From Bacteroidota bacterium (GTDB lineage Bacteria > Bacteroidota > Bacteroidia > UKL13-3), in assembly GCA_027482225.1 (NCBI GenBank), contig JAIXWD010000016.1:330050-394049 (forward strand): DNA of 64,000 bases, written 5' to 3'. Of this stretch, positions 1 to 64,000 are shown piece after piece. The notes under the pieces are model-generated. The model had not been told where the DNA came from. It made no database searches and saw only the letters and a list, made by a program, of their open reading frames with translations. Position 1 is the first letter of the stretch. The number at the start of each line of letters is the position of its first letter. The translations under genes were made by a program, and so were the position numbers.

Positions 1-92
1 TTTATATAATTGTAAAATTACGGTACAATTATTTAAACCAAAATTGCGTTATATTCACACCAAATTACAAACCTGTATACCTTAACCTAATT

Positions 93-275
93 GTGAAACA
101 ACTACTTATTATGTTGTTGTGCTTTTCTGTTTATCAAATAAAAGCGCAGCAATCTTCAAGTTTAAAGGGTACTTTACAAGATACGACAGATTTTAAATCG
201 GTAGCTTATGCTGGTGTAATGGTTATCAACCCAACTGATTCAACGCTAATATTTCTGTGCAATTCATTTGAATGA
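93..275 (+). pseudogene. N-terminal remnant of a carboxypeptidase-regulatory-like outer-membrane protein
   Basis: A 60-codon frame starting with GTG encodes a clear Sec signal peptide (about residues 1-18, ending KAQ) followed by the opening of a carboxypeptidase-regulatory-like (CarboxypepD_reg) beta-sandwich: an SLKGTLQD strand and a DSTLIF strand. In intact Bacteroidota proteins this fold goes on for about 80 residues and then into a beta-barrel. Here the frame stops right after the DSTLIF strand with no barrel, so I read it as a truncated gene. Such proteins are often encoded next to GLPGLI-family genes, and a GLPGLI fragment lies at 601-1050, which fits one decayed locus. A functional short exported peptide cannot be excluded. 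Confidence 0.5.
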
Positions 276-356
276 TTGTAATCAGATTAAGAAAGTTTTG
301 AAAAATAAATAAATTACGTATAATTGAATACTAATTTATATTAAACCCAAAAAGTT

Positions 357-568
357 ATGAAAAAACTAGCTGTAGTAATTATCCTAGGACTAACATTAAA
401 TTCCTTTACTACCCCAACTTTAATTAAAAATGATTCATCCAAAACTTATGGAGTGTCAACATGGTCAATGTTTTAAAATCAAAGATGACGGTAAGCGATG
501 CAGAAATTGCGCTCAACAAGGAAGTAATTATTGCTGGTCACACAGATAATAATCGTCAAGGATATTAA
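357..568 (+). pseudogene. small exported peptide gene, probably frameshifted
   Basis: An ATG at 357 opens a 39-codon frame with a signal peptide (MKKLAVVIILGLTL) that stops at 474-476. A second frame starting at an ATG at 461 continues for 35 codons to a TAA at 566-568 with protein-like composition. The two overlap around 461-476, so a single indel there would join them into a roughly 70-residue secreted protein. A hairpin terminator follows 13 bases downstream, which supports this being one transcription unit. I recognise no family. It is also possible that only the first frame is translated. Confidence 0.3.
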
Positions 569-580
569 GAAAATAAAAAA

Positions 581-612
581 GCCATCAAAATATTTATTGA
601 TGGTTTTTTTTT
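581..612 (+). terminator. hairpin terminator after the small exported gene
   Basis: Arms CCATCAA (582-588) and TTGATGG (597-603) enclose an 8-base loop and are followed by a run of nine T residues. This is a classic intrinsic terminator for the + strand. The GLPGLI fragment frame opens inside it, which shows that fragment has no promoter or start of its own here. Confidence 0.7.
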
Positions 613-1050
613 GAAAGCGACAGCTCCTGGGTAAACCGCACGGTTTATGATAAATCATATTTAATTACTGATTCAATTTCAAAACCCATTTGGAAGCTAA
701 CAGGGGAGTACCGCGAAATAGCTGGTTTTACTTGTCGTAAGGCTACTACCATTGTTTACGATTCGGTTTATGTCATTGCATTTTATACTGATGCCATTCC
801 ATTAAGCGGTGGCCCAGATCTTTTTGCTGGATTGCCTGGAATGATTTTAGGTATTGCAATACCTCGAATGCATACCACCATTTTTGCCACTAAGATAAAT
901 ACGACTGTATTAAACGAAGTTGATTTTGTTTTTAAAACACCCAAGAAGGCTTTGAAAGTGAACAGAGAAGGTTATAGAAAAGATTTATCTACGAATACCG
1001 AAAGATGGGGTAAATATGGCAATAGGTTTGTATTAAAGGCTATGTTTTAA
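601..1050 (+). pseudogene. C-terminal half of a GLPGLI-family protein
   Basis: The frame opens after a stop at 598-600 and reads 149 codons to the TAA at 1048-1050. It carries the family hallmarks: an IWKLTGEYREIAGFTCRKA segment, a W/FYT..IP strand, a GGP..F segment and the signature GLPGMILGI. GLPGLI proteins are usually about 250-300 residues with a signal peptide; the N-terminal half and signal peptide are missing and the frame begins inside a terminator. I therefore read this as a 5'-truncated gene. The function of the family is unknown. Confidence 0.75.
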
Positions 1051-1070
1051 ATAAGGTAATGTATAGCTAA

Positions 1071-1107
1071 AAAAATCCCCGGATATTCCAAGGATACCCG
1101 GGGATTT
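1071..1107. terminator. strong bidirectional terminator
   Basis: Arms AATCCCCGG and CCGGGGATT pair across a 15-base loop, with A-rich sequence on the left and T-rich on the right. It lies between the convergent ends of the GLPGLI fragment (+) and hppA (-), so it can end transcription from both sides. Confidence 0.8.
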
Positions 1108-1125
1108 ATATTTAATCTCGATAGT

Positions 1126-3639
1126 TTATTTACTTTCTTTATCGCAGCAATCTTTTTTAGCTGAACTTTTGTGTGACTCCACACATTTATCATCACAGCT
1201 TTTTTCGCAAGCTTCGTCATCTTCGCATCCTTTGGTACAACCTTCCATGCAAGCACCTTTCATTTCGGCACTGCACATTTCTTTGCATTTAGCTTCGTCA
1301 AATTTACCATCGGCACCATACATACTTAAGCATTTTTCTTTTTGCTCAGGTGTGCATTTCATTTCATCGCAATAAGCTGCACATTCCTCTTTAGTCATGG
1401 TTTTACATTTGCTAAGTTCGCAATTGCCCATTTTCATATCGCATGATTCGTAGTTCATATCGCAACTAGCATCCATGTTTGCATGACATTCCATTTTCTC
1501 GCCATGCATCATTGTTTTATCAGCGCTACCACCTGTAACAGCAATATAAGGAGCAATAACCAATGATACGATAGACATTAATTTAATTAAGATATTCATA
1601 GATGGACCAGAAGTATCTTTAAAAGGATCACCTACAGTATCACCTGTAACAGATGCTTTGTGTGGCTCTGATTTTTTATAAAACATTTCACCATTAATTT
1701 CCACACCTTTTTCAAATGATTTTTTAGCGTTATCCCAAGCACCACCTGCGTTACTTTGGAAAATACCCATTAACACACCACTTACGGTAACACCAGCTAA
1801 TAAACCACCTAATACTTCAGGACCGAATAAGAATCCCACAATTACAGGAGTTAATAATGCAATTGCACCAGGCAACATCATTTCGCGAATAGAAGCTTTT
1901 GTAGAAATAGCAACACATTTTTCGTATTCAGGTTTGTCTTTATATTCCATAATACCCGGGATTTCACGGAACTGACGTCTTACTTCTTGAACCATATCCA
2001 TAGCGGCTTTTCCTACAGCTTGAATACATAAAGCAGAGAAAATAAATGGTATCATACCACCCACAAATAAACCGGCCAATACATTTGCCTTGTAAATATC
2101 AATGGCATCAATACCTGCAATACCCACAAACGCAGCAAACAAAGCCAACGATGTTAATGCAGCCGAAGCAATAGCAAAACCTTTACCTGTTGCAGCAGTT
2201 GTGTTACCAACTGCATCTAAGTTATCTGTACGCTCACGTACTTCAGGAGGTAGCTGGCTCATTTCTGCAATACCACCTGCGTTATCTGCAATTGGTCCGA
2301 AAGCATCAATAGCTAATTGCATAGCCGTTGTAGCCATCATACCAGCAGCAGCAATAGCTACACCGTATAAACCGGCAAAGTAGTATGATAACATGATACC
2401 ACCAGCTAAAGTTAAAATTGGAATAACAGTTGATTTCATACCTACAGATAATCCTCCGATAATATTTGTTGCATGACCGGTTGATGATTGTTGAATGATT
2501 GATAATACTGGAGCTTTTCCCATTGCGGTGTAATACTCAGTAACAATACTCATAATTGCACCAACTACAGTACCAACTACAATAGCATAAAACACATTTA
2601 GTTTAGAGAATTCATATCCACGTAGGTTTAATGTTTCTGGAAGCATGATATCTACAATAAAATATGATGCTATTACGGTTAATAACATTGATGACCAGTT
2701 ACCTAAGTTTAATGCGTTTTGTACGTTTGATTTATCATCTTTAATGGTTACAAACCAAGTACCTACGATTGAGAATAAGATACCTAAACCACAAATTACC
2801 ATAGGTAATAATATTGGCGACATACCGCCATAGTTATCGGTTACTTTAATTTCTTGTCCTAAAACCATTGTTGCTAGAATGGTAGCTACATAAGAACCGA
2901 ATAAATCGGCACCCATACCTGCTACGTCACCTACGTTATCACCTACGTTATCTGCAATAGTGGCAGGGTTACGCACGTCATCTTCAGGAATACCAGCTTC
3001 CACTTTACCCACTAAATCAGCACCTACGTCAGCAGCTTTGGTATATATACCACCACCAACACGTGCAAACAAAGCAATTGATTCAGCACCCAAACTAAAT
3101 CCAGTTAACACCTCAATTGAGGTTATCACTGTATTCTCACCTAAATCGGCAAAAATACTTAGGAAGGCAACAAATAAACCACCTAAGCCCAATACTGCAA
3201 GTCCGGCAACACCAAGTCCCATAACAGTACCACCCGTAAACGAAACTTTTAATGCTTGCTTTAAGCTAGTACGTGCTGCTTGTGTAGTACGAACATTAGC
3301 TTTGGTAGCCACTTTCATGCCTATATAACCCGCTGTTGCAGAAAATACGGCACCGATAATAAATGCTATTGATATAATCCAACTAGAGTGGATTGCTCTT
3401 CCATTAACTTCATGAATAGAACCTGAATAGGCTAATAATGCTGCTGCAAAAGCAACGAAAATGCTTAATACTTTCCATTCAGCTTTTAAAAATGCCATAG
3501 CACCATCGGCAATATAGCCCGCTAATTCTTGCATGTTTTTGTCACCTGCGTCTTGCTTGTTTACCCAAGCACTTTTAATGGCCATCACCAGAAGACCAAC
3601 TACCCCTAAAGCGGGAATCAAGTAAATAATGTTTTCCAT
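1126..3639 (-). CDS. hppA: membrane-bound ion-translocating pyrophosphatase with Cys/Met-rich tail
   Basis: This 837-residue integral membrane protein couples pyrophosphate hydrolysis to Na+ and/or H+ export. The DVGADLVGK pyrophosphate-binding motif is at about residues 204-212, followed by the conserved [15 protein letters not shown] segment. The [10 protein letters not shown] motif at 478-487 has Ala where K+-independent enzymes have Lys, which predicts the K+-dependent class. The sequence does not settle whether Na+, H+ or both are pumped. The family core ends near residue 705. After it comes a hydrophilic tail of about 120 residues (roughly 718-837) with 19 cysteines, many Met, Lys, Asp and Glu, ending DCCDKESK, which is not part of the usual fold. 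It is a single gene, with a shared terminator on its downstream side. Confidence 0.95.
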
Positions 3640-3668
3640 CTACTATATTATATATTGTTTATTTTGAA

Positions 3669-3676
3669 CAAAAATA
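3669..3676 (-). promoter_or_regulatory. -7 promoter box for hppA
   Basis: TATTTTTG on the minus strand matches the Bacteroidota -7 consensus TAnnTTTG and lies 29 bases before the hppA start codon. I see no good -33 TTG at standard spacing, so the call rests on the -7 box alone. Confidence 0.4.
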
Positions 3677-3721
3677 TAATTAAATTCCATTTTTGAAAGT
3701 GTTAACCATTAACATGTACTT

Positions 3722-4546
3722 ATGAAGAGAATAATTATACTCATAAAAATAACCATCTTAACTATAAATTTTGCTTATTCACAAGGGATTAATGGTGTTT
3801 TTGGTGCAGAATCAGGTATGTTGGGTGGTTGTAATGCATTGTTATCCAATGCTTTTTCTGTTGTAAATAATCCTGCTATTGTAAGTGACTTAAAAAAGTG
3901 TCAAGCAGGTGTATTTGGTGAAAAACGTTTTGGACAAAAAGAGTTAGGGACAAGTAATTTTAGCATCGCAGTGCCTAATAAGTGGGTTGATTTTGGTGCT
4001 GCAGTTTGTTTATATGGTTTTGATAAGTTTAATCAGCAACGGTTTGTTTTATCAGCTGCAAAAAAATTAGCACCAACATTAGCCTTGGGTGTTCAACTTA
4101 ATTATTTAAATACTAGCATTGGCGAATACGGTAATTCTGGAGCCTGGGTTTTAGGTGCTGGAATATATTATCAGCCTATTTCAAAAATTAAAGTAGCGTT
4201 TATGCTTTTTAACCCAAATCAAGAACAACTCAGCAATAAGGTAAGTGATAATGTTCCAACTTATGCGAGGTTTGGTTTAAGTTATAAAGTTAATGAAAAA
4301 GTAGATATATTGGTGGAATCTGAACAAGGCCTCGAGCAAAAAACTATTTTCCGATCAGGAATAAAATACCATTTAAATAAACGCATCGGTTTTGGAGTTG
4401 GCGCTTCATCTCAACCGGTATTACTCACATTTGGTGCAACTATACAAGCTAATAAACTAGCTATAGATATAGCTGCACAGGTTCATCAAGTTTTGGGTGT
4501 TATTCCTCAGTTTAGTTTAATATTACCTATAGCAACTCAAAACTAA
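3722..4546 (+). CDS. PorQ/PorV-like outer-membrane beta-barrel protein
   Basis: The 274-residue product has a signal peptide (about 1-20, ending AYS) and then short alternating amphipathic strands with many Gly and aromatic residues to the C-terminus. The opening GINGVFGAESGMLGGCNAL and the following VVNNPA segment resemble the small FadL-like barrels of the PorQ/PorV/UPF0164 kind, which in Bacteroidota serve T9SS or lipid-related roles. I cannot assign a substrate. It lies 3 bases upstream of the HhH/barrel gene on the same strand, so the two are almost certainly co-transcribed and may act together at the outer membrane. Confidence 0.6.
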   Translation: MKRIIILIKITILTINFAYSQGINGVFGAESGMLGGCNALLSNAFSVVNNPAIVSDLKKCQAGVFGEKRFGQKELGTSNFSIAVPNKWVDFGAAVCLYGFDKFNQQRFVLSAAKKLAPTLALGVQLNYLNTSIGEYGNSGAWVLGAGIYYQPISKIKVAFMLFNPNQEQLSNKVSDNVPTYARFGLSYKVNEKVDILVESEQGLEQKTIFRSGIKYHLNKRIGFGVGASSQPVLLTFGATIQANKLAIDIAAQVHQVLGVIPQFSLILPIATQN

Positions 4547-4549
4547 AAC

Positions 4550-6628
4550 ATGCTTGTAATTAGGTTATATTTTTTATTTGGGTTGATCTTGTTGATGTGT
4601 ACAAAAACATCTGCACAAAATAACCGCGAATCGGATGAAAAAGTAATTGCCGATTTATTAGAACGACTGATTGAAAATACTGAAGCTACTTTAGATTATA
4701 CAGATTTACAAGACCAACTAGAACAATATAATCGCAATAAATTAAACCTGAATAAAGCATCGCGAGAGCAGTTACAACGTTTAATTTTTTTAGACGAAAA
4801 TCATATCAACGCAATCATTAATCACCGAATTAAGTTTGGCGATTTTCTTAATCTTTTTGAACTGCAATCTATTGAAGCATTAGATGAGAGTAGTATTTAT
4901 TACTTAACTTATTTTGTTACGGTTGATGAGAATTGGATGGAAAACCAAACTACATTTTTACAAATGCTGATGAAAGGTAAGCACGAGTTTATAGGCTTAT
5001 ACGATACAGAAATGCAACAACGTGAGGGTTACAACAAAGAACGCATAAAAGAAGGTAAGACTTATTACTTAGGTAACCCCGATAGGTATGTATTTAGATA
5101 TAGATTTAGTTATGGGAATAGGCTAACTTTTGGATACACTGCTGAAAAGGATATGGGTGAGCAATTTGGCCAAGGTGCACAACCTTATGGTTTTGATTTT
5201 AACTCGTTACACTTTTATTACAAGCCTCGCAAGTCTATAGTTAAAACCATTGCCGTTGGCGATTATCAGGTAAATTTTGGTCAAGGGTTAACATTTGGGT
5301 CAGGACTAGCTGCTCGTAAAAGTGCATTTGTTATGAACGTGCGCAGAAGTTACATGCCCATAAGGCCTTTTAGATCCTTAAACGAAAATGAGTTTATGCG
5401 TGGTGCTGCCGTAACTTTAGCAAAAGAAAAATGGCAAGTGGTTTTATTTGGCAGTGGAAAATACATCAGCACAAACTTTAATGCTGATGATACTTTGCAA
5501 GGTGATGATATTTTTAGTAGTGTAAGTTTAACTGGTTTGCACCGCACGGCAAGTGAAGTAAGCAAAAAGCAAAATGTTTTTCAAACCATATATGGGGGTA
5601 ACGTTCGTTGGTTATTAAAAAACGGACAGGTGGGTTTAACCCATGTGCAAACCCAATATAAAATAACATTTTTGCCAGGTGATAAACCTTATCAGTTATA
5701 CAATTTTAGTGGCACCGATTTGGATAATACTGGCATTGATTATAATTTACAGTGGCGCAATTTCAACTTTTTTGGAGAGGGTTCACGCATTTCAAACAAT
5801 GCATTTGCAGTTACTTCGGGCATGTTAATTTCGCTTGATGCAAATTTGGATGTAGTGATTTTATACCGAAATTTTGCAAAGGATTATCAAACTACTTTTG
5901 CCAATTCGTTTGCCGAAAACAGTGATACAAGAAACGAACAAGGAATTTATACAGGAGCATCATTACGCATTACCCGCAAGTGGTTACTTAATTCTTATAT
6001 AGATTTTTACCAAAGTAAATGGTTGCGTTATTTGGTTGATGGGCCAAGCAGAGGTTTTGATTTTTTAAGTGAGTTGCAATACATTCCATCAAAAACAGCA
6101 CAATTCTATGTTAGATTTAGACAAGAAATTAAAGGTCGTAACCAAATTAACAATAACGATCAGGTTGATTACATTAGTTTGCAAACCAGAAATGTTTATA
6201 GATTTAATGCACAATATAAGGTAAGTTTAAATTTAAGTGCTAAAAGTCGATTAGAGGTGGTAACTTTTAGTGACGATATCAATAAAAATCAAACCGGAAC
6301 TTTGTTGTTACAAGATTTGAATTTAAGTTTACCACGCAAAAAAGTAGCATTAATTTTGCGAATGGCTTATTTTACAGTAGATGATTTTAATTCACGAGTT
6401 TATGCTGCCGAAAATGATGTATTATATCAATATGCTGTGCCTTTGTATCAAAATAGCGGTGTTAGGTATTATGCTGTAGCAAGGGTAAAAGTTAATCGTA
6501 AGTTGGAGTTGTGGTTTAAATACAGCCAAACCCGTTACAGCAATATCAATACAATTAGTAGTGGTTTAGAGCAAATTAATGGCAATACACTAAACGATTT
6601 ACGTATACAGTTAAAGCTTATGTTATAA
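4550..6628 (+). CDS. helix-hairpin-helix protein fused to an outer-membrane-like beta-barrel
   Basis: This 692-residue protein has a signal peptide (about 1-22) and then a ComEA-like helix-hairpin-helix region at about residues 55-125: an LNLNKASREQL repeat and an INHRIKFGDFLNLFEL repeat. From about residue 150 to the end it is beta-rich, with repeated aromatic strand ends and a terminal strand ending in LKLML, as expected for an outer-membrane barrel. HhH units of this kind bind DNA in ComEA, so an exported HhH domain on a barrel suggests DNA contact or uptake at the surface, but this is inference; in Bacteroidota such proteins are simply called HhH domain proteins. It is the second gene of a tight pair. 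Confidence 0.7.
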   Translation: MLVIRLYFLFGLILLMCTKTSAQNNRESDEKVIADLLERLIENTEATLDYTDLQDQLEQYNRNKLNLNKASREQLQRLIFLDENHINAIINHRIKFGDFLNLFELQSIEALDESSIYYLTYFVTVDENWMENQTTFLQMLMKGKHEFIGLYDTEMQQREGYNKERIKEGKTYYLGNPDRYVFRYRFSYGNRLTFGYTAEKDMGEQFGQGAQPYGFDFNSLHFYYKPRKSIVKTIAVGDYQVNFGQGLTFGSGLAARKSAFVMNVRRSYMPIRPFRSLNENEFMRGAAVTLAKEKWQVVLFGSGKYISTNFNADDTLQGDDIFSSVSLTGLHRTASEVSKKQNVFQTIYGGNVRWLLKNGQVGLTHVQTQYKITFLPGDKPYQLYNFSGTDLDNTGIDYNLQWRNFNFFGEGSRISNNAFAVTSGMLISLDANLDVVILYRNFAKDYQTTFANSFAENSDTRNEQGIYTGASLRITRKWLLNSYIDFYQSKWLRYLVDGPSRGFDFLSELQYIPSKTAQFYVRFRQEIKGRNQINNNDQVDYISLQTRNVYRFNAQYKVSLNLSAKSRLEVVTFSDDINKNQTGTLLLQDLNLSLPRKKVALILRMAYFTVDDFNSRVYAAENDVLYQYAVPLYQNSGVRYYAVARVKVNRKLELWFKYSQTRYSNINTISSGLEQINGNTLNDLRIQLKLML

Positions 6629-6697
6629 GCATAGTAACGGTTTATTATATAAACATCTATGTGATAAAAATTCTTTATAAAATATCACCCATAAATG

Positions 6698-6705
6698 TAC
6701 ATTTG
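6698..6705 (+). promoter_or_regulatory. -7 promoter box for the oxoamine synthase gene
   Basis: TACATTTG is a perfect TAnnTTTG match, 23 bases before the ATG at 6729. No clear -33 TTG is present at the usual distance. Confidence 0.45.
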
Positions 6706-6728
6706 TCCCAAGTTATCATAAAGTTAAC

Positions 6729-7985
6729 ATGGATATTTTCGAAAAATTACAGAAAAAAGCAGGTCCATTAGGACAACATGCCGATGATGCATACGGCTAT
6801 TATATGTTCCCTCGTTTAGAAGGAGCTATTGGTCCACGTATGACATTCCGTGGAAAAGAGATGTTAAACTGGAGTTTAAACAACTATTTAGGTTTGGCTA
6901 ATCACCCTGAGGTGCGTAAGGCAGATGCTGAAGCAGCAGCTGATTATGGTTTAGCCTACCCGATGGGTGCGAGGATGATGAGTGGTAACTCTGTTTTTCA
7001 TGAGCAATTAGATAAAGAACTGGCCGAGTTTGTAGGTAAAGAAGATGCCGTATTATTAAACTATGGCTACCAAGGTATGGTTAGTGCCATTGATGCTCTG
7101 GTTGATAGACATGATGTAATTGTATATGATGCCGAAAGTCATGCTTGTATTGTAGACGGTGTGCGTTTACACATGGGTAAACGTTTTTTATATAAACACA
7201 ACGATGCTGCAAGTTTAGAAACACAATTAATACGTGCTAAAAAATTAACAGACGAAACCGGTGGTGGTATTTTGGTTATTACCGAAGGTGTTTTTGGTAT
7301 GACAGGTTCGCAAGGAAACGTTGCAGAAATTATTGAATTGAAGAAGAAATATGATTTCCGTTTGTTTGTAGATGATGCACATGGTTTTGGTTCTATAGGC
7401 AAAGGTGGAAGAGGAATAGGTTTTGAGCAAGATTGTAATGATGGTATAGATGTATACTTCGGCACATTTGCAAAAAGTATGGCATTAATAGGCGGATTTG
7501 TTGCAGCAAAAAAGGAAGTAATTAAATATTTAAGATACAATTTACGTTCTCAAATTTATGCGAAAAGTGTACCTATGCCGATTGTAAAAGGCGCATTAAA
7601 GCGTTTAGAGTTAATTCGTAATCACCCTGAATATAAAGAGCAACTTTGGACCATCGTTCGTGCTTTACAAGGTGGATTAAAAGAAAAAGGATTTGATATT
7701 GGCCACACCAATACCATGGTTACACCGGTAATGATGAAAGGTACTGTAGGCGAGGCAACAGGAGTTGTGCACGATTTACGTGAGAACTTCGGAATCTTCT
7801 GCTCTGTTGTGGTTTACCCAGTAATACCAAAGGGGATGATATTGTTGCGTTTAATTCCTACAGCGGTGCATACTTTAGCTGATGTAGAAGAAACCATCAA
7901 TGCATTTGGTGCAATACGTAGCAAATTAGAAAGTGGCGCCTACCGAATGGAGCAAGGAATTGTGGCCATGGGCGAACAACACTAA
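6729..7985 (+). CDS. alpha-oxoamine synthase, PLP-dependent (serine palmitoyltransferase/KBL-like)
   Basis: The 418-residue fold-type I PLP enzyme belongs to the alpha-oxoamine synthases, which condense an amino acid with an acyl-CoA and release CO2. Visible family elements are the LNNYLGL strand near residue 50, the ESHAC pocket, the VDDAHGFG cofactor Asp-His motif, and FGTFAKSMA carrying the Schiff-base lysine near residue 254. Relatives include serine palmitoyltransferase (sphingolipids), 2-amino-3-ketobutyrate CoA ligase and 8-amino-7-oxononanoate synthase. Bacteroidota often carry this roughly 420-residue form. No biotin or threonine-degradation genes are adjacent, so a sphingolipid-type role is a reasonable but unproven guess. 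It has its own promoter box and terminator. Confidence 0.8.
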   Translation: MDIFEKLQKKAGPLGQHADDAYGYYMFPRLEGAIGPRMTFRGKEMLNWSLNNYLGLANHPEVRKADAEAAADYGLAYPMGARMMSGNSVFHEQLDKELAEFVGKEDAVLLNYGYQGMVSAIDALVDRHDVIVYDAESHACIVDGVRLHMGKRFLYKHNDAASLETQLIRAKKLTDETGGGILVITEGVFGMTGSQGNVAEIIELKKKYDFRLFVDDAHGFGSIGKGGRGIGFEQDCNDGIDVYFGTFAKSMALIGGFVAAKKEVIKYLRYNLRSQIYAKSVPMPIVKGALKRLELIRNHPEYKEQLWTIVRALQGGLKEKGFDIGHTNTMVTPVMMKGTVGEATGVVHDLRENFGIFCSVVVYPVIPKGMILLRLIPTAVHTLADVEETINAFGAIRSKLESGAYRMEQGIVAMGEQH

Positions 7986-8000
7986 TAAAATAATCTAGAT

Positions 8001-8043
8001 AAAAAAAAGGCTGTTTCATTTAATTGAAACAGCCTTTTTTATT
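8001..8043. terminator. bidirectional terminator
   Basis: Arms AAAGGCTGTTTCA and TGAAACAGCCTTT with a short AT loop are flanked by A and T runs. They separate the convergent oxoamine synthase (+) and desaturase (-) genes. Confidence 0.85.
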
Positions 8044-8064
8044 TGATGTTGATGTATAATGTTT

Positions 8065-9174
8065 TTAGTTGATAGCCGTGTTTGGGTTTGGCAATGTGCC
8101 AATTTCACGCATATATCTGAAATGGGATTGCAAAGCACTTAACAACGATTCGTTTTCAAGATAAGGTATGCCATGCTCTTCGGCAGTTTGTTTTACAATA
8201 TGCGAAAGGGCAGGGTAGTGCACATGACTAATTTTAGGAAACAAATGATGTTCTACCTGAAAGTTCAATCCACCAATGTACCAACTTAATACTTTACTTT
8301 TGCGGCTAAAATTAACCGTTGTGTTTAACTGATGTATGGCCCAATCATTTTCAATAATACCGTTAACGGGCATTGGATGAGCTGTTTGTTCTAATGTATG
8401 TGCTAATTGGAAAACAGTCGTTAAAATTATGCCTGCAACAAAGTGCATCAATAAAAAGCCACTAAGTATTTGTAAAACCGGAATATTAAAAATAACTATT
8501 GGCATTAAAATTACTGCCAAGAAGTAAAACACTTTTATTAAAATAATTTTGATAAGCGTATTGCGGTTTTCGCTTTCGCTACCGGGGTTTACACCACTTT
8601 TTGTAAACTGTGCATACTGAACAAAATCCTTTGCAAGTACCCAATAAAAAGTAAGTAAGCCATAAAAAAACATGGCATAAATCCATTGGAATTTGTGAAA
8701 CCATTTTGTTTTGGTATGAGGAGAAAACTTAAGTACCAAACGGTCTTCAATATCTTCATCAATGTGCGTAATATTTGTGTATGTGTGATGTAAAATATTA
8801 TGTTGAAGTTTCCAATTAAATACACTTCCTCCAACTAAATTAAGGGTATGTCCCATTAGAAAATTAACAGTTTTGTTTGATGAATATGCCCCATGATTAG
8901 CATCGTGCATAACACTCATACCAATACCTGCAAGACTCAAACCCATAATAAACCAAAGCATCATTGAAAAGCCAAGAGACGGTGTAAAATACAATAATGC
9001 TACAAAAGGCAAGATATACCCACTTAATAGTACCATGGTTTTAATTACCATAGTAGCATTAGCATGTTTACTCATTCCGTTATCGTTAAAGTATTTATCA
9101 ACCCTAGTTTTTAATACAGCAAAAAATGGAGACTTATCTTTAGGGACGAACTTTACTTGTTGTTTCTGATTCAT
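8065..9174 (-). CDS. membrane fatty acid (acyl-CoA/acyl-lipid) desaturase
   Basis: The 369-residue di-iron membrane desaturase shows all three histidine boxes in order: HDANHG near residue 90, HNILHH near 125, and QVEHH near 305. The QxxHH form of the last box is typical of front-end/linoleoyl-CoA-type desaturases, here without a fused cytochrome b5 domain. Four or more hydrophobic segments lie between the boxes. It introduces a double bond into membrane fatty acyl chains using O2 and an electron donor, which implies aerobic growth. It is a single gene on the minus strand with a terminator shared with its convergent neighbour. Substrate position cannot be read from the sequence. Confidence 0.88.
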   Translation of the reverse strand: MNQKQQVKFVPKDKSPFFAVLKTRVDKYFNDNGMSKHANATMVIKTMVLLSGYILPFVALLYFTPSLGFSMMLWFIMGLSLAGIGMSVMHDANHGAYSSNKTVNFLMGHTLNLVGGSVFNWKLQHNILHHTYTNITHIDEDIEDRLVLKFSPHTKTKWFHKFQWIYAMFFYGLLTFYWVLAKDFVQYAQFTKSGVNPGSESENRNTLIKIILIKVFYFLAVILMPIVIFNIPVLQILSGFLLMHFVAGIILTTVFQLAHTLEQTAHPMPVNGIIENDWAIHQLNTTVNFSRKSKVLSWYIGGLNFQVEHHLFPKISHVHYPALSHIVKQTAEEHGIPYLENESLLSALQSHFRYMREIGTLPNPNTAIN

Positions 9175-9249
9175 CTGTTTTTGAGTGGTGTTTTTTTAGC
9201 AGCACAATTTAAGTTTCTAACCTTAAAATTAAATAAAAGAATTGTCATT

Positions 9250-10035
9250 TTATTCCCAAAGGTTTGTGTAAGTAGGGTTCAACAAAGGTAGTATTTCATA
9301 CCTACTTACGGATAATTCTATTGTACCTTGAGCGTATGAAGCCACTTCGTAAGGGTTAAAAAGCCAAGTAGCACCATCATCGGTTAGTACAAAATTGTCG
9401 CTTAAATGAAATTTATTATCCTTAAACCAATATCCAGCATCATCTAAATTTGCTTTAATGGATAATTCATTGGCTGCTCTAAAATCTTTTTCAGCAATAC
9501 TTAATAACTTTTTAAGGTTACTATCAGAGAATAGTTTTTGAAGCGTGAGTATTTCGTTTTTGGGTTTATAAAAATTACTGTAAATGTTAGAATACATACC
9601 ATGTGCACCACCTGTGTAATCGTCCATTTCAACACTTAAACTAACTACATTATTGCTTTGAAAAGGCACACTTATATTGGTTTGACTATACCAACTTTGT
9701 TCACTCTCTTTGAACTCTTTTTTAAATTTTTCATACTCGGCCATAAAAGTATATTGTGTTTGTTCCAAGTTGGTGTTTTTATTTACGCCAAATATGGTTA
9801 GTACAATAGAATTTAAACTATCAGCAATAGGTTGAGGTGATTTGAATAAAGGATAAGTGTATGATATATGTGCACAATCGGGCGAATCGATGTTGCAGTT
9901 TTGATAAACACGTTGCAAAGATTGCATTTCATAAATTAAAGTGTCTGTATATTGGGTAGATGATCTTTGGCAAGACAAAAATGGGAAATAAATGGAAATG
10001 GCTATTACGATTATTGACAAGTATCCAATTTTCAT
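9250..10035 (-). CDS. DUF3298 (RsiV-like) lipoprotein
   Basis: The 261-residue product begins with a lipoprotein signal whose lipobox FLSC puts the lipidated cysteine near residue 22. The C-terminal half has the DUF3298 pattern: a YTGGAHGMYSN segment, an LQKLFSD segment and an F.L...GA.WLFNPYEVA..A.G segment. In Bacillus RsiV this domain belongs to an anti-sigma factor that senses lysozyme. Here there is no transmembrane anti-sigma part and no sigma factor nearby, so it is probably a stand-alone cell-envelope lipoprotein. Its function is unknown. It is a single gene, divergent from the PhoX-like gene. Confidence 0.75.
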   Translation of the reverse strand: MKIGYLSIIVIAISIYFPFLSCQRSSTQYTDTLIYEMQSLQRVYQNCNIDSPDCAHISYTYPLFKSPQPIADSLNSIVLTIFGVNKNTNLEQTQYTFMAEYEKFKKEFKESEQSWYSQTNISVPFQSNNVVSLSVEMDDYTGGAHGMYSNIYSNFYKPKNEILTLQKLFSDSNLKKLLSIAEKDFRAANELSIKANLDDAGYWFKDNKFHLSDNFVLTDDGATWLFNPYEVASYAQGTIELSVSRYEILPLLNPTYTNLWE

Positions 10036-10199
10036 GACATTTAAATTAGTTGCGGTAAATCTAGGAAATCAAATATATGTTTCTATGCGATTTTAAATTG
10101 AGATATATTTTAGTTAATAATTGAATGATGATTTATTAATTCAGGAAAAACAAAATCATAATATCAGATGGGTTAGTTTGTGGCATCAAAAAAAACAAA

Positions 10200-12083
10200 A
10201 TGAAAAAAAAATTACTATCTGCCATATTTCTTGCTTCATCTGTAGCAACAATGGCACAAATTCCTTTTCCTGTAAAAATTGATACTTCATGGAGTGCCAA
10301 AACTATTTGGATGCCGAAGTCACCATTAAAACAACAAGTTATTTTTGTTGGTGGAGTTGATACGGTCCAAACTACCGCAACTTATGGCAATGCAGCTGGT
10401 TCAACAGTGGCCAAGCAGTGGCACGATTTTATCGGATTCACTCCCGAAACTGATCCTGCTAAAATTGCAACAGGTGACCTAGGTTGGGTGATTGTTAACC
10501 ATGAAATGGTAGAGAAGAACGATAAAGTTGGTGATGGAGGAGGTATGACAACCTTTAAATTACGTAGAGTAACTGGAAATGTGATGGAAATTGTTCCTCA
10601 GACATTGACAGATGGTCGCTCTGGTAAGTTTTTTAATGTTGATTTTGTTAACACTGTTGGTGAAACAGGCATGAATTGTGGTGGAATATCTGCGGATAAT
10701 GGTCGTATCTGGACTGCTGAAGAGTGGATGCAAAATAGTAATACGCAGATTGCAGGTGGTGTTCGTGATACATCTGATTTTGTTATAGGAACTACAACTC
10801 CTGCAGGTTTTCCTGGTTTTAATGGCAAAACTTTAAAAAAATACCAGAATTTAAATTGGATGGTAGAAATTGATACTAAAACAGGTAAGGCTATCAGAAA
10901 GCAATACAATTGGGGACGTGCGGGTTATGAAGGAGGTGTTTTAATGAATGATAACAAAACTGTTTATTTGTTTGAAGATGGAACTCCTGGCTTGTTGATT
11001 AAGTTTGTTGCTAATACAGCAGGCGATTTTACCTCTGGCCAATTATTTGCACATAAAGCTGATGCCGCTGATAAGTGGATACCAATTGAGAACAATTTAG
11101 ATACATTAGTGAACTTAAGAACAGTAGCATTTAAGCGTGGTGCAACCATGTATACCCGTTTAGAGTGGGGAGCTGTAAATAAAACTAATGGTAAGATTTA
11201 TATCACTGAAACTGGTAATGATAACCCGGGTTCAGCCTTTAAATCAGGTTTAGGTGCAACTGGAACGATTGCTAATCATTTGATTGTAGCTTACAAGAAT
11301 AGATACCAGATTGTTAATGGTACTTCATTCCCTGGCACTGATGCTGCGGCTAGTGATTCAGTTCGCAATGGTGCTTTTAAAGATTACTATGGTAGAGTTT
11401 TGGAGCTTGATCCAACTACAGGTGTAGTTCGTACTTTTTTCGAAGGCGGTCCTTATCATACTGCATCAGCATCTCAAGGTGTAAATAGTTATCCAAATGT
11501 TCATTTTTCAAATCCTGACGGATTAAATTTCGCTTACATAAAAGGTAAAACTTACATGATTATGCAAGAGGATTTAAATGGTCGTACTTGGAATAGAATG
11601 CCTGCAGAATACCAAGCTGGTGCTCAAACTATTTGTGAGTCTTATTTATTGGATATGGATATTGCTAACCCTACCTACAGCGATTTGATGCGCATTACTG
11701 CTTGCTCACCAGGTGCAGAAATTACTGGAGGTATTGCAATTGATAGTAGAACAATGTTATTCAACGTACAACATCCTGATGGTGCAAATACTTTCCCTTA
11801 CAACAACTCTTTAACATATGCAATCAGTGGTTGGGATGGTATAACAACTGCGGTTGAGGAATACTTCAAATCTAAAAATAATTCATTATTCACTGCTTAT
11901 CCTAATCCGGTTGCAAATGAATTAACACTTAATAAAGTGAGTGATATTGCAATATATGATATGACAGGAAAGCGTGTTAAGGTATATCGTGATGTTCAGG
12001 TAGTTAATGTAACTGACTTAACACCTGGAGCCTACTTAATCATGAATGCAGAAGGTGAAAGAGTTAAAATTATCGTTGAGTAG
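10200..12083 (+). CDS. secreted PhoX-like (DUF839) protein with T9SS sorting domain
   Basis: The 627-residue protein has a signal peptide (1-19, ending TMAQ), a DUF839/PhoX-type beta-propeller body and a C-terminal T9SS type A sorting domain (about 557-627, beginning TAYPNPVANE). PhoX enzymes are Ca/Fe-dependent phosphatases; body segments such as MNCGGISADNGRIWTAEEW, GYEGGVLM, VYLFEDGTPG and ITETGNDNPGS fit the family. I cannot confirm every metal ligand by eye, so phosphatase activity is an inference. The sorting domain says it crosses the outer membrane and is either released or attached to the surface. It starts a same-strand run with the di-haem peroxidase and the haem/copper protein, although a hairpin at 12115-12150 may cut the transcript. 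Confidence 0.8.
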   Translation: MKKKLLSAIFLASSVATMAQIPFPVKIDTSWSAKTIWMPKSPLKQQVIFVGGVDTVQTTATYGNAAGSTVAKQWHDFIGFTPETDPAKIATGDLGWVIVNHEMVEKNDKVGDGGGMTTFKLRRVTGNVMEIVPQTLTDGRSGKFFNVDFVNTVGETGMNCGGISADNGRIWTAEEWMQNSNTQIAGGVRDTSDFVIGTTTPAGFPGFNGKTLKKYQNLNWMVEIDTKTGKAIRKQYNWGRAGYEGGVLMNDNKTVYLFEDGTPGLLIKFVANTAGDFTSGQLFAHKADAADKWIPIENNLDTLVNLRTVAFKRGATMYTRLEWGAVNKTNGKIYITETGNDNPGSAFKSGLGATGTIANHLIVAYKNRYQIVNGTSFPGTDAAASDSVRNGAFKDYYGRVLELDPTTGVVRTFFEGGPYHTASASQGVNSYPNVHFSNPDGLNFAYIKGKTYMIMQEDLNGRTWNRMPAEYQAGAQTICESYLLDMDIANPTYSDLMRITACSPGAEITGGIAIDSRTMLFNVQHPDGANTFPYNNSLTYAISGWDGITTAVEEYFKSKNNSLFTAYPNPVANELTLNKVSDIAIYDMTGKRVKVYRDVQVVNVTDLTPGAYLIMNAEGERVKIIVE

Positions 12084-12114
12084 TAAATAAAAACATTTAA
12101 ATAATAATGTAGTA

Positions 12115-12150
12115 GCGCCTATGGTTAAATTAGCCATAGGCGTTATTTTA
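12115..12150 (+). terminator. hairpin between the PhoX-like and di-haem peroxidase genes
   Basis: CGCCTATGG and CCATAGGCG form a 9-bp stem with a 9-base loop, followed by GTTATTTTAT. The T run is interrupted, so this may be a partial terminator that lowers readthrough into the next gene only 14 bases on. Confidence 0.6.
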
Positions 12151-12163
12151 TAAATAGATTGTG

Positions 12164-14089
12164 ATGCGTAAATACCCAGTTCATTCCGTTTTGTTTAGTA
12201 TTGTCATTGTGTTAGCATTATTCTCTTTCACACAATCAATCAAATCTGATAAAGAAGTTTTTGATACATATAAATCTAATTTTGAAAAACTAAAAATTGA
12301 AGCAAGTCAATTTTCAAGTCGTGTAAATTCGATTAAACCAACCTCTGACAATAAAAAAAGTATTGTTAATGAATACAATCAACTGAGGGATGCTTTTAAA
12401 GCGATAGAGTTTATTTGGGAGTATACAGACCCTATTTATGTAAAGGATTACATAAATGGTGCTCCATTGCCTAAGTTAGATAAGTCTGCTCCTGGTATAT
12501 TAATTTTACAACCACGAGGTTTGCAAGTTATTGATGAGTTACTTTTCGAGGAAGATTGGAATATTGAAAACATTAGCGAACAAGCAAAGCTGTTGTATAA
12601 GGCCATAAACGACTATAATTTTCCTGCTAAAATTAATGACAGGATAGTTTTTGAAGCTTTAAGAGTAGAACTCATCAGATCTTTCAATCTTGGTTTAACA
12701 GGGTTTGATGTGCCTGCATCTGAAAGAACAATGGCAGATGCAATTGTTATTTTCACACAACTTAATAAAACCATAGAATGTTACAAATCAAGAATTGAAA
12801 ATGTAGATCCCAATTTATATAAGAATATAGCATTTAAGTTTAATCTTGGTTTAAAGCAGCTGAACTCAAATATTTCTTTTGAAGGTTTCGACCGTTTGAA
12901 TTTTTTGAAAGAAGTTGTAAATCCATTGTTTTCAGATTTATTAACAGCTCAGCATTTATTGGGTATTGAAACAATTTACGAAGCCACAACTGGAACTAAG
13001 TTTGCGCTTAATTTTGAGGCAACCAACTTGTTTTCTAATCATATTCTGAATGCAGACTATTATGTTAATTTGCCTCAAAATTTGTCATCATCAAAATTAG
13101 ACAATCTTGGTAAGCTATTGTTTTTTGATCCTATATTATCAGCTTCAAACGAACGTAGCTGTGCTAGTTGCCATAATCCATTAAAAGGTTTTACAGATGG
13201 TGAGTCTAAAAGTTTGGCTTTCGGTATGAAAGGTCGTATTGATAGAAATTCTCCTACATTAATAAACAGTGTTTATAGTGAGCGTTACTTTCACGATTTA
13301 AGGGCTGATGCTTTAGAGGATCAGATGGAACATGTGGTTGTAAGTGAGAAAGAGTTTAATACCAATATTATTGAGGTTGTTTCTAAACTCAATCAAAGTA
13401 AAGAGTATTTAACATTGTTTAAAGATATTTATCAAAATGAATCTTCACCAATAAATAAACATACGATTGCATTCGCAATTACTTCCTATGTTAAATCTCT
13501 TTCCGGTTACAACTCATTGTTTGACAAGTTTGTTAGAGGAGAATCAAATGAATTAAGTACTTCTGCTAAAAGAGGTTTCAATTTATTTATGGGAAAGGCC
13601 GCTTGTGGGACCTGTCATTTTGCTCCAAATTTTAATGGTACTGTTCCCCCACTATACAACGATAGTGAAAGTGAGGTATTAGGCGTACCTGAAAATCCAT
13701 ATAGTAAGACATTAGTTATTGATAATGATGAAGGACGTATTGCTGCCAAATTAAAGGAGGGCGCTCCTTTTTACCGCTATTCATTTAAAACACCTACGCT
13801 GCGTAATGTAGCTATAACTGCTCCTTTTATGCATAATGGTGCATACAAATCACTTCAGGATGTAATGGATTTTTACAATAAAGGTGGAGGGAGTGGAATA
13901 GGTATCAACGTCCCATATCAAACACTACCTACCGATCCCTTAAATTTAAATAAACAGGAAATGAAAGATATCATTTCATTCATGGAATCTTTAACAGATA
14001 CATCAGGTTTAACTAGTGTTCCCATGTCATTGCCCAAGTTCGATAACAGAATTGAATGGAATAATAGAAAAATAGGAGGTATATACTAA
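12164..14089 (+). CDS. imelysin-like domain fused to MauG/CcpA-type di-haem peroxidase
   Basis: The 641-residue exported protein (signal or anchor at about 6-25) has two parts. Residues about 30-290 form an all-helical region whose GAPLPKL and QPRGLQVIDELLFEE segments resemble the imelysin/M75 fold. Residues about 300-641 form a bacterial di-haem cytochrome c peroxidase with haem sites CASCH at 333-337 and CGTCH at 481-485, plus the usual FKTPTLRN and PFMHNG segments. Such enzymes either reduce peroxide or, as in MauG and MbnH, oxidise a partner protein. A GTG three bases earlier is an alternative start. Its stop overlaps the start of the next gene (TAATG), so the two are translationally coupled. 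The imelysin label is my reading of pattern and is less sure than the peroxidase. Confidence 0.85.
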   Translation: MRKYPVHSVLFSIVIVLALFSFTQSIKSDKEVFDTYKSNFEKLKIEASQFSSRVNSIKPTSDNKKSIVNEYNQLRDAFKAIEFIWEYTDPIYVKDYINGAPLPKLDKSAPGILILQPRGLQVIDELLFEEDWNIENISEQAKLLYKAINDYNFPAKINDRIVFEALRVELIRSFNLGLTGFDVPASERTMADAIVIFTQLNKTIECYKSRIENVDPNLYKNIAFKFNLGLKQLNSNISFEGFDRLNFLKEVVNPLFSDLLTAQHLLGIETIYEATTGTKFALNFEATNLFSNHILNADYYVNLPQNLSSSKLDNLGKLLFFDPILSASNERSCASCHNPLKGFTDGESKSLAFGMKGRIDRNSPTLINSVYSERYFHDLRADALEDQMEHVVVSEKEFNTNIIEVVSKLNQSKEYLTLFKDIYQNESSPINKHTIAFAITSYVKSLSGYNSLFDKFVRGESNELSTSAKRGFNLFMGKAACGTCHFAPNFNGTVPPLYNDSESEVLGVPENPYSKTLVIDNDEGRIAAKLKEGAPFYRYSFKTPTLRNVAITAPFMHNGAYKSLQDVMDFYNKGGGSGIGINVPYQTLPTDPLNLNKQEMKDIISFMESLTDTSGLTSVPMSLPKFDNRIEWNNRKIGGIY

Positions 14090-15420
14090 TGAGATTAAAT
14101 TTCGGGATAATTATATTCTTGTTGTTTTATTCGAAAGAAAACCTCACCGCCCAGGATATAACATATTACGGATTAATTCAATCAATAATACATAATAAGT
14201 GTGTTAATTGTCATAAAGTAAATGGATATGCTCCATTCGATTTGTCTGATTACGAAGATGTTAAGCAACGTGCTAGTTTTATAAAACATGTAGTTCAGAA
14301 TCGTATTATGCCGCCATGGAAAGCAAATCATAACTATCTTGATTTCGCAGATAATAAATCGTTAAATGAACATGAAATAGCACTCATTGTGAATTGGGTC
14401 AATGGTGGTTGTGTTAAAGGTAAGGAGGATAAGAGTTTAGTTAAAAGCGAAAGGTTGACACACATTGATAAACCCAATCTGGTTTTAACAATGTTAGATA
14501 CTTTTAATGTTCCAGGTAACAATAAGAATACGTATATCTGCTATAAAATTCCTTTCGAAATAGATCATGATACCTTCGTTAAAGCTATTGAGTTTTTTGC
14601 GGGAAACAAATCTGTTGTTCATCATGCTAGTTACCAAGTTTTAGAGGTGGCTGATGATGCTGATATTTTTAAAGGACCATACTATTTTATGTATGATTCA
14701 GATACACTAAATCGTGTGAAAGATGATCATGATTATAAGTATTTAAATCTAATAGGCAAGGATGGAGAATTACCTGTAGAATTATATCATAATGGTTGGC
14801 TGCCCGGAACATCTCTTCAAAAATATCCTTCGGACATCGGATTTCGACTGCCCAAAAGGGGGGTATTGTTAATTCGTAATTTCCATTATTCACCAACTCC
14901 TATTGCACAAAAAGATTTATCTGGATTTAATATTTATTACAGTGAAAATGTACCGTCAAGAAAGATTGGTTTTGCAGCGTTTAAGCCAAAAAATCCAATA
15001 CCGAATGGTAAGTGGTTTATTGGAGCAGGAGACAGCAATTTCAAATCAGTTATCAATGTTAGATTTCATAATGATGTTTCTCTGCTCAATATTAATCCCC
15101 ATATGCATCGATTAGGTAGGTATTTTAAGTCCTATGCAGTAACTCCTACACAAGATACTATTAAACTGATAGAAATATTAAATTGGGATGCAAATTGGCA
15201 AGAGTTTTATCGATTTAAGCACATGGTTAAAATTCCTGCAGGTTCAATATTGCATGCTGAGGCTGTTTATGATAATTCAATGAACAACCCTGAAAACCCA
15301 AACTATCCGCCTAAGGATATTTTATTTGAGTGGGGGATGAGTGACGACAGTGAAATGATGCGACTTGTGTTATTGTATTTGCCTTATCAAATCGGAGATG
15401 AAAAGATAAGTTTGGAATAG
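14089..15420 (+). CDS. cytochrome c domain fused to a PHM-like copper type II monooxygenase fold
   Basis: The 443-residue exported protein (signal about 1-21) starts with a small cytochrome c-type domain holding CVNCH at 38-42 and the MPPW segment typical of this fusion. The rest matches the copper type II, ascorbate-dependent monooxygenase (PHM/DBM) fold: a His-His pair at 178-179 (VVHHASY), the His-x-His pair at 338 and 340 (NPHMHRLG) and a Met near 423-424 (DSEMMRL). This order equals the CuH pair, CuM pair and CuM methionine of peptidylglycine hydroxylase. It suggests a secreted copper oxygenase wired to a haem, but the substrate is unknown. It is coupled by a 1-base overlap to the di-haem peroxidase. 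Confidence 0.8.
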   Translation: MRLNFGIIIFLLFYSKENLTAQDITYYGLIQSIIHNKCVNCHKVNGYAPFDLSDYEDVKQRASFIKHVVQNRIMPPWKANHNYLDFADNKSLNEHEIALIVNWVNGGCVKGKEDKSLVKSERLTHIDKPNLVLTMLDTFNVPGNNKNTYICYKIPFEIDHDTFVKAIEFFAGNKSVVHHASYQVLEVADDADIFKGPYYFMYDSDTLNRVKDDHDYKYLNLIGKDGELPVELYHNGWLPGTSLQKYPSDIGFRLPKRGVLLIRNFHYSPTPIAQKDLSGFNIYYSENVPSRKIGFAAFKPKNPIPNGKWFIGAGDSNFKSVINVRFHNDVSLLNINPHMHRLGRYFKSYAVTPTQDTIKLIEILNWDANWQEFYRFKHMVKIPAGSILHAEAVYDNSMNNPENPNYPPKDILFEWGMSDDSEMMRLVLLYLPYQIGDEKISLE

Positions 15421-15468
15421 CACAATGTTTTTAAACTTGAATACTAATTCATCAGTTATAGAAATATT

Positions 15469-15506
15469 AAACAAAAAAGCTTCTTAAAAGTAGCTTTTTT
15501 TGTTTA
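15469..15506. terminator. bidirectional terminator
   Basis: AAACAAAAAAGCT and AGCTTTTTTTGTTT pair around a short loop between convergent genes (haem/copper protein + and agmatinase-family -). Confidence 0.75.
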
Positions 15507-15519
15507 ATATCAGTTAGTA

Positions 15520-16572
15520 TTATTTTTTAAAATTAGATACCAAACACATGTTACTTACCTTGTATAATAAACGAGCGCCTACATTAGCATCCCATTCATC
15601 TTTACCTGGAGCAACTTCGTTAATATCGAATGCGATGATTTGCTTTTTAGCTTCAACCATTTTTTTAATTAAGTAAACAACTTGTTCAAACTCAAAACCA
15701 CCTGGAACCGGAGTACCAGTATTCGGACAAAGTTTTGGATCTAACCCATCAATATCAATACTTAAATATACTTTTTTAGGCAAAGAGCCTATAATGTCAT
15801 CACATATTTTACTCCACGATTTGCCTTCGTATTGTTGTGTTTTGATGTCACTATCAAAAAAAGTTTCTACACGTTTTGATGAGTCAATAAGATTTTTTTC
15901 ATCCTGACAATAATCTCTGATACCCACTTGCACCAACTTACTTACCTGTTCAATTTTTAACGCATTAAACATAATAGAAGCGTGCGAAAATTCAAACCCT
16001 TCGTATGCATCACGTAAATCGGCATGGGCATCAATTTGTAAAATACCATAGGTTTCGTTTTTCTCTGCCAAAGCTTGCATCAAACCAAGTGGAGTACTGT
16101 GGTCTCCACCTAAAAGCGCAACAATTTTGCCTTTATCCATTTGTTTTAAGGCTTCTTTTTTAACCCATTTGTTTAGGCCTTTACATGCCTCGTCCACCTC
16201 GTTTTTAATGGCTTTCATGGTTGCATTTTTCTCGGCAGATTTACCTTCAGCATACATGTCAATATACTTCTCTGCCTTTTTACGCAACTTATTACTGGTT
16301 GATTTAATCTTTTTGCTCACCGGTTGCATAGCTATACCGAGCTTCCAAGCATCTTCAATAAATGGGTCGTATAAATCTACTTGGTATGATGCGTCATATA
16401 CCGCAGCAGGTCCATCAGCAGTGCCTGCACTGTATGATACAGTAACCTCCCATGGAACAGGAATAATTACTAATGATGCATCAGCTGGTTCAAAAGGTAA
16501 ACCAAAAATATTGTTATCGGCACTCCCAATATCGTTTGGGTTAAATTGTGCTATTTTGTTTTCTTTACTCAT
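15520..16572 (-). CDS. agmatinase/arginase-family ureohydrolase
   Basis: The 350-residue enzyme has the binuclear manganese signature of ureohydrolases: GGDHS near residue 157, DAHAD near 183, and SIDIDGLDP near 273, followed by GGFEF and FDINEVAP. It hydrolyses a guanidino substrate (agmatine, arginine, guanidinobutyrate or formiminoglutamate); these are not separable by eye. An insert of charged helical sequence lies at about residues 88-140 (KKIKSTSNKLRKKAEK region), as in the Bacteroidota subgroup called agmatinase family. It is a single gene, convergent with the redox cluster. Confidence 0.85.
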   Translation of the reverse strand: MSKENKIAQFNPNDIGSADNNIFGLPFEPADASLVIIPVPWEVTVSYSAGTADGPAAVYDASYQVDLYDPFIEDAWKLGIAMQPVSKKIKSTSNKLRKKAEKYIDMYAEGKSAEKNATMKAIKNEVDEACKGLNKWVKKEALKQMDKGKIVALLGGDHSTPLGLMQALAEKNETYGILQIDAHADLRDAYEGFEFSHASIMFNALKIEQVSKLVQVGIRDYCQDEKNLIDSSKRVETFFDSDIKTQQYEGKSWSKICDDIIGSLPKKVYLSIDIDGLDPKLCPNTGTPVPGGFEFEQVVYLIKKMVEAKKQIIAFDINEVAPGKDEWDANVGARLLYKVSNMCLVSNFKK

Positions 16573-16641
16573 TACTAATGGAGAAAATAAGGCTATAACT
16601 TTTATTCAATGTTAAGTTTTAAGAAATTTAATCAAATAGAA

Positions 16642-16749
16642 TTACTTATTTTTTTTTCGTTTTTCAAACTCTAGTTTGAAAATTACCCAAGCAATTCCAC
16701 CGATTAGTAGCAACAGTACTATGGCAAACATGATATTGTGCATTAACAT
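16642..16749 (-). CDS. 35-residue single-pass membrane peptide
   Basis: A minus-strand ATG at 16749 reads 35 codons to a TAA at 16642-16644. The peptide has a short N-terminus, one hydrophobic helix of about 17 residues (FAIVLLLLIGGIAWVIF) and a strongly basic C-terminus (KLEFEKRKKNK), the usual pattern of a small bacterial membrane protein with a cytoplasmic positive tail. It sits alone between the agmatinase-family gene and purL. No family is recognised and translation is unproven. Confidence 0.45.
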   Translation of the reverse strand: MLMHNIMFAIVLLLLIGGIAWVIFKLEFEKRKKNK

Positions 16750-16848
16750 GACACAAAGTAAGTTAAATTATATGTCTAATAATAGAATGTTTATACATAT
16801 TGAGTTAAAAAAGATTCGGCAAGCTTAATCCGAACATTTCTTCATCAA

Positions 16849-19800
16849 TTATTTTTTATTCTCAATCCACAATCTTGCATTTACAAATGCTTCAATCCAA
16901 GGAGATACTTCATCGTTACGCTCAGGATAATGTGCCCAATTCCAAGGGAAAGTGCTGCGCTCAATGTGTGGCATCATTACTAAATGTCTGCCTGTTTTAT
17001 CACACATCATGGCCGTGTTAAAGTCAGAACCATTAGGGTTTGAAGGGTAACTTTCGTAACCATATTTAGCTACAATATTGTATTGCTCTTCTGCATAAGG
17101 CAAGTTAAATTTACCTTCACCATGCGATACCCAAACACCTAAAGTTGCACCTTCTAATGTAGAAAGCATCACCGAATTGTTTTTCTGAACTTTTATTGAG
17201 GTAAAAATACTCTCGTGTTTTTGCGAAACGTTGTGGTGCATTTTACCATGAATTTCATGCTCTGGATTAATCAATTCTAATTCCATTAACAATTGGCAAC
17301 CATTGCAAATACCAACTGATAAAGTATCTTCACGCTTAAAGAAATTCTTTAATGCGGTATTGGCTTTTTCGTTGTATAAAAATGCACCAGCCCAACCTTT
17401 AGCCGAACCTAATACATCCGAGTTAGAGAATCCACCAACAGCTCCAATAAACTGAATATCTTCCAAGGTTTCTCTTCCCGAAATTAAATCCGTCATGTGT
17501 ACGTCTTTTACATCAAAACCTGCTAGGTACATAGCGTTAGCCATTTCACGTTCTGAGTTGCTTCCTTTTTCGCGAATAATAGCTGCTTTAGGGCGAGGTT
17601 TGGTTGCATCAACCGTTGGTTTATTACCTGTAAAATGTGCAGGGAAAGTAAATTGTAAAGGTTGATTTTTATAGTTATCGAAACGTGCTTTTGCTTGTCC
17701 GTTTTTAGTTTGCCTTGAATCTAATAAGAATGATGTTTTATACCAAGTATCGCGTGTTGCAGTTACATCAAAAGTAAATTCATTGGCATTGTTTTTAATG
17801 GTTACGGTGTTGCCATCAACCACATTTCCGATATTAAATACCTCAATTCCGTTTCTAGTAAATTCTAATTCAACACTTGCATCGGCTTGGAATACCACCG
17901 CAATGTTTTCGTTGAATAACGCTTTTACGGTATCGTTTTCTTTTAACGCAGATAAATCAAAGTTTGCAGCAAGGTTTACATCCGCAAAACACATTTCTAA
18001 CATGGTGGTAATTAAACCACCACTTCCCACATCATGTCCGGATTTAATTTTACCTGCTTTAATTAACTCTTGTAACGTATTAAATGCATTTTTAAAGTAT
18101 GCTGCATTTTTTATGGTTGGAACCTCTGTACCTATTTTGTTTAAAATTTGTGCAAATGATGAACCACCTAACTTAAACGTATCTTGAGATAAGTTGATGT
18201 AGTAAATGTTACCTCCATTACGTTTTAAAACAGGCTCTACAACATGGTTAATGTTTGAGCAATTTCCCGCAGCAGAAATGATCACTGTACCCGGAGCAAT
18301 TACTTCATCGTTCGGGTATTTTTGCTTCATCGATAAGGAATCTTTTCCGGTTGGAATATTGATGCCTAACTCGATGGCAAAATCAGAACAACTTTTTACC
18401 GCTTCATACAAACGAGCGTCTTCGCCTTCGTTTTTGCAAGGCCACATCCAGTTTGCCGATAATGAAACTGAACGTAAACCATCTTTTAACGAAGCCCAAA
18501 CAATGTTTGATAACGACTCTGCAATTGCAGTACGAGAAGCAGCAACTGGATCAATCAAGGCCGAAATAGGCGAATGACCAATGGTGGTTGCAATGCCTTC
18601 TTTACCTTTAAAATCTAAAGCCATTACGCCAACATTGTTTAAAGGTAATTGCAAAGGACCAGCACATTGTTGTTTAGCTACACGTCCACCCACACAACGA
18701 TCTACCTTATTGGTTAACCAATCTTTACAAGCTACAGCTTCTAACTGCAAAACTTGGTTTAAATAGTTTGGTATTTGTTGGGTTGAGTATGATAAATCAG
18801 CATAATTTGCTTTAACTGTTTTATCCGTCATGATGGTTTTAGGCGAGCTACCAAAGAAATCTTCTAAGGCATAATCCATAGGTTTTTCGCCTGTAGTTTT
18901 TGATTGGAAAGTGAAACGATGGTCGTTGGTTACATCGCCCACAGCATACATTGGCGAACGTTCACGATCTGCAATACGTTGTAAAGTTTCTATATCTTTT
19001 TCGCCAATCACCAAACCCATTCGTTCTTGTGATTCGTTACCAATAATTTCTTTGGCTGATAAAGTTGGATCGCCCAAAGGTAATTTATCCAAATCAATCA
19101 AACCACCTGTGGCTTCTACTAATTCCGATAAACAGTTTAAGTGTCCACCTGCACCATGGTCGTGAATAGAAACAATGGGGTTGTTATCGCTTTCAACCAA
19201 ACCTCTAATGGCATTGGCTGCGCGTTTTTGCATTTCGGGGTTTGAACGTTGAATAGCATTTAACTCAATTCCCGAACCAAATGCTCCAGTATCGGCTGAT
19301 GAAACCGCAGCTCCACCCATACCAATGCGGTAGTTTTCGCCACCTAAAATTACAATTTTATCACCAGCTTTTGGCGTTTGTTTAATGGCTTGATTTAACT
19401 TGCCATAACCAATACCGCCAGCTTGCATAATTACTTTATCGTAACCTATTTTACGGTTGTTTTCCTCATGCTCAAACGTAAGCACTGAGCCTGTAATTAA
19501 AGGTTGACCAAATTTATTTCCGAAATCAGAAGCACCGTTTGATGCTTTGATTAAAATATCCATTGGTGTTTGGTATAACCAAGAGCGCTCGGCCATGCCA
19601 TTTTCCCAGGGTCTTCCATTCTCTAAACGAGAATATGATGTCATGTAAACCGCAGTACCAGCTAGTGGCAACGAACCTTGTCCACCTGCTAAACGGTCGC
19701 GAATTTCGCCTCCCGAACCGGTTGCGGCTCCGTTAAAAGGTTCAACTGTGGTAGGGAAATTATGCGTTTCGGCTTTTAATGATAGTACAGAATCAAATTC

Positions 19801-20508
19801 TTTTTCTTGGTAAAAGTCTGGTTTATCAGCACTTTTAGGTGCAAACTGTGTAACCTTAGGACCTTTTAAAAAGGCAACATTATCTTTATAAGCAGAAACA
19901 ATTTCGTTAGGATTGGTTTCTGATGTTTTTTTAATAAGCTTGAATAATGAAGTTGGTTTCTCTTCGCCATCAATCACAAAAGTACCGTTAAAAATCTTGT
20001 GGCGGCAATGCTCCGAGTTGGCTTGCGAGAATGCAAATATTTCAGAGTCGGTAAGTTTACGACTTAATTTAATAGATAAGTTATTCAAGTAATCCACCTC
20101 TTCATTGCTTAAAGCTAAACCTTCCGATTTGTTGTAGGCCTCAATATCGGTAATTTCTAAAATAGGTTCAGGCTTAATGTTTATGGTATAAATTTCTTGA
20201 TTCAGTTCGGTGTATTTTTGAGACAACATCGGATCGAAATCCTTAAAATCAGCTGTTACTTTTTCAAATTCCTCAATCCTAATAATACCTGTTATGCCCA
20301 TGTTTTGGGTAATTTCAACTGCATTGGTACTCCAAGGGGTAACCATAGCGGCACGTGGACCAACAAAAAAATCGGTTAAAACCGATTCGTTAAGTTTGCG
20401 GGCACCGCCAAAAAGCCAATTTAATTTCTGCGTATCCTCGTTTGAAATTTCACTTTGAGTTTGAACAGCGTATACCGTATTGTTCTGGTTTACAAAAAAA
20501 TGAATCAT
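16849..20508 (-). CDS. purL: phosphoribosylformylglycinamidine synthase, large single-chain form
   Basis: The 1219-residue enzyme makes FGAM from FGAR, glutamine and ATP in step four of purine synthesis. It has the single-chain layout: an N-terminal PurS-like region, two AIRS-like halves (for instance FSQANSEHCRHKIFNG near residue 165, and LKAETHNFPTTVEPFNGAATGSGG), and a C-terminal class I glutaminase with GICNGCQ, whose catalytic Cys is about residue 1068. The length is close to the usual 1220-1300. It is a stand-alone gene with a -7 box just upstream, as commonly seen when purine genes are scattered. Confidence 0.97.
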   Translation of the reverse strand: MIHFFVNQNNTVYAVQTQSEISNEDTQKLNWLFGGARKLNESVLTDFFVGPRAAMVTPWSTNAVEITQNMGITGIIRIEEFEKVTADFKDFDPMLSQKYTELNQEIYTINIKPEPILEITDIEAYNKSEGLALSNEEVDYLNNLSIKLSRKLTDSEIFAFSQANSEHCRHKIFNGTFVIDGEEKPTSLFKLIKKTSETNPNEIVSAYKDNVAFLKGPKVTQFAPKSADKPDFYQEKEFDSVLSLKAETHNFPTTVEPFNGAATGSGGEIRDRLAGGQGSLPLAGTAVYMTSYSRLENGRPWENGMAERSWLYQTPMDILIKASNGASDFGNKFGQPLITGSVLTFEHEENNRKIGYDKVIMQAGGIGYGKLNQAIKQTPKAGDKIVILGGENYRIGMGGAAVSSADTGAFGSGIELNAIQRSNPEMQKRAANAIRGLVESDNNPIVSIHDHGAGGHLNCLSELVEATGGLIDLDKLPLGDPTLSAKEIIGNESQERMGLVIGEKDIETLQRIADRERSPMYAVGDVTNDHRFTFQSKTTGEKPMDYALEDFFGSSPKTIMTDKTVKANYADLSYSTQQIPNYLNQVLQLEAVACKDWLTNKVDRCVGGRVAKQQCAGPLQLPLNNVGVMALDFKGKEGIATTIGHSPISALIDPVAASRTAIAESLSNIVWASLKDGLRSVSLSANWMWPCKNEGEDARLYEAVKSCSDFAIELGINIPTGKDSLSMKQKYPNDEVIAPGTVIISAAGNCSNINHVVEPVLKRNGGNIYYINLSQDTFKLGGSSFAQILNKIGTEVPTIKNAAYFKNAFNTLQELIKAGKIKSGHDVGSGGLITTMLEMCFADVNLAANFDLSALKENDTVKALFNENIAVVFQADASVELEFTRNGIEVFNIGNVVDGNTVTIKNNANEFTFDVTATRDTWYKTSFLLDSRQTKNGQAKARFDNYKNQPLQFTFPAHFTGNKPTVDATKPRPKAAIIREKGSNSEREMANAMYLAGFDVKDVHMTDLISGRETLEDIQFIGAVGGFSNSDVLGSAKGWAGAFLYNEKANTALKNFFKREDTLSVGICNGCQLLMELELINPEHEIHGKMHHNVSQKHESIFTSIKVQKNNSVMLSTLEGATLGVWVSHGEGKFNLPYAEEQYNIVAKYGYESYPSNPNGSDFNTAMMCDKTGRHLVMMPHIERSTFPWNWAHYPERNDEVSPWIEAFVNARLWIENKK

Positions 20509-20542
20509 TTTAAGTAGTCGTTTGGATGGAGTAATGAAAGCG

Positions 20543-20550
20543 CAAAGTTA
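20543..20550 (-). promoter_or_regulatory. -7 promoter box for purL
   Basis: TAACTTTG on the minus strand is a perfect TAnnTTTG match, 34 bases before the purL ATG. No convincing -33 TTG is found at standard spacing. Confidence 0.45.
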
Positions 20551-20642
20551 ATTTAATTACCCAAAAAGCGAATCTGATTATTGCACATAATTCCCACTAT
20601 TTAAACGGCACATACAAATGGCTGTGATACAAAACATAAGCA

Positions 20643-21254
20643 TTACTTCACCAATGAAAATACATACAAACACTCTAATGCAATTTGCGTAGCGCGTTCT
20701 GTATAGGCTGCATCTTGTTGTGGGGTTTTATCAAATACTTTCGGGTCGTTGTATGTAGTGCCAATGCGTAACTCTACACCTAGAATAAACGGACAGTTTT
20801 GTTCCGCATCACTGCAAGTCATAATGGCTGCAAAATTTTGCTGAGGATTTGCCGGATGGTTATACACTTTAGAGAAACAAGTGGTATATGCATCATCGGC
20901 AAATTTTACGATATAGGTTGGGTTGATGGTTTGGCCATCATCCATAATTTCAAAATCAATATTACGCAGTGCGTTTATCGCATTTGGATTAAATGCCGTA
21001 GCTTCTGTACCGCCTGAAAAAGTAAATACATTTTTTACCCCAAAATAATGGGCTGCAACTGCGGCCCATACTTGCCCAAAGTGGCTTCTGCGCGAGTTGT
21101 GCGTGCACACATAAACCAAATTGATGGGTTGGTTACCATCTTTTTTGGTTTGAATATAGTTACTGATTTTTTGTAAAAGCTGTTTTCTTTCTTCAGGTAT
21201 TTCTGAAAAAAGAGGTATTAAATTATCGCAAAACGATTGAATATTTGTGTACAT
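20643..21254 (-). CDS. arsC: arsenate reductase of the low-molecular-weight phosphatase type
   Basis: The 203-residue protein has the phosphate-loop VCTHNSRRSHFGQ at about 49-61, a CX5R active site for attack on arsenate, and a later CSDAEQNCPF segment with the cysteines expected for disulfide relay. It is longer than the usual 130-140-residue ArsC, with about 45 extra N-terminal residues, a form common in Bacteroidota. It turns arsenate into arsenite for export by the transporter whose gene ends 4 bases upstream. It is the last gene of the arsenic operon. A plain protein-tyrosine phosphatase is the alternative, but the context argues for arsenate. Confidence 0.85.
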   Translation of the reverse strand: MYTNIQSFCDNLIPLFSEIPEERKQLLQKISNYIQTKKDGNQPINLVYVCTHNSRRSHFGQVWAAVAAHYFGVKNVFTFSGGTEATAFNPNAINALRNIDFEIMDDGQTINPTYIVKFADDAYTTCFSKVYNHPANPQQNFAAIMTCSDAEQNCPFILGVELRIGTTYNDPKVFDKTPQQDAAYTERATQIALECLYVFSLVK

Positions 21255-21258
21255 AAAT

Positions 21259-22299
21259 TTAGTTAGTATTTGTTTTAAATGATGAACGTTTTTTTAGTGC
21301 GTATTGCACCAATAAAATTAAAGCCGGAACTTCTACCAAAGGGCCAATTACTCCGGTAAATGATTCTCCACTATTCATTCCAAATACAGCAATAGACACT
21401 GCAATAGCTAACTCAAAATTGTTGCCCGATGCTGTAAAAGCGATGGAGGTTGATTTGCTGTAATCACTGCCCAAGTATTTACTCAAAGCAAAACTTACTA
21501 AAAACATCACCCCAAAATAAATAACCAATGGTATTGCAATTCTAACCACATCAAGAGGAATTTGCACAATGGTTTCGCCTTTCAAACTAAACATCAATAC
21601 AATAGTAAAAAGCAACGCAATTAAGGTAATGGGAGATATTTTGGGAATGAATTTATACCTTAACCACTCATCGCCTTTTAGTGCAATTATTCCATAACGA
21701 CTAATTAAACCGAGTGCAAAAGGAATACCTAAATATATGCCCACACTTTCGGCAATTTGGCCAATGGTAATATTTACTTCCATACCTTTAAAACCAAATA
21801 ATGGAGGTAATACCATCAAGAATAAATAGGCGTATAAACTAAAAAATAAGATTTGAAAAATGCTGTTTAATGCCACCAATCCTGCTGCATATTCGCGGTT
21901 GCCATCAGCCAAATCATTCCAAACAATTACCATGGCAATGCATCTAGCCAAGCCAATTAAAATAAGGCCATTTCGGTACTCGGGATAATCGCCTAAAAAT
22001 ATAAGTGCCAAAGTAAACATCAAAATTGGGCCAATAACCCAGTTTAAAATAAGTGATAGAATAAGTACTTTTTTGTTAGAAAAAACTTCTCGCATTTTGC
22101 TGTAATCAACCTTAACTAATGGCGGATACATCATTAAAATTAGACCTATTGCTATAGGAATGTTGGTTGTTTCATTACTAAATGAGTTAATATAGTTAGC
22201 TGTTTGCGGTATAAAATATCCGAGGCTTACCCCTAAAATCATGGCTAAAAAAATCCATAAGGTCAGGTAGCTATCTAAAAATGATAGTCGTTTGTTCAT
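21259..22299 (-). CDS. acr3: ACR3-family arsenite efflux transporter
   Basis: The 346-residue protein has ten hydrophobic segments and the ACR3 landmarks: an [15 protein letters not shown] segment in the fourth helix region, where the conserved Cys lies, and a [20 protein letters not shown] segment. It extrudes arsenite across the inner membrane, driven by the proton motive force. It lies in the arsenic operon between the DinB gene (9 bases) and arsC (4 bases). Length and motifs are complete. Confidence 0.93.
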
Positions 22300-22308
22300 A
22301 GCGAAGTT

Positions 22309-22761
22309 TTAAATTATTCCGTACTTTAAAATAATACCAATTTGCCCTGCATGGTAAGCAGTATGTGAAGTAATTCTACCCATGGCTTGTGCCTTATTTC
22401 GATTACCAAATTCTTTGGTGGTAATTTCAGCTTGCCATCCTACTGGTAATACTTTATTGATAGCCTTTTCCAGATTAACTTTAGATTCTTCCAAATAATC
22501 CAAAAGTTCTTGCAGGTTTGTATATTGACCTTGGTCTTTACCAACACCAATTGTTTCAATAGAACCATTGATATCCAATCCAAAAACATTTCGAGCAAAT
22601 AGTTGCTCCACCTCGCCAATGTGTTTTAATAAAAAGCCAACACAGTTAGATTGAGGATGCAATCTTTTAAGTAAATCAGACTCGTTAAGTTGGGTAAATT
22701 GATTTGTTAATCGAGTTCTTGACTCTAGCCATAGTTCGAGAATTGCTTGTGTTTGATTCAT
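22309..22761 (-). CDS. DinB-family protein in the arsenic operon
   Basis: This 150-residue four-helix-bundle protein has the His triad of the DinB/YfiT superfamily: His in LLKHIGEVEQL near residue 46 and two in RITSHTAYHAGQIG near 128-132. In the superfamily the triad binds a metal, and members include thiol S-transferases for mycothiol and bacillithiol. A TTG at 22779 would add six residues, but the ATG at 22761 is the better start. Its place between DUF6428 and acr3 suggests a role in arsenic handling, perhaps as a thiol-linked enzyme. That is inference; it could also be a passenger gene. Confidence 0.75.
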   Translation of the reverse strand: MNQTQAILELWLESRTRLTNQFTQLNESDLLKRLHPQSNCVGFLLKHIGEVEQLFARNVFGLDINGSIETIGVGKDQGQYTNLQELLDYLEESKVNLEKAINKVLPVGWQAEITTKEFGNRNKAQAMGRITSHTAYHAGQIGIILKYGII

Positions 22762-22779
22762 GTTTTTATAATTATACAA

Positions 22780-23262
22780 CTAGCAGCATCCGCCACCTGG
22801 GGTGCAAGAGGTGTTGTTTTCCGCAGGAGTTAAGTTGATTAGACTTACCTTAAGTTTTTCTGGTGGAATACCACATTTATCATGGGCCAAACAATTGGTA
22901 GTTTTTGCAGTTAACTCAAAGTTGCTGTTTGCAGCATTAAAATATAATCCATATTTACCAATTTTGACTGCTTGGTATTCAACTTCTACTTCAGCATCTG
23001 GTAAGCGTAAAACCCGCTCCGATAAATCAATAATATTATTCAGTTTTTGAGGTGCTAAACGGTGATCAAAATCGTTGGCTTCCCAAAGTTGGAAATTAAT
23101 AACTTGTTCGTTTCTTACAGTGCCACCACAATCAATAAATTGTTTGGTAATAATACCTACTTCGGTAACATGAAAATGAGCAGGAACCATCGTTCCGTTG
23201 GGCAATTTAAATGTAACTTCATTTAAATTTTGCAATACATTTTTTACTTCCGATAATTTCAT
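22780..23262 (-). CDS. DUF6428 family protein
   Basis: The 160-residue cytosolic-looking protein has no signal peptide or membrane helix. The central pattern MVPAHFHVTEVG..TK.FIDCGGTVR matches the DUF6428 family that recurs in arsenic operons of Bacteroidota. Cysteines are placed for metalloid binding: one in FIDCGG, a pair around LAHDKCGIP, and a C-terminal CTPGGGCC. I infer a metallochaperone-like or detoxifying role, but no reaction is known to me. It lies 7 bases after arsR, so it is the first gene after the regulator. Confidence 0.75.
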   Translation of the reverse strand: MKLSEVKNVLQNLNEVTFKLPNGTMVPAHFHVTEVGIITKQFIDCGGTVRNEQVINFQLWEANDFDHRLAPQKLNNIIDLSERVLRLPDAEVEVEYQAVKIGKYGLYFNAANSNFELTAKTTNCLAHDKCGIPPEKLKVSLINLTPAENNTSCTPGGGCC

Positions 23263-23269
23263 GATTTAG

Positions 23270-23611
23270 TTATTTGCAGCAAATCGCTTTTGGTTTTTTA
23301 GTTAATAATTCAGAGGTAAGTTTGTTAAAACTAATTACGAACTCTTCAAGCTTTTCCCAATTGATACAGTAGCAAGATTTTGGTCCGTTTAGTGTGCCCT
23401 GAATAAGCCCCATGTTTTTTAATTCTTTTAAATGTTGCGATACGGTAGATTGTGCTAAAGGCAGTATTTCTACAATCTCGCCACAAATACATTCTTCACG
23501 TTCGGCAAGGGTTTTTAAAATAGCTATACGTGCTGGATGTCCGAGCGTTCTAGCAAAATCAGATAGTGAAATCTCGTCTGTTAAAAATTCACCTTTTTTG
23601 TTGATTGCCAT
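23270..23611 (-). CDS. arsR: ArsR/SmtB-family arsenic-responsive repressor
   Basis: The 113-residue winged-helix repressor has the metalloid site ECICGEI near residue 38 and the recognition helix segment AQSTVSQHLKELKNMGL. It ends KAICCK, adding two more cysteines. I chose the ATG at 23611: an upstream in-frame start at 23656 would put the start codon inside the promoter, before the -7 box. The gene leads the operon and probably represses it through the operator at 23625-23640 until arsenite releases it. Confidence 0.92.
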   Translation of the reverse strand: MAINKKGEFLTDEISLSDFARTLGHPARIAILKTLAEREECICGEIVEILPLAQSTVSQHLKELKNMGLIQGTLNGPKSCYCINWEKLEEFVISFNKLTSELLTKKPKAICCK

Positions 23612-23624
23612 ATTATAAATATAT

Positions 23625-23640
23625 ATCGCAAATATACGAT
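23625..23640 (-). promoter_or_regulatory. ArsR operator overlapping the -7 box
   Basis: A perfect inverted repeat ATCG-N8-CGAT spans the -7 box of the ars promoter and ends 13 bases before the arsR ATG. Its position would let bound ArsR block RNA polymerase. This is inference from position and symmetry. Confidence 0.6.
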
Positions 23641-23658
23641 TGAAAACTATTTGCAAAA
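23629..23658 (-). promoter_or_regulatory. promoter of the arsenic operon
   Basis: On the minus strand, TTTTG (23654-23658) is followed after 17 bases by TATATTTG (23629-23636). This matches the Bacteroidota TTG-N17-23-TAnnTTTG promoter. The expected transcript start is about 12 bases before the arsR ATG. Confidence 0.75.
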
Positions 23659-23733
23659 GGAATTTGTTGTTTTTTTAATAAAAAATATCATTTGGCGATT
23701 AAGTAATATCTTTATACCACAAATCATCTATAT

Positions 23734-24834
23734 ATGAATACAAAACTAATTAAATCGGTTATCGCAGGGGGATTGATAATTTGGTCTATATCCGCTCTTA
23801 CTTTCACAAATAATCCTCCAAATTCATGCACCGGTGCACCTGGAGAATCTAATTGCACATCATGCCATGGTGGAACCCTAAACACTGGTGGTGCGTTAAA
23901 CAATATACTATTAACATCATCTACGCCTTTAAGCTCATTACAGCCCAATACCACTTATACATTTAATTTATCTTTTAGTCAAACGGGTAGAACAAAGTAT
24001 GGTTTTCAGTTGTGTGTACTTCCTTCTGGTGCAACATCTTCATCTTCTAGTATCGGTACATTAATAGCTTCAAGTAGCGAAACCCAATTATCATCAACAA
24101 CAAATCCTAACCGCACATATCTGATGCATAACGCAAGTGGTACATCAGCCCCTGGAGCTACTAAAACTTGGCAATTTCAATACACAACTCCAAGTTCAAT
24201 TAATGTAAGTCCAGTTTTTTATGTTGCAATAAATGCTTCTAACGGAAATAATTCGAGTTCAGGAGATTTAATTTATACCAAAACGTTTTCATCTACAATA
24301 CTACCTGTAAAATGGGGTGATGTAAAAGTGTTTTCAACCGAAAACGGAGTGCGTATCAATTGGTCAACTTTAACAGAAATTAATAATCACTATTTTGAAG
24401 TACAAAGAAGTTTGAACGGATACGATTGGGAAACAATAGGTGAAGTAAAAGGAAGCGGTAATCAAACCATAAAAAAAACTTACCATTTTGTTGATAATAC
24501 CCGTTTGATAAATGCATATTATAGGTTAAAGCAAGTTGATTATGATGGTAAATTTGAATACTCTAAACACGTAAGTATTGATAAAACAATACAGGAAGTC
24601 GTAATACCATTTTATGACAATTTAACTAATAGTATAGTTTTACCAAATTTAGATTACACAGCTCTGCTACTTACCGATATGAAAGGTAATTCTTTTGCTG
24701 TAAATACAATTATATCAGGTGGAGTATTGCAAATTGATGTAAAAAATTTACCTGCAGGAATATATGCGTTAAGCGCATCGCACCAATCAAATAATGCAAG
24801 TTGGAAAGTTTGGATTGCAGGTAGCGGTTATTAA
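23734..24834 (+). CDS. secreted choice-of-anchor V protein with one haem-like motif
   Basis: The 366-residue protein has a signal peptide (about 1-22) followed by NPPNSCTGAPGESNCTSCHGG, the opening of choice-of-anchor V/Reeler-like proteins, with a single CTSCH motif that could bind haem c. A Reeler-type beta domain follows to about residue 190. Next is a second beta domain with W.T..E.NN.YFEVQRS, common in Bacteroidota secreted proteins, and a C-terminal sheet resembling a T9SS sorting domain but lacking the YPNP signature. It is divergent from the arsenic operon and ends at its own terminator. Function is unknown; surface attachment is likely. Confidence 0.7.
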   Translation: MNTKLIKSVIAGGLIIWSISALTFTNNPPNSCTGAPGESNCTSCHGGTLNTGGALNNILLTSSTPLSSLQPNTTYTFNLSFSQTGRTKYGFQLCVLPSGATSSSSSIGTLIASSSETQLSSTTNPNRTYLMHNASGTSAPGATKTWQFQYTTPSSINVSPVFYVAINASNGNNSSSGDLIYTKTFSSTILPVKWGDVKVFSTENGVRINWSTLTEINNHYFEVQRSLNGYDWETIGEVKGSGNQTIKKTYHFVDNTRLINAYYRLKQVDYDGKFEYSKHVSIDKTIQEVVIPFYDNLTNSIVLPNLDYTALLLTDMKGNSFAVNTIISGGVLQIDVKNLPAGIYALSASHQSNNASWKVWIAGSGY

Positions 24835-24854
24835 AAAAAAACTTTATTCTCTAT

Positions 24855-24887
24855 AGCGGAATTACTGATGTATTTCCGCTTTTTTTA
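24855..24887 (+). terminator. terminator after the anchor-V gene
   Basis: AGCGGAA and TTCCGCT pair around an 11-12-base loop and are followed by seven T residues. Confidence 0.8.
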
Positions 24888-25128
24888 TTTCTCTGTGGTT
24901 ATGAACTATTATTTAGGGGTCAATTTTCCTTTATTATACCACCATCAAAAAAAATGATGTAAGCTAGCAAAATAAACTTCGTAATATTTGATAGCATTTA
25001 GGTTGTAAAAACAATAGGTTTTGTAATACAATTTCTTGTTTTCAATACAACAATTAGATAAGATTGTTTTATGTATGAGCTAAAACAATGTTTTGAAATA
25101 CGTTACACAAAGCGTAAAATTGAACTTT

Positions 25129-25707
25129 ATGGAAAATAGTTATTTTGCTCACGAATCAGCTTTTGTTGATGAAGGTTGCACCATTGGAGACGGTACTAAA
25201 ATCTGGCATTTCTCGCACATCATGAGCAAGTGTTTTATTGGTACAAACTGCAACATTGGTCAAAACGTAGTAATTAGTCCAGAAGTGATTTTGGGCAATA
25301 ATGTAAAGATTCAAAATAATGTTTCCATTTATACTGGTGTAACCTGCGATGATGATGTATTTCTTGGTCCATCATGTGTGTTTACCAACGTAGCCAATCC
25401 TCGCAGTGCTATTAACCGCAGAGGCTCTTACGCCAAAACACATGTAGGTAAAGGTGCATCAATTGGTGCAAATGCAACCATTGTTTGCGGACATGATATT
25501 GGTGAGTTTGCTTTTATTGGTGCAGGTGCTGTTGTTACTAAAAATGTACCTGCTTTTGCATTATTGGTAGGTAACCCCGCCCGTCAATTGGGTTGGATGA
25601 GCGAATTTGGACATCGTTTGCAGTTTGATGCTGAGGGTAAAGCTACTTGCCAAGAAAGTGGTCAGGTTTATGAGCTGAAGGATAATTTGGTGAAACGTAT
25701 TGCTTAA
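25129..25707 (+). CDS. left-handed beta-helix sugar N-acetyltransferase (WlbB/WbpD-like)
   Basis: The 192-residue protein is built of hexapeptide repeats ([LIV]GxxxxI) from about residue 10 to 150, with IWHFSHIM and the GNPAR.LGW ending typical of UDP-2-acetamido-3-amino-2,3-dideoxyglucuronate N-acetyltransferases. It would acetylate a UDP-amino sugar with acetyl-CoA for surface polysaccharide. The ATG at 25129 is preferred over a TTG at 25093, which adds 12 residues unlike the family. The rest of the usual pathway is not adjacent; a sugar transferase lies at 48849 and a Gfo/Idh protein at 46958, far away. Confidence 0.85.
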   Translation: MENSYFAHESAFVDEGCTIGDGTKIWHFSHIMSKCFIGTNCNIGQNVVISPEVILGNNVKIQNNVSIYTGVTCDDDVFLGPSCVFTNVANPRSAINRRGSYAKTHVGKGASIGANATIVCGHDIGEFAFIGAGAVVTKNVPAFALLVGNPARQLGWMSEFGHRLQFDAEGKATCQESGQVYELKDNLVKRIA

Positions 25708-25710
25708 ACA

Positions 25711-26199
25711 ATGATGGTTAAAATTAAATGGTTGTTTGTATTATATGCGCTTGTTTATAGTAACGCTTGGGCACAAACACCAACCGACTCAAGTAAGGTT
25801 GTTGTATTTGAAGAAAAAATGCCTGAGTATCCGGGCGGACAAGAAGCCATGTATGCTTATTTGAATAAAAATATTAAATATCCTAAGGCTGACTTCAATA
25901 AGAAAATTTCAGGAAAAGTTATTGTTCAGTTTGTAATAGATACTTCGGGGTATGTTACCGATAGTAAGGTAATAAAATCAGTAAGTACAACTATTGATGA
26001 AGAAGCACTACGCGTAATAAACGGCATGCCACAATGGAAACCTGGAACACAACAAGGTAAGGAGGTAAAAGTAAAGTTTACCATGCCTGTTAATTTTAGT
26101 TTGCAGGAAAACAGCTATAATGAAGCAGAAATTATAGGCTTAATTGTTGGAGGATTATTGGGAACTGCATTAGGTATTTGGTTGTATTCATTACTTTAA
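25711..26199 (+). CDS. secreted TonB C-terminal-domain protein with C-terminal membrane helix
   Basis: The 162-residue protein has a signal peptide (about 1-22, ending AWAQ), a TonB C-terminal domain (about 33-132: MPEYPGG, then GKVIVQFVID..G.V.D..V, ALRVI..MP.W.PG) and a hydrophobic C-terminal segment (about 141-161). Classical TonB has its helix at the N-terminus and spans the periplasm. Here the helix follows the domain, so the protein may be a small membrane-tethered TonB-like binder rather than an energy transducer. It lies 3 bases after the acetyltransferase and overlaps the 3' end of the convergent GyrI-like pseudogene by 9 bases. Confidence 0.8.
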   Translation: MMVKIKWLFVLYALVYSNAWAQTPTDSSKVVVFEEKMPEYPGGQEAMYAYLNKNIKYPKADFNKKISGKVIVQFVIDTSGYVTDSKVIKSVSTTIDEEALRVINGMPQWKPGTQQGKEVKVKFTMPVNFSLQENSYNEAEIIGLIVGGLLGTALGIWLYSLL

Positions 26200-26682
26200 T
26201 TTTATTGGTATCCAAATTTCTTCTTCCGAATCAGGAGAGGTATTGCTGTATTTTTCGCTCAACACTTCAAAGTGTGGCCTATCGTCTACTTCATATTCCG
26301 ATTGCGGAAACCATGTTCCAAAAATGTAAAGGAATGTTGCTGCATAATCAGTTGGTAAACCTTTATATAAAAACACGGCATACAAACCTCCTTCTAGGTA
26401 TAGAGCTTCCATATTTTCGGGTATATCATTACCTTGTTCAACTTCAACTACTATTGTAGCCCATTTGGTAAATGTGTTATCCGGAGAAAATGTACTTAAA
26501 CTTAATGCTCAGTTGTACTGTTGTAGGCTATACAAATCACTGCCCACCGTGTGTTTTATAAGTTTACGCATGGGCATAAACTTTTGCCAAAGTTGTGCAG
26601 TAGTGTTGTTGGATAAACTCATTTTTTGGTTGATTCCAACTAATATTTTAGGTTTAAGTGTAACTATTTGGGGGGCCAACAT
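26191..26682 (-). pseudogene. GyrI-like/AraC effector-binding domain gene with in-frame TGA
   Basis: Reading from an ATG at 26682, one frame gives 57 residues (MLAPQIVTLKPKILVG..., with MSLSNN and LWQKFMPMR) to a TGA at 26509-26511, and the same frame continues without other stops to TAA at 26191. The second part (FSPDNTFTKWA, GGLYAVFLYKGL, FGTWFPQSEYEVDDRPHFE, DSEEEIWIPI) joins smoothly to the first as one GyrI-like protein of about 163 residues, a small-molecule-binding fold. The single in-frame TGA therefore breaks an otherwise full gene. This could be a real nonsense mutation or an error in the sequence. No selenocysteine signal is expected here. Confidence 0.75.
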
Positions 26683-26684
26683 TT

Positions 26685-27455
26685 TTAATTCACCTTAATT
26701 TTTTGTTTGATGCTCTCCATTTCTACGCGCATGCTCTTTAGCATATTCATAATGCTTTCTAAGTTTAGTTCTTCCTCTTTTTTATCAGAAACATTTAAGG
26801 TGCAAACAAATTGCCAAATTTCTAATACATCCGAAATGTGAACAGTGTATGGTTCGTAATTTTTATTATCCGAGTGTAGCTCCAATTCACTGCCTTTTTT
26901 GTAAATACGTTTGTATACAATGCCTTCTTCTTTGGTAATCAGTACATAGGTATTACCATTAGTAATATCGTTTATGTTTTCTACAAACTTACTTACAACA
27001 AAACTACCATTTTGTAATGGTGGCATCGAATCACCTTTAATAGGAAACGCACGGTGTTTACCCACAATTTTAAAAGGTAAATTCATATTCGGTAGGTTTT
27101 CAAAATACTCAGGGTCGCTGTAGCCGTTTAAGTAACCGGCCGATGCACGTGCAGTTACTACCTCTACCAAATCGTTGTTGTTGGCATCAACCATAATGGG
27201 GAATAAAATACGGTTTTGCCCCACTTTCATTAACGATGTTGAATCAACTTTGCTTAAATCACATTTTAGCAAGGCATCAATCGCCACATGAAACATGGTG
27301 CTTAATCTTATTAGAATATCAACCGGAGGGTCGGCTCTTTCTTCTTCGTAAGACCCAATACGTGCACGGGTAATATTTAGTTTATCGGCTAATTGTTGCT
27401 GACTCCATCCTTTAAGCGAACGTAAGTGTTTGATGTTGTTTGATATTTTACTCAT
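26685..27455 (-). CDS. XRE-family repressor with S24 (LexA/CI-like) autocleavage domain
   Basis: The 256-residue protein has an N-terminal helix-turn-helix (about 3-60: NNIKHLRSLKGWSQQQLADKLNITRARIGSYEEERADPP) and a C-terminal S24 peptidase domain. The likely self-cleavage site is Ala-Gly in ARASAGYLNGY near residue 106, the nucleophile is the serine of IKGDSMPP near 146, and the general-base lysine is in GIVYKRIYK near 185. Such proteins repress until DNA damage or another stress triggers cleavage. I chose the ATG at 27455 because an upstream GTG/TTG start would lie within the operator-like repeat. No phage genes are nearby. Confidence 0.85.
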   Translation of the reverse strand: MSKISNNIKHLRSLKGWSQQQLADKLNITRARIGSYEEERADPPVDILIRLSTMFHVAIDALLKCDLSKVDSTSLMKVGQNRILFPIMVDANNNDLVEVVTARASAGYLNGYSDPEYFENLPNMNLPFKIVGKHRAFPIKGDSMPPLQNGSFVVSKFVENINDITNGNTYVLITKEEGIVYKRIYKKGSELELHSDNKNYEPYTVHISDVLEIWQFVCTLNVSDKKEEELNLESIMNMLKSMRVEMESIKQKIKVN

Positions 27456-27464
27456 AACTGTAAT

Positions 27465-27481
27465 TGCTAAAATTATTAGCA
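27465..27481. promoter_or_regulatory. operator-like inverted repeat before the S24 repressor
   Basis: TGCTAA-N5-TTAGCA is a perfect inverted repeat ending 10 bases before the repressor ATG. Its position suits autoregulation by the XRE/S24 protein, and the divergent DUF2130 gene starts about 220 bases away. Confidence 0.55.
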
Positions 27482-27581
27482 CAATTATACTAAAATAATT
27501 GGTAAAATTGCAAGCCTATTTTTTTGATTGATTACACAAAGTTGATTTGGCCTTTGTAAAGCCTAATTTTTAGAGGTAAAT

Positions 27582-27628
27582 TGTCGATTGGTGTGGTTTT
27601 GATTAGCAGCAAAACTTACCAATCGACA
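27582..27628. repeat. long two-step hairpin upstream of the DUF2130 gene
   Basis: Outer arms TGTCGATTGGT (27582-27592) and ACCAATCGACA (27618-27628) are perfect 11-mers. Inside them, GTTTTG (27596-27601) pairs with CAAAAC (27610-27615) around an 8-base loop. There is no T run, so this is not a standard terminator. It lies between divergent genes and could be a regulatory site, a transcript leader structure or a mobile-element remnant. Confidence 0.7.
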
Positions 27629-27699
27629 TTCTAACAAGTTAAAACTCCACAACAAATACAAGTGGATACTGATTTAATTATATTTGATTTTGAAAAGTG

Positions 27700-28974
27700 A
27701 TGAACAATATGCAAAATAACCAAATTAGCTGCCCTAACTGTGGCAGTCCCATAGATGTTGAAGATATTTTAGCCCATAAATTAGAAGATGAGTTAAAGGT
27801 GAAATTTAATGCCCAACTAGCTGCCGAAAAGAAAAAATACGAATCGGAGTTGGATAGCTTAAATAAAGCCAAAGAAGAATTTGAGACCAAGAAGAAAAAA
27901 GAAAATGAATTATTTCAGGATCGTTTGGATAAAACGTTGAAAGAAGAGCGTAAACTGTTAGAAGTGAAGTTAAAGGCAAAGGTGAATGAAGAATCTTTGG
28001 AGCAATTGCAGGCTTTGCAAGAAGAGTTAAAGGAGAAGTCGGAGCAAGTTAAAGAACTTAACCGAAGCAAAGCAGAAATTGAAAAACTAAAACGCGAGAA
28101 GGATGAAATGCGCGAATTGGTAGAAGCAGAATCGCAGAAGAAACTGAACGAACTTTTATTTACTGAAAAAGATAAAATACGCAAAGCAGAAGAAGAGCGA
28201 AGTGAGTTACGTTTTAAAGAATTACAAAAACAGTTAGAAGACCAAAAGAAACTAACTGAAGAAATGAAACGTAAGCAAGAACAAGGCAGCATGCAACTTC
28301 AGGGAGAGGTGCAAGAATTGGCCATAGAAGAATGGCTTATTTCTCATTTTCCTTTAGATACGATTGAAGAAATTAAAAAGGGTGCACGTGGTGGTGATTG
28401 TATTCAAGTGGTGAACACACGTACGTTACAAAACTGTGGTAAAATTTATTACGAGAGTAAACGTACCAAAGATTTTCAGTCGGGGTGGATTGAAAAGTTT
28501 AAAGCAGATATACGCGAAAAAGGAGCAGATGTTGGAGTATTGGTAACCGATGCCATGCCTCCAGATATGGAGCGCATGGGATTGCGTGATGGTATATGGA
28601 TTTGTACGTTTGATGAATTTAAAGGCTTGTGTTCGGTATTGCGCGAATCGATTGTGCAACTGAGTAACGCATTAAGTTCGCAAGAAAACAAAGGCGATAA
28701 AATGCACTTGTTGTATGATTATTTAACAAGTACCACTTTCCGTATGCAGGTAGAGGCTATTGTAGAAGGTTTCTCGCAAATGAAAGTAGCTTTAGATAGT
28801 GAAAAACGGGCCATGCAACGCATTTGGAAAGAACGCGAAAAACAAATTGAAAAAGTATTAACCAACACCATTGATATGTATGGCTCAATAAAAGGAATTG
28901 CAGGTAGCGCCATACAACCAGTAAAAGCATTAGAGTTGCCAGAGGGCGAAGATTTGTTAGATGAGGAAGAATAG
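27700..28974 (+). CDS. DUF2130 protein: zinc ribbon, coiled coil, RmuC-like nuclease fold
   Basis: The 424-residue protein starts with a half zinc ribbon (CPNCG near residue 11), continues as a long charged coiled coil (about 30-195) and then the DUF2130 domain (about 200-370). That domain has the restriction-endonuclease-like pattern GD.IQ...........G.IYYESKRTK, in which Asp, Glu and Lys fit a PD-(D/E)xK active site, followed by ADVGVLVTDAMPPDM. Relatives are of unknown function and are sometimes grouped with RmuC. A GTG three bases earlier is an alternative start. It is divergent from the S24 repressor and flanked on both sides by inverted repeats. Confidence 0.82.
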   Translation: MNNMQNNQISCPNCGSPIDVEDILAHKLEDELKVKFNAQLAAEKKKYESELDSLNKAKEEFETKKKKENELFQDRLDKTLKEERKLLEVKLKAKVNEESLEQLQALQEELKEKSEQVKELNRSKAEIEKLKREKDEMRELVEAESQKKLNELLFTEKDKIRKAEEERSELRFKELQKQLEDQKKLTEEMKRKQEQGSMQLQGEVQELAIEEWLISHFPLDTIEEIKKGARGGDCIQVVNTRTLQNCGKIYYESKRTKDFQSGWIEKFKADIREKGADVGVLVTDAMPPDMERMGLRDGIWICTFDEFKGLCSVLRESIVQLSNALSSQENKGDKMHLLYDYLTSTTFRMQVEAIVEGFSQMKVALDSEKRAMQRIWKEREKQIEKVLTNTIDMYGSIKGIAGSAIQPVKALELPEGEDLLDEEE

Positions 28975-28987
28975 CAAAAGTTCAGTG

Positions 28988-29066
28988 CGCATAAAGCGTC
29001 AGGCCTTTTGATGAACAGGAGTTTGGTTTTTATTAAACATACTCAACCTTGCTGACGCCAAATGCG
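28988..29066. repeat. imperfect inverted repeat after the DUF2130 gene
   Basis: CGCAT-AAA-GCGTCAG (28988-29002) is mirrored by CTGACGC-CAA-ATGCG (29052-29066): 12 of 15 positions pair, with a 3-base mismatch block. The spacer is 49 bases. It is GC-richer than the surrounding DNA and has no T run. It could be a REP/MITE-like remnant or a transcript-end structure. Confidence 0.5.
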
Positions 29067-29185
29067 TTAGATGGATGTGTGAAGAATATTTATCAACTAT
29101 TGCCCTAAAAACGCTTGTTTATTTGGCACATTATTACACCTTTGCCACTTTGTAAAATTGGCCGTTGGCCATAAATTAAACAACT

Positions 29186-29668
29186 ATGCAAGTAAGCGCA
29201 CACAAAGTAGTATCTATTCATTACACATTAACGGATAATGCAGGTACGGTATTAGACAGCAGCAGCGGACGTGAGCCGTTGATGTACATTCAAGGTTTAG
29301 GTCACTTAATTCAGGGTATGGAAGAAGGAATTGAAGGCCGTACAACTGGTGAAAAATTAAATTTAAAAATTGCTCCCGAAAAAGGATATGGTGTGCGTAA
29401 TGATGAGTTCGTACAACAAGTGCCTAAGGCTGCTTTTGGCGATCAAGAAATACAACCAGGAATGCAGTTTGAAGCAGGAACAGAAGAGCAACGTTACATT
29501 GTAACTGTTACTGCTATTGAAGGTGATATGATAACAGTAGATGGCAATCACCCATTAGCAGGTGTAGAGCTAAACTTTGATGTAGAAATTATTTCAGTTC
29601 GCGAAGCAACAGGCGATGAGTTAGCGCATGGTCATGTTCACGGACCAGATGGCAATCACCATCATTAA
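29186..29668 (+). CDS. slyD: SlyD-like FKBP peptidyl-prolyl isomerase
   Basis: The 160-residue cytosolic folding helper has the FKBP/SlyD pattern: an N-terminal strand V..HYTLTD..G.VLDSS, LGHLIQGMEEGIEG, the YG.R....Q.VP segment, then an IF (insert-in-flap) chaperone domain at about 75-125. It ends HGHVHGPDGNHHH, a metal-binding histidine tail. It isomerises Xaa-Pro bonds and may buffer nickel. It is a single gene with a terminator. Confidence 0.92.
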   Translation: MQVSAHKVVSIHYTLTDNAGTVLDSSSGREPLMYIQGLGHLIQGMEEGIEGRTTGEKLNLKIAPEKGYGVRNDEFVQQVPKAAFGDQEIQPGMQFEAGTEEQRYIVTVTAIEGDMITVDGNHPLAGVELNFDVEIISVREATGDELAHGHVHGPDGNHHH

Positions 29669-29688
29669 ATACATATTTCTTTAAAGTG

Positions 29689-29726
29689 AAAGTCCGTTAC
29701 CAATAACTTGGTACGGACTTTTTTTA
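29689..29726 (+). terminator. terminator after slyD
   Basis: AAGTCCGT(T)ACCAA and TTGGTACGGACTT pair around a small loop, followed by seven or more T residues. Confidence 0.85.
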
Positions 29727-29756
29727 TAATACTAAATTATTAATTTAAGAAAATTG

Positions 29757-29813
29757 GATTGTAAATGATAATTAATTACAATCATACTTTTTGGTCTGTA
29801 AGAATGGTATGAT
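29757..29813. promoter_or_regulatory. two adjoining inverted repeats upstream of acs
   Basis: GATTGTAA (29757-29764) pairs with TTACAATC (29776-29783). Adjoining it, ATCATAC (29781-29787) pairs with GTATGAT (29807-29813). The two share three bases, so only one can form at a time. They lie about 90-140 bases before the acs ATG and could be operator sites. The function is unproven. Confidence 0.4.
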
Positions 29814-29900
29814 TAAGGTTAATTAAGTTGTTTAAATAGTGTAATCTTGTATCAATTAATATTAAAAATATAATTGTGGAATTTTTCAATATCTTAATCC

Positions 29901-31826
29901 ATGACATATCCCTATCAAGTTAAAACACTCCAACATTATCATGAAGCATTTAAGCAAAGTGAAGAAAATCCTGAAGCTTTTTGGGCTAGTGTAGCCGAGC
30001 ATTTTATTTGGCATAAAAAATGGGATAAGGTTTTGGATTGGAATTTTACAGAGCCAAAAGTGGAATGGTTCATAGGAGGGCGATTAAACATTACCGAAAA
30101 TTGTATTGATAGGCATTTAGCAACCCGTGGCGAAGAACCCGCCTTAATATGGGAGCCTAATAATCCTATTGAGAAAACGCGAGTTGTTACATATAATAGT
30201 TTGCATAAACGTGTTTGTCAGGTTGCACAAATGTTAACTAATCTTGGTGTAAAAAAAGGCGACAGAGTTTGTATATACATGGGTATGGTTCCTGAACTTA
30301 CTTATGCTGTTTTAGGTTGTGCACGTATTGGTGCTGTTCATAGTGTAATATTTGGTGGGTTTTCGGCACAAAGCATTGCCGATAGATTAGAAGATGCTAA
30401 AGCTGAATATATTATTACATGCGATGGTGCATATCGAGGGAATAAAGAAATACCGCTTAAAAGTGTGATTGATGATGCTTTGTTAGGAAACAAATTAGTG
30501 AAAAAAGTAATTGTTTATACACGAACGCGCACTCCCATTTCTATGATTAAAGACCGAGATTTTTGGTGGGAAGATGAAATGGAACATGCCGAAAAACAAT
30601 TAGAAAAAAATGGCGTGGTTTCATTCCCTGCCGTATCAATGGATGCAGAAGATCCTTTGTTTATTTTATATACATCTGGTTCTACCGGTAAACCTAAAGG
30701 GGTGGTTCATACGGTAGCGGGTTATATGGTTTGGTCTACATATACCTTTGTAAATGTATTCCAGTATCAAACAGGACAAATACATTTTTGTACAGCAGAT
30801 ATTGGTTGGATTACAGGACATAGTTATATTGTATATGGGCCGTTAGGTGCAGGTGGAACATCGTTGATGTTTGAAGGAATTCCTACATGGCCTGATGCTG
30901 GGCGTTTTTGGGAAATTGTAGATAAGTACAAAGTAGATATTTTATATACTGCACCTACTGCAATACGAAGTTTAATGGGTTTTGGTTTAGATTATGTAAA
31001 AGGTAAAGATTTAAGTTCATTAAAAGTTTTAGGATCAGTTGGCGAACCTATTAATGAAGAGGCTTGGCAATGGTATTTTAAAAACATTGGTAAAGAACGT
31101 TGCCCAATTGTAGATACTTGGTGGCAAACCGAAACCGGGGGTATAATGATTTCTAATTTAGCTGGTGTTACTCCTCAAAAACCAGCACACGCAACGTTGC
31201 CATTGCCTGGTGTTCATCCAATTTTGGTTGATGAAAATGGAAAAGAAATTTCTGGAAATGCAGTAAGTGGAAACTTGTGTATTAAGCATCCTTGGCCAGG
31301 TATTATTCGTACCACTTATGGCGACCATGAACGTTGTCGTAAAAACTATTTTGCCACATACCCAAATTTGTATTTTACGGGCGATGGATGCATGCGTGAT
31401 GAGGATGGTTACTACCGCATAACAGGTAGGGTAGATGATGTATTAAATGTTAGTGGTCATCGAATTGGAACAGCTGAAGTAGAGAATGCCATTAATATGC
31501 ATAGTGGTGTAATAGAAAGTGCTGTGGTTGGTTACACGCACGATATTAAAGGTCAAGGTATTTATGCATATGTGATTTACGAAGGCTCCCATCACGAAGA
31601 AAATCTAACTCGACAAGATATTTTACAAACCGTATCAAGTATTATTGGCTCAATTGCTAAACCCGATAAAATACAGTTTGTTACCGGTTTGCCTAAAACG
31701 CGCAGTGGTAAAATTATGCGCAGAATTTTGCGCAAAATTGCCGAAGGAGAAATAGGTAATATTGGCGATACTTCCACATTATTAGACCCCAATGTAGTGG
31801 AAGAAATTATTAAAGGTGTGATTTGA
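29901..31826 (+). CDS. acs: acetyl-CoA synthetase (acetate-CoA ligase)
   Basis: The 641-residue adenylate-forming enzyme turns acetate, ATP and CoA into acetyl-CoA. Visible motifs are the A3 loop YTSGSTGKPKGV (about residue 253), DIGWITGHSY, the DTWWQTETGG motif, YFTGDG with the adenosine-binding Asp, and the C-terminal PKTRSGKIMRR with the lysine that is acetylated in regulated Acs. Length is close to the usual 650. It is a single gene with inverted repeats in its upstream spacer. Confidence 0.97.
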   Translation: MTYPYQVKTLQHYHEAFKQSEENPEAFWASVAEHFIWHKKWDKVLDWNFTEPKVEWFIGGRLNITENCIDRHLATRGEEPALIWEPNNPIEKTRVVTYNSLHKRVCQVAQMLTNLGVKKGDRVCIYMGMVPELTYAVLGCARIGAVHSVIFGGFSAQSIADRLEDAKAEYIITCDGAYRGNKEIPLKSVIDDALLGNKLVKKVIVYTRTRTPISMIKDRDFWWEDEMEHAEKQLEKNGVVSFPAVSMDAEDPLFILYTSGSTGKPKGVVHTVAGYMVWSTYTFVNVFQYQTGQIHFCTADIGWITGHSYIVYGPLGAGGTSLMFEGIPTWPDAGRFWEIVDKYKVDILYTAPTAIRSLMGFGLDYVKGKDLSSLKVLGSVGEPINEEAWQWYFKNIGKERCPIVDTWWQTETGGIMISNLAGVTPQKPAHATLPLPGVHPILVDENGKEISGNAVSGNLCIKHPWPGIIRTTYGDHERCRKNYFATYPNLYFTGDGCMRDEDGYYRITGRVDDVLNVSGHRIGTAEVENAINMHSGVIESAVVGYTHDIKGQGIYAYVIYEGSHHEENLTRQDILQTVSSIIGSIAKPDKIQFVTGLPKTRSGKIMRRILRKIAEGEIGNIGDTSTLLDPNVVEEIIKGVI

Positions 31827-31975
31827 TATTTGATCCAATTTATATGTTAAGGTGCAATCACTTGTGGTTACATTTCTTTATTCATTAACTTTATTGATAA
31901 GTCAGTTGAGCTATGATTGTATTATAAGTATTATTCAAAAACTTGTCTTAACTTCCGATTTTATTACGGTTAGTT

Positions 31976-33130
31976 ATGGCAAATAAAAATACACTACACA
32001 GAAGAAGTTTTATAGCAAGGATGTCGGCTGCATTAGCTGCTACATGGACAATGCCAGTATTAGGAGCAACCAATTTTTTAAAAAATAATATTAAAAATGA
32101 AATGGAAAATTCCAATCCTATTAAAAATATCAAAGCCATGGGTTTTCAATGGGAAACAGCTGATCCTTTTCTTTTTTGTGTTCATCATGAAGATGCTTTT
32201 CCAAAAGGAAACGACCAAATGGGGCCCTCATCAGAATATATAAAAGGCCGACATTTGGGTGATGATTTCATAATCAAAGACGGGTTTCGCATGTATCACG
32301 GCAAAGTAATTCCCGGTTTCCCAGGACATCCACATCGTGGTTTCGAAACAATTACCGTGGTGCGTAAGGGTGTTGTTGATCATGCTGATTCTTTAGGTGC
32401 AGCAGGTCGTTATGGCAATGGCGATGTGCAATGGATGACAGCTGGCAAAGGTGTTCAACATTCTGAAATGTTTCCTTTGATTAAGAAGGAGGATGTAAAT
32501 ACAATGGAGTTGTTTCAAATTTGGTTGAATTTGCCTGCACGTAATAAAATGGTTGAACCACATTTTAAAATGCTGTGGAGTGAGGATATTCCTAAACTTA
32601 ATCATCAAGACCATAATAAAAAAACAACAATTGTAGAAGTGATTGCAGGTTCATTAGGTAAATTAAAAGCCCCAACACCTCCACCAAATTCCTGGGCTGC
32701 TGATTCCTCAAATGAAGTAGCCGTTTTGAATATAAAAATGCAAGCAGGTGCAACATGGATTTTGCCTAAAGCGTCAGCAGGAATTAATCGGATGTTGTAC
32801 TTTTATCAAGGAAGTGAAATTGAACTTTCGGGTAATAAATTAGCTAAATACCATTCCGCTGAATTGGCCTCTGATTTTGATATTACCATTAGCTGCGGAA
32901 GTGAAGAATGTGGAATTTTAATTTTACAAGGGAAACCCATTAATGAACAGGTGATGCAATATGGTCCGTTTGTAATGAACAACAAGGAAGAAATTCATCA
33001 GGCATTTGATGATTACCAAAAAACACAATTTGGTGGCTGGCCATGGCAACGTTACGACCAAGTGCATGACCGCAACCTTGGGCGCTTTGCCAAACATGCC
33101 AATGGTAAATTGGAGAAGCCTAAAAGATAA
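31976..33130 (+). CDS. pirin-family protein with twin-arginine signal
   Basis: The 384-residue protein starts with HRRSFIARMSAALAATWTMPVLGAT, a twin-arginine-like export signal (Arg-Arg at 10-11). The bicupin follows: the pirin metal ligands appear in GFPGHPHRGFETITVV (two His) and in VQWMTAGKGVQHSEM (His and Glu), the first cupin ending near residue 230. A C-terminal pirin domain (about 250-350) includes LILQGKPI. Most pirins are cytoplasmic; a Tat signal implies a folded, metal-loaded pirin in the periplasm. Pirins may have quercetinase-like dioxygenase activity, but the substrate here is unknown. Confidence 0.85.
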   Translation: MANKNTLHRRSFIARMSAALAATWTMPVLGATNFLKNNIKNEMENSNPIKNIKAMGFQWETADPFLFCVHHEDAFPKGNDQMGPSSEYIKGRHLGDDFIIKDGFRMYHGKVIPGFPGHPHRGFETITVVRKGVVDHADSLGAAGRYGNGDVQWMTAGKGVQHSEMFPLIKKEDVNTMELFQIWLNLPARNKMVEPHFKMLWSEDIPKLNHQDHNKKTTIVEVIAGSLGKLKAPTPPPNSWAADSSNEVAVLNIKMQAGATWILPKASAGINRMLYFYQGSEIELSGNKLAKYHSAELASDFDITISCGSEECGILILQGKPINEQVMQYGPFVMNNKEEIHQAFDDYQKTQFGGWPWQRYDQVHDRNLGRFAKHANGKLEKPKR

Positions 33131-33189
33131 ATAAGTGTTGGTTTATAAATTAACTATTGGTGCTATTTAATTGATACATTGCTAAGCTG

Positions 33190-34149
33190 ATGAATTGGTT
33201 CAAATCCTTATTATTATCTGCTGTTGGAGTGGTTTTTTTTTGGCTAGCCTTGCGCAATTTGCCATTGCATGAGCTTGGAAAGCAGCTTAAGCATGCTAAT
33301 TATTGGCTAATTATTCCTGTTTTTTTAGTCACTTTACTCGTTTATTATATACGCATTAAAAGGTGGCAATTGCTCTATAAAAGTATACATTTTAATGTTC
33401 CTTATAGAGCTGCGTGGATTTCACTTTGTGCTGGTTATTTAATTAGTTATGTTGTGCCTAGAGGTGGAGAAATAACAAGGTGTTTGTTGGTTAAGCGTTA
33501 TAAGGATGTTCCATTCAATCAGTCGTTGGCAACAGTAATCATAGAACGTGTTACCGATTCAGTTTGTCTTTTTTTACTTTTATTAGGGATTTTGATTTTT
33601 AATGTGCAAGAAACCTCCTCTTTTTTTCATGCTAATATTATTTTGCCTTTAACAGATAGGTTTAACATGAATAGTTTGTTGCTTATAGCTTTATTCGGTT
33701 TTATGATATTAGGAGGGGTTTATTTTTACATTAATAAAAAATCTAAAGATGATGCATGGGTCACTAGTTTTTTAAACGCATTAAAACGCTTGTTGTTACT
33801 TAATCAAAAAGGTTATTATTTATTGTGCACTTTGATTATTTGGATAGGCTATTTTTTAATGACATACTTCTGGATTTTTGCTTTTGAAGAAAGTAGCGTA
33901 CTTTCTTTTTCTCAAGTTTTTGTAGTAATGATAATCGGAAGTATAGGTAAGTCGGTTCCTATTCAAGGTGGTGGAATGGGTGCTTATCATTATTTAGTAG
34001 CACAAGCATTCTTTATGTTTGGCGTAGGTTTGGTTACTGGAAATGCACTTGCAATTATCATTCATGGTGCGCAAACAATCTACACGCTTATTACTGGTTC
34101 AACTGCCTACTTAATGGTTATTTATGACGAAAAAGACCGTAAATTGTAG
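33190..34149 (+). CDS. flippase-like (LPG synthase TM-domain/UPF0104) membrane protein
   Basis: The 319-residue protein has about eight hydrophobic helices and the family segments YIRIKRWQLLYK, LCAGYLISYVVPRGGEITR and VIIERVTDSVCL, typical of the membrane domain of lysylphosphatidylglycerol synthase and its stand-alone relatives. Those relatives include glycosyl or lipid flippase-like proteins. No aminoacyltransferase domain is fused, so it probably moves or handles a lipid. The substrate is unknown. The next gene overlaps or follows closely. Confidence 0.82.
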   Translation: MNWFKSLLLSAVGVVFFWLALRNLPLHELGKQLKHANYWLIIPVFLVTLLVYYIRIKRWQLLYKSIHFNVPYRAAWISLCAGYLISYVVPRGGEITRCLLVKRYKDVPFNQSLATVIIERVTDSVCLFLLLLGILIFNVQETSSFFHANIILPLTDRFNMNSLLLIALFGFMILGGVYFYINKKSKDDAWVTSFLNALKRLLLLNQKGYYLLCTLIIWIGYFLMTYFWIFAFEESSVLSFSQVFVVMIIGSIGKSVPIQGGGMGAYHYLVAQAFFMFGVGLVTGNALAIIIHGAQTIYTLITGSTAYLMVIYDEKDRKL

Positions 34150-34156
34150 CCTTAAT

Positions 34157-35389
34157 ATGCAGAATATAAACAAATTAGTTGTAATCATTGCCCTTTTATT
34201 GGGAAATACCATCAGTGCCCAAGTTACCAAAGTTGGGAGCGATACCCTTTATGATATAGCTTGTTGGAATGTGGAGTGGTTTGGTGATGCAGCAGAAGGA
34301 CCATCAAACGAGGTGATTCAATACAATAATGTCAAATTGGTTATTACCAACACCGAAGTTGATGTTTGGGGCTTATGTGAAGTATCAAACCCAACTACAT
34401 TTTATAATTTATTAAACGAGTTGCCTACTTATCAGGGTGTATTATCAACCTATAACCAAACGCAAAAAACCGCCTTGCTTTTTAATAAAGATTTGTTTGA
34501 GTTAATGAGCAATAGTTTAATAATCGATCCAAGTAATCCAGATTATTATAATGCGTTTGCATCTGGCCGATATCCATTTGAAGTTGTATTACGTACTAAA
34601 ATTTATCCTTTTGATTCTGTTTATTTTTATGTAGTTCATTTGAAGGCTAACAGTGGCAGTGCAGATCAATCGTCATATAACCAAAGGGCCAATGCATCCT
34701 TATATTTGCAGCAATTTTTAAATACACAACGTGCCAATAAAAAAGTAATTGTATTGGGTGATTTTAATGATGATGTTGATCAATCTGTTGTAAGAATAAA
34801 TGGTTCTTACTTATTGTCACCTTTTCAAAATTTCAATAATGATTCAACCCGATTCTTTTTTCCAAGTAAACAGTTGAGTTTGGCTGGAGAAACTACTTAT
34901 CCAAACTACAAGCCAATTAATATGATTGATCATATTTTAACTTCAAGGTCCTTGTCAGATTCGTTTTATGTGAATCAATCTGCTGTTGTATTAAAACAAT
35001 TATCGGCTCAAATTAGTGGCTATTTATCTAATACATCCGATCATTATCCTGTTCTAGCGAGGTTTAATTTAAAACGTTATCCAAAGGCTACACCAATAGA
35101 TACATCTAAAAGCGATACTATTCCTAATACAGGAGTTCACATATTTGATCAGGTTGGGTTTAATGTTTATCCAAATCCTACACAAGGTATATTTACCATT
35201 GATGCAGATGTAAACATTCAAAACATATCTTTATACAACCTATTAGGTGAGGAGGTTTATACTAATCAACACATAAAAAATGCCCGAGTATTTACCTTAC
35301 CCGAGCATGTTAAAAGTGGTATGTATATGTTGTTAATACAAACACCTTATACTAATTTATACAAAAAACTTTATGTTTTGCGATATTAG
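34157..35389 (+). CDS. secreted endonuclease/exonuclease/phosphatase-family enzyme with T9SS tail
   Basis: The 410-residue protein has a signal peptide (about 1-21), a DNase I-like EEP domain (about 30-310) and a T9SS type A sorting domain (about 338-410, with VYPNPTQGIF). EEP landmarks are CWNVEWFG, D.WGLCEV (catalytic Glu), VVHLKAN, VIVLGDFNDD and the final SDHYPV His. It is expected to cut DNA, RNA or a phosphoester outside the cell. The ATG at 34157 gives a clean signal peptide, whereas the frame extends upstream to 34124. It ends base-to-base against the convergent rhodanese gene. Confidence 0.87.
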   Translation: MQNINKLVVIIALLLGNTISAQVTKVGSDTLYDIACWNVEWFGDAAEGPSNEVIQYNNVKLVITNTEVDVWGLCEVSNPTTFYNLLNELPTYQGVLSTYNQTQKTALLFNKDLFELMSNSLIIDPSNPDYYNAFASGRYPFEVVLRTKIYPFDSVYFYVVHLKANSGSADQSSYNQRANASLYLQQFLNTQRANKKVIVLGDFNDDVDQSVVRINGSYLLSPFQNFNNDSTRFFFPSKQLSLAGETTYPNYKPINMIDHILTSRSLSDSFYVNQSAVVLKQLSAQISGYLSNTSDHYPVLARFNLKRYPKATPIDTSKSDTIPNTGVHIFDQVGFNVYPNPTQGIFTIDADVNIQNISLYNLLGEEVYTNQHIKNARVFTLPEHVKSGMYMLLIQTPYTNLYKKLYVLRY

Positions 35390-35836
35390 TTATTTAGGCA
35401 TTTCAATTGGCATATTGGCATTGCGCCACGCACCCATACCACCATCTAAATCGTATACTTTTTTAAAGCCTAAAGTTTGCATTTTTTCTGAACACTCCGC
35501 ACTACGCCCCCCGCTTCCGCAGTATACATAATATGCAGTATTGCGGTCTAGTTTGTTAAGTTCTGCATCAAAACTATCACTAAATATATCCATTAATAAT
35601 GCATCTTTAATAAACCCTTTTTTGTATTCACCTGGAGTGCGTACATCTAAAATTATACCCGGTTGTGTTTTTATTTTTTCGCTAAATTCAGTGGTATTAA
35701 CAACTTTGAATACGCTTCCAGTGTCGGTTATATTCTCCGCTGAATTTATATTTTCGGTATTTGTTTGCTTATCTTGGTTGTTACTACAAGCAATTGTAAG
35801 AAATGCGCCAAACGCAATGGTGTATATTACTTTCAT
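35390..35836 (-). CDS. rhodanese-domain lipoprotein
   Basis: The 148-residue protein has a lipoprotein signal with TIAC (Cys at 17) and, after a Ser/Thr/Asn-rich linker, one rhodanese domain. The pattern DVRTPGEYKKGFIKDAL and the loop YVYCGSGGRSAE with active-site Cys are clear, ending in DGGMGAWRNANMPIE. It should carry sulfane sulfur on the catalytic cysteine in the periplasm. No thioredoxin or sulfur oxidation genes lie nearby. Its stop codon directly abuts that of the nuclease gene. Confidence 0.9.
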   Translation of the reverse strand: MKVIYTIAFGAFLTIACSNNQDKQTNTENINSAENITDTGSVFKVVNTTEFSEKIKTQPGIILDVRTPGEYKKGFIKDALLMDIFSDSFDAELNKLDRNTAYYVYCGSGGRSAECSEKMQTLGFKKVYDLDGGMGAWRNANMPIEMPK

Positions 35837-35900
35837 AATGATTTTTTATTATCCAAAGATATATCTTAATTTTTGATGCAAATAATTAATTTGCGGCATC

Positions 35901-36683
35901 ATGAAAATCACATTTTTAGGCACAGGCACATCTCAAGGCGTTCCCATTATTGGTTGCGATTGTTGTGTATGTAGTTCTGAAAATATGGCTGATAAAAGAT
36001 TGCGAACATCTGTTTTGGTTCAAGCCAATGATAAAAATATAGTAGTAGATAGCGGACCTGATTTTAGGCAACAAATGCTAGCCTGTAAACTTAAACGCTT
36101 GGATGGATTAATTTTTACCCATGCACACAAAGATCATATTGCAGGATTAGATGATATCCGTGGATTTAATTTTATACAACGAGAGGCCATTGATGTATAC
36201 TGTACATCAGCTGTTGAGCAACAGATTCGAAATGAATTTGCATACATATTTGATGAAGTAAAATATCCTGGAATACCTGAATTAAATATTATAAGAATAC
36301 ATAATGATGTCTCTTTTGATGTTAAAAGTGTACTTGTTACTCCAATAGAGGTAATGCACTTTAAGTTACCTGTATTAGGTTTTATGTTCACAGAAACTAA
36401 TAATACAAGTAATTTCGCATACATTACTGATGCTAATTTTATTGGAGAAAATGAAATTGATAAAATTAAAAATTGTGAAATTTTGGTTCTAAACGCTTTA
36501 CGACACGAAAAACACATTAGTCATTTTACACTTGAGGAAGCCTTACAAATGATTGAAAAAATAAACCCTAATCGGGCATATTTAACTCATATAAGCCACC
36601 AATTAGGCACACACAACCAGGTTTCTGCCACCTTGCCATCAAATGTTTTTTTGGCCTATGATGGTTTGACCATAGAAATATAA
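35901..36683 (+). CDS. PhnP-like metallo-beta-lactamase-fold hydrolase
   Basis: The 260-residue enzyme begins LGTGTSQGVP and has the PhnP-type CDCCVCSS segment that binds an extra zinc. The MBL metal motif THAHKDHIAGLDD and later ITDAN and HISHQ segments complete the site. PhnP cleaves cyclic phosphodiesters. Many Bacteroidota have this form without phosphonate genes, so the in vivo substrate is open. Its TAA overlaps the ATG of the RqcH-like gene (TAATG), giving translational coupling. Confidence 0.85.
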   Translation: MKITFLGTGTSQGVPIIGCDCCVCSSENMADKRLRTSVLVQANDKNIVVDSGPDFRQQMLACKLKRLDGLIFTHAHKDHIAGLDDIRGFNFIQREAIDVYCTSAVEQQIRNEFAYIFDEVKYPGIPELNIIRIHNDVSFDVKSVLVTPIEVMHFKLPVLGFMFTETNNTSNFAYITDANFIGENEIDKIKNCEILVLNALRHEKHISHFTLEEALQMIEKINPNRAYLTHISHQLGTHNQVSATLPSNVFLAYDGLTIEI

Positions 36684-38116
36684 TGTCCATAACGGGTTCT
36701 TTTCATCAACATTATCATTTTATAAAGCAACTTGCAGTAGCTTTAGATTCTTGGCTTTTGGGGTCGAGTTTAGCAGGTTCTTTTACCATCAGTAAACAAG
36801 AACTGGTTATGTTGTTTCGCAAAAACAACGAGCAATTGGTATTAAAAGTAATATCTAAATTTCATAGTGGTTTTCTTTTATTTGAAAATACACCTTATCA
36901 TAAAGGTAGCAATGCACAAGCATGTTTCGAATCAATAATTAACCAACAGGTTATATCTGTTAAATCCCATCTTTACAATCGGTCTTTTTGGGTCATGTTT
37001 TCTAATAACCAATCACTTGTTTTTAAGTGTTATGATGCTTTGATTAATGTGGTTTTAGTTGATAAAGATGAGGTAGTTGATATGTTTAGAGAAAGTATTC
37101 AAAACGATTGGACTTATAACTCTAGCGAATTTGAAGTAAAAGATGATGCCATCATCAATAAGTTAAAAACTTATCAATTTGAACCAGGTAAATATTGGGT
37201 ATATAAGCGTGAGTTAGATGATGAATGCTACTTGTCGTTAAGTACACAACCTGACAAGATATTATATGAAACAAATAACCCGTTTGATGCATCAACTTTT
37301 TTCGCAAGATACGCATTGGGCTCTCTTGGCTTTAAGCAAGCTAAAATATCTCGTATTGCTTCACTTGAAGGAGAGATAAAAAGAATTAAACAACAAATTA
37401 AATTAAGCGAACAAGGTATCAAGAAATTGATACACCAATCGCCTTTTGAAGAAATTGGGCATATTATTATGGCCAATATACATCACATACCCAAGCAAGT
37501 TAAGCAGGTAGAATTGTTTGATTTTTATAATGATAAAAAGATTCTGATTAAACTTAAAAGTGATTTGGATGCTTCCGCTAATGCTGCTTATTATTATAGG
37601 AAGTCTAAAAATAAGAAGATTGAATTAGAGCAAATGGAACAAAAACTCTTTAATTTAAAACAAAAACTTATTGGTTTTGAATTGATGTTAGAGCAGGTAA
37701 ATGCTGCACAAAATCCCAAACAATTGAAGCCTTTACAGGTAAGTAAAAAGCAAGACATGGTGTTTCCTTTTAAACGTTTTGTAGTGCAGGAATTTGAAAT
37801 ATGGGTTGGAAAAAATGCTGCTAATAATGATATATTGACACAAAAATATTCGCATAAAAACGACCTTTGGTTACATGCAAAAGGGGTTACTGGATCACAC
37901 ACCATTATTAAACATAAAGCTGGAAAATCAATTCCTAGCCAAGTATTAACAGTAGCAGCACAAATTGCTGCTTATTACAGTAAACATAAGGGAAATACAC
38001 TAGCCCCTGTTTGTTTCACACTTAAAAAATTTGTACGAAAACCTAAAGGTTTTGAACCTGGACAAGTTGTAATGGATAGAGAAGAAGTGATAATGGTTGA
38101 GCCAAAGCTGCCCTAA
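36683..38116 (+). CDS. rqcH: RqcH/NFACT-family ribosome rescue protein
   Basis: The 477-residue protein has the N-terminal NFACT-N-like region (about 1-170, divergent), a coiled-coil middle (about 210-350) and a clear NFACT-R domain at about 355-455: NDLWLHAKGVTGSHTII and FVRKPKGFEPGQVV. In bacteria RqcH joins the large ribosomal subunit with peptidyl-tRNA and adds alanine tails to stalled chains. It is slightly shorter than the Bacillus protein (about 570) and the N-terminal domain is hard to verify by eye. Coupling to a PhnP-like hydrolase suggests shared function, but that is inference. Confidence 0.85.
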   Translation: MSITGSFHQHYHFIKQLAVALDSWLLGSSLAGSFTISKQELVMLFRKNNEQLVLKVISKFHSGFLLFENTPYHKGSNAQACFESIINQQVISVKSHLYNRSFWVMFSNNQSLVFKCYDALINVVLVDKDEVVDMFRESIQNDWTYNSSEFEVKDDAIINKLKTYQFEPGKYWVYKRELDDECYLSLSTQPDKILYETNNPFDASTFFARYALGSLGFKQAKISRIASLEGEIKRIKQQIKLSEQGIKKLIHQSPFEEIGHIIMANIHHIPKQVKQVELFDFYNDKKILIKLKSDLDASANAAYYYRKSKNKKIELEQMEQKLFNLKQKLIGFELMLEQVNAAQNPKQLKPLQVSKKQDMVFPFKRFVVQEFEIWVGKNAANNDILTQKYSHKNDLWLHAKGVTGSHTIIKHKAGKSIPSQVLTVAAQIAAYYSKHKGNTLAPVCFTLKKFVRKPKGFEPGQVVMDREEVIMVEPKLP

Positions 38117-38421
38117 TGGATTTTATATTACCACCAAGATGTTATAAGATTTAATATAGTATTTGCATATCGTGAACTTTGAGTTTTAAATCTTAAATCT
38201 TAAATAATGTGATTTAACATTAAGTAATGATTTAACTAATTCTTCTGCTTAAAATATCTATTTTAATATTATATCCTAACAAGTAAGTTTATTGGTATTT
38301 TTTGCTTTTTCCATCTTGAAAAAAAGAATTATATTTTTGGTATTACTTTTTCTGAGGCAAATAAACTTAACTTTGCCCTCTGTTTTTAAATGTATAACTT
38401 ATATAAAAAGATTAATTTAGT
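38117..38421. other. AT-rich intergenic spacer upstream of ppa
   Basis: No open frame of note. It holds short direct repeats (two AAATCTT copies in a row near 38195, two TGATTTAAC copies near 38210-38236) and, at its right end, a -7 promoter box for ppa. Confidence 0.5.
38368..38375 (+). promoter_or_regulatory. -7 promoter box for ppa
   Basis: TAACTTTG is a perfect TAnnTTTG match, 46 bases before the ATG. A -33 TTG at standard spacing is not evident. Confidence 0.4.
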
Positions 38422-38973
38422 ATGATAGTATTTAATCCTTGGCACCATGTTGGTTATGGAAATGAAGCCCCAGAAGTTGTAACCGCAATTGTAGAAATTC
38501 CCCATGGTAGCAAAGGTAAATTTGAGTTGGATAAAGAAAGTGGAATGTTAAGGCTTGATCGCGTTTTGTTTTCTTCTGTTCATTATCCTGCTCATTATGG
38601 TTTTATTCCTCAAACATTTTGCGATGATAAAGATCCCTTAGATATAATGGTTTTGACCAGTATAGAGTTGCCGTACATGTGTTTAATTGATGCAAAAGTA
38701 ATTGGTGTAATGCATATGGTTGACCAAGGAGAAGCTGATGATAAAATAATTGCAGTAGCAGCTAATGACATGAGCTGGAATCACATAAACGATATCAATG
38801 AATTACCTCCACACACCCTATTGGAAATGCGTAGGTTTTTTGAAGACTACAAAGCATTAGAAGATAAAGAGGTATTAGTAAATGAGTTTATGGGAAGAGA
38901 TGTTGCAATTAAGATAGTGGAAGAGAGTATGAAATTATATGATACTCAAATTCGCAAAACGTTGTCGATATAA
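38422..38973 (+). CDS. ppa: soluble inorganic pyrophosphatase, family I
   Basis: The 183-residue cytosolic enzyme hydrolyses pyrophosphate. Family I signs are the IPHGSKGKFELD segment, YPAHYGFIPQTFCDDKDPLDIMVL with the three active-site Asp, and KVIGVMHMVDQGEADDKIIAV. The length fits. The same genome carries the membrane pyrophosphatase at 1126-3639, so pyrophosphate can be used either for pumping or for simple removal. Confidence 0.95.
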   Translation: MIVFNPWHHVGYGNEAPEVVTAIVEIPHGSKGKFELDKESGMLRLDRVLFSSVHYPAHYGFIPQTFCDDKDPLDIMVLTSIELPYMCLIDAKVIGVMHMVDQGEADDKIIAVAANDMSWNHINDINELPPHTLLEMRRFFEDYKALEDKEVLVNEFMGRDVAIKIVEESMKLYDTQIRKTLSI

Positions 38974-39285
38974 CAGTAATTAATTTAATACACCGTTTTA
39001 ACCGATTATTCTGTTTTTGTGATGTCTTGAAGTCTCAGATTTTAAAATTCTTGTATTAGTTCTTGATTATAAAGGTATAATCATTCTTTTGCATTACATT
39101 TCTTGTTTTACTCTATACGTTTACAAATTTCATGTCAAGAGCTACAAACCAATAACAGATCAGTCAATCGCTTCTTCTTTTTATCTAATACACACTTTTT
39201 GCCATCCTGCAAAATAGCACTACATTCGTATCCGTTTTTTTAATACAAGCATTTTTTCTTGATAACATTTAAATAATAATTTGAT
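38974..39285. other. intergenic spacer upstream of pruA
   Basis: About 310 AT-rich bases without an open frame, tRNA-like cloverleaf or strong hairpin. The pruA promoter should be in its right end, but I could not pick a convincing -33/-7 pair. Confidence 0.4.
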
Positions 39286-40914
39286 ATGAACGGTTTTTTT
39301 AAAGTTCCTGTTCCAGTAAACGAACCTATTTTAAATTATGCACCTGGTAGTGCTGAGCGCATTGATTTAAAAGCGGCATTAGCCTCTGCTCGAGGCAAAC
39401 AAATTGATATACCCATGTACATTGGTGGCGAAGAAGTGAGGACTGGTAAAACCAGGCGATTAGCTCCTCCACACGATCACCAACACACGTTAGGTCATTT
39501 TCATTTAGGCGATGCTTCACATGTAAAAGTTGCTATTGATGCAGCTTTGGCTGCTAAAACCAATTGGGAAAATTTGCCTTGGGAACAACGTGCTGCTATA
39601 TTTTTAAAAGCTGCTGATCTAATTGCTGGTCCTTATCGCGCTAAATTAAATGCGGCAACCATGCTTGGTCAAAGCAAAAATGCATTTCAGGCTGAAATTG
39701 ATAGCGCTTGCGAGATTATTGACTTTTTACGTTTTAATGTGGCCTTTATGAGCCAAATTTATAACGATCAACCACAATCGGGTAAAGGCATGTGGAATCG
39801 CATTGAATACCGTCCACTTGAAGGATTTGTATTTGCTTTAACACCATTTAATTTTACAGCTATTGCAGGTAATTTGCCTACTAGTGCTGCTATGATGGGT
39901 AATGTGGTTGTATGGAAGCCTGCTAATACTCAAATATACTCAGCCAATGTATTGATGGAAATTTTTAAAGAAGCTGGGGTTCCTGATGGGGTAATTAATT
40001 TGGTTTATGTTGATGGACCAACAGCTGGTGAAGTAATATTTAACCATCCTGATTTTGCAGGAATTCACTTCACGGGTTCTACTGGAGTATTTCAAAATGT
40101 TTGGAAAACCATAGGTGGTAATATCCATAAATATAAAACCTATCCTCGTATTGTAGGAGAAACAGGTGGGAAAGATTTTATTGTGATGCACAAAACGGCT
40201 AAGGTAGACGAAAGTGTAACCGCGATTGTTCGAGGTGCATTTGAGTTTCAAGGCCAAAAATGTTCAGCAGCCTCGCGTGCTTATGTGCCATCAAACTTAT
40301 GGCCTGCAGTTAAAATGAAATTGATAGAAACCGTTAGGTCTTTAAAAATGGGCCCAACCGAAGATTTTAACAACTTTGTAAATGCAGTTATTGATGAGCG
40401 TTCATTTGATAAAATTGCTAATTATATTGAAGGGGTAAAACAAGATGCAGATACTGAAATTATAGTTGGTGGCGGTTACGATAAATCAAAAGGATATTTT
40501 ATAGAGCCTACTATTGTGGTTACTCAAAATCCAAAATCAATTACCATGTGTGAGGAAATTTTTGGACCAGTATTAACTTTGTTTGTTTACGATGAAAATA
40601 AGTACGAAGAAACGTTGGACTTGGTAAACACCACATCTGAATATGCGTTAACAGGTGCTATTATTTCTCAAGACAGATATGCAATTGAATTAGCCACAAA
40701 TAAATTACGAAATGCAGCAGGTAACTTTTATATAAATGATAAACCAACAGGTGCTGTAGTTGGGCAACAACCATTTGGGGGTGCCCGTGGTAGTGGTACA
40801 AATGATAAAGCAGGTGCCATGGTTAACTTACTCCGTTGGGTAAGCATGCGAACCATTAAAGAAACATTTGTATCTCCAACCAGTTATGAGTATCCTTTTT
40901 TATCAGCAGAATAA
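39286..40914 (+). CDS. pruA: L-glutamate gamma-semialdehyde (P5C) dehydrogenase
   Basis: The 542-residue aldehyde dehydrogenase completes proline breakdown by oxidising glutamate semialdehyde to glutamate with NAD. The catalytic Glu is in GETGGKDF and the catalytic Cys in FEFQGQKCSAASR. ALTPFNFTAIAGNLP and the NDKPTGAVVGQQPFGGARGSGTNDK ending are specific for P5C dehydrogenases. The size matches the single-function form (about 540), not PutA, so proline dehydrogenase must be encoded elsewhere. It has its own terminator. Confidence 0.96.
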   Translation: MNGFFKVPVPVNEPILNYAPGSAERIDLKAALASARGKQIDIPMYIGGEEVRTGKTRRLAPPHDHQHTLGHFHLGDASHVKVAIDAALAAKTNWENLPWEQRAAIFLKAADLIAGPYRAKLNAATMLGQSKNAFQAEIDSACEIIDFLRFNVAFMSQIYNDQPQSGKGMWNRIEYRPLEGFVFALTPFNFTAIAGNLPTSAAMMGNVVVWKPANTQIYSANVLMEIFKEAGVPDGVINLVYVDGPTAGEVIFNHPDFAGIHFTGSTGVFQNVWKTIGGNIHKYKTYPRIVGETGGKDFIVMHKTAKVDESVTAIVRGAFEFQGQKCSAASRAYVPSNLWPAVKMKLIETVRSLKMGPTEDFNNFVNAVIDERSFDKIANYIEGVKQDADTEIIVGGGYDKSKGYFIEPTIVVTQNPKSITMCEEIFGPVLTLFVYDENKYEETLDLVNTTSEYALTGAIISQDRYAIELATNKLRNAAGNFYINDKPTGAVVGQQPFGGARGSGTNDKAGAMVNLLRWVSMRTIKETFVSPTSYEYPFLSAE

Positions 40915-40933
40915 AAACCGCTTATATCTTAAA

Positions 40934-40970
40934 ATAGCCCTTCTAAATAGTATTTGGAAGGGCTATGTTA
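40934..40970 (+). terminator. terminator after pruA
   Basis: ATAGCCCTTC and GAAGGGCTAT pair, with AAATA/TATTT extending the stem. The downstream T content is modest. Confidence 0.65.
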
Positions 40971-41038
40971 TTAAATGCCGTGTTACGGTTTTATTTTGTA
41001 TAATGCAAACTCAAATGTAAAGTATAGTATTTTTTATC

Positions 41039-42907
41039 ATGATACAAATCAAATTTATAACAACAAGTTTAGTGCTTTCGCTAATTTTATTTAGTGCGCA
41101 AGCACAAACCACAAAACAGATTAAACCATTTAAGCTTCCTGCAGCTCGCACCCAAGATGAAATTAAGTTGGGGCGTATTTTAGCTGAAAATAAATTGCTA
41201 GAAAAAAAAGCAGAATCTTTTCCTTTAAATATCCGTTATCCAGGCGAGTTTGAAGAATCACAATCTGTTTTTGTTTCTTGGTCGTATGATTATGATTTAA
41301 ACGGAAATGTAACGGGTGCTGACGTAACAAGCGAATATGCTTTGATTTCTGCAAGATTAACGGATGCTATACAAAAAGTAGTTCCCGTTATTATCAGAGT
41401 TGAAAAGGCAAGTGATACCTCTGCCATTAAAACTTATATGAACAACCGTAATACCCCTCTGATAAATTATAGCTTCATTATTTTTCCGGGTGATGACTGG
41501 TGGACTCGCGACTTTGGCCCTAATGGTGTTTATGTTGGCAACCAAGACAGCTTAGCTTTTATCGATTTAAAATATTATCCCGGCCGCGATAAAGATGATG
41601 TTGCTCCCATTGCTTTGGGTAATAGATTAAACATACCCAATTACATTACACGTTTAAATGCAGAGGGCGGAAACCTGATGGCTGATGGTTTTGGAAGAAC
41701 TTTTTACAGTGATGTTGTAACTTCTGTAAATACCGATCCTGAAATGGTTAGTCCTGTTTTTACCAAACAAGAAATCAATGATAAAATGAATGTAATGTTT
41801 GGCTCGAAACAAAATATTGATTTACCAACTTTAAATTGTGATGGCGGAACAGGGCATATTGATTTGTACTTAAAAATGATTGATGAACAAACGCTCATGA
41901 TTGCAAAATACCCAAATGAAATTACGGCTATCGACAAACAAATAATTGAGAACAATACACAATTATTGGCATCAATAAACAGTACTTATAATCGCCCTTT
42001 CAGGGTTTACCGCATACCACATCCAACCGATGATAATGGCAACCACTCTCGTAGAACATGTTCGCAACTAAATGCAGATGCACGAACTTTTGTTAATGGT
42101 TTAACCGTTAACAATACTTACATCATGCCATCATACTCTGATGAGTTTAATGGAAATAAAGCACAAACAGCACAAGTGGTTAACTTATTTAAACGTATTA
42201 TGCCGGGATATAAAGTAATAGACATCGACTCGCGTTTGTTGAGTGAATTGGGTGGTGAATTACATTGTATTACAATGCAAATTCCTGCCGAAAATCCTGT
42301 TCTATTTTGGCATCCAAGTGTTGATGGTTTTTATTCAAGTATTCAAAACAGTTTTCATATTGTTGCTAAAATCACTAATAAAAGTGGTGTTACTTCTGCT
42401 GTTTGTAAATGGCGTTTAAAAGGTGCATCAACATTTAATACCATTAATTTAACAGATAGCTCGGGATATTTTATTGGTGATATTGTGGCAAACGGATTAA
42501 CAGCCGCAGATGAGATTGAATATTACCTAAGTGCTACTACCAACAATGGTAAAACAGCTGTAAAACCTATCACTGCGCCTGATGGATTTTATAGTATTTT
42601 CTTTACTGAAAGAACATCATTATCAGAGTTTGAAGTAAAACCTAAAAACTATTTGTTTAATGCTTATCCAAATCCTGCATCAAGCCAAATAAAAATACCT
42701 TTTTATGCCATGCAGGCAAAAATAGCAACCATAAATGTTACCGATATTAGCGGGAAAACCATCAAACAATATACGCCATCAAACCTACAAAACGGACTAA
42801 ATGAGGCAATTATTGATTTGCATGATTTTAATAACGGAATTTATTTTTATACTTACACTTTAGATGGCAATATTATTGCAACACGTAAGTTTATTGTAAG
42901 TAAATAA
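41039..42907 (+). CDS. T9SS-exported peptidylarginine deiminase/agmatine deiminase homologue
   Basis: The 622-residue protein has a signal peptide (about 1-22), a guanidino-group-modifying (PAD_porph) domain at about 55-430 and a T9SS type A sorting domain (about 545-622, AYPNPASSQ). Active-site elements are Asp158 in TRDFGP, His273 and Asp275 in TGHIDLY, and Cys410 in GGELHCITMQ, the same order as in the Porphyromonas gingivalis enzyme PPAD. An Ig-like beta domain sits between catalytic and sorting parts. It may convert arginine residues or agmatine-like compounds outside the cell. Substrate class cannot be told from sequence. The ctp-type protease gene follows after 15 bases. Confidence 0.88.
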   Translation: MIQIKFITTSLVLSLILFSAQAQTTKQIKPFKLPAARTQDEIKLGRILAENKLLEKKAESFPLNIRYPGEFEESQSVFVSWSYDYDLNGNVTGADVTSEYALISARLTDAIQKVVPVIIRVEKASDTSAIKTYMNNRNTPLINYSFIIFPGDDWWTRDFGPNGVYVGNQDSLAFIDLKYYPGRDKDDVAPIALGNRLNIPNYITRLNAEGGNLMADGFGRTFYSDVVTSVNTDPEMVSPVFTKQEINDKMNVMFGSKQNIDLPTLNCDGGTGHIDLYLKMIDEQTLMIAKYPNEITAIDKQIIENNTQLLASINSTYNRPFRVYRIPHPTDDNGNHSRRTCSQLNADARTFVNGLTVNNTYIMPSYSDEFNGNKAQTAQVVNLFKRIMPGYKVIDIDSRLLSELGGELHCITMQIPAENPVLFWHPSVDGFYSSIQNSFHIVAKITNKSGVTSAVCKWRLKGASTFNTINLTDSSGYFIGDIVANGLTAADEIEYYLSATTNNGKTAVKPITAPDGFYSIFFTERTSLSEFEVKPKNYLFNAYPNPASSQIKIPFYAMQAKIATINVTDISGKTIKQYTPSNLQNGLNEAIIDLHDFNNGIYFYTYTLDGNIIATRKFIVSK

Positions 42908-42922
42908 TTCAATATATAACAA

Positions 42923-44917
42923 ATGATTGTTAAACATATTAGTGCAGTGTTATTTGGGGCTTTGTTTTTAAATACAGCATGCGCAACAGATACAACCAAA
43001 GTACATTTTAAAAATCTTGAACCAGAACCACAACACCCTATGGTGTTTTCTACAGCAATGCAACTGGTAGCATCATATCACTATCAAAAACCTGCGATAA
43101 ACGATCAGTTTTCTTCAAATGCTTTTGATAATTACATCAAAGATTTAGACCCATCAAAGGTTTATTTTTTGAAAAGTGATATTGCTGAGTTTGAAAAATA
43201 CCGTTACGCTATTGATGAAAGTATTTTTAGTGGGGATGTAAAACCGGGCTTCGAAATTTTTAACCGCTATCAAAAACGTTTACAAGAGCGTATTAATTAT
43301 GCGTTTTCGTTATTGAACGACTCAACACAGTTTGATTTCAGTAACAATGATTCGTTTATGACAAATAGAGAGAAGACATCTTTTGTATCAACTTCAGATG
43401 AATTGAATGCACTTTGGAAGCTTAAATTAAAATACGAGTGTTTAGCATCTAAAGTTCAAGGGAAAGACTTTAAAACATACAGCGAAACGATTCGTAAGCG
43501 ATATGATAATTTACTAAAATTATCGTCAAAAACTAAAAGTGAAGATGTTTTTCAGTTATATGTAAACTCATTAACCGAATTAGCTGATCCACACACGAGT
43601 TATTTCTCTCCTCGTGCAAGTGCTGATTTTAATACGCAAATGAGTTTATCATTAGAGGGTATTGGTGCTACTTTACAAACCGAAAACGAGTATACCAAAA
43701 TACGTGAAGTGGTAAAAGGTGGACCGGCTGATAAAAGCAAGAAAATATTTGCTGGAGACAGAATTATTGGTGTAGCACAAGGTGACAGTGATTTGGTGAA
43801 TGTAGTAGACTGGCGCTTGGATGATGTAGTAAGTTTAATAAGGGGTAAAAAAGGAACCACAGTTAGATTAGAGATAATTCCAGCATCTGAACATAATAAA
43901 ACCAAGGTTATTGAGATTAAGCGAGATAAAATTGTATTAGAAGACCAATCGGCTAAAAGTAGTATAAAAGAAGTTACGCGTAATGGTAAAAAATATAAAT
44001 ATGGTGTCATAAGTTTACCAACTTTTTATATTGATTTTGCTGCAGCACGTAAAGGAGATCATAATTATAAAAGTACCACTCGTGATGTAAAAAAACTGAT
44101 AGTTGAATTAAAAAAGCAAAAGGTTGATGGACTGGTTATTGATTTGAGAAACAATGGTGGTGGTTCATTACAAGAGGCCGTAGAATTAACAGGCTTGTTT
44201 ATTAAGGTTGGTCCTGTTGTGCAAGTTAAAGACGGATCCGGTGGGATTAAAGATGAAACAGATCGCAATCCTGAACTATTTTATGATGGACCAATAAGTG
44301 TTTTAGTAAACAGATTTAGTGCTTCTGCATCCGAAATTTTCGCTGCAGCTATTCAAGACTATGGCAGGGGAGTTGTTATTGGAGAAAAAACTTATGGAAA
44401 GGGCACCGTGCAAAATATGGTGGCTGTAAATGAATTTGTACAGTATGATGGTAAGCCATTAGGTGAAGTTAAATTAACCATTGCAAAGTTTTATCGTATA
44501 AATGGAAGTTCAACTCAACACCGTGGTGTAATTCCCGATATTGAATTGCCAAGTTTGTATTCTGATAAAGAATTTGGAGAGGAAGCCAGTAAGTATGCTC
44601 TGCCATGGGATCAAATTTCGCCAACACAGTTTGAGGCTGTTAATACTGTTACCTCAAAATTAGACTTAGTAAAGAAAAGTCATATCCAACGAATGAGCAA
44701 TAATAAAGAGTATGCTTATTTGCAACAAGATATTAATTTCTTTAAAGAACATAATGCTAAGCTTTACCAAACGCTAAATGATGTTTCGTACAAAATACAA
44801 AACGATAAAATAGATGCGGATAAAAAGGCGAGAGAGGATGAACGCAAAGCGCGTAAGGTTACCAATCCAGATTTAATGATGGATGAAGCCTTAGAAGTGA
44901 TGTGTGACTTGAAATAG
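42923..44917 (+). CDS. prc: tail-specific carboxy-terminal processing protease (S41)
   Basis: The 664-residue protease has a signal peptide, an N-terminal helical domain, a PDZ domain (about 225-315, LSLEGIGATLQ start) and the S41 catalytic domain with Ser in NRFSASASEIFAAA and Lys in IGEKTYGKGTVQ. A C-terminal DUF3340-type helical tail (about 545-664) marks the Prc/Tsp subfamily, which removes damaged or tagged envelope proteins. It lies 15 bases after the deiminase gene, possibly in one operon, and ends at a strong terminator. Confidence 0.94.
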   Translation: MIVKHISAVLFGALFLNTACATDTTKVHFKNLEPEPQHPMVFSTAMQLVASYHYQKPAINDQFSSNAFDNYIKDLDPSKVYFLKSDIAEFEKYRYAIDESIFSGDVKPGFEIFNRYQKRLQERINYAFSLLNDSTQFDFSNNDSFMTNREKTSFVSTSDELNALWKLKLKYECLASKVQGKDFKTYSETIRKRYDNLLKLSSKTKSEDVFQLYVNSLTELADPHTSYFSPRASADFNTQMSLSLEGIGATLQTENEYTKIREVVKGGPADKSKKIFAGDRIIGVAQGDSDLVNVVDWRLDDVVSLIRGKKGTTVRLEIIPASEHNKTKVIEIKRDKIVLEDQSAKSSIKEVTRNGKKYKYGVISLPTFYIDFAAARKGDHNYKSTTRDVKKLIVELKKQKVDGLVIDLRNNGGGSLQEAVELTGLFIKVGPVVQVKDGSGGIKDETDRNPELFYDGPISVLVNRFSASASEIFAAAIQDYGRGVVIGEKTYGKGTVQNMVAVNEFVQYDGKPLGEVKLTIAKFYRINGSSTQHRGVIPDIELPSLYSDKEFGEEASKYALPWDQISPTQFEAVNTVTSKLDLVKKSHIQRMSNNKEYAYLQQDINFFKEHNAKLYQTLNDVSYKIQNDKIDADKKAREDERKARKVTNPDLMMDEALEVMCDLK

Positions 44918-44935
44918 TAATGAACAAAAAAACAG

Positions 44936-44974
44936 AAACGGGTTGATGAAGATTATTCATTAACCCGTTTTTAT
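44936..44974 (+). terminator. terminator after prc
   Basis: AAACGGGTT and AACCCGTTT pair, extended by ATGAA/TTCAT inside, and are followed by T residues. Confidence 0.85.
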
Positions 44975-45038
44975 TAATCCATAATTTGATAACGACCTTC
45001 GACTTTCATTCGTTTTGAAATTCGTAAAAATATGATAG

Positions 45039-45078
45039 AAAAAATCCCGCTATACAATTGTATGGCGGGATTTTTTAA
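45039..45078 (-). terminator. terminator of the barrel protein gene
   Basis: AAAATCCCGC and GCGGGATTTT flank an inner TACAATTGTA palindrome. It lies just beyond the 3' end of the minus-strand gene that stops at 45089, with A/T runs on both sides, so it can act on both strands. Confidence 0.8.
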
Positions 45079-45088
45079 TGCAATGTTA

Positions 45089-45886
45089 TTAGAAGTATAT
45101 AGCGAACGTAATAGCACCAGATGCGTTGTCAACATCTATATTGAAATTAGAACCACCAGCAGTTTTATTTGTTGTTTTAACAACACTAGTTCCATTCCAA
45201 CTTTCACTTTCAGCTGTACCTTCTCCTGTCGTTGAGAAGCCTATTCCCCAACCAAATTCTGCTCCTACAGACATTTTTGGTGCAAAGAAGTATTCAGCAC
45301 CAACAAATCCTCTTGCTCCTATGCCAAAGGTTAAGCCTTTTGAATCTTCAAGTACACGAGGTGTTGTATTACCAAGACCTAGGCTATTACCATAAGTGAA
45401 TGATTTAGAAGGGTCTTTTGAAATATCAATTATACCTTCAGCACCATAAAATCCCCTTAATCTTCCTTTTCCCCTGTAGTATTGTAACCCTGCTCCTAAT
45501 GTTAAAGCGAAGTCAGATGTTGTTTCACTATTTTCTACAGTTTCACCAGTACTTGTCCCTGTTTTCGGAACATATGTTTTATCCGTAAAACTGTTGAATC
45601 CAACTCTTGCTTTCACACGATAAGCAGTATTCTCATCTTTCATGTATTTACCGACAATGGTAAATGGTGTTTGATAGTCTAGTGCACCTGCTGCAGAATT
45701 AGGTGCAGTATTACTGAATATACGTGTTTTGTCGAATGCGTAATCTAAGAATGGCACAGCATCAAAGCTAATTGACCAATCTTTAGCTTCTGGTAAAATT
45801 GGCGTACCTTTTTTACTGGTAAGACCTTGTGCAAATAAACCAGCTCCAGCTGATAAAAATGCTAACGATAAGAATAATTTTTTCAT
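45089..45886 (-). CDS. outer-membrane beta-barrel protein, function unknown
   Basis: The 265-residue protein has a signal peptide (about 1-19, ending LFAQ) and a series of amphipathic strands ending in ITFAIYF, with the terminal Phe favoured by the BAM machinery. Two loops rich in Ser, Thr, Gly and Glu (about 110-125 and 215-245) would face outward. It looks like the OmpW/OprF-sized barrels common in Bacteroidota, but I cannot name a family. It is a single gene with a -7 box and a terminator. Confidence 0.7.
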   Translation of the reverse strand: MKKLFLSLAFLSAGAGLFAQGLTSKKGTPILPEAKDWSISFDAVPFLDYAFDKTRIFSNTAPNSAAGALDYQTPFTIVGKYMKDENTAYRVKARVGFNSFTDKTYVPKTGTSTGETVENSETTSDFALTLGAGLQYYRGKGRLRGFYGAEGIIDISKDPSKSFTYGNSLGLGNTTPRVLEDSKGLTFGIGARGFVGAEYFFAPKMSVGAEFGWGIGFSTTGEGTAESESWNGTSVVKTTNKTAGGSNFNIDVDNASGAITFAIYF

Positions 45887-45916
45887 AAGTTGTTAGTTTT
45901 GTTTTAATTAACAATA

Positions 45917-45924
45917 CAAAGATA
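45917..45924 (-). promoter_or_regulatory. -7 promoter box for the barrel protein gene
   Basis: TATCTTTG on the minus strand is a perfect TAnnTTTG match, 30 bases before the ATG. Confidence 0.45.
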
Positions 45925-46125
45925 TAGGGCATTTTTTCGAGTTTTAATAAAACCAGTTTTTGTACTGATGTGTTATTGTTGTTTAAAAGCATCATAGAAA
46001 TGCAATTAAATAATCAGATTGTCAGTTTTCACAAGGTTTTATAAGGTGTTTAATTTTCTTTACAATACATTATTATTGTGTTTAACTCGGCCTTAATTAC
46101 CCTACTCAAAAATGTAATAACTAAC

Positions 46126-46782
46126 TTACTTCCACCCGTTTTCTCCAATTAATGGAACAAACTTGAAGTTATCCATTACTATTTTTTCAAATGATTTTTC
46201 TGATTTACGCACAATGGTTAACATTTGTTGTACTTTCTCATCACCTACAGGAATAACCATTATACCGCCTATTGCTAGTTGTGCAGCCAATTGTTTTGGC
46301 ACAACGGGGGCTCCAGCTGTTACTATTATCTTGTCAAATGGAGCTTCATCTGGCCAACCTTTAGTTCCATCTCCACATAATAAGTGTGCTTTGTAACCAA
46401 AGTGGTTCAACATAACCTGCGCTTTCTTGGATAAGGTTTCATGGCGCTCAATACTATATACATTAGCTCCCATCTCAGCCAAAATGCACGTTTGATATCC
46501 ACTACCTGTTCCAATTTCTAGTACTTTATCGGCTTTTTGTACATGTAATATTTGTGTTTGATAGGCTACAGTATATGGTTGTGATATGGTTTGACCTTCG
46601 CCAATTGGAAAGGCCTTGTCTTCGTAAGCATGGCCTTCAAATGTTTTATCAAAAAAGAAATGGCGCTGAATTTTTAGTATGGCATTCAGTACTCCTTTAT
46701 CATTAATGCCCCTTTCGGCAAGTAACTCAACTAGCTTTTTTCTTGCGCCTTTGTTTTTATATGAATCTTCGTGCCTTAACAT
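46126..46782 (-). CDS. pcm: protein-L-isoaspartate O-methyltransferase
   Basis: The 218-residue methyltransferase repairs isoaspartyl residues in aged proteins using S-adenosylmethionine. The SAM loop VLEIGTGSGYQTCILAEMG, the N-terminal IGEGQTISQPYTVA segment that binds the target peptide, and IIVTAGAPVVP are all present. Length matches the usual 210-220. It is a single gene. Confidence 0.95.
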   Translation of the reverse strand: MLRHEDSYKNKGARKKLVELLAERGINDKGVLNAILKIQRHFFFDKTFEGHAYEDKAFPIGEGQTISQPYTVAYQTQILHVQKADKVLEIGTGSGYQTCILAEMGANVYSIERHETLSKKAQVMLNHFGYKAHLLCGDGTKGWPDEAPFDKIIVTAGAPVVPKQLAAQLAIGGIMVIPVGDEKVQQMLTIVRKSEKSFEKIVMDNFKFVPLIGENGWK

Positions 46783-46957
46783 GAAAGCAAATATGAGTTA
46801 GTTTAACTGTAATAGTTAGATGCGATTTTCACAATTAGTATCTAATAAAACCACTAGTGTACATTTTATTGTGTTTGTATTTTATTTTTCTGTTAATAAA
46901 AGGGATAACTCCTAAAATCGGGCTACAGACTCACACATACCTTCGTACTGCATCAAA

Positions 46958-47908
46958 ATGGTTATGATAAAGATAGGAATTATAGGCGCAAACGAAACGG
47001 GTAAGCGACATGCAGCTCAGTTTTTGCAAATACCAGATTTCGAAGTGGTGGGCTTTTTCGATCATTCGCCTGCCATAGCGCAAGCATTTGCTAAAGAAAA
47101 TAACCTAAAGCAATACACCGATTTAAATTTGCTTCTAGATGAAGTTGATGCCATTGATATTTTATCGCCTGTTGGTACGCATTTTAGGTATGCAAGTCAG
47201 GCCATTCGTAAATCAAAACATGTATTATTAAATGGCTTGTTAAGCGAAGATATTCGTGAAGCTAAACAATTAAGTGAATTAGCCATTGAAGCCAATGTAA
47301 ATATAAGAATCCTTCACGAAGATAAGTTTCATCCAGATTTAAAAACTTTTAAACGTATGGTGAAACGGCCTAATTATGTGGAGTTAAAGCGTTATCAAAA
47401 TAAAGTATTAAGTGTAAGTAACGATTCTATGATATTTGGCATGATACTTAGTGATATTGATTTGCTTACTCATATTATAGGTTCTAATGTAAAAAAAGTT
47501 GTAGCTAATGGTGCTGCCGTTTTTAACTCTTATACCGATTTTGTAAATGTTAGACTCGAATTTGAAAATGCTTGTGTAGCCACCTTGATATGTGGTAACT
47601 TTAACAATGGAGAAAGTAGTTATATAAAGGCCTATCAAAAAGGCGAGTGTATAGGTATGGGGTTAAATGATTTTGAAATTACCCGTTTGGTAAAGGATGA
47701 AGACAATGAAATGGTTCATCAAGAAATTATACCCAAAAACAACCGCAAGCAAGATATTGTTAAATTAGAGTTAGAATACTTTGCGTTAAGTATTTTAAGC
47801 CGCCAACGTATGACCCAAGATACCCACCAATCGTATCAAAATTTACGAATTGCCTATCAAGTTATAGAAAAAATGTATCCAAGTACCTTGTTCGATTACA
47901 ATGGATAG
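46958..47908 (+). CDS. Gfo/Idh/MocA-family oxidoreductase-like protein
   Basis: The 316-residue protein has the N-terminal Rossmann fold: IGIIGANETGKRHAAQF and DAIDILSPVGTHFRYASQAI. Where active members have the EKP motif, this sequence has LLNGLLSED, so the usual catalytic lysine is lacking. The C-terminal beta domain (about 130-300) is shorter than usual. It may be a non-catalytic or altered member, possibly in sugar nucleotide metabolism given the envelope genes that follow. Confidence 0.75.
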   Translation: MVMIKIGIIGANETGKRHAAQFLQIPDFEVVGFFDHSPAIAQAFAKENNLKQYTDLNLLLDEVDAIDILSPVGTHFRYASQAIRKSKHVLLNGLLSEDIREAKQLSELAIEANVNIRILHEDKFHPDLKTFKRMVKRPNYVELKRYQNKVLSVSNDSMIFGMILSDIDLLTHIIGSNVKKVVANGAAVFNSYTDFVNVRLEFENACVATLICGNFNNGESSYIKAYQKGECIGMGLNDFEITRLVKDEDNEMVHQEIIPKNNRKQDIVKLELEYFALSILSRQRMTQDTHQSYQNLRIAYQVIEKMYPSTLFDYNG

Positions 47909-47976
47909 GGGATTTGTCCGTTGTACTTAAAAGCTTAAGTATGATTAAAAATTAATACTTTTGTTCAACGTTCAAC

Positions 47977-48849
47977 ATGAAAAATATTTATCGCGCCATT
48001 ACAGCAATAATTTTTGTAACGCTGTTTTCACAGTGTAAGGTTTTTGATAACGAGGTAATTGTTCCTGGATATGTGTATATCCCTAACTATAAATTAGAAA
48101 CGGCCATTGATGGAAGCCAAGGTGATACCACAGCTAAAATCGTTGATGTTTGGGTTTATGACAATGGCAGCACGATAGGTTCTTATGGATTGCCTGCTCT
48201 TGTTCCTATTCAAAAAAAGGGAAGTACGGAGATTGGTATTGATGCAGGAATTCTAAAAACAGGTCAGGATTATGAACGTATGCCTAACCCACTTTTAACT
48301 CGCGCCTACTTTACCATTGATGTACAGCCGCAAAAAATTGATACCTTAATTCCAGTTTTTAAATACACCCCTCGAGCTAAGTTTAAATTTATTGAAGATT
48401 TTGATCGTGTTGGCTTAAGATTTACTAAGTTTTTTTCGATGCCTGGTGATACAATTATTTATGTAAATAGTGGTGATAGTGCAAAAACACCAGGTAAAAA
48501 CTCTGGTATGATTTTGTTAACTGACAGTACTGATTATTTCCGTTTAATAACTACTGATGCATATAATTTAACAGGATTAAATTTGCCATCAATTCTTGAA
48601 ATGGATTATAATTCGGATGTGGTTTTATTTATTGGGTTGTTTGCCAATACCCCAACTGGTGTTAAGCAAATACCATTGTTTAATGCTTTTCCAACAAAAG
48701 GGTGGAATAAGGCTTATATTAACCTAACTGATGAAGTTGCAATTAATCCCGTTAATACAGAATATAAAGTATACATTGACGTATATCGCAGTAAAGGTTC
48801 TCCGCGTCCACGTATAATTATTGATAACGTTAAGCTAATTGAAGGGTAA
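47977..48849 (+). CDS. lipoprotein of unknown function coupled to a sugar transferase
   Basis: The 290-residue lipoprotein has a lipobox LFSQC (Cys at 20). The rest is a beta-rich domain without strong motifs; strand-like segments run from about residue 30 to the end (IIIDNVKLIEG), with an FEDFDR-like pattern seen in carbohydrate-binding jelly rolls. I do not recognise the family. Its stop overlaps the start of the sugar transferase gene by one base, so the two are translationally coupled, suggesting an envelope or exopolysaccharide role. Confidence 0.65.
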   Translation: MKNIYRAITAIIFVTLFSQCKVFDNEVIVPGYVYIPNYKLETAIDGSQGDTTAKIVDVWVYDNGSTIGSYGLPALVPIQKKGSTEIGIDAGILKTGQDYERMPNPLLTRAYFTIDVQPQKIDTLIPVFKYTPRAKFKFIEDFDRVGLRFTKFFSMPGDTIIYVNSGDSAKTPGKNSGMILLTDSTDYFRLITTDAYNLTGLNLPSILEMDYNSDVVLFIGLFANTPTGVKQIPLFNAFPTKGWNKAYINLTDEVAINPVNTEYKVYIDVYRSKGSPRPRIIIDNVKLIEG

Positions 48850-50258
48850 TGAAGTTAAGAAAACACACCATACCTTTTATACTTATCGACTTTGTGGCTG
48901 CAATGATTTCGTGGTTTACATTTTTTACATATAGAAAAGTATTTGTAGAGCCTGATAAATTTGGTTACGATATTCCTTTTGAGGCGAACAGTCATCTTTA
49001 TTTAGGTTTGCTTGTAGTTCCTTTATATTGGGTATTTTTATATGCACTTTCTGGAGCATACATTGATGTTTGGCGCAAGTCGCGAATCAAGGAAATTTCT
49101 CGCACCTTTTCAATAACAGTAATGGGTGTTGTTATTTTGTTTTTTACATTATTGCTTGATGATGAAGTGAAGTCTTATGAAGTATATTACAAAACAATAC
49201 TTACCCTTTTTACACTTCACTTTGTGGTAACTACTTTTGGTCGAATTTTAATGGCCACACTAATTAAAAGTTTGATTAATGCCCGTGAAATTGGTTTTAA
49301 AACAATTGTAGTTGGTAGCAATACCATTGCACTCGACTTGGTTAAGGAATTACAAAATGGGAAAGATTTACAAGGTTATCTTTTAGAAGGATTTGTTAAC
49401 TTAAACGATGCGCATGAGCTAAATGGCATTTTACCTTATTTAGGTAATTACACCCAATTACCTGTTTTGATAAAAAAACATAAAATAGAAGAGGTTATAA
49501 TTGCATTAGAATCAACTAAACACAAAGAAATTGCAGAGGTAAATAATTTATTGGAAGACGAGCCTGTTATAATAAAAATTGTACCCGATTTATTTGATGT
49601 AGTGAGTGGAAGTGTTAAAATGCAAAATGTGTTAGGTACAGCATTAATTGAAATTAACCACCAAATTATGCCTACCTGGCAAATGGTATTAAAAAGGTTA
49701 ATAGATGTGGTAGTTTCTCTTTTGGTTTTAATTGTATTATCACCATTATACCTGCTATTGGTTATTGCAGTTAAGGTTTCATCACCTGGACCAGCATTTT
49801 TTAAACAAGCTCGCATTGGGTTACATGGTAAATCATTTTATATTATTAAATACCGCACTATGGTGGTAAATGCTGAAGCTAACGGACCTGCATTATCATC
49901 TAAAGATGATAAACGGATAATTAGTATAGGCCGAACATTACGTAAATATAGGCTTGATGAAATTCCACAGTTTTATAACGTATTAGTTGGAGATATGAGC
50001 TTGGTTGGTCCTAGACCAGAACGACAATTTTTTATCGATCAAATAATGCCTGTTGCTCCTCATTACAAACATTTACAAAGGGTGCGTCCAGGTATCACTT
50101 CATGGGGAATGGTGAAGTACGGTTACGCGGAAAATATTGAACAAATGATTGAACGCCTTAAGTTTGACATACTTTACATAGAAAACATGAGTTTAGCAAT
50201 GGACTTTAGAATTATGATCTACACAATTAAAACGATCATGCAAGGAAGGGGTAAGTAA
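48849..50258 (+). CDS. polyprenyl-phosphate sugar-1-phosphate transferase (WbaP/WcaJ type)
   Basis: The 469-residue membrane protein starts surface polysaccharide synthesis by moving sugar-1-phosphate from a UDP-sugar to undecaprenyl phosphate. It has about four N-terminal membrane helices, a Rossmann-like middle domain (about 155-265) and, after a further helix, the bacterial sugar transferase domain (about 275-469) with PGPAFFKQARIG, IIKYRTM, RKYRLDEIPQF and DMSLVGPRPE. Only this first enzyme and the coupled lipoprotein gene lie here; no glycosyltransferase cluster follows. Confidence 0.93.
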   Translation: MKLRKHTIPFILIDFVAAMISWFTFFTYRKVFVEPDKFGYDIPFEANSHLYLGLLVVPLYWVFLYALSGAYIDVWRKSRIKEISRTFSITVMGVVILFFTLLLDDEVKSYEVYYKTILTLFTLHFVVTTFGRILMATLIKSLINAREIGFKTIVVGSNTIALDLVKELQNGKDLQGYLLEGFVNLNDAHELNGILPYLGNYTQLPVLIKKHKIEEVIIALESTKHKEIAEVNNLLEDEPVIIKIVPDLFDVVSGSVKMQNVLGTALIEINHQIMPTWQMVLKRLIDVVVSLLVLIVLSPLYLLLVIAVKVSSPGPAFFKQARIGLHGKSFYIIKYRTMVVNAEANGPALSSKDDKRIISIGRTLRKYRLDEIPQFYNVLVGDMSLVGPRPERQFFIDQIMPVAPHYKHLQRVRPGITSWGMVKYGYAENIEQMIERLKFDILYIENMSLAMDFRIMIYTIKTIMQGRGK

Positions 50259-50300
50259 CTCAAATTTTCCTATGGTTGAATCCTAAAATGAATGAGGTCA

Positions 50301-52397
50301 TTAACTAATCTGCCCCCAACGAGAAGTTTTGCCATAGTTTATAAAATATTGTTTTAGTTGTTGATGAACGGGTGATTCTAGTTCTGGGTCATTTTCTAAT
50401 AGTTGAGTTGCAATTTCTCTTACATCTTGCAGTAGGTTTTGGTCTTTAGCTAAGTCAGCCATTTTTAAATCCAATACACCACTTTGTGCTGTACCTTCCA
50501 ATTGTCCTGGTCCACGGAGTTTTAAATCAACCTCAGATATTTCAAAACCATTATTTGATTCGCACATGGTTTTAATACGAAGTTTAGCATCAGCACTTAA
50601 TTTATAACTGGTCATCAACACACAAAAACTTTGTTCTGCTCCCCGTCCCACACGGCCACGTAATTGGTGTAATTGTGATAAGCCAAAACGTTCAGCACTT
50701 TCAATAATCATTACACTAGCATTAGGAACATTAACACCTACTTCAATTACAGTTGTTGCAACCATAATATGCGCTTCACCTCTAACAAAACGCATCATTT
50801 CTGCATCTTTATCAACTGGTTTCATTTTTCCGTGTACCATAGCTATCTGGTATTTTGGTAAAGGGAAATGTTTACTAAGCTCCTCAAATCCGTTTTGCAA
50901 ATTCATATAATCCATTTTTTCGCTTTCTTCTATCAATGGATATACCACATAAATTTGTCGCCCTTTAGCAATTTCTTCACGCATAAAACCAATTACAGCC
51001 AATCGATTAGCGTCATTTCTATGAACTGTTTTAATTGGCTTGCGCCCTGCTGGTAATTCATCAATCACACTCGTATCTAAATCGCCATAAAGTGTCATGG
51101 CTAAAGTTCGCGGAATTGGTGTAGCTGTCATAACCAAAACATGTGGGGGATAAGTATTTTTTTTCCAAAGTTTAGCTCTTTGTTCAACACCAAAACGGTG
51201 TTGCTCATCTACAATTGCCAATCCCAAATTTTTAAACTGAACCACAGTTTCTATTAGAGCATGTGTACCTATTAAAATATGTATATCGCCATTGGCTATA
51301 CCTTGTAATATTTCTTTACGTTTTTTAGTTTTAGTTGATCCTGTTAACAGCTCTACTTTAACAGGCATATCTTTAATTAGCCCTTGAATAGTAGCAAAAT
51401 GTTGATGTGCCAGGATTTCGGTTGGGGCCATCATGCATGCTTGATAGTTGTTATCCAATGCCATAAGCATACTCATCAAAGCAACTACAGTTTTACCGCT
51501 ACCTACATCACCTTGAACAAGTCGATTCATTTGTTTGCCACTTTTTACATTCGCTCTTATTTCCTTTAATACACGTTTTTGTGCATTGGTTAATTCAAAT
51601 GATAAATGGTTATTGTAAAACGTATTAAAATAATCACCTATAAGGTCTAGTTTTATACCATTATATACTTGGGTTCGCTTAATTTTATAACGTAATAATC
51701 GCAATTGAATAAAAAATAATTCTTCAAATTTTAATCGCTGTTGCGATTTGGCTAACATTTCTGCATTTGCCGGATAGTGAATATTAACCAAAGCATCTTT
51801 TCTAGGTAGTAAATTTTGTTGTTTTACTAAATACTCAGGTAGATTCTCGGTAATATCAAAACGTATATCTGTAACCAAATTATTGGTTAACTTCATAATT
51901 ACTCGGCTATCAATATTCTTAGCCTTCATTCGTTCAGTGGCATTATAAAATGGCATGATGTGCATATACATTTTACTTTCTGCCGATTCTGGATCATCAA
52001 CTGTTGGGTGCGCAATGTTGAAGGAGCCATTAAATTCTGTTGGTTTACCGAATACCATGTATTCTTTACCCTCAGTTATACTCTCTTGAATCCATTTTAT
52101 TCCTTTAAACCATACCAACTCTATTCGCCCTGTTCCATCTGTTAAGTCGGCCACTAATCGTTGCGCACGCTGCTGCCCCAAAAGCCTGATATTTTTAATG
52201 ACTCCGCGCAATTGTATGTATGGCATATCGGGCATAATTTGGTTTATTCTATATACCTGTGATCTATCTATATGCCTATAAGGATAATGGAATAAAAGAT
52301 CAGCAAACGTAAAAATGCCAAGTTCTTTTTTCAGCATTTCAGCTCTTGCTGTTCCTACTCCTTTTAAAAACTCTATTTGCGTGGATAAAAATTGCAC
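50301..52397 (-). CDS. recG: ATP-dependent DNA helicase RecG
   Basis: The 698-residue helicase rescues stalled forks and branch-migrates junctions. An N-terminal wedge/OB domain (about 1-240) is followed by helicase motifs: Walker A GDVGSGKT near 300, DEQH box IVDEQHRFGV near 395, TATPIPRT, and ATTVIEVGVNVPNA and QLRGRVGRG near 590-625. The start is a GTG; there is no in-frame ATG before an upstream stop. It is a single gene in minus orientation. Confidence 0.96.
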   Translation of the reverse strand: MQFLSTQIEFLKGVGTARAEMLKKELGIFTFADLLFHYPYRHIDRSQVYRINQIMPDMPYIQLRGVIKNIRLLGQQRAQRLVADLTDGTGRIELVWFKGIKWIQESITEGKEYMVFGKPTEFNGSFNIAHPTVDDPESAESKMYMHIMPFYNATERMKAKNIDSRVIMKLTNNLVTDIRFDITENLPEYLVKQQNLLPRKDALVNIHYPANAEMLAKSQQRLKFEELFFIQLRLLRYKIKRTQVYNGIKLDLIGDYFNTFYNNHLSFELTNAQKRVLKEIRANVKSGKQMNRLVQGDVGSGKTVVALMSMLMALDNNYQACMMAPTEILAHQHFATIQGLIKDMPVKVELLTGSTKTKKRKEILQGIANGDIHILIGTHALIETVVQFKNLGLAIVDEQHRFGVEQRAKLWKKNTYPPHVLVMTATPIPRTLAMTLYGDLDTSVIDELPAGRKPIKTVHRNDANRLAVIGFMREEIAKGRQIYVVYPLIEESEKMDYMNLQNGFEELSKHFPLPKYQIAMVHGKMKPVDKDAEMMRFVRGEAHIMVATTVIEVGVNVPNASVMIIESAERFGLSQLHQLRGRVGRGAEQSFCVLMTSYKLSADAKLRIKTMCESNNGFEISEVDLKLRGPGQLEGTAQSGVLDLKMADLAKDQNLLQDVREIATQLLENDPELESPVHQQLKQYFINYGKTSRWGQIS

Positions 52398-52492
52398 ATC
52401 TGCAAAATAGTATAATTAAATGTGGGTACAAAAGTGGTTATCCGCAACTTAATTGTGCATTATTACTCTAATTCATAGCTTAATTTAGCAGC

Positions 52493-53608
52493 ATGAAACG
52501 TTTGTTATTGTATGTAATTTTCAGCATTTGTTGCTTTGCAGTATTTGCTCAAACATTATTCCCTGTTCAAATTAAAGGTAAATGGGGATTTACTAATGCA
52601 GCAGGTAAGTTACTTATTGCGCCAATTTACGACTATGCTGAAAGTTTTTATAATGGCAGGGCAGTAGTGGCCTTAAATAATCAACCATGTGCAATTGATG
52701 AGAATAATTCAAGAGTAATTGATACAGGATTTTATATCAATATCCAAAGATTTAGCGAAGGTGTATCAAAGGTTACTACAGTAAAGTTGCAACAGTTTTT
52801 CGTTGATGTAAACGGGAACCGAGTTTGTAATGTACCTATAGATGTATACGATGCAAGGCCATTTAAAAATGGATTATCTGGTATTGCCAAAAAAGTTGAT
52901 ATCCATGAAACTAAGTTTAACAATGACATTGTTAACTTGGGATACAAGTTTGGATACATGAATAAAAATGGACAAGAGGTTATTGCCTGTAAGTATGATG
53001 ATGCGGATGATTTTGAGAATGGGTTTGCGCGGGTTCGAGTAGATAAAAAGTTTGGCGTGATTGATACACTAGGTAATGAGGTGGTTGCACCGTTGTATTT
53101 TAATATTGGTAAATTTATAGAGGGAAAAGCTTGGGTTGATATTGGTGGAAATTATGGGTACATAAACAATAAAGGAATTGTATTAATTAGACCAATTTAT
53201 AATTATGCATATGATTTTAGCGAAGGATTGGCAGGCATTAGCATTGATGGTAAATTTGGTTTTATTGATGAGATGGGAAAAATTGTGATTGCTCCTCAAT
53301 ATGAAGCTATAAGGCCATTTTCGCAAGGATTGGCAGCTGTTAAACAAAATGGTAAATGGGGCTTTATAGATAAATATGGTACACTTAAAATGCGTTTTGT
53401 GTTTGATAATGCAATGTTGTTTGTAAATGATAGATGTGCAGTATTGGTAAAACGTAAATGGGGTTTTATTGATGCTACAGGTGCTATTGTTATTCCAGCA
53501 GAGTTTGATGCTGTAGGAACATTTAGTGATGGACTTGCAGAGGTGATGATTGGCCAAGTGAGTGTTTATGTAAACAAGCAAGGTATTATTATTCCACAGT
53601 TAAAATAG
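52493..53608 (+). CDS. secreted WG-repeat protein
   Basis: The 371-residue protein has a signal peptide (about 1-19) and about seven repeats of roughly 45-50 residues, each built on a WGF/FGY/FGF-ID..G..V..P.Y....F..G.A pattern (for example KGKWGFTNAAGK, DGKFGFIDEMGK, KRKWGFIDATGA). WG repeats form a beta-propeller-like scaffold and are common in Bacteroidota. No catalytic motif is visible, so binding is the likely role. It is a single gene with a terminator. Confidence 0.9.
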   Translation: MKRLLLYVIFSICCFAVFAQTLFPVQIKGKWGFTNAAGKLLIAPIYDYAESFYNGRAVVALNNQPCAIDENNSRVIDTGFYINIQRFSEGVSKVTTVKLQQFFVDVNGNRVCNVPIDVYDARPFKNGLSGIAKKVDIHETKFNNDIVNLGYKFGYMNKNGQEVIACKYDDADDFENGFARVRVDKKFGVIDTLGNEVVAPLYFNIGKFIEGKAWVDIGGNYGYINNKGIVLIRPIYNYAYDFSEGLAGISIDGKFGFIDEMGKIVIAPQYEAIRPFSQGLAAVKQNGKWGFIDKYGTLKMRFVFDNAMLFVNDRCAVLVKRKWGFIDATGAIVIPAEFDAVGTFSDGLAEVMIGQVSVYVNKQGIIIPQLK

Positions 53609-53937
53609 CCTCATTAGCGTATCCGTTTTAATTACATTATTAATAATAGCAGCCCCTTTTCGAGCTGCTATTATTTTATGTTTTTAACTCAATTTAATTC
53701 CAATTACTTTTAACAATTCTGTTTCAAGTCGACAATGATTTGGTGCGTTTTTTACAAATAAATTCCAACTACTAAAATGCTTACGTATGAGAAAATATCC
53801 ACATTATACGTATTCTTCATTAAACCTAAATTAATTCAAGTGTGGGCTTTTTTAAGATTATGGTAAGCCTATAATACATAAAAAAGTGAATCATTTTGAC
53901 TGATTACCATGTTTTATGTAGGATTATAAAAAACGTA
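53609..53937. other. intergenic region between convergent WG-repeat and M48 genes
   Basis: About 330 AT-rich bases. Apart from the terminator at 53642-53680 and a weak hairpin (AATCA/TGATT) near 53890, nothing coding or RNA-like is visible. Confidence 0.5.
53642..53680 (+). terminator. terminator after the WG-repeat gene
   Basis: AATAATAGCAGC and GCTGCTATTATT form a 12-bp stem with a 10-base loop, followed by TTAT. Confidence 0.75.
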
Positions 53938-54774
53938 TTATTGGGGTAATGAGTTTTTAAACGCTAGATATCTTGCATCAAAGGTTCCCGTGTTTCCACC
54001 ACTACCAAGACATTTCCATGTTTCTTCAATATTTAACACCCTATTATCAGGATTAGGATGGGTGCTCAAAAACTCAGGAATTGTGGCACTCCCACTTATT
54101 TTTTGAAAAAAATATTTGGCGCCTTGTGGATCATATTCAGTCCCTAATAAATACCTTACACTATAGTCGTCTGCTTCTGTTTCATCCGTTCTGCTAAATT
54201 TTAAAGCGAGCAGTTGAGCACCAATTTGAGCAATTTGTTGTGTATTTCCACTGGTAAAAATTTGAATTAAGGCTTCAATACCATATTGCTTGAGTATTTG
54301 ATTGGCACTATGTCTGCGATCGGCATGGGCAATTTCGTGCCCCATTACTCCGGCTAATTGCATTTCGTTATCGAGATATTTTATTAACCCTGTATATACA
54401 TATATATATCCCCCTGGTGTGCAAAATGCATTTAGTGTATTATCATCTTTAATAATTCGAATGCGCCAAGGGAATTCATCTTTGTAATAAACTTTATTTG
54501 AATTTAAAATAATATTACGGATTCGGTAAATATGTCCGTATGCAACTGGGTTACTTGCAGAATCCAAAATCGGATAGTTGTTCGGATCTGATTCAATTTG
54601 TTGAACCGATGAAAGTCCCATTTGTAAATCTTGATTAATACTCATAATTACTCCCACAGCACCACCAGGTGCTTTACCTCCGCAATTATCAGTAAAGGTT
54701 GCATCTTTATCGCTGCTGCAACCAGTAAATACAGCAATAGAAGTGATTATAACTAATAATGATTTTATTTTCAT
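53938..54774 (-). CDS. M48-family metallopeptidase lipoprotein
   Basis: The 278-residue protein has a lipobox FTGC (Cys near 19) and a zinc protease domain with the HEIAH motif near residue 147 (GVMGHEIAHADRRHS). The third ligand Glu lies in RTDETEADDYSVRYL, and FCTPGGYIYVYTGLI is typical of the BepA/YfgC and LoiP group. It probably degrades or quality-checks outer-membrane proteins. No TPR domain is fused. It sits just after cca on the same strand, with a 29-base gap. Confidence 0.92.
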   Translation of the reverse strand: MKIKSLLVIITSIAVFTGCSSDKDATFTDNCGGKAPGGAVGVIMSINQDLQMGLSSVQQIESDPNNYPILDSASNPVAYGHIYRIRNIILNSNKVYYKDEFPWRIRIIKDDNTLNAFCTPGGYIYVYTGLIKYLDNEMQLAGVMGHEIAHADRRHSANQILKQYGIEALIQIFTSGNTQQIAQIGAQLLALKFSRTDETEADDYSVRYLLGTEYDPQGAKYFFQKISGSATIPEFLSTHPNPDNRVLNIEETWKCLGSGGNTGTFDARYLAFKNSLPQ

Positions 54775-54803
54775 GGTTTGAAAAAGTGTAATGACTAAGT
54801 TAA

Positions 54804-56210
54804 TTATAATTTAGGTTTTAATCCTAAAGATGCTGCCACTTGTAACATGAAGGTGTGAGCTTCTCTTGGATTATTTGCTATTTTACCTTCCAAAATGGCC
54901 TCTCTAATTTCGTTTTTTATTAAACCTACTTCACGACTTGGACCAATTCCAAATGTTTTCATAATATCTTCTCCACTAATTGGAGGTTGCCAATTTCTTA
55001 GTGCATCTCGTTCAGTAACATCTATAACTAATTGTTTTACTTGGTCAAGGTTCTTCCTGTATGTTTCAACCTTATTTTTATTTTTACTTGTAATATCCGC
55101 TTTGCATAGTAAAAATAGAGCGTCAATATCTTCCTCTGCATCAAGTATAAGCCTTCGTATGGCACTGTCAGTTACGCCATCTTCAGCTAACACTTTAGGC
55201 CTATGATGTAGTGCAACTATTTTCTCTACGAATTTCATTTTTTCGTTAAGTGGGAGTTTTAAATTACTAAAAATCTTCTTAACCATTCGGCTTCCTTTAT
55301 CTTCGTGTCCATGAAAAGTCCAACCAATTCCATTATCAAAACGTTTGGTTAAAGGCTTTGCAATATCGTGTAGAAGTGCAGCCCAACGAAGCCATAAATC
55401 ATCCGTATCTAAGCAAATATTATCTAATACCATTAGGGTATGGTAAAAGTTATCTTTGTGTGCTTTCTCGTCAATTATCTCTACTCCATGTAAAGCCGCC
55501 AATTCAGGAAAAACTAGGTGAAGTAGACCGCTGTCATACAATAAATTAAAACCAATTGATGGTTTATTACTGAGCATTATTTTATTTAGTTCATCACTAA
55601 TTCTTTCAAACGAAATAATTTTTATTCTATCAGCATTTCTTTTAATAGATTCAAATGTATCGTGTTCAATTTCAAATCTTAATTGAGCAGCAAACCTTAT
55701 GGCTCGCATCATGCGCAATGGGTCGTCACTAAAGGTAATATCGGCATCAAGTGGAGTGCGTATAATTTTATTTTCTAAGTCTTGTATGCCATTAAATGGA
55801 TCAATCAATGTGCCGTAATCTGTGTTATTTAAGCTAATTGCCAAAGCGTTTATTGTAAAGTCTCTACGGTTTTGGTCATCATTTAAATTTCCGGGCGCTA
55901 TTGCTGGTTTTCGGCTGTTATGTGTGTAGCTTTCTTTACGTGCACCTACAAACTCAACCTCCCAATCGTATGTTTTAACCATGGCTGTTCCAAAATTTTT
56001 AAAGAATGAAAAACTACTCTTTGGAACATTGGCAGAAAACTGTTTTGCAAGTTCAATTCCATCACCCAATACAACTACATCAATATCTTTACTTGGGCGG
56101 TTTAAAAACTTATCGCGTACAAAACCACCTACCACATAGGCGGGTATTTCATTTTTATTGGTTATTGCCGCTATTTGCTTAAAAATGGGTTGTTGTAAAT
56201 CTACCTTCAC
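54804..56210 (-). CDS. cca: tRNA CCA-adding enzyme/poly(A) polymerase family with HD domain
   Basis: The 468-residue nucleotidyltransferase has the class II head: GGFVRDKFLNRPSKDIDVVV with the catalytic Asp pair, RRDFTINAL, and DPLRMMRAIRFA. An HD domain follows (about 265-370, RWAALLHDIAKP and FHGHEDKGS), then a C-terminal helical tail. It adds or repairs CCA ends of tRNA; a poly(A) polymerase activity is the alternative. The start is a GTG, as no in-frame ATG precedes the NTP domain. Confidence 0.9.
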   Translation of the reverse strand: MKVDLQQPIFKQIAAITNKNEIPAYVVGGFVRDKFLNRPSKDIDVVVLGDGIELAKQFSANVPKSSFSFFKNFGTAMVKTYDWEVEFVGARKESYTHNSRKPAIAPGNLNDDQNRRDFTINALAISLNNTDYGTLIDPFNGIQDLENKIIRTPLDADITFSDDPLRMMRAIRFAAQLRFEIEHDTFESIKRNADRIKIISFERISDELNKIMLSNKPSIGFNLLYDSGLLHLVFPELAALHGVEIIDEKAHKDNFYHTLMVLDNICLDTDDLWLRWAALLHDIAKPLTKRFDNGIGWTFHGHEDKGSRMVKKIFSNLKLPLNEKMKFVEKIVALHHRPKVLAEDGVTDSAIRRLILDAEEDIDALFLLCKADITSKNKNKVETYRKNLDQVKQLVIDVTERDALRNWQPPISGEDIMKTFGIGPSREVGLIKNEIREAILEGKIANNPREAHTFMLQVAASLGLKPKL

Positions 56211-56231
56211 AATACAAAAATAAGGTTTATC

Positions 56232-58247
56232 TTATGGCTTCATGATTTTTTTAGGCAGTTGATCGAACTTTATTTGAGCTGTTACCATAAATCTAGTTGA
56301 GAAACTAGCGCCTAACGGGTGATACCATTCTTTTTGATTAAATATATTTCTTAAAGTTGCGTTGATGTTTATTCTTTCTCCCCACATTTTTTTATTGATG
56401 GAAACGTCTGTAGTAAAATTAGAAGGAATGTTTACTATTTGTAAAGCTCCATTATCATAGTTTTGCCAAGCAGTTTTTGATAATGCTTGTGTTCGCATAG
56501 CAAAATCAAACCTTGCAGGTAATTTATAATACATACTAAATAGTAATTTTCTTTTGGCTTCGTTTGATAATACGGATTGTAAGTCTTTCTGATTTGAAGT
56601 GTTGTTCGCTGAATAATAATCTATATCAAACCAAAAATTAGCCAACACATCATAATGTAAATTTACACCCCAGATTTTACCGAATACATTACCATGTTCA
56701 GCTTTTGTTTGGTATCCATTGTATAAAAAACTAACTGCATTCATATTGGGAACTAAGTACACCACATTTTGTGCGTAACGTAAACCGCCATGAAATGTAA
56801 TTCTAAAGAAATTAGTTCCGAAATTTAGTTTGTAAAAATAATCAGCACTAAGTTTTTGCGTAGGTATACTGTTTAATTTTTCAGGGTATGTAACCATCGG
56901 GTTATTAATATTGCTGTTGTGATTAACCCCATAATGATACCAAGTTTGATTAAGGTGTTGAGCTAATCGTGTTTGTTGGTATGATCCTATAAAATTCCAG
57001 CTGCTTATAAAGTTGTTTTTTTTTTGATGACTAAATACCAGGTTTGGATTAATGGTATTATTCATAATATTTACAATCGCATCCAATTGTTGAGTTGTTT
57101 TTTTATTTAGGTATCTTTTAATACTTGCATATGGTTGATGCTGCGCAATAAAACCTGCTGATGTAGAATAGGAATAGTAGTTTATAGTATATCCTATTGT
57201 ATATTTTCTGTACAACTGATTATTTACTGAAATACTTTTACCAACCTCTGTATTCAGTGTGTTAGTTAAATATTTATACTCGACTGAATTACCAGTATTT
57301 TGCAACCAATTATTAAATGATTGTTGGTTAATAGTAGTATTTATTTTTATGTATCTATTATTACTAAATGTACGTTTAAGGCATAAAGTACCTTCTAAAT
57401 AACCTGTTTCAAATGGGTGTTCGCTAGCTGTAAAATTCCTGAATAAAAACTCGTCTTGTTTGCTTAATGCTGCACTTGCTTGTATATAAATTTTTTTATA
57501 TTGACCAGCGCCTTCAGCCCTAATAGACATTAATGTATTTTTATTTGCAATTTCTGGGTACACTAAATATCGTGCTGTAATAATGGTATCTCGCGCATAC
57601 CAATCTTGAAAATTAAAACTTGTATTAATATGGAATTTATTACCGTAATATCCCAACGAATGAGAGTATAAAAATCCTGTTTTATCAATGTTTGGGGAAC
57701 TGTAACCTGCAATGTACTTTGCCGCACCTGGGTCGTTTATTGGGTTGCCATTATTAACAATTGCTCTATATGTTAGTCCTTTAGTATCATTTCGGGTAAC
57801 AATGTTTATTGCGCCAAAACCACAAAATTGTCCGTTAATTATTTGTGGTGTATTAAATATTTCGATGTAACTAATATCAATTACAGAAATACCCAATAAG
57901 TTTATATTCAATGCATCCCACCTTTCTAATTCTACCTTCTGTCCATTAATCATTAACATTACATTTTGATGTTGCTGAGTAGATGTACTTGCTATGTTTA
58001 AATAAAAACGATCACCATTAATGGTGCTATAAGTTATTTTATCAATCCATGATAATAACTCGCTCAATCTGCCAATTCCTTGGGCACGAATGAGCTCCGA
58101 AGTAATGTATTGTTTTTCTCCTTTTATGGGTTGTAAGGTTTCCGATAAATTGCTGCTTATAGGTTGCTTAATATAATTTAGCGAATCTGTTTGCGCCATT
58201 GTTACAAAACTTAAAGTAACCAATAATATGTTTAAAAAGTATTTCAA
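56232..58247 (-). CDS. TonB-dependent outer-membrane receptor
   Basis: The 671-residue receptor has a signal peptide (1-18, ending TMAQ), a plug domain (about 45-155: ELIRAQGIGRLSELLSWID, MLMINGQKVE, ISVIDISYIEIFNTPQ, GFGAINIVT) and a barrel of about 500 residues with LRNIFNQKEWYHPLG and terminal strands. It lacks the carboxypeptidase-like front domain usual for SusC. Start codon TTG overlaps the stop of the preceding barrel gene (TTGA), so the two are translationally coupled. The substrate is unknown; no SusD, haem or siderophore genes are near. Confidence 0.85.
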   Translation of the reverse strand: MKYFLNILLVTLSFVTMAQTDSLNYIKQPISSNLSETLQPIKGEKQYITSELIRAQGIGRLSELLSWIDKITYSTINGDRFYLNIASTSTQQHQNVMLMINGQKVELERWDALNINLLGISVIDISYIEIFNTPQIINGQFCGFGAINIVTRNDTKGLTYRAIVNNGNPINDPGAAKYIAGYSSPNIDKTGFLYSHSLGYYGNKFHINTSFNFQDWYARDTIITARYLVYPEIANKNTLMSIRAEGAGQYKKIYIQASAALSKQDEFLFRNFTASEHPFETGYLEGTLCLKRTFSNNRYIKINTTINQQSFNNWLQNTGNSVEYKYLTNTLNTEVGKSISVNNQLYRKYTIGYTINYYSYSTSAGFIAQHQPYASIKRYLNKKTTQQLDAIVNIMNNTINPNLVFSHQKKNNFISSWNFIGSYQQTRLAQHLNQTWYHYGVNHNSNINNPMVTYPEKLNSIPTQKLSADYFYKLNFGTNFFRITFHGGLRYAQNVVYLVPNMNAVSFLYNGYQTKAEHGNVFGKIWGVNLHYDVLANFWFDIDYYSANNTSNQKDLQSVLSNEAKRKLLFSMYYKLPARFDFAMRTQALSKTAWQNYDNGALQIVNIPSNFTTDVSINKKMWGERININATLRNIFNQKEWYHPLGASFSTRFMVTAQIKFDQLPKKIMKP

Positions 58248-58810
58248 TTAATTAAGTACTGAATGGCTTTTGGTGTATTAAAATAATACAATAAACCTGA
58301 TTGGAAAAATAATTGGTGCTGTTTATGAAAAGTTTGTGTACTGGCATAAAATGAACCAGCTTGAAGGTGTAATTTTTTATGTAATTTAATTTGAAAAGCT
58401 AGCCCGAGTTGGTAGATTAACTCAGATTCGCGCAAATTTTTAGTGTTATATTTATTGTGTTCAAACATCATGTAATTCGCACCAAAAGCAGCATTAGGTT
58501 TAAGCCACACATTTTTTCTTATTGGGATATTTAAAAGGTATCCTACAGTAAATAATAAAGATTGATATTCTGTTAATGTTGGATTTTTATTCGTGAAGGT
58601 TGTTGCAGTTAATAACACCTCACCTTTGTATAAATTTGCACCTAATTGTATTTGTAATCCTGTTGAAGTTTTGTATTCGGAAAATGGCATATTGTTGTAT
58701 AATGGTAAAACTACCGAAGTTGAAACATTCAGTTTTGTAAGTGGAAGTATCTGCTGTGCTTTGGCATGTATGCAGAAAAAAGCAGCAAAAAAAAGGAGTA
58801 TTTGTTTCAA
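58244..58810 (-). CDS. small outer-membrane barrel-like protein
   Basis: The 188-residue protein has a signal peptide (about 1-19, ending KAQQ) and about eight amphipathic strands, ending GLLYYFNTPKAIQYLIN. It starts with TTG one base after the DUF4197 stop, and no ATG would keep the signal peptide, so the TTG is preferred. Its stop overlaps the TonB receptor start. I recognise no family. Context suggests an accessory barrel of the receptor system. Confidence 0.6.
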   Translation of the reverse strand: MKQILLFFAAFFCIHAKAQQILPLTKLNVSTSVVLPLYNNMPFSEYKTSTGLQIQLGANLYKGEVLLTATTFTNKNPTLTEYQSLLFTVGYLLNIPIRKNVWLKPNAAFGANYMMFEHNKYNTKNLRESELIYQLGLAFQIKLHKKLHLQAGSFYASTQTFHKQHQLFFQSGLLYYFNTPKAIQYLIN

Positions 58811-58811
58811 A

Positions 58812-59537
58812 TTATTTTGTAAAAACTTTCTTCAAAATATCATTTACCCTTGCTAATGGGTCTGTTCTTATTGCTTTTTCTTCATCGGCTACTTTTATAA
58901 ATAATCCGAATAATGCTTTATTAGTTACATGCGAACTTAGGCTATTGGTTGTTATTTTTGGGAAAAGTATTCCATTTAATGAAGCAGTATTATAAGCACT
59001 AACAAGTTTGTTATATGCCGAGTTGGCCGAGACTCCTCCAATCAGATCTTTACTTAAAGATGTATCAATTTTGGGTTGAAATGCATTGTATAATGGGGTA
59101 AAGGTTTTGCCTTTTAAGTATGCTGTTGCGGCTGTATCTGTTCCGTTTAGTATACTTAATCCATCGGTAATTGTTATGCCTGTAATGGCATCAATAAAAA
59201 TGGGTTTGGCTTCTACAGCTGCGTCTTCAGCTGCACGATTAAGCGATTTTATAGTTTCTTCTAATAATAAACTTCCACCAGGAACCTTATTTATGTTATC
59301 GTAAATGGCTTTTGCATCATCGGGTAATAAAATCTTAACCACATCGTCTTTATAATAACCATCTAATTTGTTCAAAATTGAAACTGATGTGTCGGTTCCT
59401 ACGCTTAATGCACTTTTTAAACCTTCAATTATTTCTTCATTACTCAAGTTATTACCAGATACAATTGAATTTAACTCATCTTCTGTACAAGATGTAAATG
59501 AAATAATGGTGATAAAAATAATTAAAAACTTTCTCAT
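58812..59537 (-). CDS. DUF4197 lipoprotein
   Basis: The 241-residue product has a lipoprotein signal (FTSC; Cys near 17) and the DUF4197 pattern: IIEGLKSALSVGTDTSV near 35-50, YYKDDVVKILLPDD, LNRAAEDAAVEAKPIF, ILNGTDTAATAYLK and a final DILKKVF. The family is broadly distributed and unassigned. The ATG at 59537 is preferred to one at 59549, because it gives a compact signal. It is the first gene of a three-gene operon with a barrel and a TonB receptor. Confidence 0.88.
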   Translation of the reverse strand: MRKFLIIFITIISFTSCTEDELNSIVSGNNLSNEEIIEGLKSALSVGTDTSVSILNKLDGYYKDDVVKILLPDDAKAIYDNINKVPGGSLLLEETIKSLNRAAEDAAVEAKPIFIDAITGITITDGLSILNGTDTAATAYLKGKTFTPLYNAFQPKIDTSLSKDLIGGVSANSAYNKLVSAYNTASLNGILFPKITTNSLSSHVTNKALFGLFIKVADEEKAIRTDPLARVNDILKKVFTK

Positions 59538-59616
59538 ATGTACAAACATAAAATAAAGTTTAAGCTTTAGTAAACTTTTCCTGTTTCAGCAATAAATATG
59601 TTTGGTATATTATTTT

Positions 59617-60027
59617 CTACTTGGTTTTATTTGCCAATTTATACGCCAAAAAAGCTGTAGGAATATAGGCCAATAACAAATCGCTAATATTAAACCATAC
59701 TGGCGCTGGTAACATCATTACATTAACAATTCCAGCAATTAAAAAGATAAATCCAATTGCTAAGGCGAATTTTAGTTTGTGTGTTACTGAAATAATTGTG
59801 GTTAAAATAGCTCCAACAAAAGTTCCCATGGCATGTGCAATAAATGGAACTAAAAAATGTTTAGGTTCAAAAAGATGTATACCTGCTTTTAAACCTTCAA
59901 TAGTATTTACATTAACACCATCAGGTGGCGCTATTATTGAACTACTAATTGATATTATTGCTCCGTTTAATAAACCACCAATTGTAAGACCTACCAATAC
60001 AGCGAGCGTGTTTTTTACGATATTCAT
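59617..60027 (-). CDS. four-helix membrane protein, function unknown
   Basis: The 136-residue protein has four hydrophobic segments (about 5-30, 58-78, 84-106 and 112-131) and almost no polar motif except EPKHFLVPFIAHAMGTFVGA in helix two. Small proteins like this are widespread in Bacteroidota with no assigned role. It is a single gene, with tandem repeats just upstream. Confidence 0.6.
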   Translation of the reverse strand: MNIVKNTLAVLVGLTIGGLLNGAIISISSSIIAPPDGVNVNTIEGLKAGIHLFEPKHFLVPFIAHAMGTFVGAILTTIISVTHKLKFALAIGFIFLIAGIVNVMMLPAPVWFNISDLLLAYIPTAFLAYKLANKTK

Positions 60028-60069
60028 ATTAAAACTTTAGAATCGTAAATATAGGTCACTTATTTAATT

Positions 60070-60118
60070 AATATATAATCAATATATAATCAATATATAA
60101 TCAATATATAATCAATAT
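60070..60118. repeat. tandem 11-bp AT repeat
   Basis: Four perfect head-to-tail copies of AATATATAATC run from 60070 to 60113, with a partial fifth copy following. They lie upstream of the small membrane protein gene. The copy number may vary between strains. Confidence 0.9.
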
Positions 60119-60193
60119 TGAATAAATTAGTAACGTGAATTAAAAATGAAATTTCATTAAGGTCTTAACTGCTTCTTTTTTAATTTATCTTTT

Positions 60194-60475
60194 TTATGTA
60201 TCCGATATGGTTATGTTTACTTCAGTATTTATGGTTACCCGTTTGTTGTTGTTTTGCGCTTCTAACAAAATTTTCAATGCCATTTCCAAGCCTTTCTTTA
60301 ATTCTATTATCCTTTTTGCTGCATGTGCATCAACCTTTCCATATCTTTCGTGTGAACTGTAGTTTTTTAACTGATGAAAGTTGATTTTACTTGAAAAGAT
60401 GTTCACTAAAATCTCCTTAGCTTCTTTGTCATCAAAATCACCATCAATAAGTGTTATCGTTTCTATTTTATTCAT
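60194..60475 (-). CDS. small conserved cytosolic protein
   Basis: The 93-residue product is predicted helical, with IDGDFDDKEAKEILVNIFSSKINFHQL, SSHERYGK and a helical segment RIIELKKGLEMALKILLEAQNN before a final strand VTINTEVNITI. I recall similar small proteins in Bacteroidota but know no function. It is divergent from the LysR regulator gene at 60684. Confidence 0.55.
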   Translation of the reverse strand: MNKIETITLIDGDFDDKEAKEILVNIFSSKINFHQLKNYSSHERYGKVDAHAAKRIIELKKGLEMALKILLEAQNNNKRVTINTEVNITISDT

Positions 60476-60683
60476 ACCTTTTCTATAATTCCAATATATT
60501 AATATTAATTTAAGCCTCTGATGTCTTAATAATATACATGAGGCGTTGACTAACTCAGACCAAATTACACTTTTTTGGGTTTAATTTTTTTATTATAAAA
60601 TAATTAGTTTGATAAATCAAATTTGCACGCTCTGATATATAAATTTTTATTTATTATTGTAATGATAAACATTAATAATAACT

Positions 60684-61607
60684 ATGAATTACACCCTTAA
60701 TCAATTGAATATATTTTTAAAAATTGCTCAAACAGGAAGTGTAACAAAAGCAGCTGACGAATTGCATTTAACCCAGCCTGCAGTTTCTATACAATTAAAA
60801 AATTTCCAAGAGCAATTTGATATACCATTAACTGAAGTTGTAGGTCGGAAAATTTACATTACTGATTTTGGAAAGGAAATAGCTGAAGCTGCCGAAAATA
60901 TTATAAACCAAGTACATGCAATAAATTATAAGACTTTATCATATAAAGGACAACTTGCAGGAAGACTGAAGATTTCCGTTGTTTCAACTGGGAAGTATGT
61001 TATGCCATATTTTCTAACAGATTTTATGAAACAACATTCAGGTGTAGAGTTATTGATGGATGTTACAAACAAAAATAAGGTGAAAGATAATCTGGAGAAT
61101 AATGAGGTTGATTTTGTGCTTGTTTCTTTACTTCCCGAGGGCTTAAATATTGAAAAGTTAGATTTGCTTCAAAATAAATTGTTTTTTGTGGGAAGAAATA
61201 TTCAGGGTACTGAAAAAGATTTACAAGCTAAAGAGTTGATTGGGCACTTACCTTTAATTTTTAGAGAAAAGGGTTCTGGTACACGACAAAGTATGGAAAG
61301 CTTCATTGAACGTAAGAATATTCAAGTATTTAAAAAAATGGAATTAACATCCAATGAGGCGGTAAAGCAAGCATTATTGGCTGGTTTGGGATACTCTATA
61401 ATGCCGCTAATTGGAATTAGAAATGAACTACATAATAAGGAGCTCCAGATAATTCCAATTAAAGGATTGCCCATTATATCCAACTGGAGTTTAGTTTGGT
61501 TAAAAGGTAAAAAGTTGTCGCCAGTTGCTAAATCCTTTTTAACCTATTTAATGCAAGAAAAAACACAAATTATTCACGATAAATTTAGTTGGTACGAACA
61601 ATATTAA
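60684..61607 (+). CDS. LysR-family transcriptional regulator
   Basis: The 307-residue regulator has the N-terminal helix-turn-helix (about 1-60: LNQLNIFLKIAQTGSVTKAADELHLTQPAVS) and a substrate-binding domain (about 88-300) with FREKGSGTRQSMESF, typical of the CysB/CbbR/YeiE branch. LysR regulators often control a divergent gene; here that would be the 93-residue protein at 60194-60475. The inducer is unknown. Confidence 0.9.
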   Translation: MNYTLNQLNIFLKIAQTGSVTKAADELHLTQPAVSIQLKNFQEQFDIPLTEVVGRKIYITDFGKEIAEAAENIINQVHAINYKTLSYKGQLAGRLKISVVSTGKYVMPYFLTDFMKQHSGVELLMDVTNKNKVKDNLENNEVDFVLVSLLPEGLNIEKLDLLQNKLFFVGRNIQGTEKDLQAKELIGHLPLIFREKGSGTRQSMESFIERKNIQVFKKMELTSNEAVKQALLAGLGYSIMPLIGIRNELHNKELQIIPIKGLPIISNWSLVWLKGKKLSPVAKSFLTYLMQEKTQIIHDKFSWYEQY

Positions 61608-61685
61608 CTATACCCTAATTTTATTAATTGAATCTATAATATGTTTTGGGAATTAAAAAGATGTGGACATTCTCTAATAAATATT

Positions 61686-61715
61686 CGCAGCATTAAGTGT
61701 TTCCTTAATGCTGCG
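61686..61715. terminator. hairpin between LysR and S9 peptidase genes
   Basis: CGCAGCATTAA and TTAATGCTGCG form a perfect 11-bp stem with an 8-base loop between convergent genes. The flanks have only weak T runs. Confidence 0.65.
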
Positions 61716-61735
61716 ATTTGTCAAAAAAGTAAAAA

Positions 61736-63790
61736 TTATTTCAACTGATAATCTAACCATTCGAAAAATACACGTTGCCATAAAATAGAGTTTTGGGGTT
61801 TTGTAACCCAGTGGTTTTCGTCAGGGAAATACAAGAATCTACTTGGTAATCCTTTTAATTGCGCAGCATTAAAAGCTTCTTGTCCCTGTCCAAGTGGTAC
61901 ACGAAAGTCCTTTTCGTTGTGTATGACTAACATCGGGCTATCCCAGTTTTGTATAAATTTGTGTGGTGAATTATCGTAATTTTTACTACGTGGTGCTTGC
62001 CAGTATGGGCCTTTGTTGTCATTATTAGCAAAAAACATTTCTTCTGTGGTGCCATACCAACTTTCAATATTAAACATCCCGCAATGTGCCACAAATGTTT
62101 TAAAGCGTTTTTGATGGTTACCTGCTAACCAATATACACTGTATCCGCCAAAGCTCGCACCAACAGCCGCACGTTTTTCTTTTGCTACATAATTTTCTTT
62201 ACTGATTTCATCAACAGCAGTTAAATAATCGCGCATACATTGCCCACTGTAGTCGCCAATAATTGCATCATTCCATGCACTACCAAAACCAGGTAATCCT
62301 CTGCGGTTGGGAGCTATTACAATGTATCCGTTATTTGCCATTAACTGGAAATTCCAACGATAACTAAAGTATTGACTCACCATACTTTGTGGCCCACCTT
62401 GGCAATATAATAACGTAGGGTAACGTTTGCGGCTGTCGAAATCAGGAGGGAAGATAATCCAAGTAAGCATTTGTTTTCCATCAGTAGTTGTTATCCAGCG
62501 TTTTTCTACTTTACCTTGTTTTACATTGCTCCAAACTGGTTGGGTAATAAACGTAAGCTGTTTCTCTTCACCATTTTTCGCGATGTTAAATAATTCTGTA
62601 GGATTGTTCATGTTTTGGCGTGCACCTATGAGCGTAATTCCTTTTTCGTTTCCTGCTAAAGCAATGCCAATGTAATCGTTATCACCCTTAGTAATTTGTT
62701 TTACTTCGGTATATTCTGCTCCAGCTTTTTTTGCTTTTTCGGTTGATGTAAATATGTTTCTTGTACCTTGGAACTGCGAAATGAAATATAATTGCGTGCC
62801 GTTATTCGTCCAACAAAATGCATCGGTTGTATAATCAAATTCTTCTGTTACATCAACCTCTTGTTTGTTTGCAAAATAATAAACCAGTAAGCGATTTTTG
62901 TCTGCTTCGTTTCCAGCTCGTTTCATACTTAACCAAGCAATTTTTTTTCCATCAGGACTAAACTGAGGCTCTCTATCGTAACCACTATTAAGTTCGGTAA
63001 TATTGATTGTTGATTTTGTTTCGATATTATAAATAAAAATATCGGTATTAGTGCTTACAGCACTTGGAGTACCATTAAGTTTTTTACATGAAAATGCCAA
63101 CCGTTTACCATCAGGACTCCAACTCATTTCGTTTTCATCACCAAATGGGGGTTCTGGAGCGTGGTATTTTTCATCACCTAAAATATCTACTGCTGTGCCT
63201 GTTATTACACTATTTTGGTAGCTTACAACAAAAGGATGATTGTATGTATAATCGTTCCAAGAATCCCAATGGCGATAATATAAACCATCAATTATCCTTG
63301 CTTTAACTAAAGGAAGATCTGGGTACATTTCGCTTACTGTTTCATCTAGCTTAACTTTTGCTATGTACATTAAGTTGTTCATGGTAGGTGCATACTTGTA
63401 TCCCTCAATACCACCTTTAACTTGAGTTATTTGTATCATATTACTACCATCTAAATTGGCTTCGTATAATTGCACTTCACCATCTTTAGCCGACATAAAA
63501 GTGATACGTTGTCCATCGGGACGAAAACGTGAACCAAATGCTCCGGTTTCTGGTTTAATAACTGCAACTGGAGTTCCACCTGCTGAAGGAACAATATAAA
63601 CCGTATTAGCACCTTTGTTGGTAGCCACTTCGTAGTTTTTTACTTCAAACAATACTTGTTTGCCATCGATTGAAACCACTGGGTTACCAACACGGCCAAG
63701 CTGCCAAAGGGTTTCTGGAGTGAGTTTTTGTTGCGCGTAAGATTGTTGTAACATACACAGCGATAAAAAGGTGATGAATAATTTTTTCAT
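61736..63790 (-). CDS. S9-family prolyl oligopeptidase (DPP5/acylaminoacyl-peptidase-like)
   Basis: The 684-residue enzyme has a signal peptide (1-18, ending SYAQ), an N-terminal beta-propeller with several F.SW.PDG.KL-type repeats (about 25-400), and an alpha/beta-hydrolase domain (about 420-684). The catalytic Ser is in GASFGGYS (about 546), Asp in HNEKDFRVP and His in DENHWV. An upstream frame to 63928 adds 46 residues that lack a sensible start, so I take the ATG at 63790. It probably cleaves dipeptides from exported peptides in the periplasm. The length matches DPP5 of Porphyromonas as I recall it. Confidence 0.92.
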   Translation of the reverse strand: MKKLFITFLSLCMLQQSYAQQKLTPETLWQLGRVGNPVVSIDGKQVLFEVKNYEVATNKGANTVYIVPSAGGTPVAVIKPETGAFGSRFRPDGQRITFMSAKDGEVQLYEANLDGSNMIQITQVKGGIEGYKYAPTMNNLMYIAKVKLDETVSEMYPDLPLVKARIIDGLYYRHWDSWNDYTYNHPFVVSYQNSVITGTAVDILGDEKYHAPEPPFGDENEMSWSPDGKRLAFSCKKLNGTPSAVSTNTDIFIYNIETKSTINITELNSGYDREPQFSPDGKKIAWLSMKRAGNEADKNRLLVYYFANKQEVDVTEEFDYTTDAFCWTNNGTQLYFISQFQGTRNIFTSTEKAKKAGAEYTEVKQITKGDNDYIGIALAGNEKGITLIGARQNMNNPTELFNIAKNGEEKQLTFITQPVWSNVKQGKVEKRWITTTDGKQMLTWIIFPPDFDSRKRYPTLLYCQGGPQSMVSQYFSYRWNFQLMANNGYIVIAPNRRGLPGFGSAWNDAIIGDYSGQCMRDYLTAVDEISKENYVAKEKRAAVGASFGGYSVYWLAGNHQKRFKTFVAHCGMFNIESWYGTTEEMFFANNDNKGPYWQAPRSKNYDNSPHKFIQNWDSPMLVIHNEKDFRVPLGQGQEAFNAAQLKGLPSRFLYFPDENHWVTKPQNSILWQRVFFEWLDYQLK

Positions 63791-63949
63791 GATAGGTGAG
63801 TGATGAAATTTGATAGCAATATATAAAAAAGTGTTACTGTTTTGAAGGTAAAATTGAAATACAGAGGAATTGCTTATGGGATAGTATCGGTTATACTTTT
63901 GTTTTGGGCATAAAGAAGGGTAGGTCAAAAGATATTAGCGCATAGTCCA

Positions 63950-64000
63950 GAAGCAAGTTCGGGATTTTCAACCCGACCCCGAGTTAAGCTCAGCGAAAAC
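63950..64000. repeat. GC-richer hairpin-bearing element at the right edge
   Basis: From about 63945 the DNA becomes clearly GC-richer than its surroundings. It contains TCGGG-ATTTTCAA-CCCGA, a stable hairpin at about 63979. It looks like a repeated intergenic or REP-like element, cut by the window edge. Confidence 0.35.

Follow-up and report, generated by a model that had tools for sequence, protein, structure and literature searches.

A secreted PhoX-family phosphatase and its possible oxidative maturation machinery outside the cytoplasm in Bacteroidota

A cluster of three genes in a 64,000-nucleotide window (the whole stretch of DNA analysed) may encode a secreted phosphatase together with its own extracytoplasmic machinery for oxidative maturation, a tentative reading in which iron oxidation or loading is the probable reaction. 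Gene 1 encodes a PhoX-family protein with Sec and T9SS export signals and predicted phosphatase activity, and gene 2 encodes a signal-bearing protein in which, according to its sequence and predicted structure, an EfeO/imelysin-fold domain is fused to a MauG-type di-haem domain. As judged from gene neighbourhoods, members of the gene 2 family accompany PhoX across Bacteroidota and, in three cases, purple acid phosphatase. The recurrence of this pairing of phosphatase and peroxidase-like protein across the phylum suggests that a phosphatase leaving the cytoplasm unfolded depends on a dedicated oxidative helper on the outside, which probably loads iron.

Organization of the locus and identity of the phosphatase

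The source genome is that of a freshwater Bacteroidota and comprises 2.72 Mb. The three adjacent same-strand genes of the original prediction are present as open reading frames on the plus strand, with minus-strand genes flanking them, and each has a signal-like N-terminal segment as judged by eye (Table 1).

Table 1. Features of the three-gene locus, with positions in the window
Feature	Position	Strand	Evidence or remark
Gene 1: Sec signal peptide and PhoX-family (DUF839/PF05787) phosphatase domain	10200..12083	+	627 aa
Gene 1, Cys160 in the NC-GG motif common to classical PhoX	10677..10679	+	Conserved in all PhoX clades
Gene 1, T9SS type A sorting tail (residues 567-624)	11898..12071	+	Domain search
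Stem-loop between genes 1 and 2, 17 bp, U-rich 3' side, terminator/attenuator-like	12111..12147	+	-23.9 kcal/mol, z -6.5
Gene 2: imelysin-MauG fusion, predicted periplasmic	12161..14089	+	642 aa; GTG at 12161, likelier ATG at 12164
Gene 2, imelysin/EfeO (M75-like) domain (residues 26-285)	12236..13015	+	Predicted structure
Gene 2, di-haem MauG/MbnH-like domain (residues 309-633)	13085..14059	+	CCP_MauG E 1.6e-43; structure match
Gene 2, haem motif 1, CASCH	13160..13174	+	78/78 relatives
Gene 2, haem motif 2, CGTCH	13604..13618	+	77/77 relatives with data
Gene 2, Tyr572 at the MauG Tyr294 position (Met in CcpA)	13874..13876	+	75/75 relatives with data
Gene 3: signal peptide, c-type haem domain and PHM/DBH-fold copper monooxygenase domain (residues 127-434)	14089..15420	+	443 aa
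Gene 3, haem motif CVNCH (C38, C41, H42); distal Met74 in MPPW	14200..14214	+	Invariant, 13 sequences
Gene 3, H178-H179 = PHM H107-H108 (CuH); third ligand H266	14620..14625; 14884..14886	+	Invariant, 13 sequences
Gene 3, H338 and H340 = PHM H242/H244 (CuM); Met423	15100..15108; 15355..15357	+	Invariant, 13 sequences

The earlier description of gene 1 as a T9SS-exported DUF839 protein is borne out by the sorting tail and by a PF05787 match, which scored 81.5 bits (cut-off 24) in a profile search of the genome. Hmmscan with default filters missed this domain, and the resulting candidate reading, that gene 1 is not a PhoX, was ruled out by the genome search and the family profile. The profile of 12 gene 1 orthologues reached the PhoX of the PDB with an E value of 1e-5 over three colinear segments. 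Orthologues with 68–96% identity occur in 12 other genomes of the family; in a wider alignment, 20 of 23 homologues match PF05787 and all 23 have the T9SS tail. N100, E102, C160, E175, E244, E322, D440 and E507 of gene 1 are conserved in all PhoX clades, including unpartnered and classical PhoX, and Cys160 is presumably the iron-ligand Cys of PhoX. Upstream of gene 1, no common Pho-box was recognised on inspection by eye.

Among 64 genomes of the order, 13 have a close orthologue of gene 1, 12 of gene 2 and 11 of gene 3; these sets of genomes are nested and the genes lie side by side, and chance co-occurrence is ruled out by hypergeometric probabilities of 4e-12 and 2e-11. The predicted cluster thus holds together in 11–13 of the 64 genomes. 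In four loci, gene 3 is followed by genes for a TonB-type receptor and a large T9SS protein, and in one by a redoxin gene.

The end of gene 1 (12083) is separated from the start of gene 2 by 77 bases, which contain the stem-loop listed in Table 1, a hairpin absent from the list produced by a terminator scan. Hairpins of differing stem sequence, several with T-runs, occupy the same position in many other PhoX–MauG loci. Such an element would yield much PhoX and little MauG, the stoichiometry to be expected for a product and its maturation enzyme. The stop codon of gene 2 and the start codon of gene 3 share one base (TAATG), as anticipated from the translational coupling proposed for this pair.

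The imelysin–MauG fusion protein

The assignment of gene 2 to the imelysins proved right although Pfam is silent, because residues 26–285 of the predicted model match Algp7, EfeO and EfeM with Z scores of 23–24 (Algp7 23.9 over 230 residues, EfeO 23.5), and the model has the double four-helix-bundle fold. A sequence-profile search of this domain against the PDB returned nothing credible; fold comparison alone succeeded. The GxHxxE site of imelysins is absent and reads GxQxx(E/D), with Gln in 73 of 78 relatives, according to a motif alignment that is weak (37% probability). Another candidate for the motif, GFD (181–183), was discarded, as profile comparison places the motif at 120–126. Members of the superfamily without the motif His exist (PMC3143127, PMC9174327); still, the replacement leaves iron binding by gene 2 unassured.

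The C-terminal part had been described as a MauG/CcpA-type di-haem enzyme. Its MauG-type character stands, and the CcpA-type character fails at the axial ligand, where Tyr572 takes the place of Met and rules out a CcpA-type peroxidase. We placed Tyr572 by extending the alignment with G. sulfurreducens CcpA/MacA; it lies two residues past the alignment end, at their Met-ligand position. Gene 2 remains below the curated cut-offs for both MauG (TIGR03791, 175 versus 444 bits) and MbnH (TIGR04039, 190 versus 363 bits).

Tyr ligation is the feature that sets MauG apart from peroxidases (PMC7567364), and all relatives with data have both this ligand and the distal Glu (Glu398 in gene 2, invariant among the 78 relatives where data exist). 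These residues speak for an enzyme that, like MauG or MbnH, converts a PhoX side chain by oxidation into a ligand or cofactor that the phosphatase needs, with the PHM protein adding the first oxygen in the lineage of the window, an explanation that we consider unlikely. The inter-haem Trp93 of MauG corresponds to His378 in gene 2 and is Trp in just 13 of 78 relatives, which argues against it, though BthA also lacks this Trp and yet forms the bis-Fe(IV) state (PMC6405878). Furthermore, alignment of partnered PhoX revealed no redox-active residue unique to them, that is, no specific Trp, Met, Cys or securely aligned Tyr, that is common to both partnered clades. Tyr column 369, a candidate MauG target, looked like an alignment artefact on inspection.

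Partnership with phosphatases across the phylum

When 395 sampled Bacteroidota genomes were searched with a profile of the gene 2 N-terminal domain, 60 of them yielded a total of 66 matches. We examined 78 imelysin–MauG loci, 60 loci from this phylum search plus those of the family. A PhoX gene or domain lies near the gene 2 relative in 69 of the 78. T9SS PhoX accounts for 31 loci, and 34 have a lipoprotein PhoX-like gene, the assignment of which to PhoX relies on direct PF05787 matches in just 8 of the 34 and on profile matches to unpartnered PhoX; in both groups the gene is at most four genes away and mostly adjoining. The profile of the lipoprotein clade found no PDB chain. Also counted among the 69 are a PhoX in a frame hidden from ORF calling (L102), PhoX tails at two contig ends (L076, L134) and a giant T9SS protein with two PhoX-like domains (L092). 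Purple acid phosphatase replaces PhoX in three loci (L087, L110, L122), the neighbour is a choice-of-anchor I/5'-nucleotidase protein in L088 and a truncated relative of such a protein in L089, and no recognisable phosphatase adjoins the gene 2 copy in three others (L119, L125, L133). In L123, the gene 2 relative sits at a masked contig end.

In a control based on Pfam only and covering 24 genomes, 22 of 27 fused MauG genes had a PhoX gene within 4 kb, versus 1 of 54 unfused ones (Fisher p 4.6e-14). Seen from the phosphatase side, 23 of 56 sampled PhoX genes adjoin gene 2 relatives; all of these are of the divergent kind, and PhoX scoring above about 200 bits never do. In the gene 2 tree, sequences cluster according to client class, with 8 changes among five classes compared with a mean of 32.7 after shuffling. 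Near relatives share clients, so the tree indicates a stable partnership rather than independent events.

The association also follows the export route. A convincing Tat signal was found in none of 67 partnered PhoX, all of which are Sec lipoproteins or T9SS proteins, and the relaxed Tat pattern occurs in three of them merely as KRKLL; by comparison, 17 of 20 unpartnered PhoX carry RR/RK Tat-type motifs (p 2e-15 for the split). The Tat dependence of PhoX is experimentally established in Campylobacter (PMC4148689). Counterexamples are three Sec-type PhoX (L171–L173) without an adjacent imelysin–MauG gene and without a match in their genomes.

The pairing of PhoX with MauG in Flavobacterium is already published: according to Lidbury et al. 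(2022, PMC8812569), phoX shares an operon with a MauG-like gene in every Flavobacterium genome. When expressed without its MauG neighbour, Flavobacterium PhoX was inactive in Pseudomonas putida, although deletion of the phosphatase itself lowers activity in its own host (PMC8812569, PMC8115612); for the inactivity in P. putida, the authors name other possible causes and propose that PhoX may need a cofactor (PMC8812569). A literature search of incomplete coverage returned no report that describes the imelysin domain of the PhoX partner, its distribution across the phylum, the Tat/Sec split, the exchange of PhoX for purple acid phosphatase or the addition of PHM.

Both the PhoX and the MauG-like gene are induced by phosphate depletion in F. 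johnsoniae (Lidbury et al. 2020, PMC8115612). This common regulation would fit genes 2 and 3 that detoxify peroxide or move electrons and merely share a phosphate-starvation regulon with PhoX, with no part in maturation, as would the peroxidase activity common in the superfamily and the three gene 2 copies without a phosphatase neighbour. However, regulon sharing alone leaves the client-tracking phylogeny, the contrast between fused and unfused MauG and the Tat/Sec split unexplained, which makes this explanation quite unlikely. Some role of gene 2 in the maturation of gene 1 seems reasonably likely; the inactivity of PhoX in P. putida speaks for it, and the three gene 2 copies just mentioned speak against it.

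The cytochrome c–PHM protein

Gene 3 had been predicted to be a cytochrome c–PHM fusion, and the haem motif, the PHM/DBH fold and the six copper ligands all agree with this. The Cu2_monoox_C match is just over the cut-off and a sequence-profile search against the PDB gave nothing credible; fold comparison alone succeeded, the predicted model (mean pLDDT 82.6) matching dopamine beta-hydroxylase/PHM with Z scores of 16–20 over 238–277 residues, followed by the next unrelated chain at 7.7. All six copper ligands and the haem ligands are invariant in 13 sequences, and the offsets from gene 3 to PHM numbering, 71 to 109, are consistent with the structure-aligned ranges. MauG-linked PHM proteins form one clade (100/100) that includes a member from another, distant family (L113), and PHM paralogues fall outside it, among them a second copy in the source genome with a redoxin beside it. 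The PHM protein of L113 is on a long branch.

The original prediction took the MauG and copper proteins as a pair with an unknown substrate; in that version, gene 2 oxidises the copper protein encoded by gene 3, which is the working enzyme. The stop–start overlap of the two genes and the single clade of MauG-linked PHM proteins, distant member included, are in line with such a pair. On the other hand, only 12 of the 78 imelysin–MauG loci contain the PHM gene, which belongs to a dedicated clade, a Rieske gene lies between genes 2 and 3 in four of these 12, and the catalytic residues are unchanged in gene 2 relatives that have no PHM neighbour, so that oxidation of gene 3 by gene 2 is very improbable. 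Since PhoX is the constant partner throughout the phylum and PHM an accessory, the client of gene 2 is most likely the phosphatase, not the copper protein, and the pairing as first conceived is probably wrong. The more general notion of an extracytoplasmic oxidation system is still the best reading. The genes co-occur in other genomes and the PHM copper and haem ligands are invariant, so neither of the two conditions named for refuting the original prediction holds.

Proposed maturation route

Classical PhoX leaves the cytoplasm folded, via Tat. A PhoX exported by Sec and T9SS would have to fold and acquire its Fe3+/Ca2+ centre outside the cytoplasm, and gene 2 would act in the periplasm on the gene 1 product in transit. 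Its imelysin domain may bind or present iron, which would then be oxidised to the ferric state with peroxide, as has been proposed for iron handling by EfeO and EfeB. Gene 3 may act as a lineage-specific accessory, either providing an oxidant or electrons or hydroxylating a client residue; this is the weakest step of the proposal, and the role of gene 3 rests on linkage. Iron oxidation or loading as the chemistry of gene 2 is a possibility that we put somewhat short of even. Extended to the phylum, the proposal would be a Bacteroidota route by which imelysin–MauG proteins oxidise iron and insert it into those PhoX and purple acid phosphatase proteins that Sec/T9SS exports unfolded, an outside counterpart of the Tat route to which some lineages have added a PHM oxygenase; in this full form it is rather unlikely.

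PhoX and purple acid phosphatases have unrelated folds and both contain ferric iron. Iron oxidation or loading is favoured over modification of a specific residue because the clients are two folds that share ferric iron, the N-terminal domain has an iron-handling fold and presence of the gene follows the export route. The unrelated fold of the purple acid phosphatase clients also counts directly against residue modification, whereas the coupling of a monooxygenase gene to the MauG gene counts for it; in TTQ synthesis, an unknown hydroxylase acts before MauG. The cofactor need proposed by Lidbury et al. (PMC8812569) likewise supports residue modification. The decision in favour of iron loading is a close one, and the altered imelysin motif and the three orphan Sec-type PhoX weigh against it.

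Secreted iron phosphatases set the bacterial release of organic phosphorus in lakes, soils and seas. If Sec/T9SS PhoX needs an oxidative helper, counts of phosphatase genes would overstate activity where the helper is missing, and failed heterologous expression of Bacteroidota PhoX would be explained. The assembly of an iron cofactor outside the cytoplasm would become a testable question, and a large MauG-like branch as well as a bacterial PHM would gain a biological role.

Comparison with known systems

Gene 1 belongs to the same family as classical PhoX (PDB 3zwu/4amf), with the active-site residues in register, but uses T9SS instead of Tat, has very low sequence similarity and has a MauG-like partner. 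The closest described arrangement is Fjoh_2478/Fjoh_2477 of Flavobacterium, where PhoX is directly followed by a MauG-like gene; the sampled lipoprotein PhoX clade (34 loci) carries the imelysin–MauG fusion. That PhoX is a lipoprotein rather than a T9SS protein, and no PHM–cytochrome gene is present. In their available parts, the Flavobacterium reports are silent on the imelysin domain, on the distribution across the phylum and on the Tat/Sec split.

Gene 2 resembles the EfeUOB and imelysin–EfeB systems in that it combines an imelysin/EfeO fold with a haem peroxidase; in iron systems, imelysin proteins are in nearly every case linked to EfeB-like peroxidases and in some cases fused to them (Xu et al. 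2011, PMC3143127). In contrast to these, gene 2 has CCP_MauG rather than EfeB/DUF1111, QxxE/D rather than HxxE, no permease and a phosphatase as neighbour. MauG in TTQ biosynthesis and MbnH–MbnP resemble the gene 2 system in the di-haem fold, the Tyr axial position, the distal Glu and the dedicated client alongside, whereas the gene 2 family has an imelysin domain, has mostly lost the inter-haem Trp and has a phosphatase as its client. Finally, gene 3 has the fold and all six copper ligands of PHM and dopamine beta-hydroxylase, from which it differs by its N-terminal c-type cytochrome domain and an identity of 17–20%.

Neighbouring genes of the PhoX-MauG cluster

The PdaC/DUF3298 gene upstream of gene 1 is retained in several relatives (loci L075, L078 and L084). 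After the T9SS PhoX gene, a leucine-rich-repeat protein of ~300 aa is encoded in seven loci (L096, L106, L108, L111, L112, L115 and L138), an assignment checked against Pfam in L096 only. Behind the PhoX-MauG pair, four loci (L100, L113, L131 and L134) encode a protein resembling, by eye, enzymes of the exonuclease/endonuclease/phosphatase type; in L100 it has no Pfam match. L074 and L077 have giant T9SS proteins near the cluster, an additional secreted neighbour of phosphatase type; their domains, verified with Pfam for L074, are choice-of-anchor I, phytase-like and 5'-nucleotidase.

Positions of neighbouring and related genes
Feature	Location	Coordinates	Strand	Remark
PdaC/DUF3298 protein	window	9250-10035	-	divergent from gene 1
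Giant T9SS protein	L074	807-7745
Giant T9SS protein	L077	14385-20000
Second cytochrome c-PHM gene with neighbour	L093 (G000:C18)	8619-10555		adjoins CxxC redoxin
Classical Tat PhoX with MbnP-like lipoprotein (309 aa) and di-haem (341 aa) genes	L164 (G225:C12)	4871-9705		lipoprotein and di-haem genes ~1.5-2.4 kb past PhoX

Related genes elsewhere

No MauG gene was seen near the second cytochrome c-PHM gene of the window's own genome, whose adjoining redoxin may have to do with copper delivery. At the classical PhoX locus L164, where the MbnP-like lipoprotein was named by eye, the lipoprotein and di-haem genes look like an MbnP/MbnH-type pair rather than an imelysin-MauG set.

Follow-up and report, generated by a model that had tools for sequence, protein, structure and literature searches.

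Among described proteins, PPAD of Porphyromonas gingivalis (PDB 5ak7, 4yt9 and 6i0x) and the agmatine deiminases (TIGR03380; 1xkn, 2jer and 6nib) come closest to the deiminase reported here. PPAD is described as bearing a type IX sorting domain itself (PMC4487231), and its lineage is reported to extend to two further Porphyromonas species (PMC10394638). The agmatine deiminases have the same pentein fold and catalytic residues and, unlike the protein studied here, are described in PMC4487231 as having no extra domains; in the plant enzyme AIH, the amine of agmatine is reported to be bound by D220, four residues before the catalytic histidine (PMC6447857). Among the papers listed by literature searches, none was seen to describe an exported deiminase clade of the type presented below.

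Architecture and placement of the deiminase

In the window, by which we mean the whole stretch of 64,000 nucleotides that was analysed, the first-pass annotation had noticed a deiminase gene followed by a gene for a tail-specific protease, and indeed both were found as open reading frames of 622 and 664 amino acids with the corresponding Pfam domains. The features of the deiminase (PAD) are:

41039-42907, + strand: predicted exported PAD_porph-family deiminase, 622 amino acids (ORF, Pfam, PDB search, tree and Foldseek)
41039-41107, + strand: signal peptide, approximately residues 1-23 (judged by eye; helix 4-22 in the structure model)
41234-42286, + strand: pentein catalytic domain, residues 66-416 (PF04371; structural matches are PPAD and agmatine deiminases)
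41510-41512, + strand: D158, equivalent to the guanidinium-binding D130 of PPAD (alignment)
41579-41581, + strand: P181 where PPAD has R152; no carboxylate clamp (alignment)
41585-41587, + strand: R183 in place of PPAD R154 (alignment)
41855-41863, + strand: H273 and D275, equivalent to PPAD H236 and D238 (alignment)
42095-42097, + strand: N353, equivalent to PPAD N297 (alignment)
42266-42268, + strand: C410, the nucleophile, equivalent to PPAD C351 (alignment)
42326-42604, + strand: Ig-like domain, residues about 430-522 (PPAD alignment up to residue 522; beta strands of the model; fold alignment 57-523)
42665-42898, + strand: type A sorting domain for type IX secretion, residues 543-620 (PF18962; TIGR04183)

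The pentein, Ig-like and sorting domains thus follow each other in the same order as in PPAD. The PAD_porph match (residues 66-416) reached 133.9 bits (E 9.5e-39) against a Pfam cut-off of 25, and the sorting domain, previously noted as intact, was confirmed by Por_Secre_tail (residues 543-620, E 5.5e-12) and TIGR04183. The window genome encodes SprA and contains 88 sorting-domain matches at E 1e-3, of which three are flagged as falling under the cut-off; from this a type IX system is likely to be present. Since PAD combines a signal peptide with a type A sorting domain, as expected for cargo of this system, we infer that it is exported. Comparison with three relatives gave dN/dS values of 0.11 (L124), 0.09 (L125) and 0.13 (L127, with synonymous sites near saturation), indicating that the gene is under purifying selection. 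A search of the window genome gave no further PAD_porph gene.

PAD groups with other exported deiminases in a clade that neighbours PPAD and lies apart from the agmatine deiminases. In a tree of 87 catalytic domains, the 43 window-type rows (100/99), the 15 rows of the agmatine deiminase group (100/100) and PPAD with 28 relatives (99/89) were separated, so that PAD does not fall among the agmatine deiminases, a placement that would have refuted the first-pass annotation; the tree contained no outgroup beyond these three groups and the sister pairs are not set by rooting. L213 (wrong frame), L230 and 23 near-duplicates had been left out, and two pairs of the kept rows were identical. The best PDB match was PPAD with 85 bits, Ig-like domain included, compared to 39 bits for the best agmatine-deiminase-like chain; the profile comparison gave 172.7 bits for PPAD and 89.1 bits for agmatine deiminase; and a Foldseek search with the PAD model returned PPAD on top (E 7e-36), followed by the next family at E 6e-24. 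The identity to PPAD amounts to about 21-24% in structure alignments. VIA-align did not separate PPAD (Z 38.8, 411 residues aligned) from the agmatine deiminases (1xkn, agmatine-deiminase-like, Z 39.3, 329 aligned) as the nearest fold of PAD. The agmatine deiminase model TIGR03380 scored only 75.7 bits with PAD, far under its cut-off of 381.8. Most of the PF04371 matches listed over the phylum resemble cytosolic agmatine deiminases.

Residues of the substrate pocket

The catalytic set noted at first (Asp158, His273, Asp275 and Cys410) aligns with D130, H236, D238 and C351 of PPAD, and N297 and R154 are conserved in PAD as well. The five catalytic residues are present in all 61 clade rows, a count that leaves out L213 and five named rows shorter than 500 residues. 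At the position of R152, arginine is found in none of the 61 rows, with the same register by MAFFT and HMMER, and the equivalent of R154 is kept in every one of them. The R152A mutant of PPAD is reported as inactive in PMC4487231 and as reduced in PMC4893104, where some activity is described for Gly-Arg, and for that peptide only. Y233 of the Michaelis loop is replaced by glycine in 61/61 rows; however, this residue is a weak criterion for PPAD since none of the 33 R152-bearing relatives has tyrosine there either. Furthermore, T180 of PPAD is replaced by E209, a glutamate common to agmatine deiminases. The position of the amine-binding aspartate, four residues before the catalytic histidine, is glycine throughout the clade (61/61), compared to aspartate in 13 of 16 agmatine deiminase rows, but it is no clean marker of agmatine deiminases because all 30 R152-bearing PPAD relatives have aspartate there, too. 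One place further from the histidine, D268 is invariant in the clade. As read from these alignments, the specificity residues of the clade differ from those of both known groups. The secreted deiminase of the first-pass annotation is supported as regards an exported pentein with a full catalytic set, but not as regards a PPAD-like specificity for C-terminal arginine.

The protease and other neighbours

Three further features flank PAD:

42923-44917, + strand: prc, Prc/Tsp carboxy-terminal processing protease, 664 amino acids, a neighbour and probably not a functional partner (Pfam, NCBIfam, PDB search and family survey)
39286-40914, + strand: L-glutamate gamma-semialdehyde (P5C) dehydrogenase, upstream of PAD (TIGR01236, 790 bits against a cut-off of 613.6; synteny)
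40936-40964, + strand: perfect inverted repeat of 8 bp, AGCCCTTC/GAAGGGCT, lying between P5C dehydrogenase and PAD (terminator-like by eye; absent from the scanner output)

The protease has TSP_NTD, PDZ, Peptidase_S41 and DUF3340 domains, and a sorting domain was absent in the Pfam scan. Residues 20-651 match Prc/Tsp (PDB 5wql, E 6e-145) with every domain, and the score is above the TIGR00225 cut-off (330 versus 218.6 bits) but below the stricter one of NF008388 (699 versus 825 bits); otherwise the protein is ordinary. Proteases of this type act in the periplasm and are not specific for arginine. The two genes are codirectional with a gap of 15 bp, prc lying downstream, and they adjoin each other in 12 of the 21 PAD-bearing genomes of the family, belonging to four genera. 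In favour of some link, this order is kept in the four genera although none of the five flanking genes of the window that were tested was found near the copies of other genera. On the other hand, prc was found in all 35 genomes of the family, with or without PAD, it lies on another contig than PAD in 9 of the 21, and in one genome of the window's genus it is retained beside a PAD remnant. The proposal that deiminase and protease form a working pair is thus not supported; Prc is probably an independent periplasmic housekeeping protease and an incidental neighbour.

P5C dehydrogenase completes the conversion of ornithine or proline into glutamate. Among the loci examined, it adjoins PAD only in the window's genus, and the hairpin parts the two genes; both observations count against a role of PAD in arginine scavenging. 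A terminator scan of 40800-45200 gave one weak site, at 40977-40989 upstream of PAD, with 2.6 expected by chance, and the promoter scan gave no signal (23 sites versus 19.4 expected).

In other relatives, the commonest neighbour of PAD is a divergently read arginine-dihydrolase-like gene, which is found on the upstream side of PAD in 23 of the 59 named loci, with another ORF in between in six of the 23. Chitinophagaceae bacterium LGM1 (L178) is an example of a relative that has both genes and a complete genome. A search of 64 genomes from the order found 16 such genes, 15 of which are beside PAD, and in each of the genera g7, g13 and g14 the dihydrolase-like gene was likewise missing from the searched genome that lacks PAD. 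At E 1e-5, its only PDB relatives are Sll1336 (6juy) and Alr4995 (6lrf), which we take to be ArgZ and AgrE, but all seven neighbour copies scanned were below NCBIfam cut-offs. Since the gene is present in only 5 of the 21 PAD-bearing genomes of the family and, at E 1e-30, in none of nine searched genomes of the window's genus, the window genome included, the link to arginine dihydrolase is borrowed from relatives. A link to cyanophycin was considered and rejected: the window genome encodes a cyanophycinase, but so do family genomes that lack PAD, and no match was found in four PAD-bearing genomes (G014, G016, G025 and G027), so that its distribution is not correlated with PAD.

Possible role of the deiminase

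We consider it reasonably probable that PAD is an arginine-type deiminase which is exported and serves to scavenge nitrogen and carbon, belonging to the R152-less clade next to PPAD and working independently of Prc. PAD would be exported by the type IX system to the outside of the cell and deiminate free or peptide-bound arginine at its guanidino group to citrulline and ammonia; in a bacterium that is probably a freshwater one, this could be a nutritional step. Catalysis, substrate and nutritional role are predicted from sequence, and the arginine-scavenging reading draws on the arginine-metabolism neighbours, i.e. the dihydrolase-like gene in relatives and P5C dehydrogenase in the window's genus. 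The two natural forms of exported PPAD relatives described below could help to show whether environmental bacteria use citrullination for their nutrition, or whether it is peculiar to one oral genus.

That PAD instead acts like PPAD on C-terminal arginines of protease-made peptides, the ends being supplied by the adjacent Prc, is unlikely. The domain order, the catalytic residues, the second clamp arginine (R183), the Gly-Arg activity of R152A and the close spacing to prc, kept in four genera with differing flanks, are consistent with it, but the clade has no arginine at the R152 position, prc persists without PAD, and Prc is expected in the periplasm whereas the export signals are on PAD. An exported agmatine deiminase is a quite improbable alternative: although the catalytic fold is equally near to these enzymes, E209 is of their type, the invariant D268 could replace the amine-binding aspartate and no second PAD_porph gene was found in the window genome, the TIGR03380 score, the separate agmatine deiminase clade (100/100) and the invariant glycine argue against it. 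Specificity residues unlike either known group would also fit a catalytically silent pentein serving in binding, but as none of the five catalytic residues varies over the 61 rows and dN/dS is about 0.1, this is very improbable.

A bolder and rather doubtful version of the exported deiminase is that the clade consists of undescribed enzymes of free-living bacteria which, like animal PADs, may attack internal arginines of peptides, and which in many relatives may form a two-pentein scavenging pair with the divergent dihydrolase. Such an endo-acting enzyme is suggested by the loss of the R152 clamp and of the bulky loop tyrosine while R154 is kept; it is given the same low probability as a PPAD-like action because activity of R152A is described for Gly-Arg only (PMC4893104). 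Exported PPAD relatives are spread over the Bacteroidota in two forms, with both clamp arginines or, as in the window, without R152, and these natural forms are material for testing which residues set specificity.

Family placement and probable export of the deiminase

The deiminase encoded in the window (PAD) is a conserved, probably exported enzyme of a clade adjoining Porphyromonas gingivalis peptidylarginine deiminase (PPAD), with an altered recognition site.

39286..40914 (+), P5C dehydrogenase
41039-42907, PAD, 622 residues, signal peptide by inspection
PAD residues 66-416, PF04371
PAD residues 543-620, type A sorting domain
42923-44917, Prc/Tsp protease (prc)

The catalytic residues D158, H273, D275 and C410 named in the first-pass annotation indeed align with D130, H236, D238 and C351 of PPAD, and N353 aligns with N297. 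The genome (G000) encodes SprA, contains 88 sorting-domain matches and has PAD as its only PAD_porph gene. Two C25 peptidase matches were also found; one lies in a 1305-residue frame that may be PorU, and the second, a gingipain-type domain (contig C8:55998-57065, L245), lies inside a 1672-residue open frame.

A sequence search returned PPAD on top with 85 bits, including the Ig-like domain, followed by agmatine-deiminase-like chains with 39 bits; a 49-row profile gave 172.7 and 89.1 bits, respectively, and the Ig-like domain contributes some of this lead. With the AlphaFold2 model of PAD (mean pLDDT 87.9), PPAD was the top Foldseek match, and in VIA-align the predicted fold matched PPAD and agmatine deiminases equally on Z, with a longer aligned stretch for PPAD. 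A tree of the catalytic domains only (87 rows out of 112 gathered) separated agmatine deiminases (15 rows, 100/100), PPAD with 28 relatives (99/89) and the clade of PAD, hereafter window-type (43 rows, 100/99); the root was placed on the agmatine deiminases by choice and gives no sister relation between the latter two. PAD therefore falls outside the agmatine deiminases, and the placement among them that the first-pass annotation had named as a refutation did not occur. Within its group, PPAD joins three proteins of one family (100/100); these nearest relatives in the set (L240, L241, L242) are long open frames of 886-1064 aa.

Residues of the substrate pocket

In one PPAD study (PMC4487231), R152 is described as forming a double salt bridge to the C-terminal carboxylate of the substrate and as indispensable, R154 as assisting and holding the preceding carbonyl, and Y233 as likewise binding the carboxylate. 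None of 61 window-type rows has Arg at the R152 site (P 25, D 23, S 3, T 3, E 2, A 2, N 1, Q 1, G 1), the R154 site is Arg and the Y233 site Gly in all 61, and the register was the same in MAFFT and HMMER alignments. The PPAD-grouped relatives have both R152 and R154 (30/30 and 3/3 rows); Y233 is absent there too. Both clamp arginines are present in exported-type relatives (L214-L234, L080-L088) from many Bacteroidota families, so the trait is not limited to Porphyromonas.

For plant AIH, PMC6447857 describes binding of the agmatine amine by an Asp four residues ahead of the catalytic His. This site is Asp in 13/16 agmatine-deiminase rows and also in the 30 R152-bearing relatives, but Gly in 61/61 window-type rows, which have an invariant Asp one place beyond. 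Thus, window-type enzymes have neither the complete PPAD set nor the amine-binding Asp. We infer an arginine-type substrate that would be held by R183, with the C-terminal side open. PPAD R152A is reported to be lowered in activity yet still to turn over Gly-Arg (PMC4893104), a result which argues that internal arginines would not gain access to the site through loss of R152 alone.

Genes adjoining PAD

The first-pass annotation had paired PAD with the protease. prc starts 15 bp downstream of PAD and encodes a Prc/Tsp protease (top PDB match 5wql, E 6e-145); the gene order is held in four genera while surrounding genes differ, five window neighbour genes not being found near the g8, g9 and g11 copies. 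Since the pair is kept despite changed flanks, a regulatory or historical link is possible. However, Prc is present in 35/35 genomes of the window's family at E 1e-60, although the copy in G021 and G030 is a more distant one (36-37% identity); PAD is present in 21/35, several genomes being incomplete. Among the 21 PAD-bearing genomes, 12 have prc downstream of PAD (G000, G001, G003, G004, G005, G006, G007, G015, G016, G018, G027 and G028; the contigs are split in G005, and another ORF occupies a 1.4 kb gap in G015), and the other nine have it on a separate contig; among 59 loci from named genomes it adjoins PAD in 10, contig ends cutting some of the others. In G002, of the window's genus, the dehydrogenase and an intact prc are retained and flank what is left of a deleted PAD gene (L183:800-977), roughly 13 residues from the N-terminus and 35 from the C-terminus, and in G008 (81% complete) prc was found, PAD was not. 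No sorting domain was matched in Prc. The pairing is probably incidental, and a supply of C-terminal arginines to PAD by Prc is not indicated.

The commonest neighbour in the 59 loci is an upstream, divergently read arginine-dihydrolase-like gene (23/59; 22/52 loci having at least 1.3 kb of upstream sequence). In 17/23 its start is no more than about 220 bp away from PAD; in the other six (L153, L154, L155, L174, L178, L180) a gap of ~450-640 bp contains another ORF on the dihydrolase strand, a shared small frame of ~170-190 aa. Seven copies scanned had arginine dihydrolase and dimethylargininase as top families (best E 2e-44 to 8e-51), none reaching the curated cut-offs, and in the copies inspected no signal peptide was evident by eye. 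PDB relatives of the profile are cyanobacterial Sll1336 and Alr4995, which we take to be ArgZ and AgrE. The gene occurs in 16/64 genomes of the order, with PAD inside the 1.5 kb flank in 15; the sole exception is L258 (G449). Among 58 relatives it was found in five, all PAD-bearing family genomes; the other 16 of the 21 are without it. In three genera it accompanies PAD in the genomes of this set and is missing from the PAD-less one:

g7: G014, G025 (both genes); G034 (neither)
g13: G029 (both genes); G020 (neither)
g14: G021 (both genes); G030 (neither)

Named loci linked to prc and to the dihydrolase-like gene show zero overlap. The latter was not found in the window's genus, where the P5C dehydrogenase lies upstream of PAD instead. 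Taken as a whole, these two neighbours point to arginine catabolism, though for the window solely by analogy. The genome also has a cyanophycinase gene (contig C22:100040-100837), whose presence across relatives does not correlate with that of PAD.

Distribution of PAD and its relatives

A profile of R152-bearing proteins (E 1e-40) matched 34/392 phylum-wide genomes; by score and residues, 7 are window-type, 21 have both arginines, 4 belong to the group nearest PPAD (residues checked in 3/4) and 2 are provisional. The 59 named loci come mostly from uncultured Bacteroidota bins, some titled pond samples; isolate codes of other bins read as lake origin. Loci were also found in Chitinophagaceae, a Spirosoma-labelled bin, Cryomorphaceae, Kapaibacterium, Ignavibacteria and one Desulfobulbaceae-labelled bin. 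The window-type enzymes L182, L168 and L173, in Desulfobulbaceae/Ignavibacteria-labelled bins, may reflect transfer or misbinning. In one bin (L174:6010-7829) a frame change splits the PAD gene, either a sequencing error or a pseudogene.
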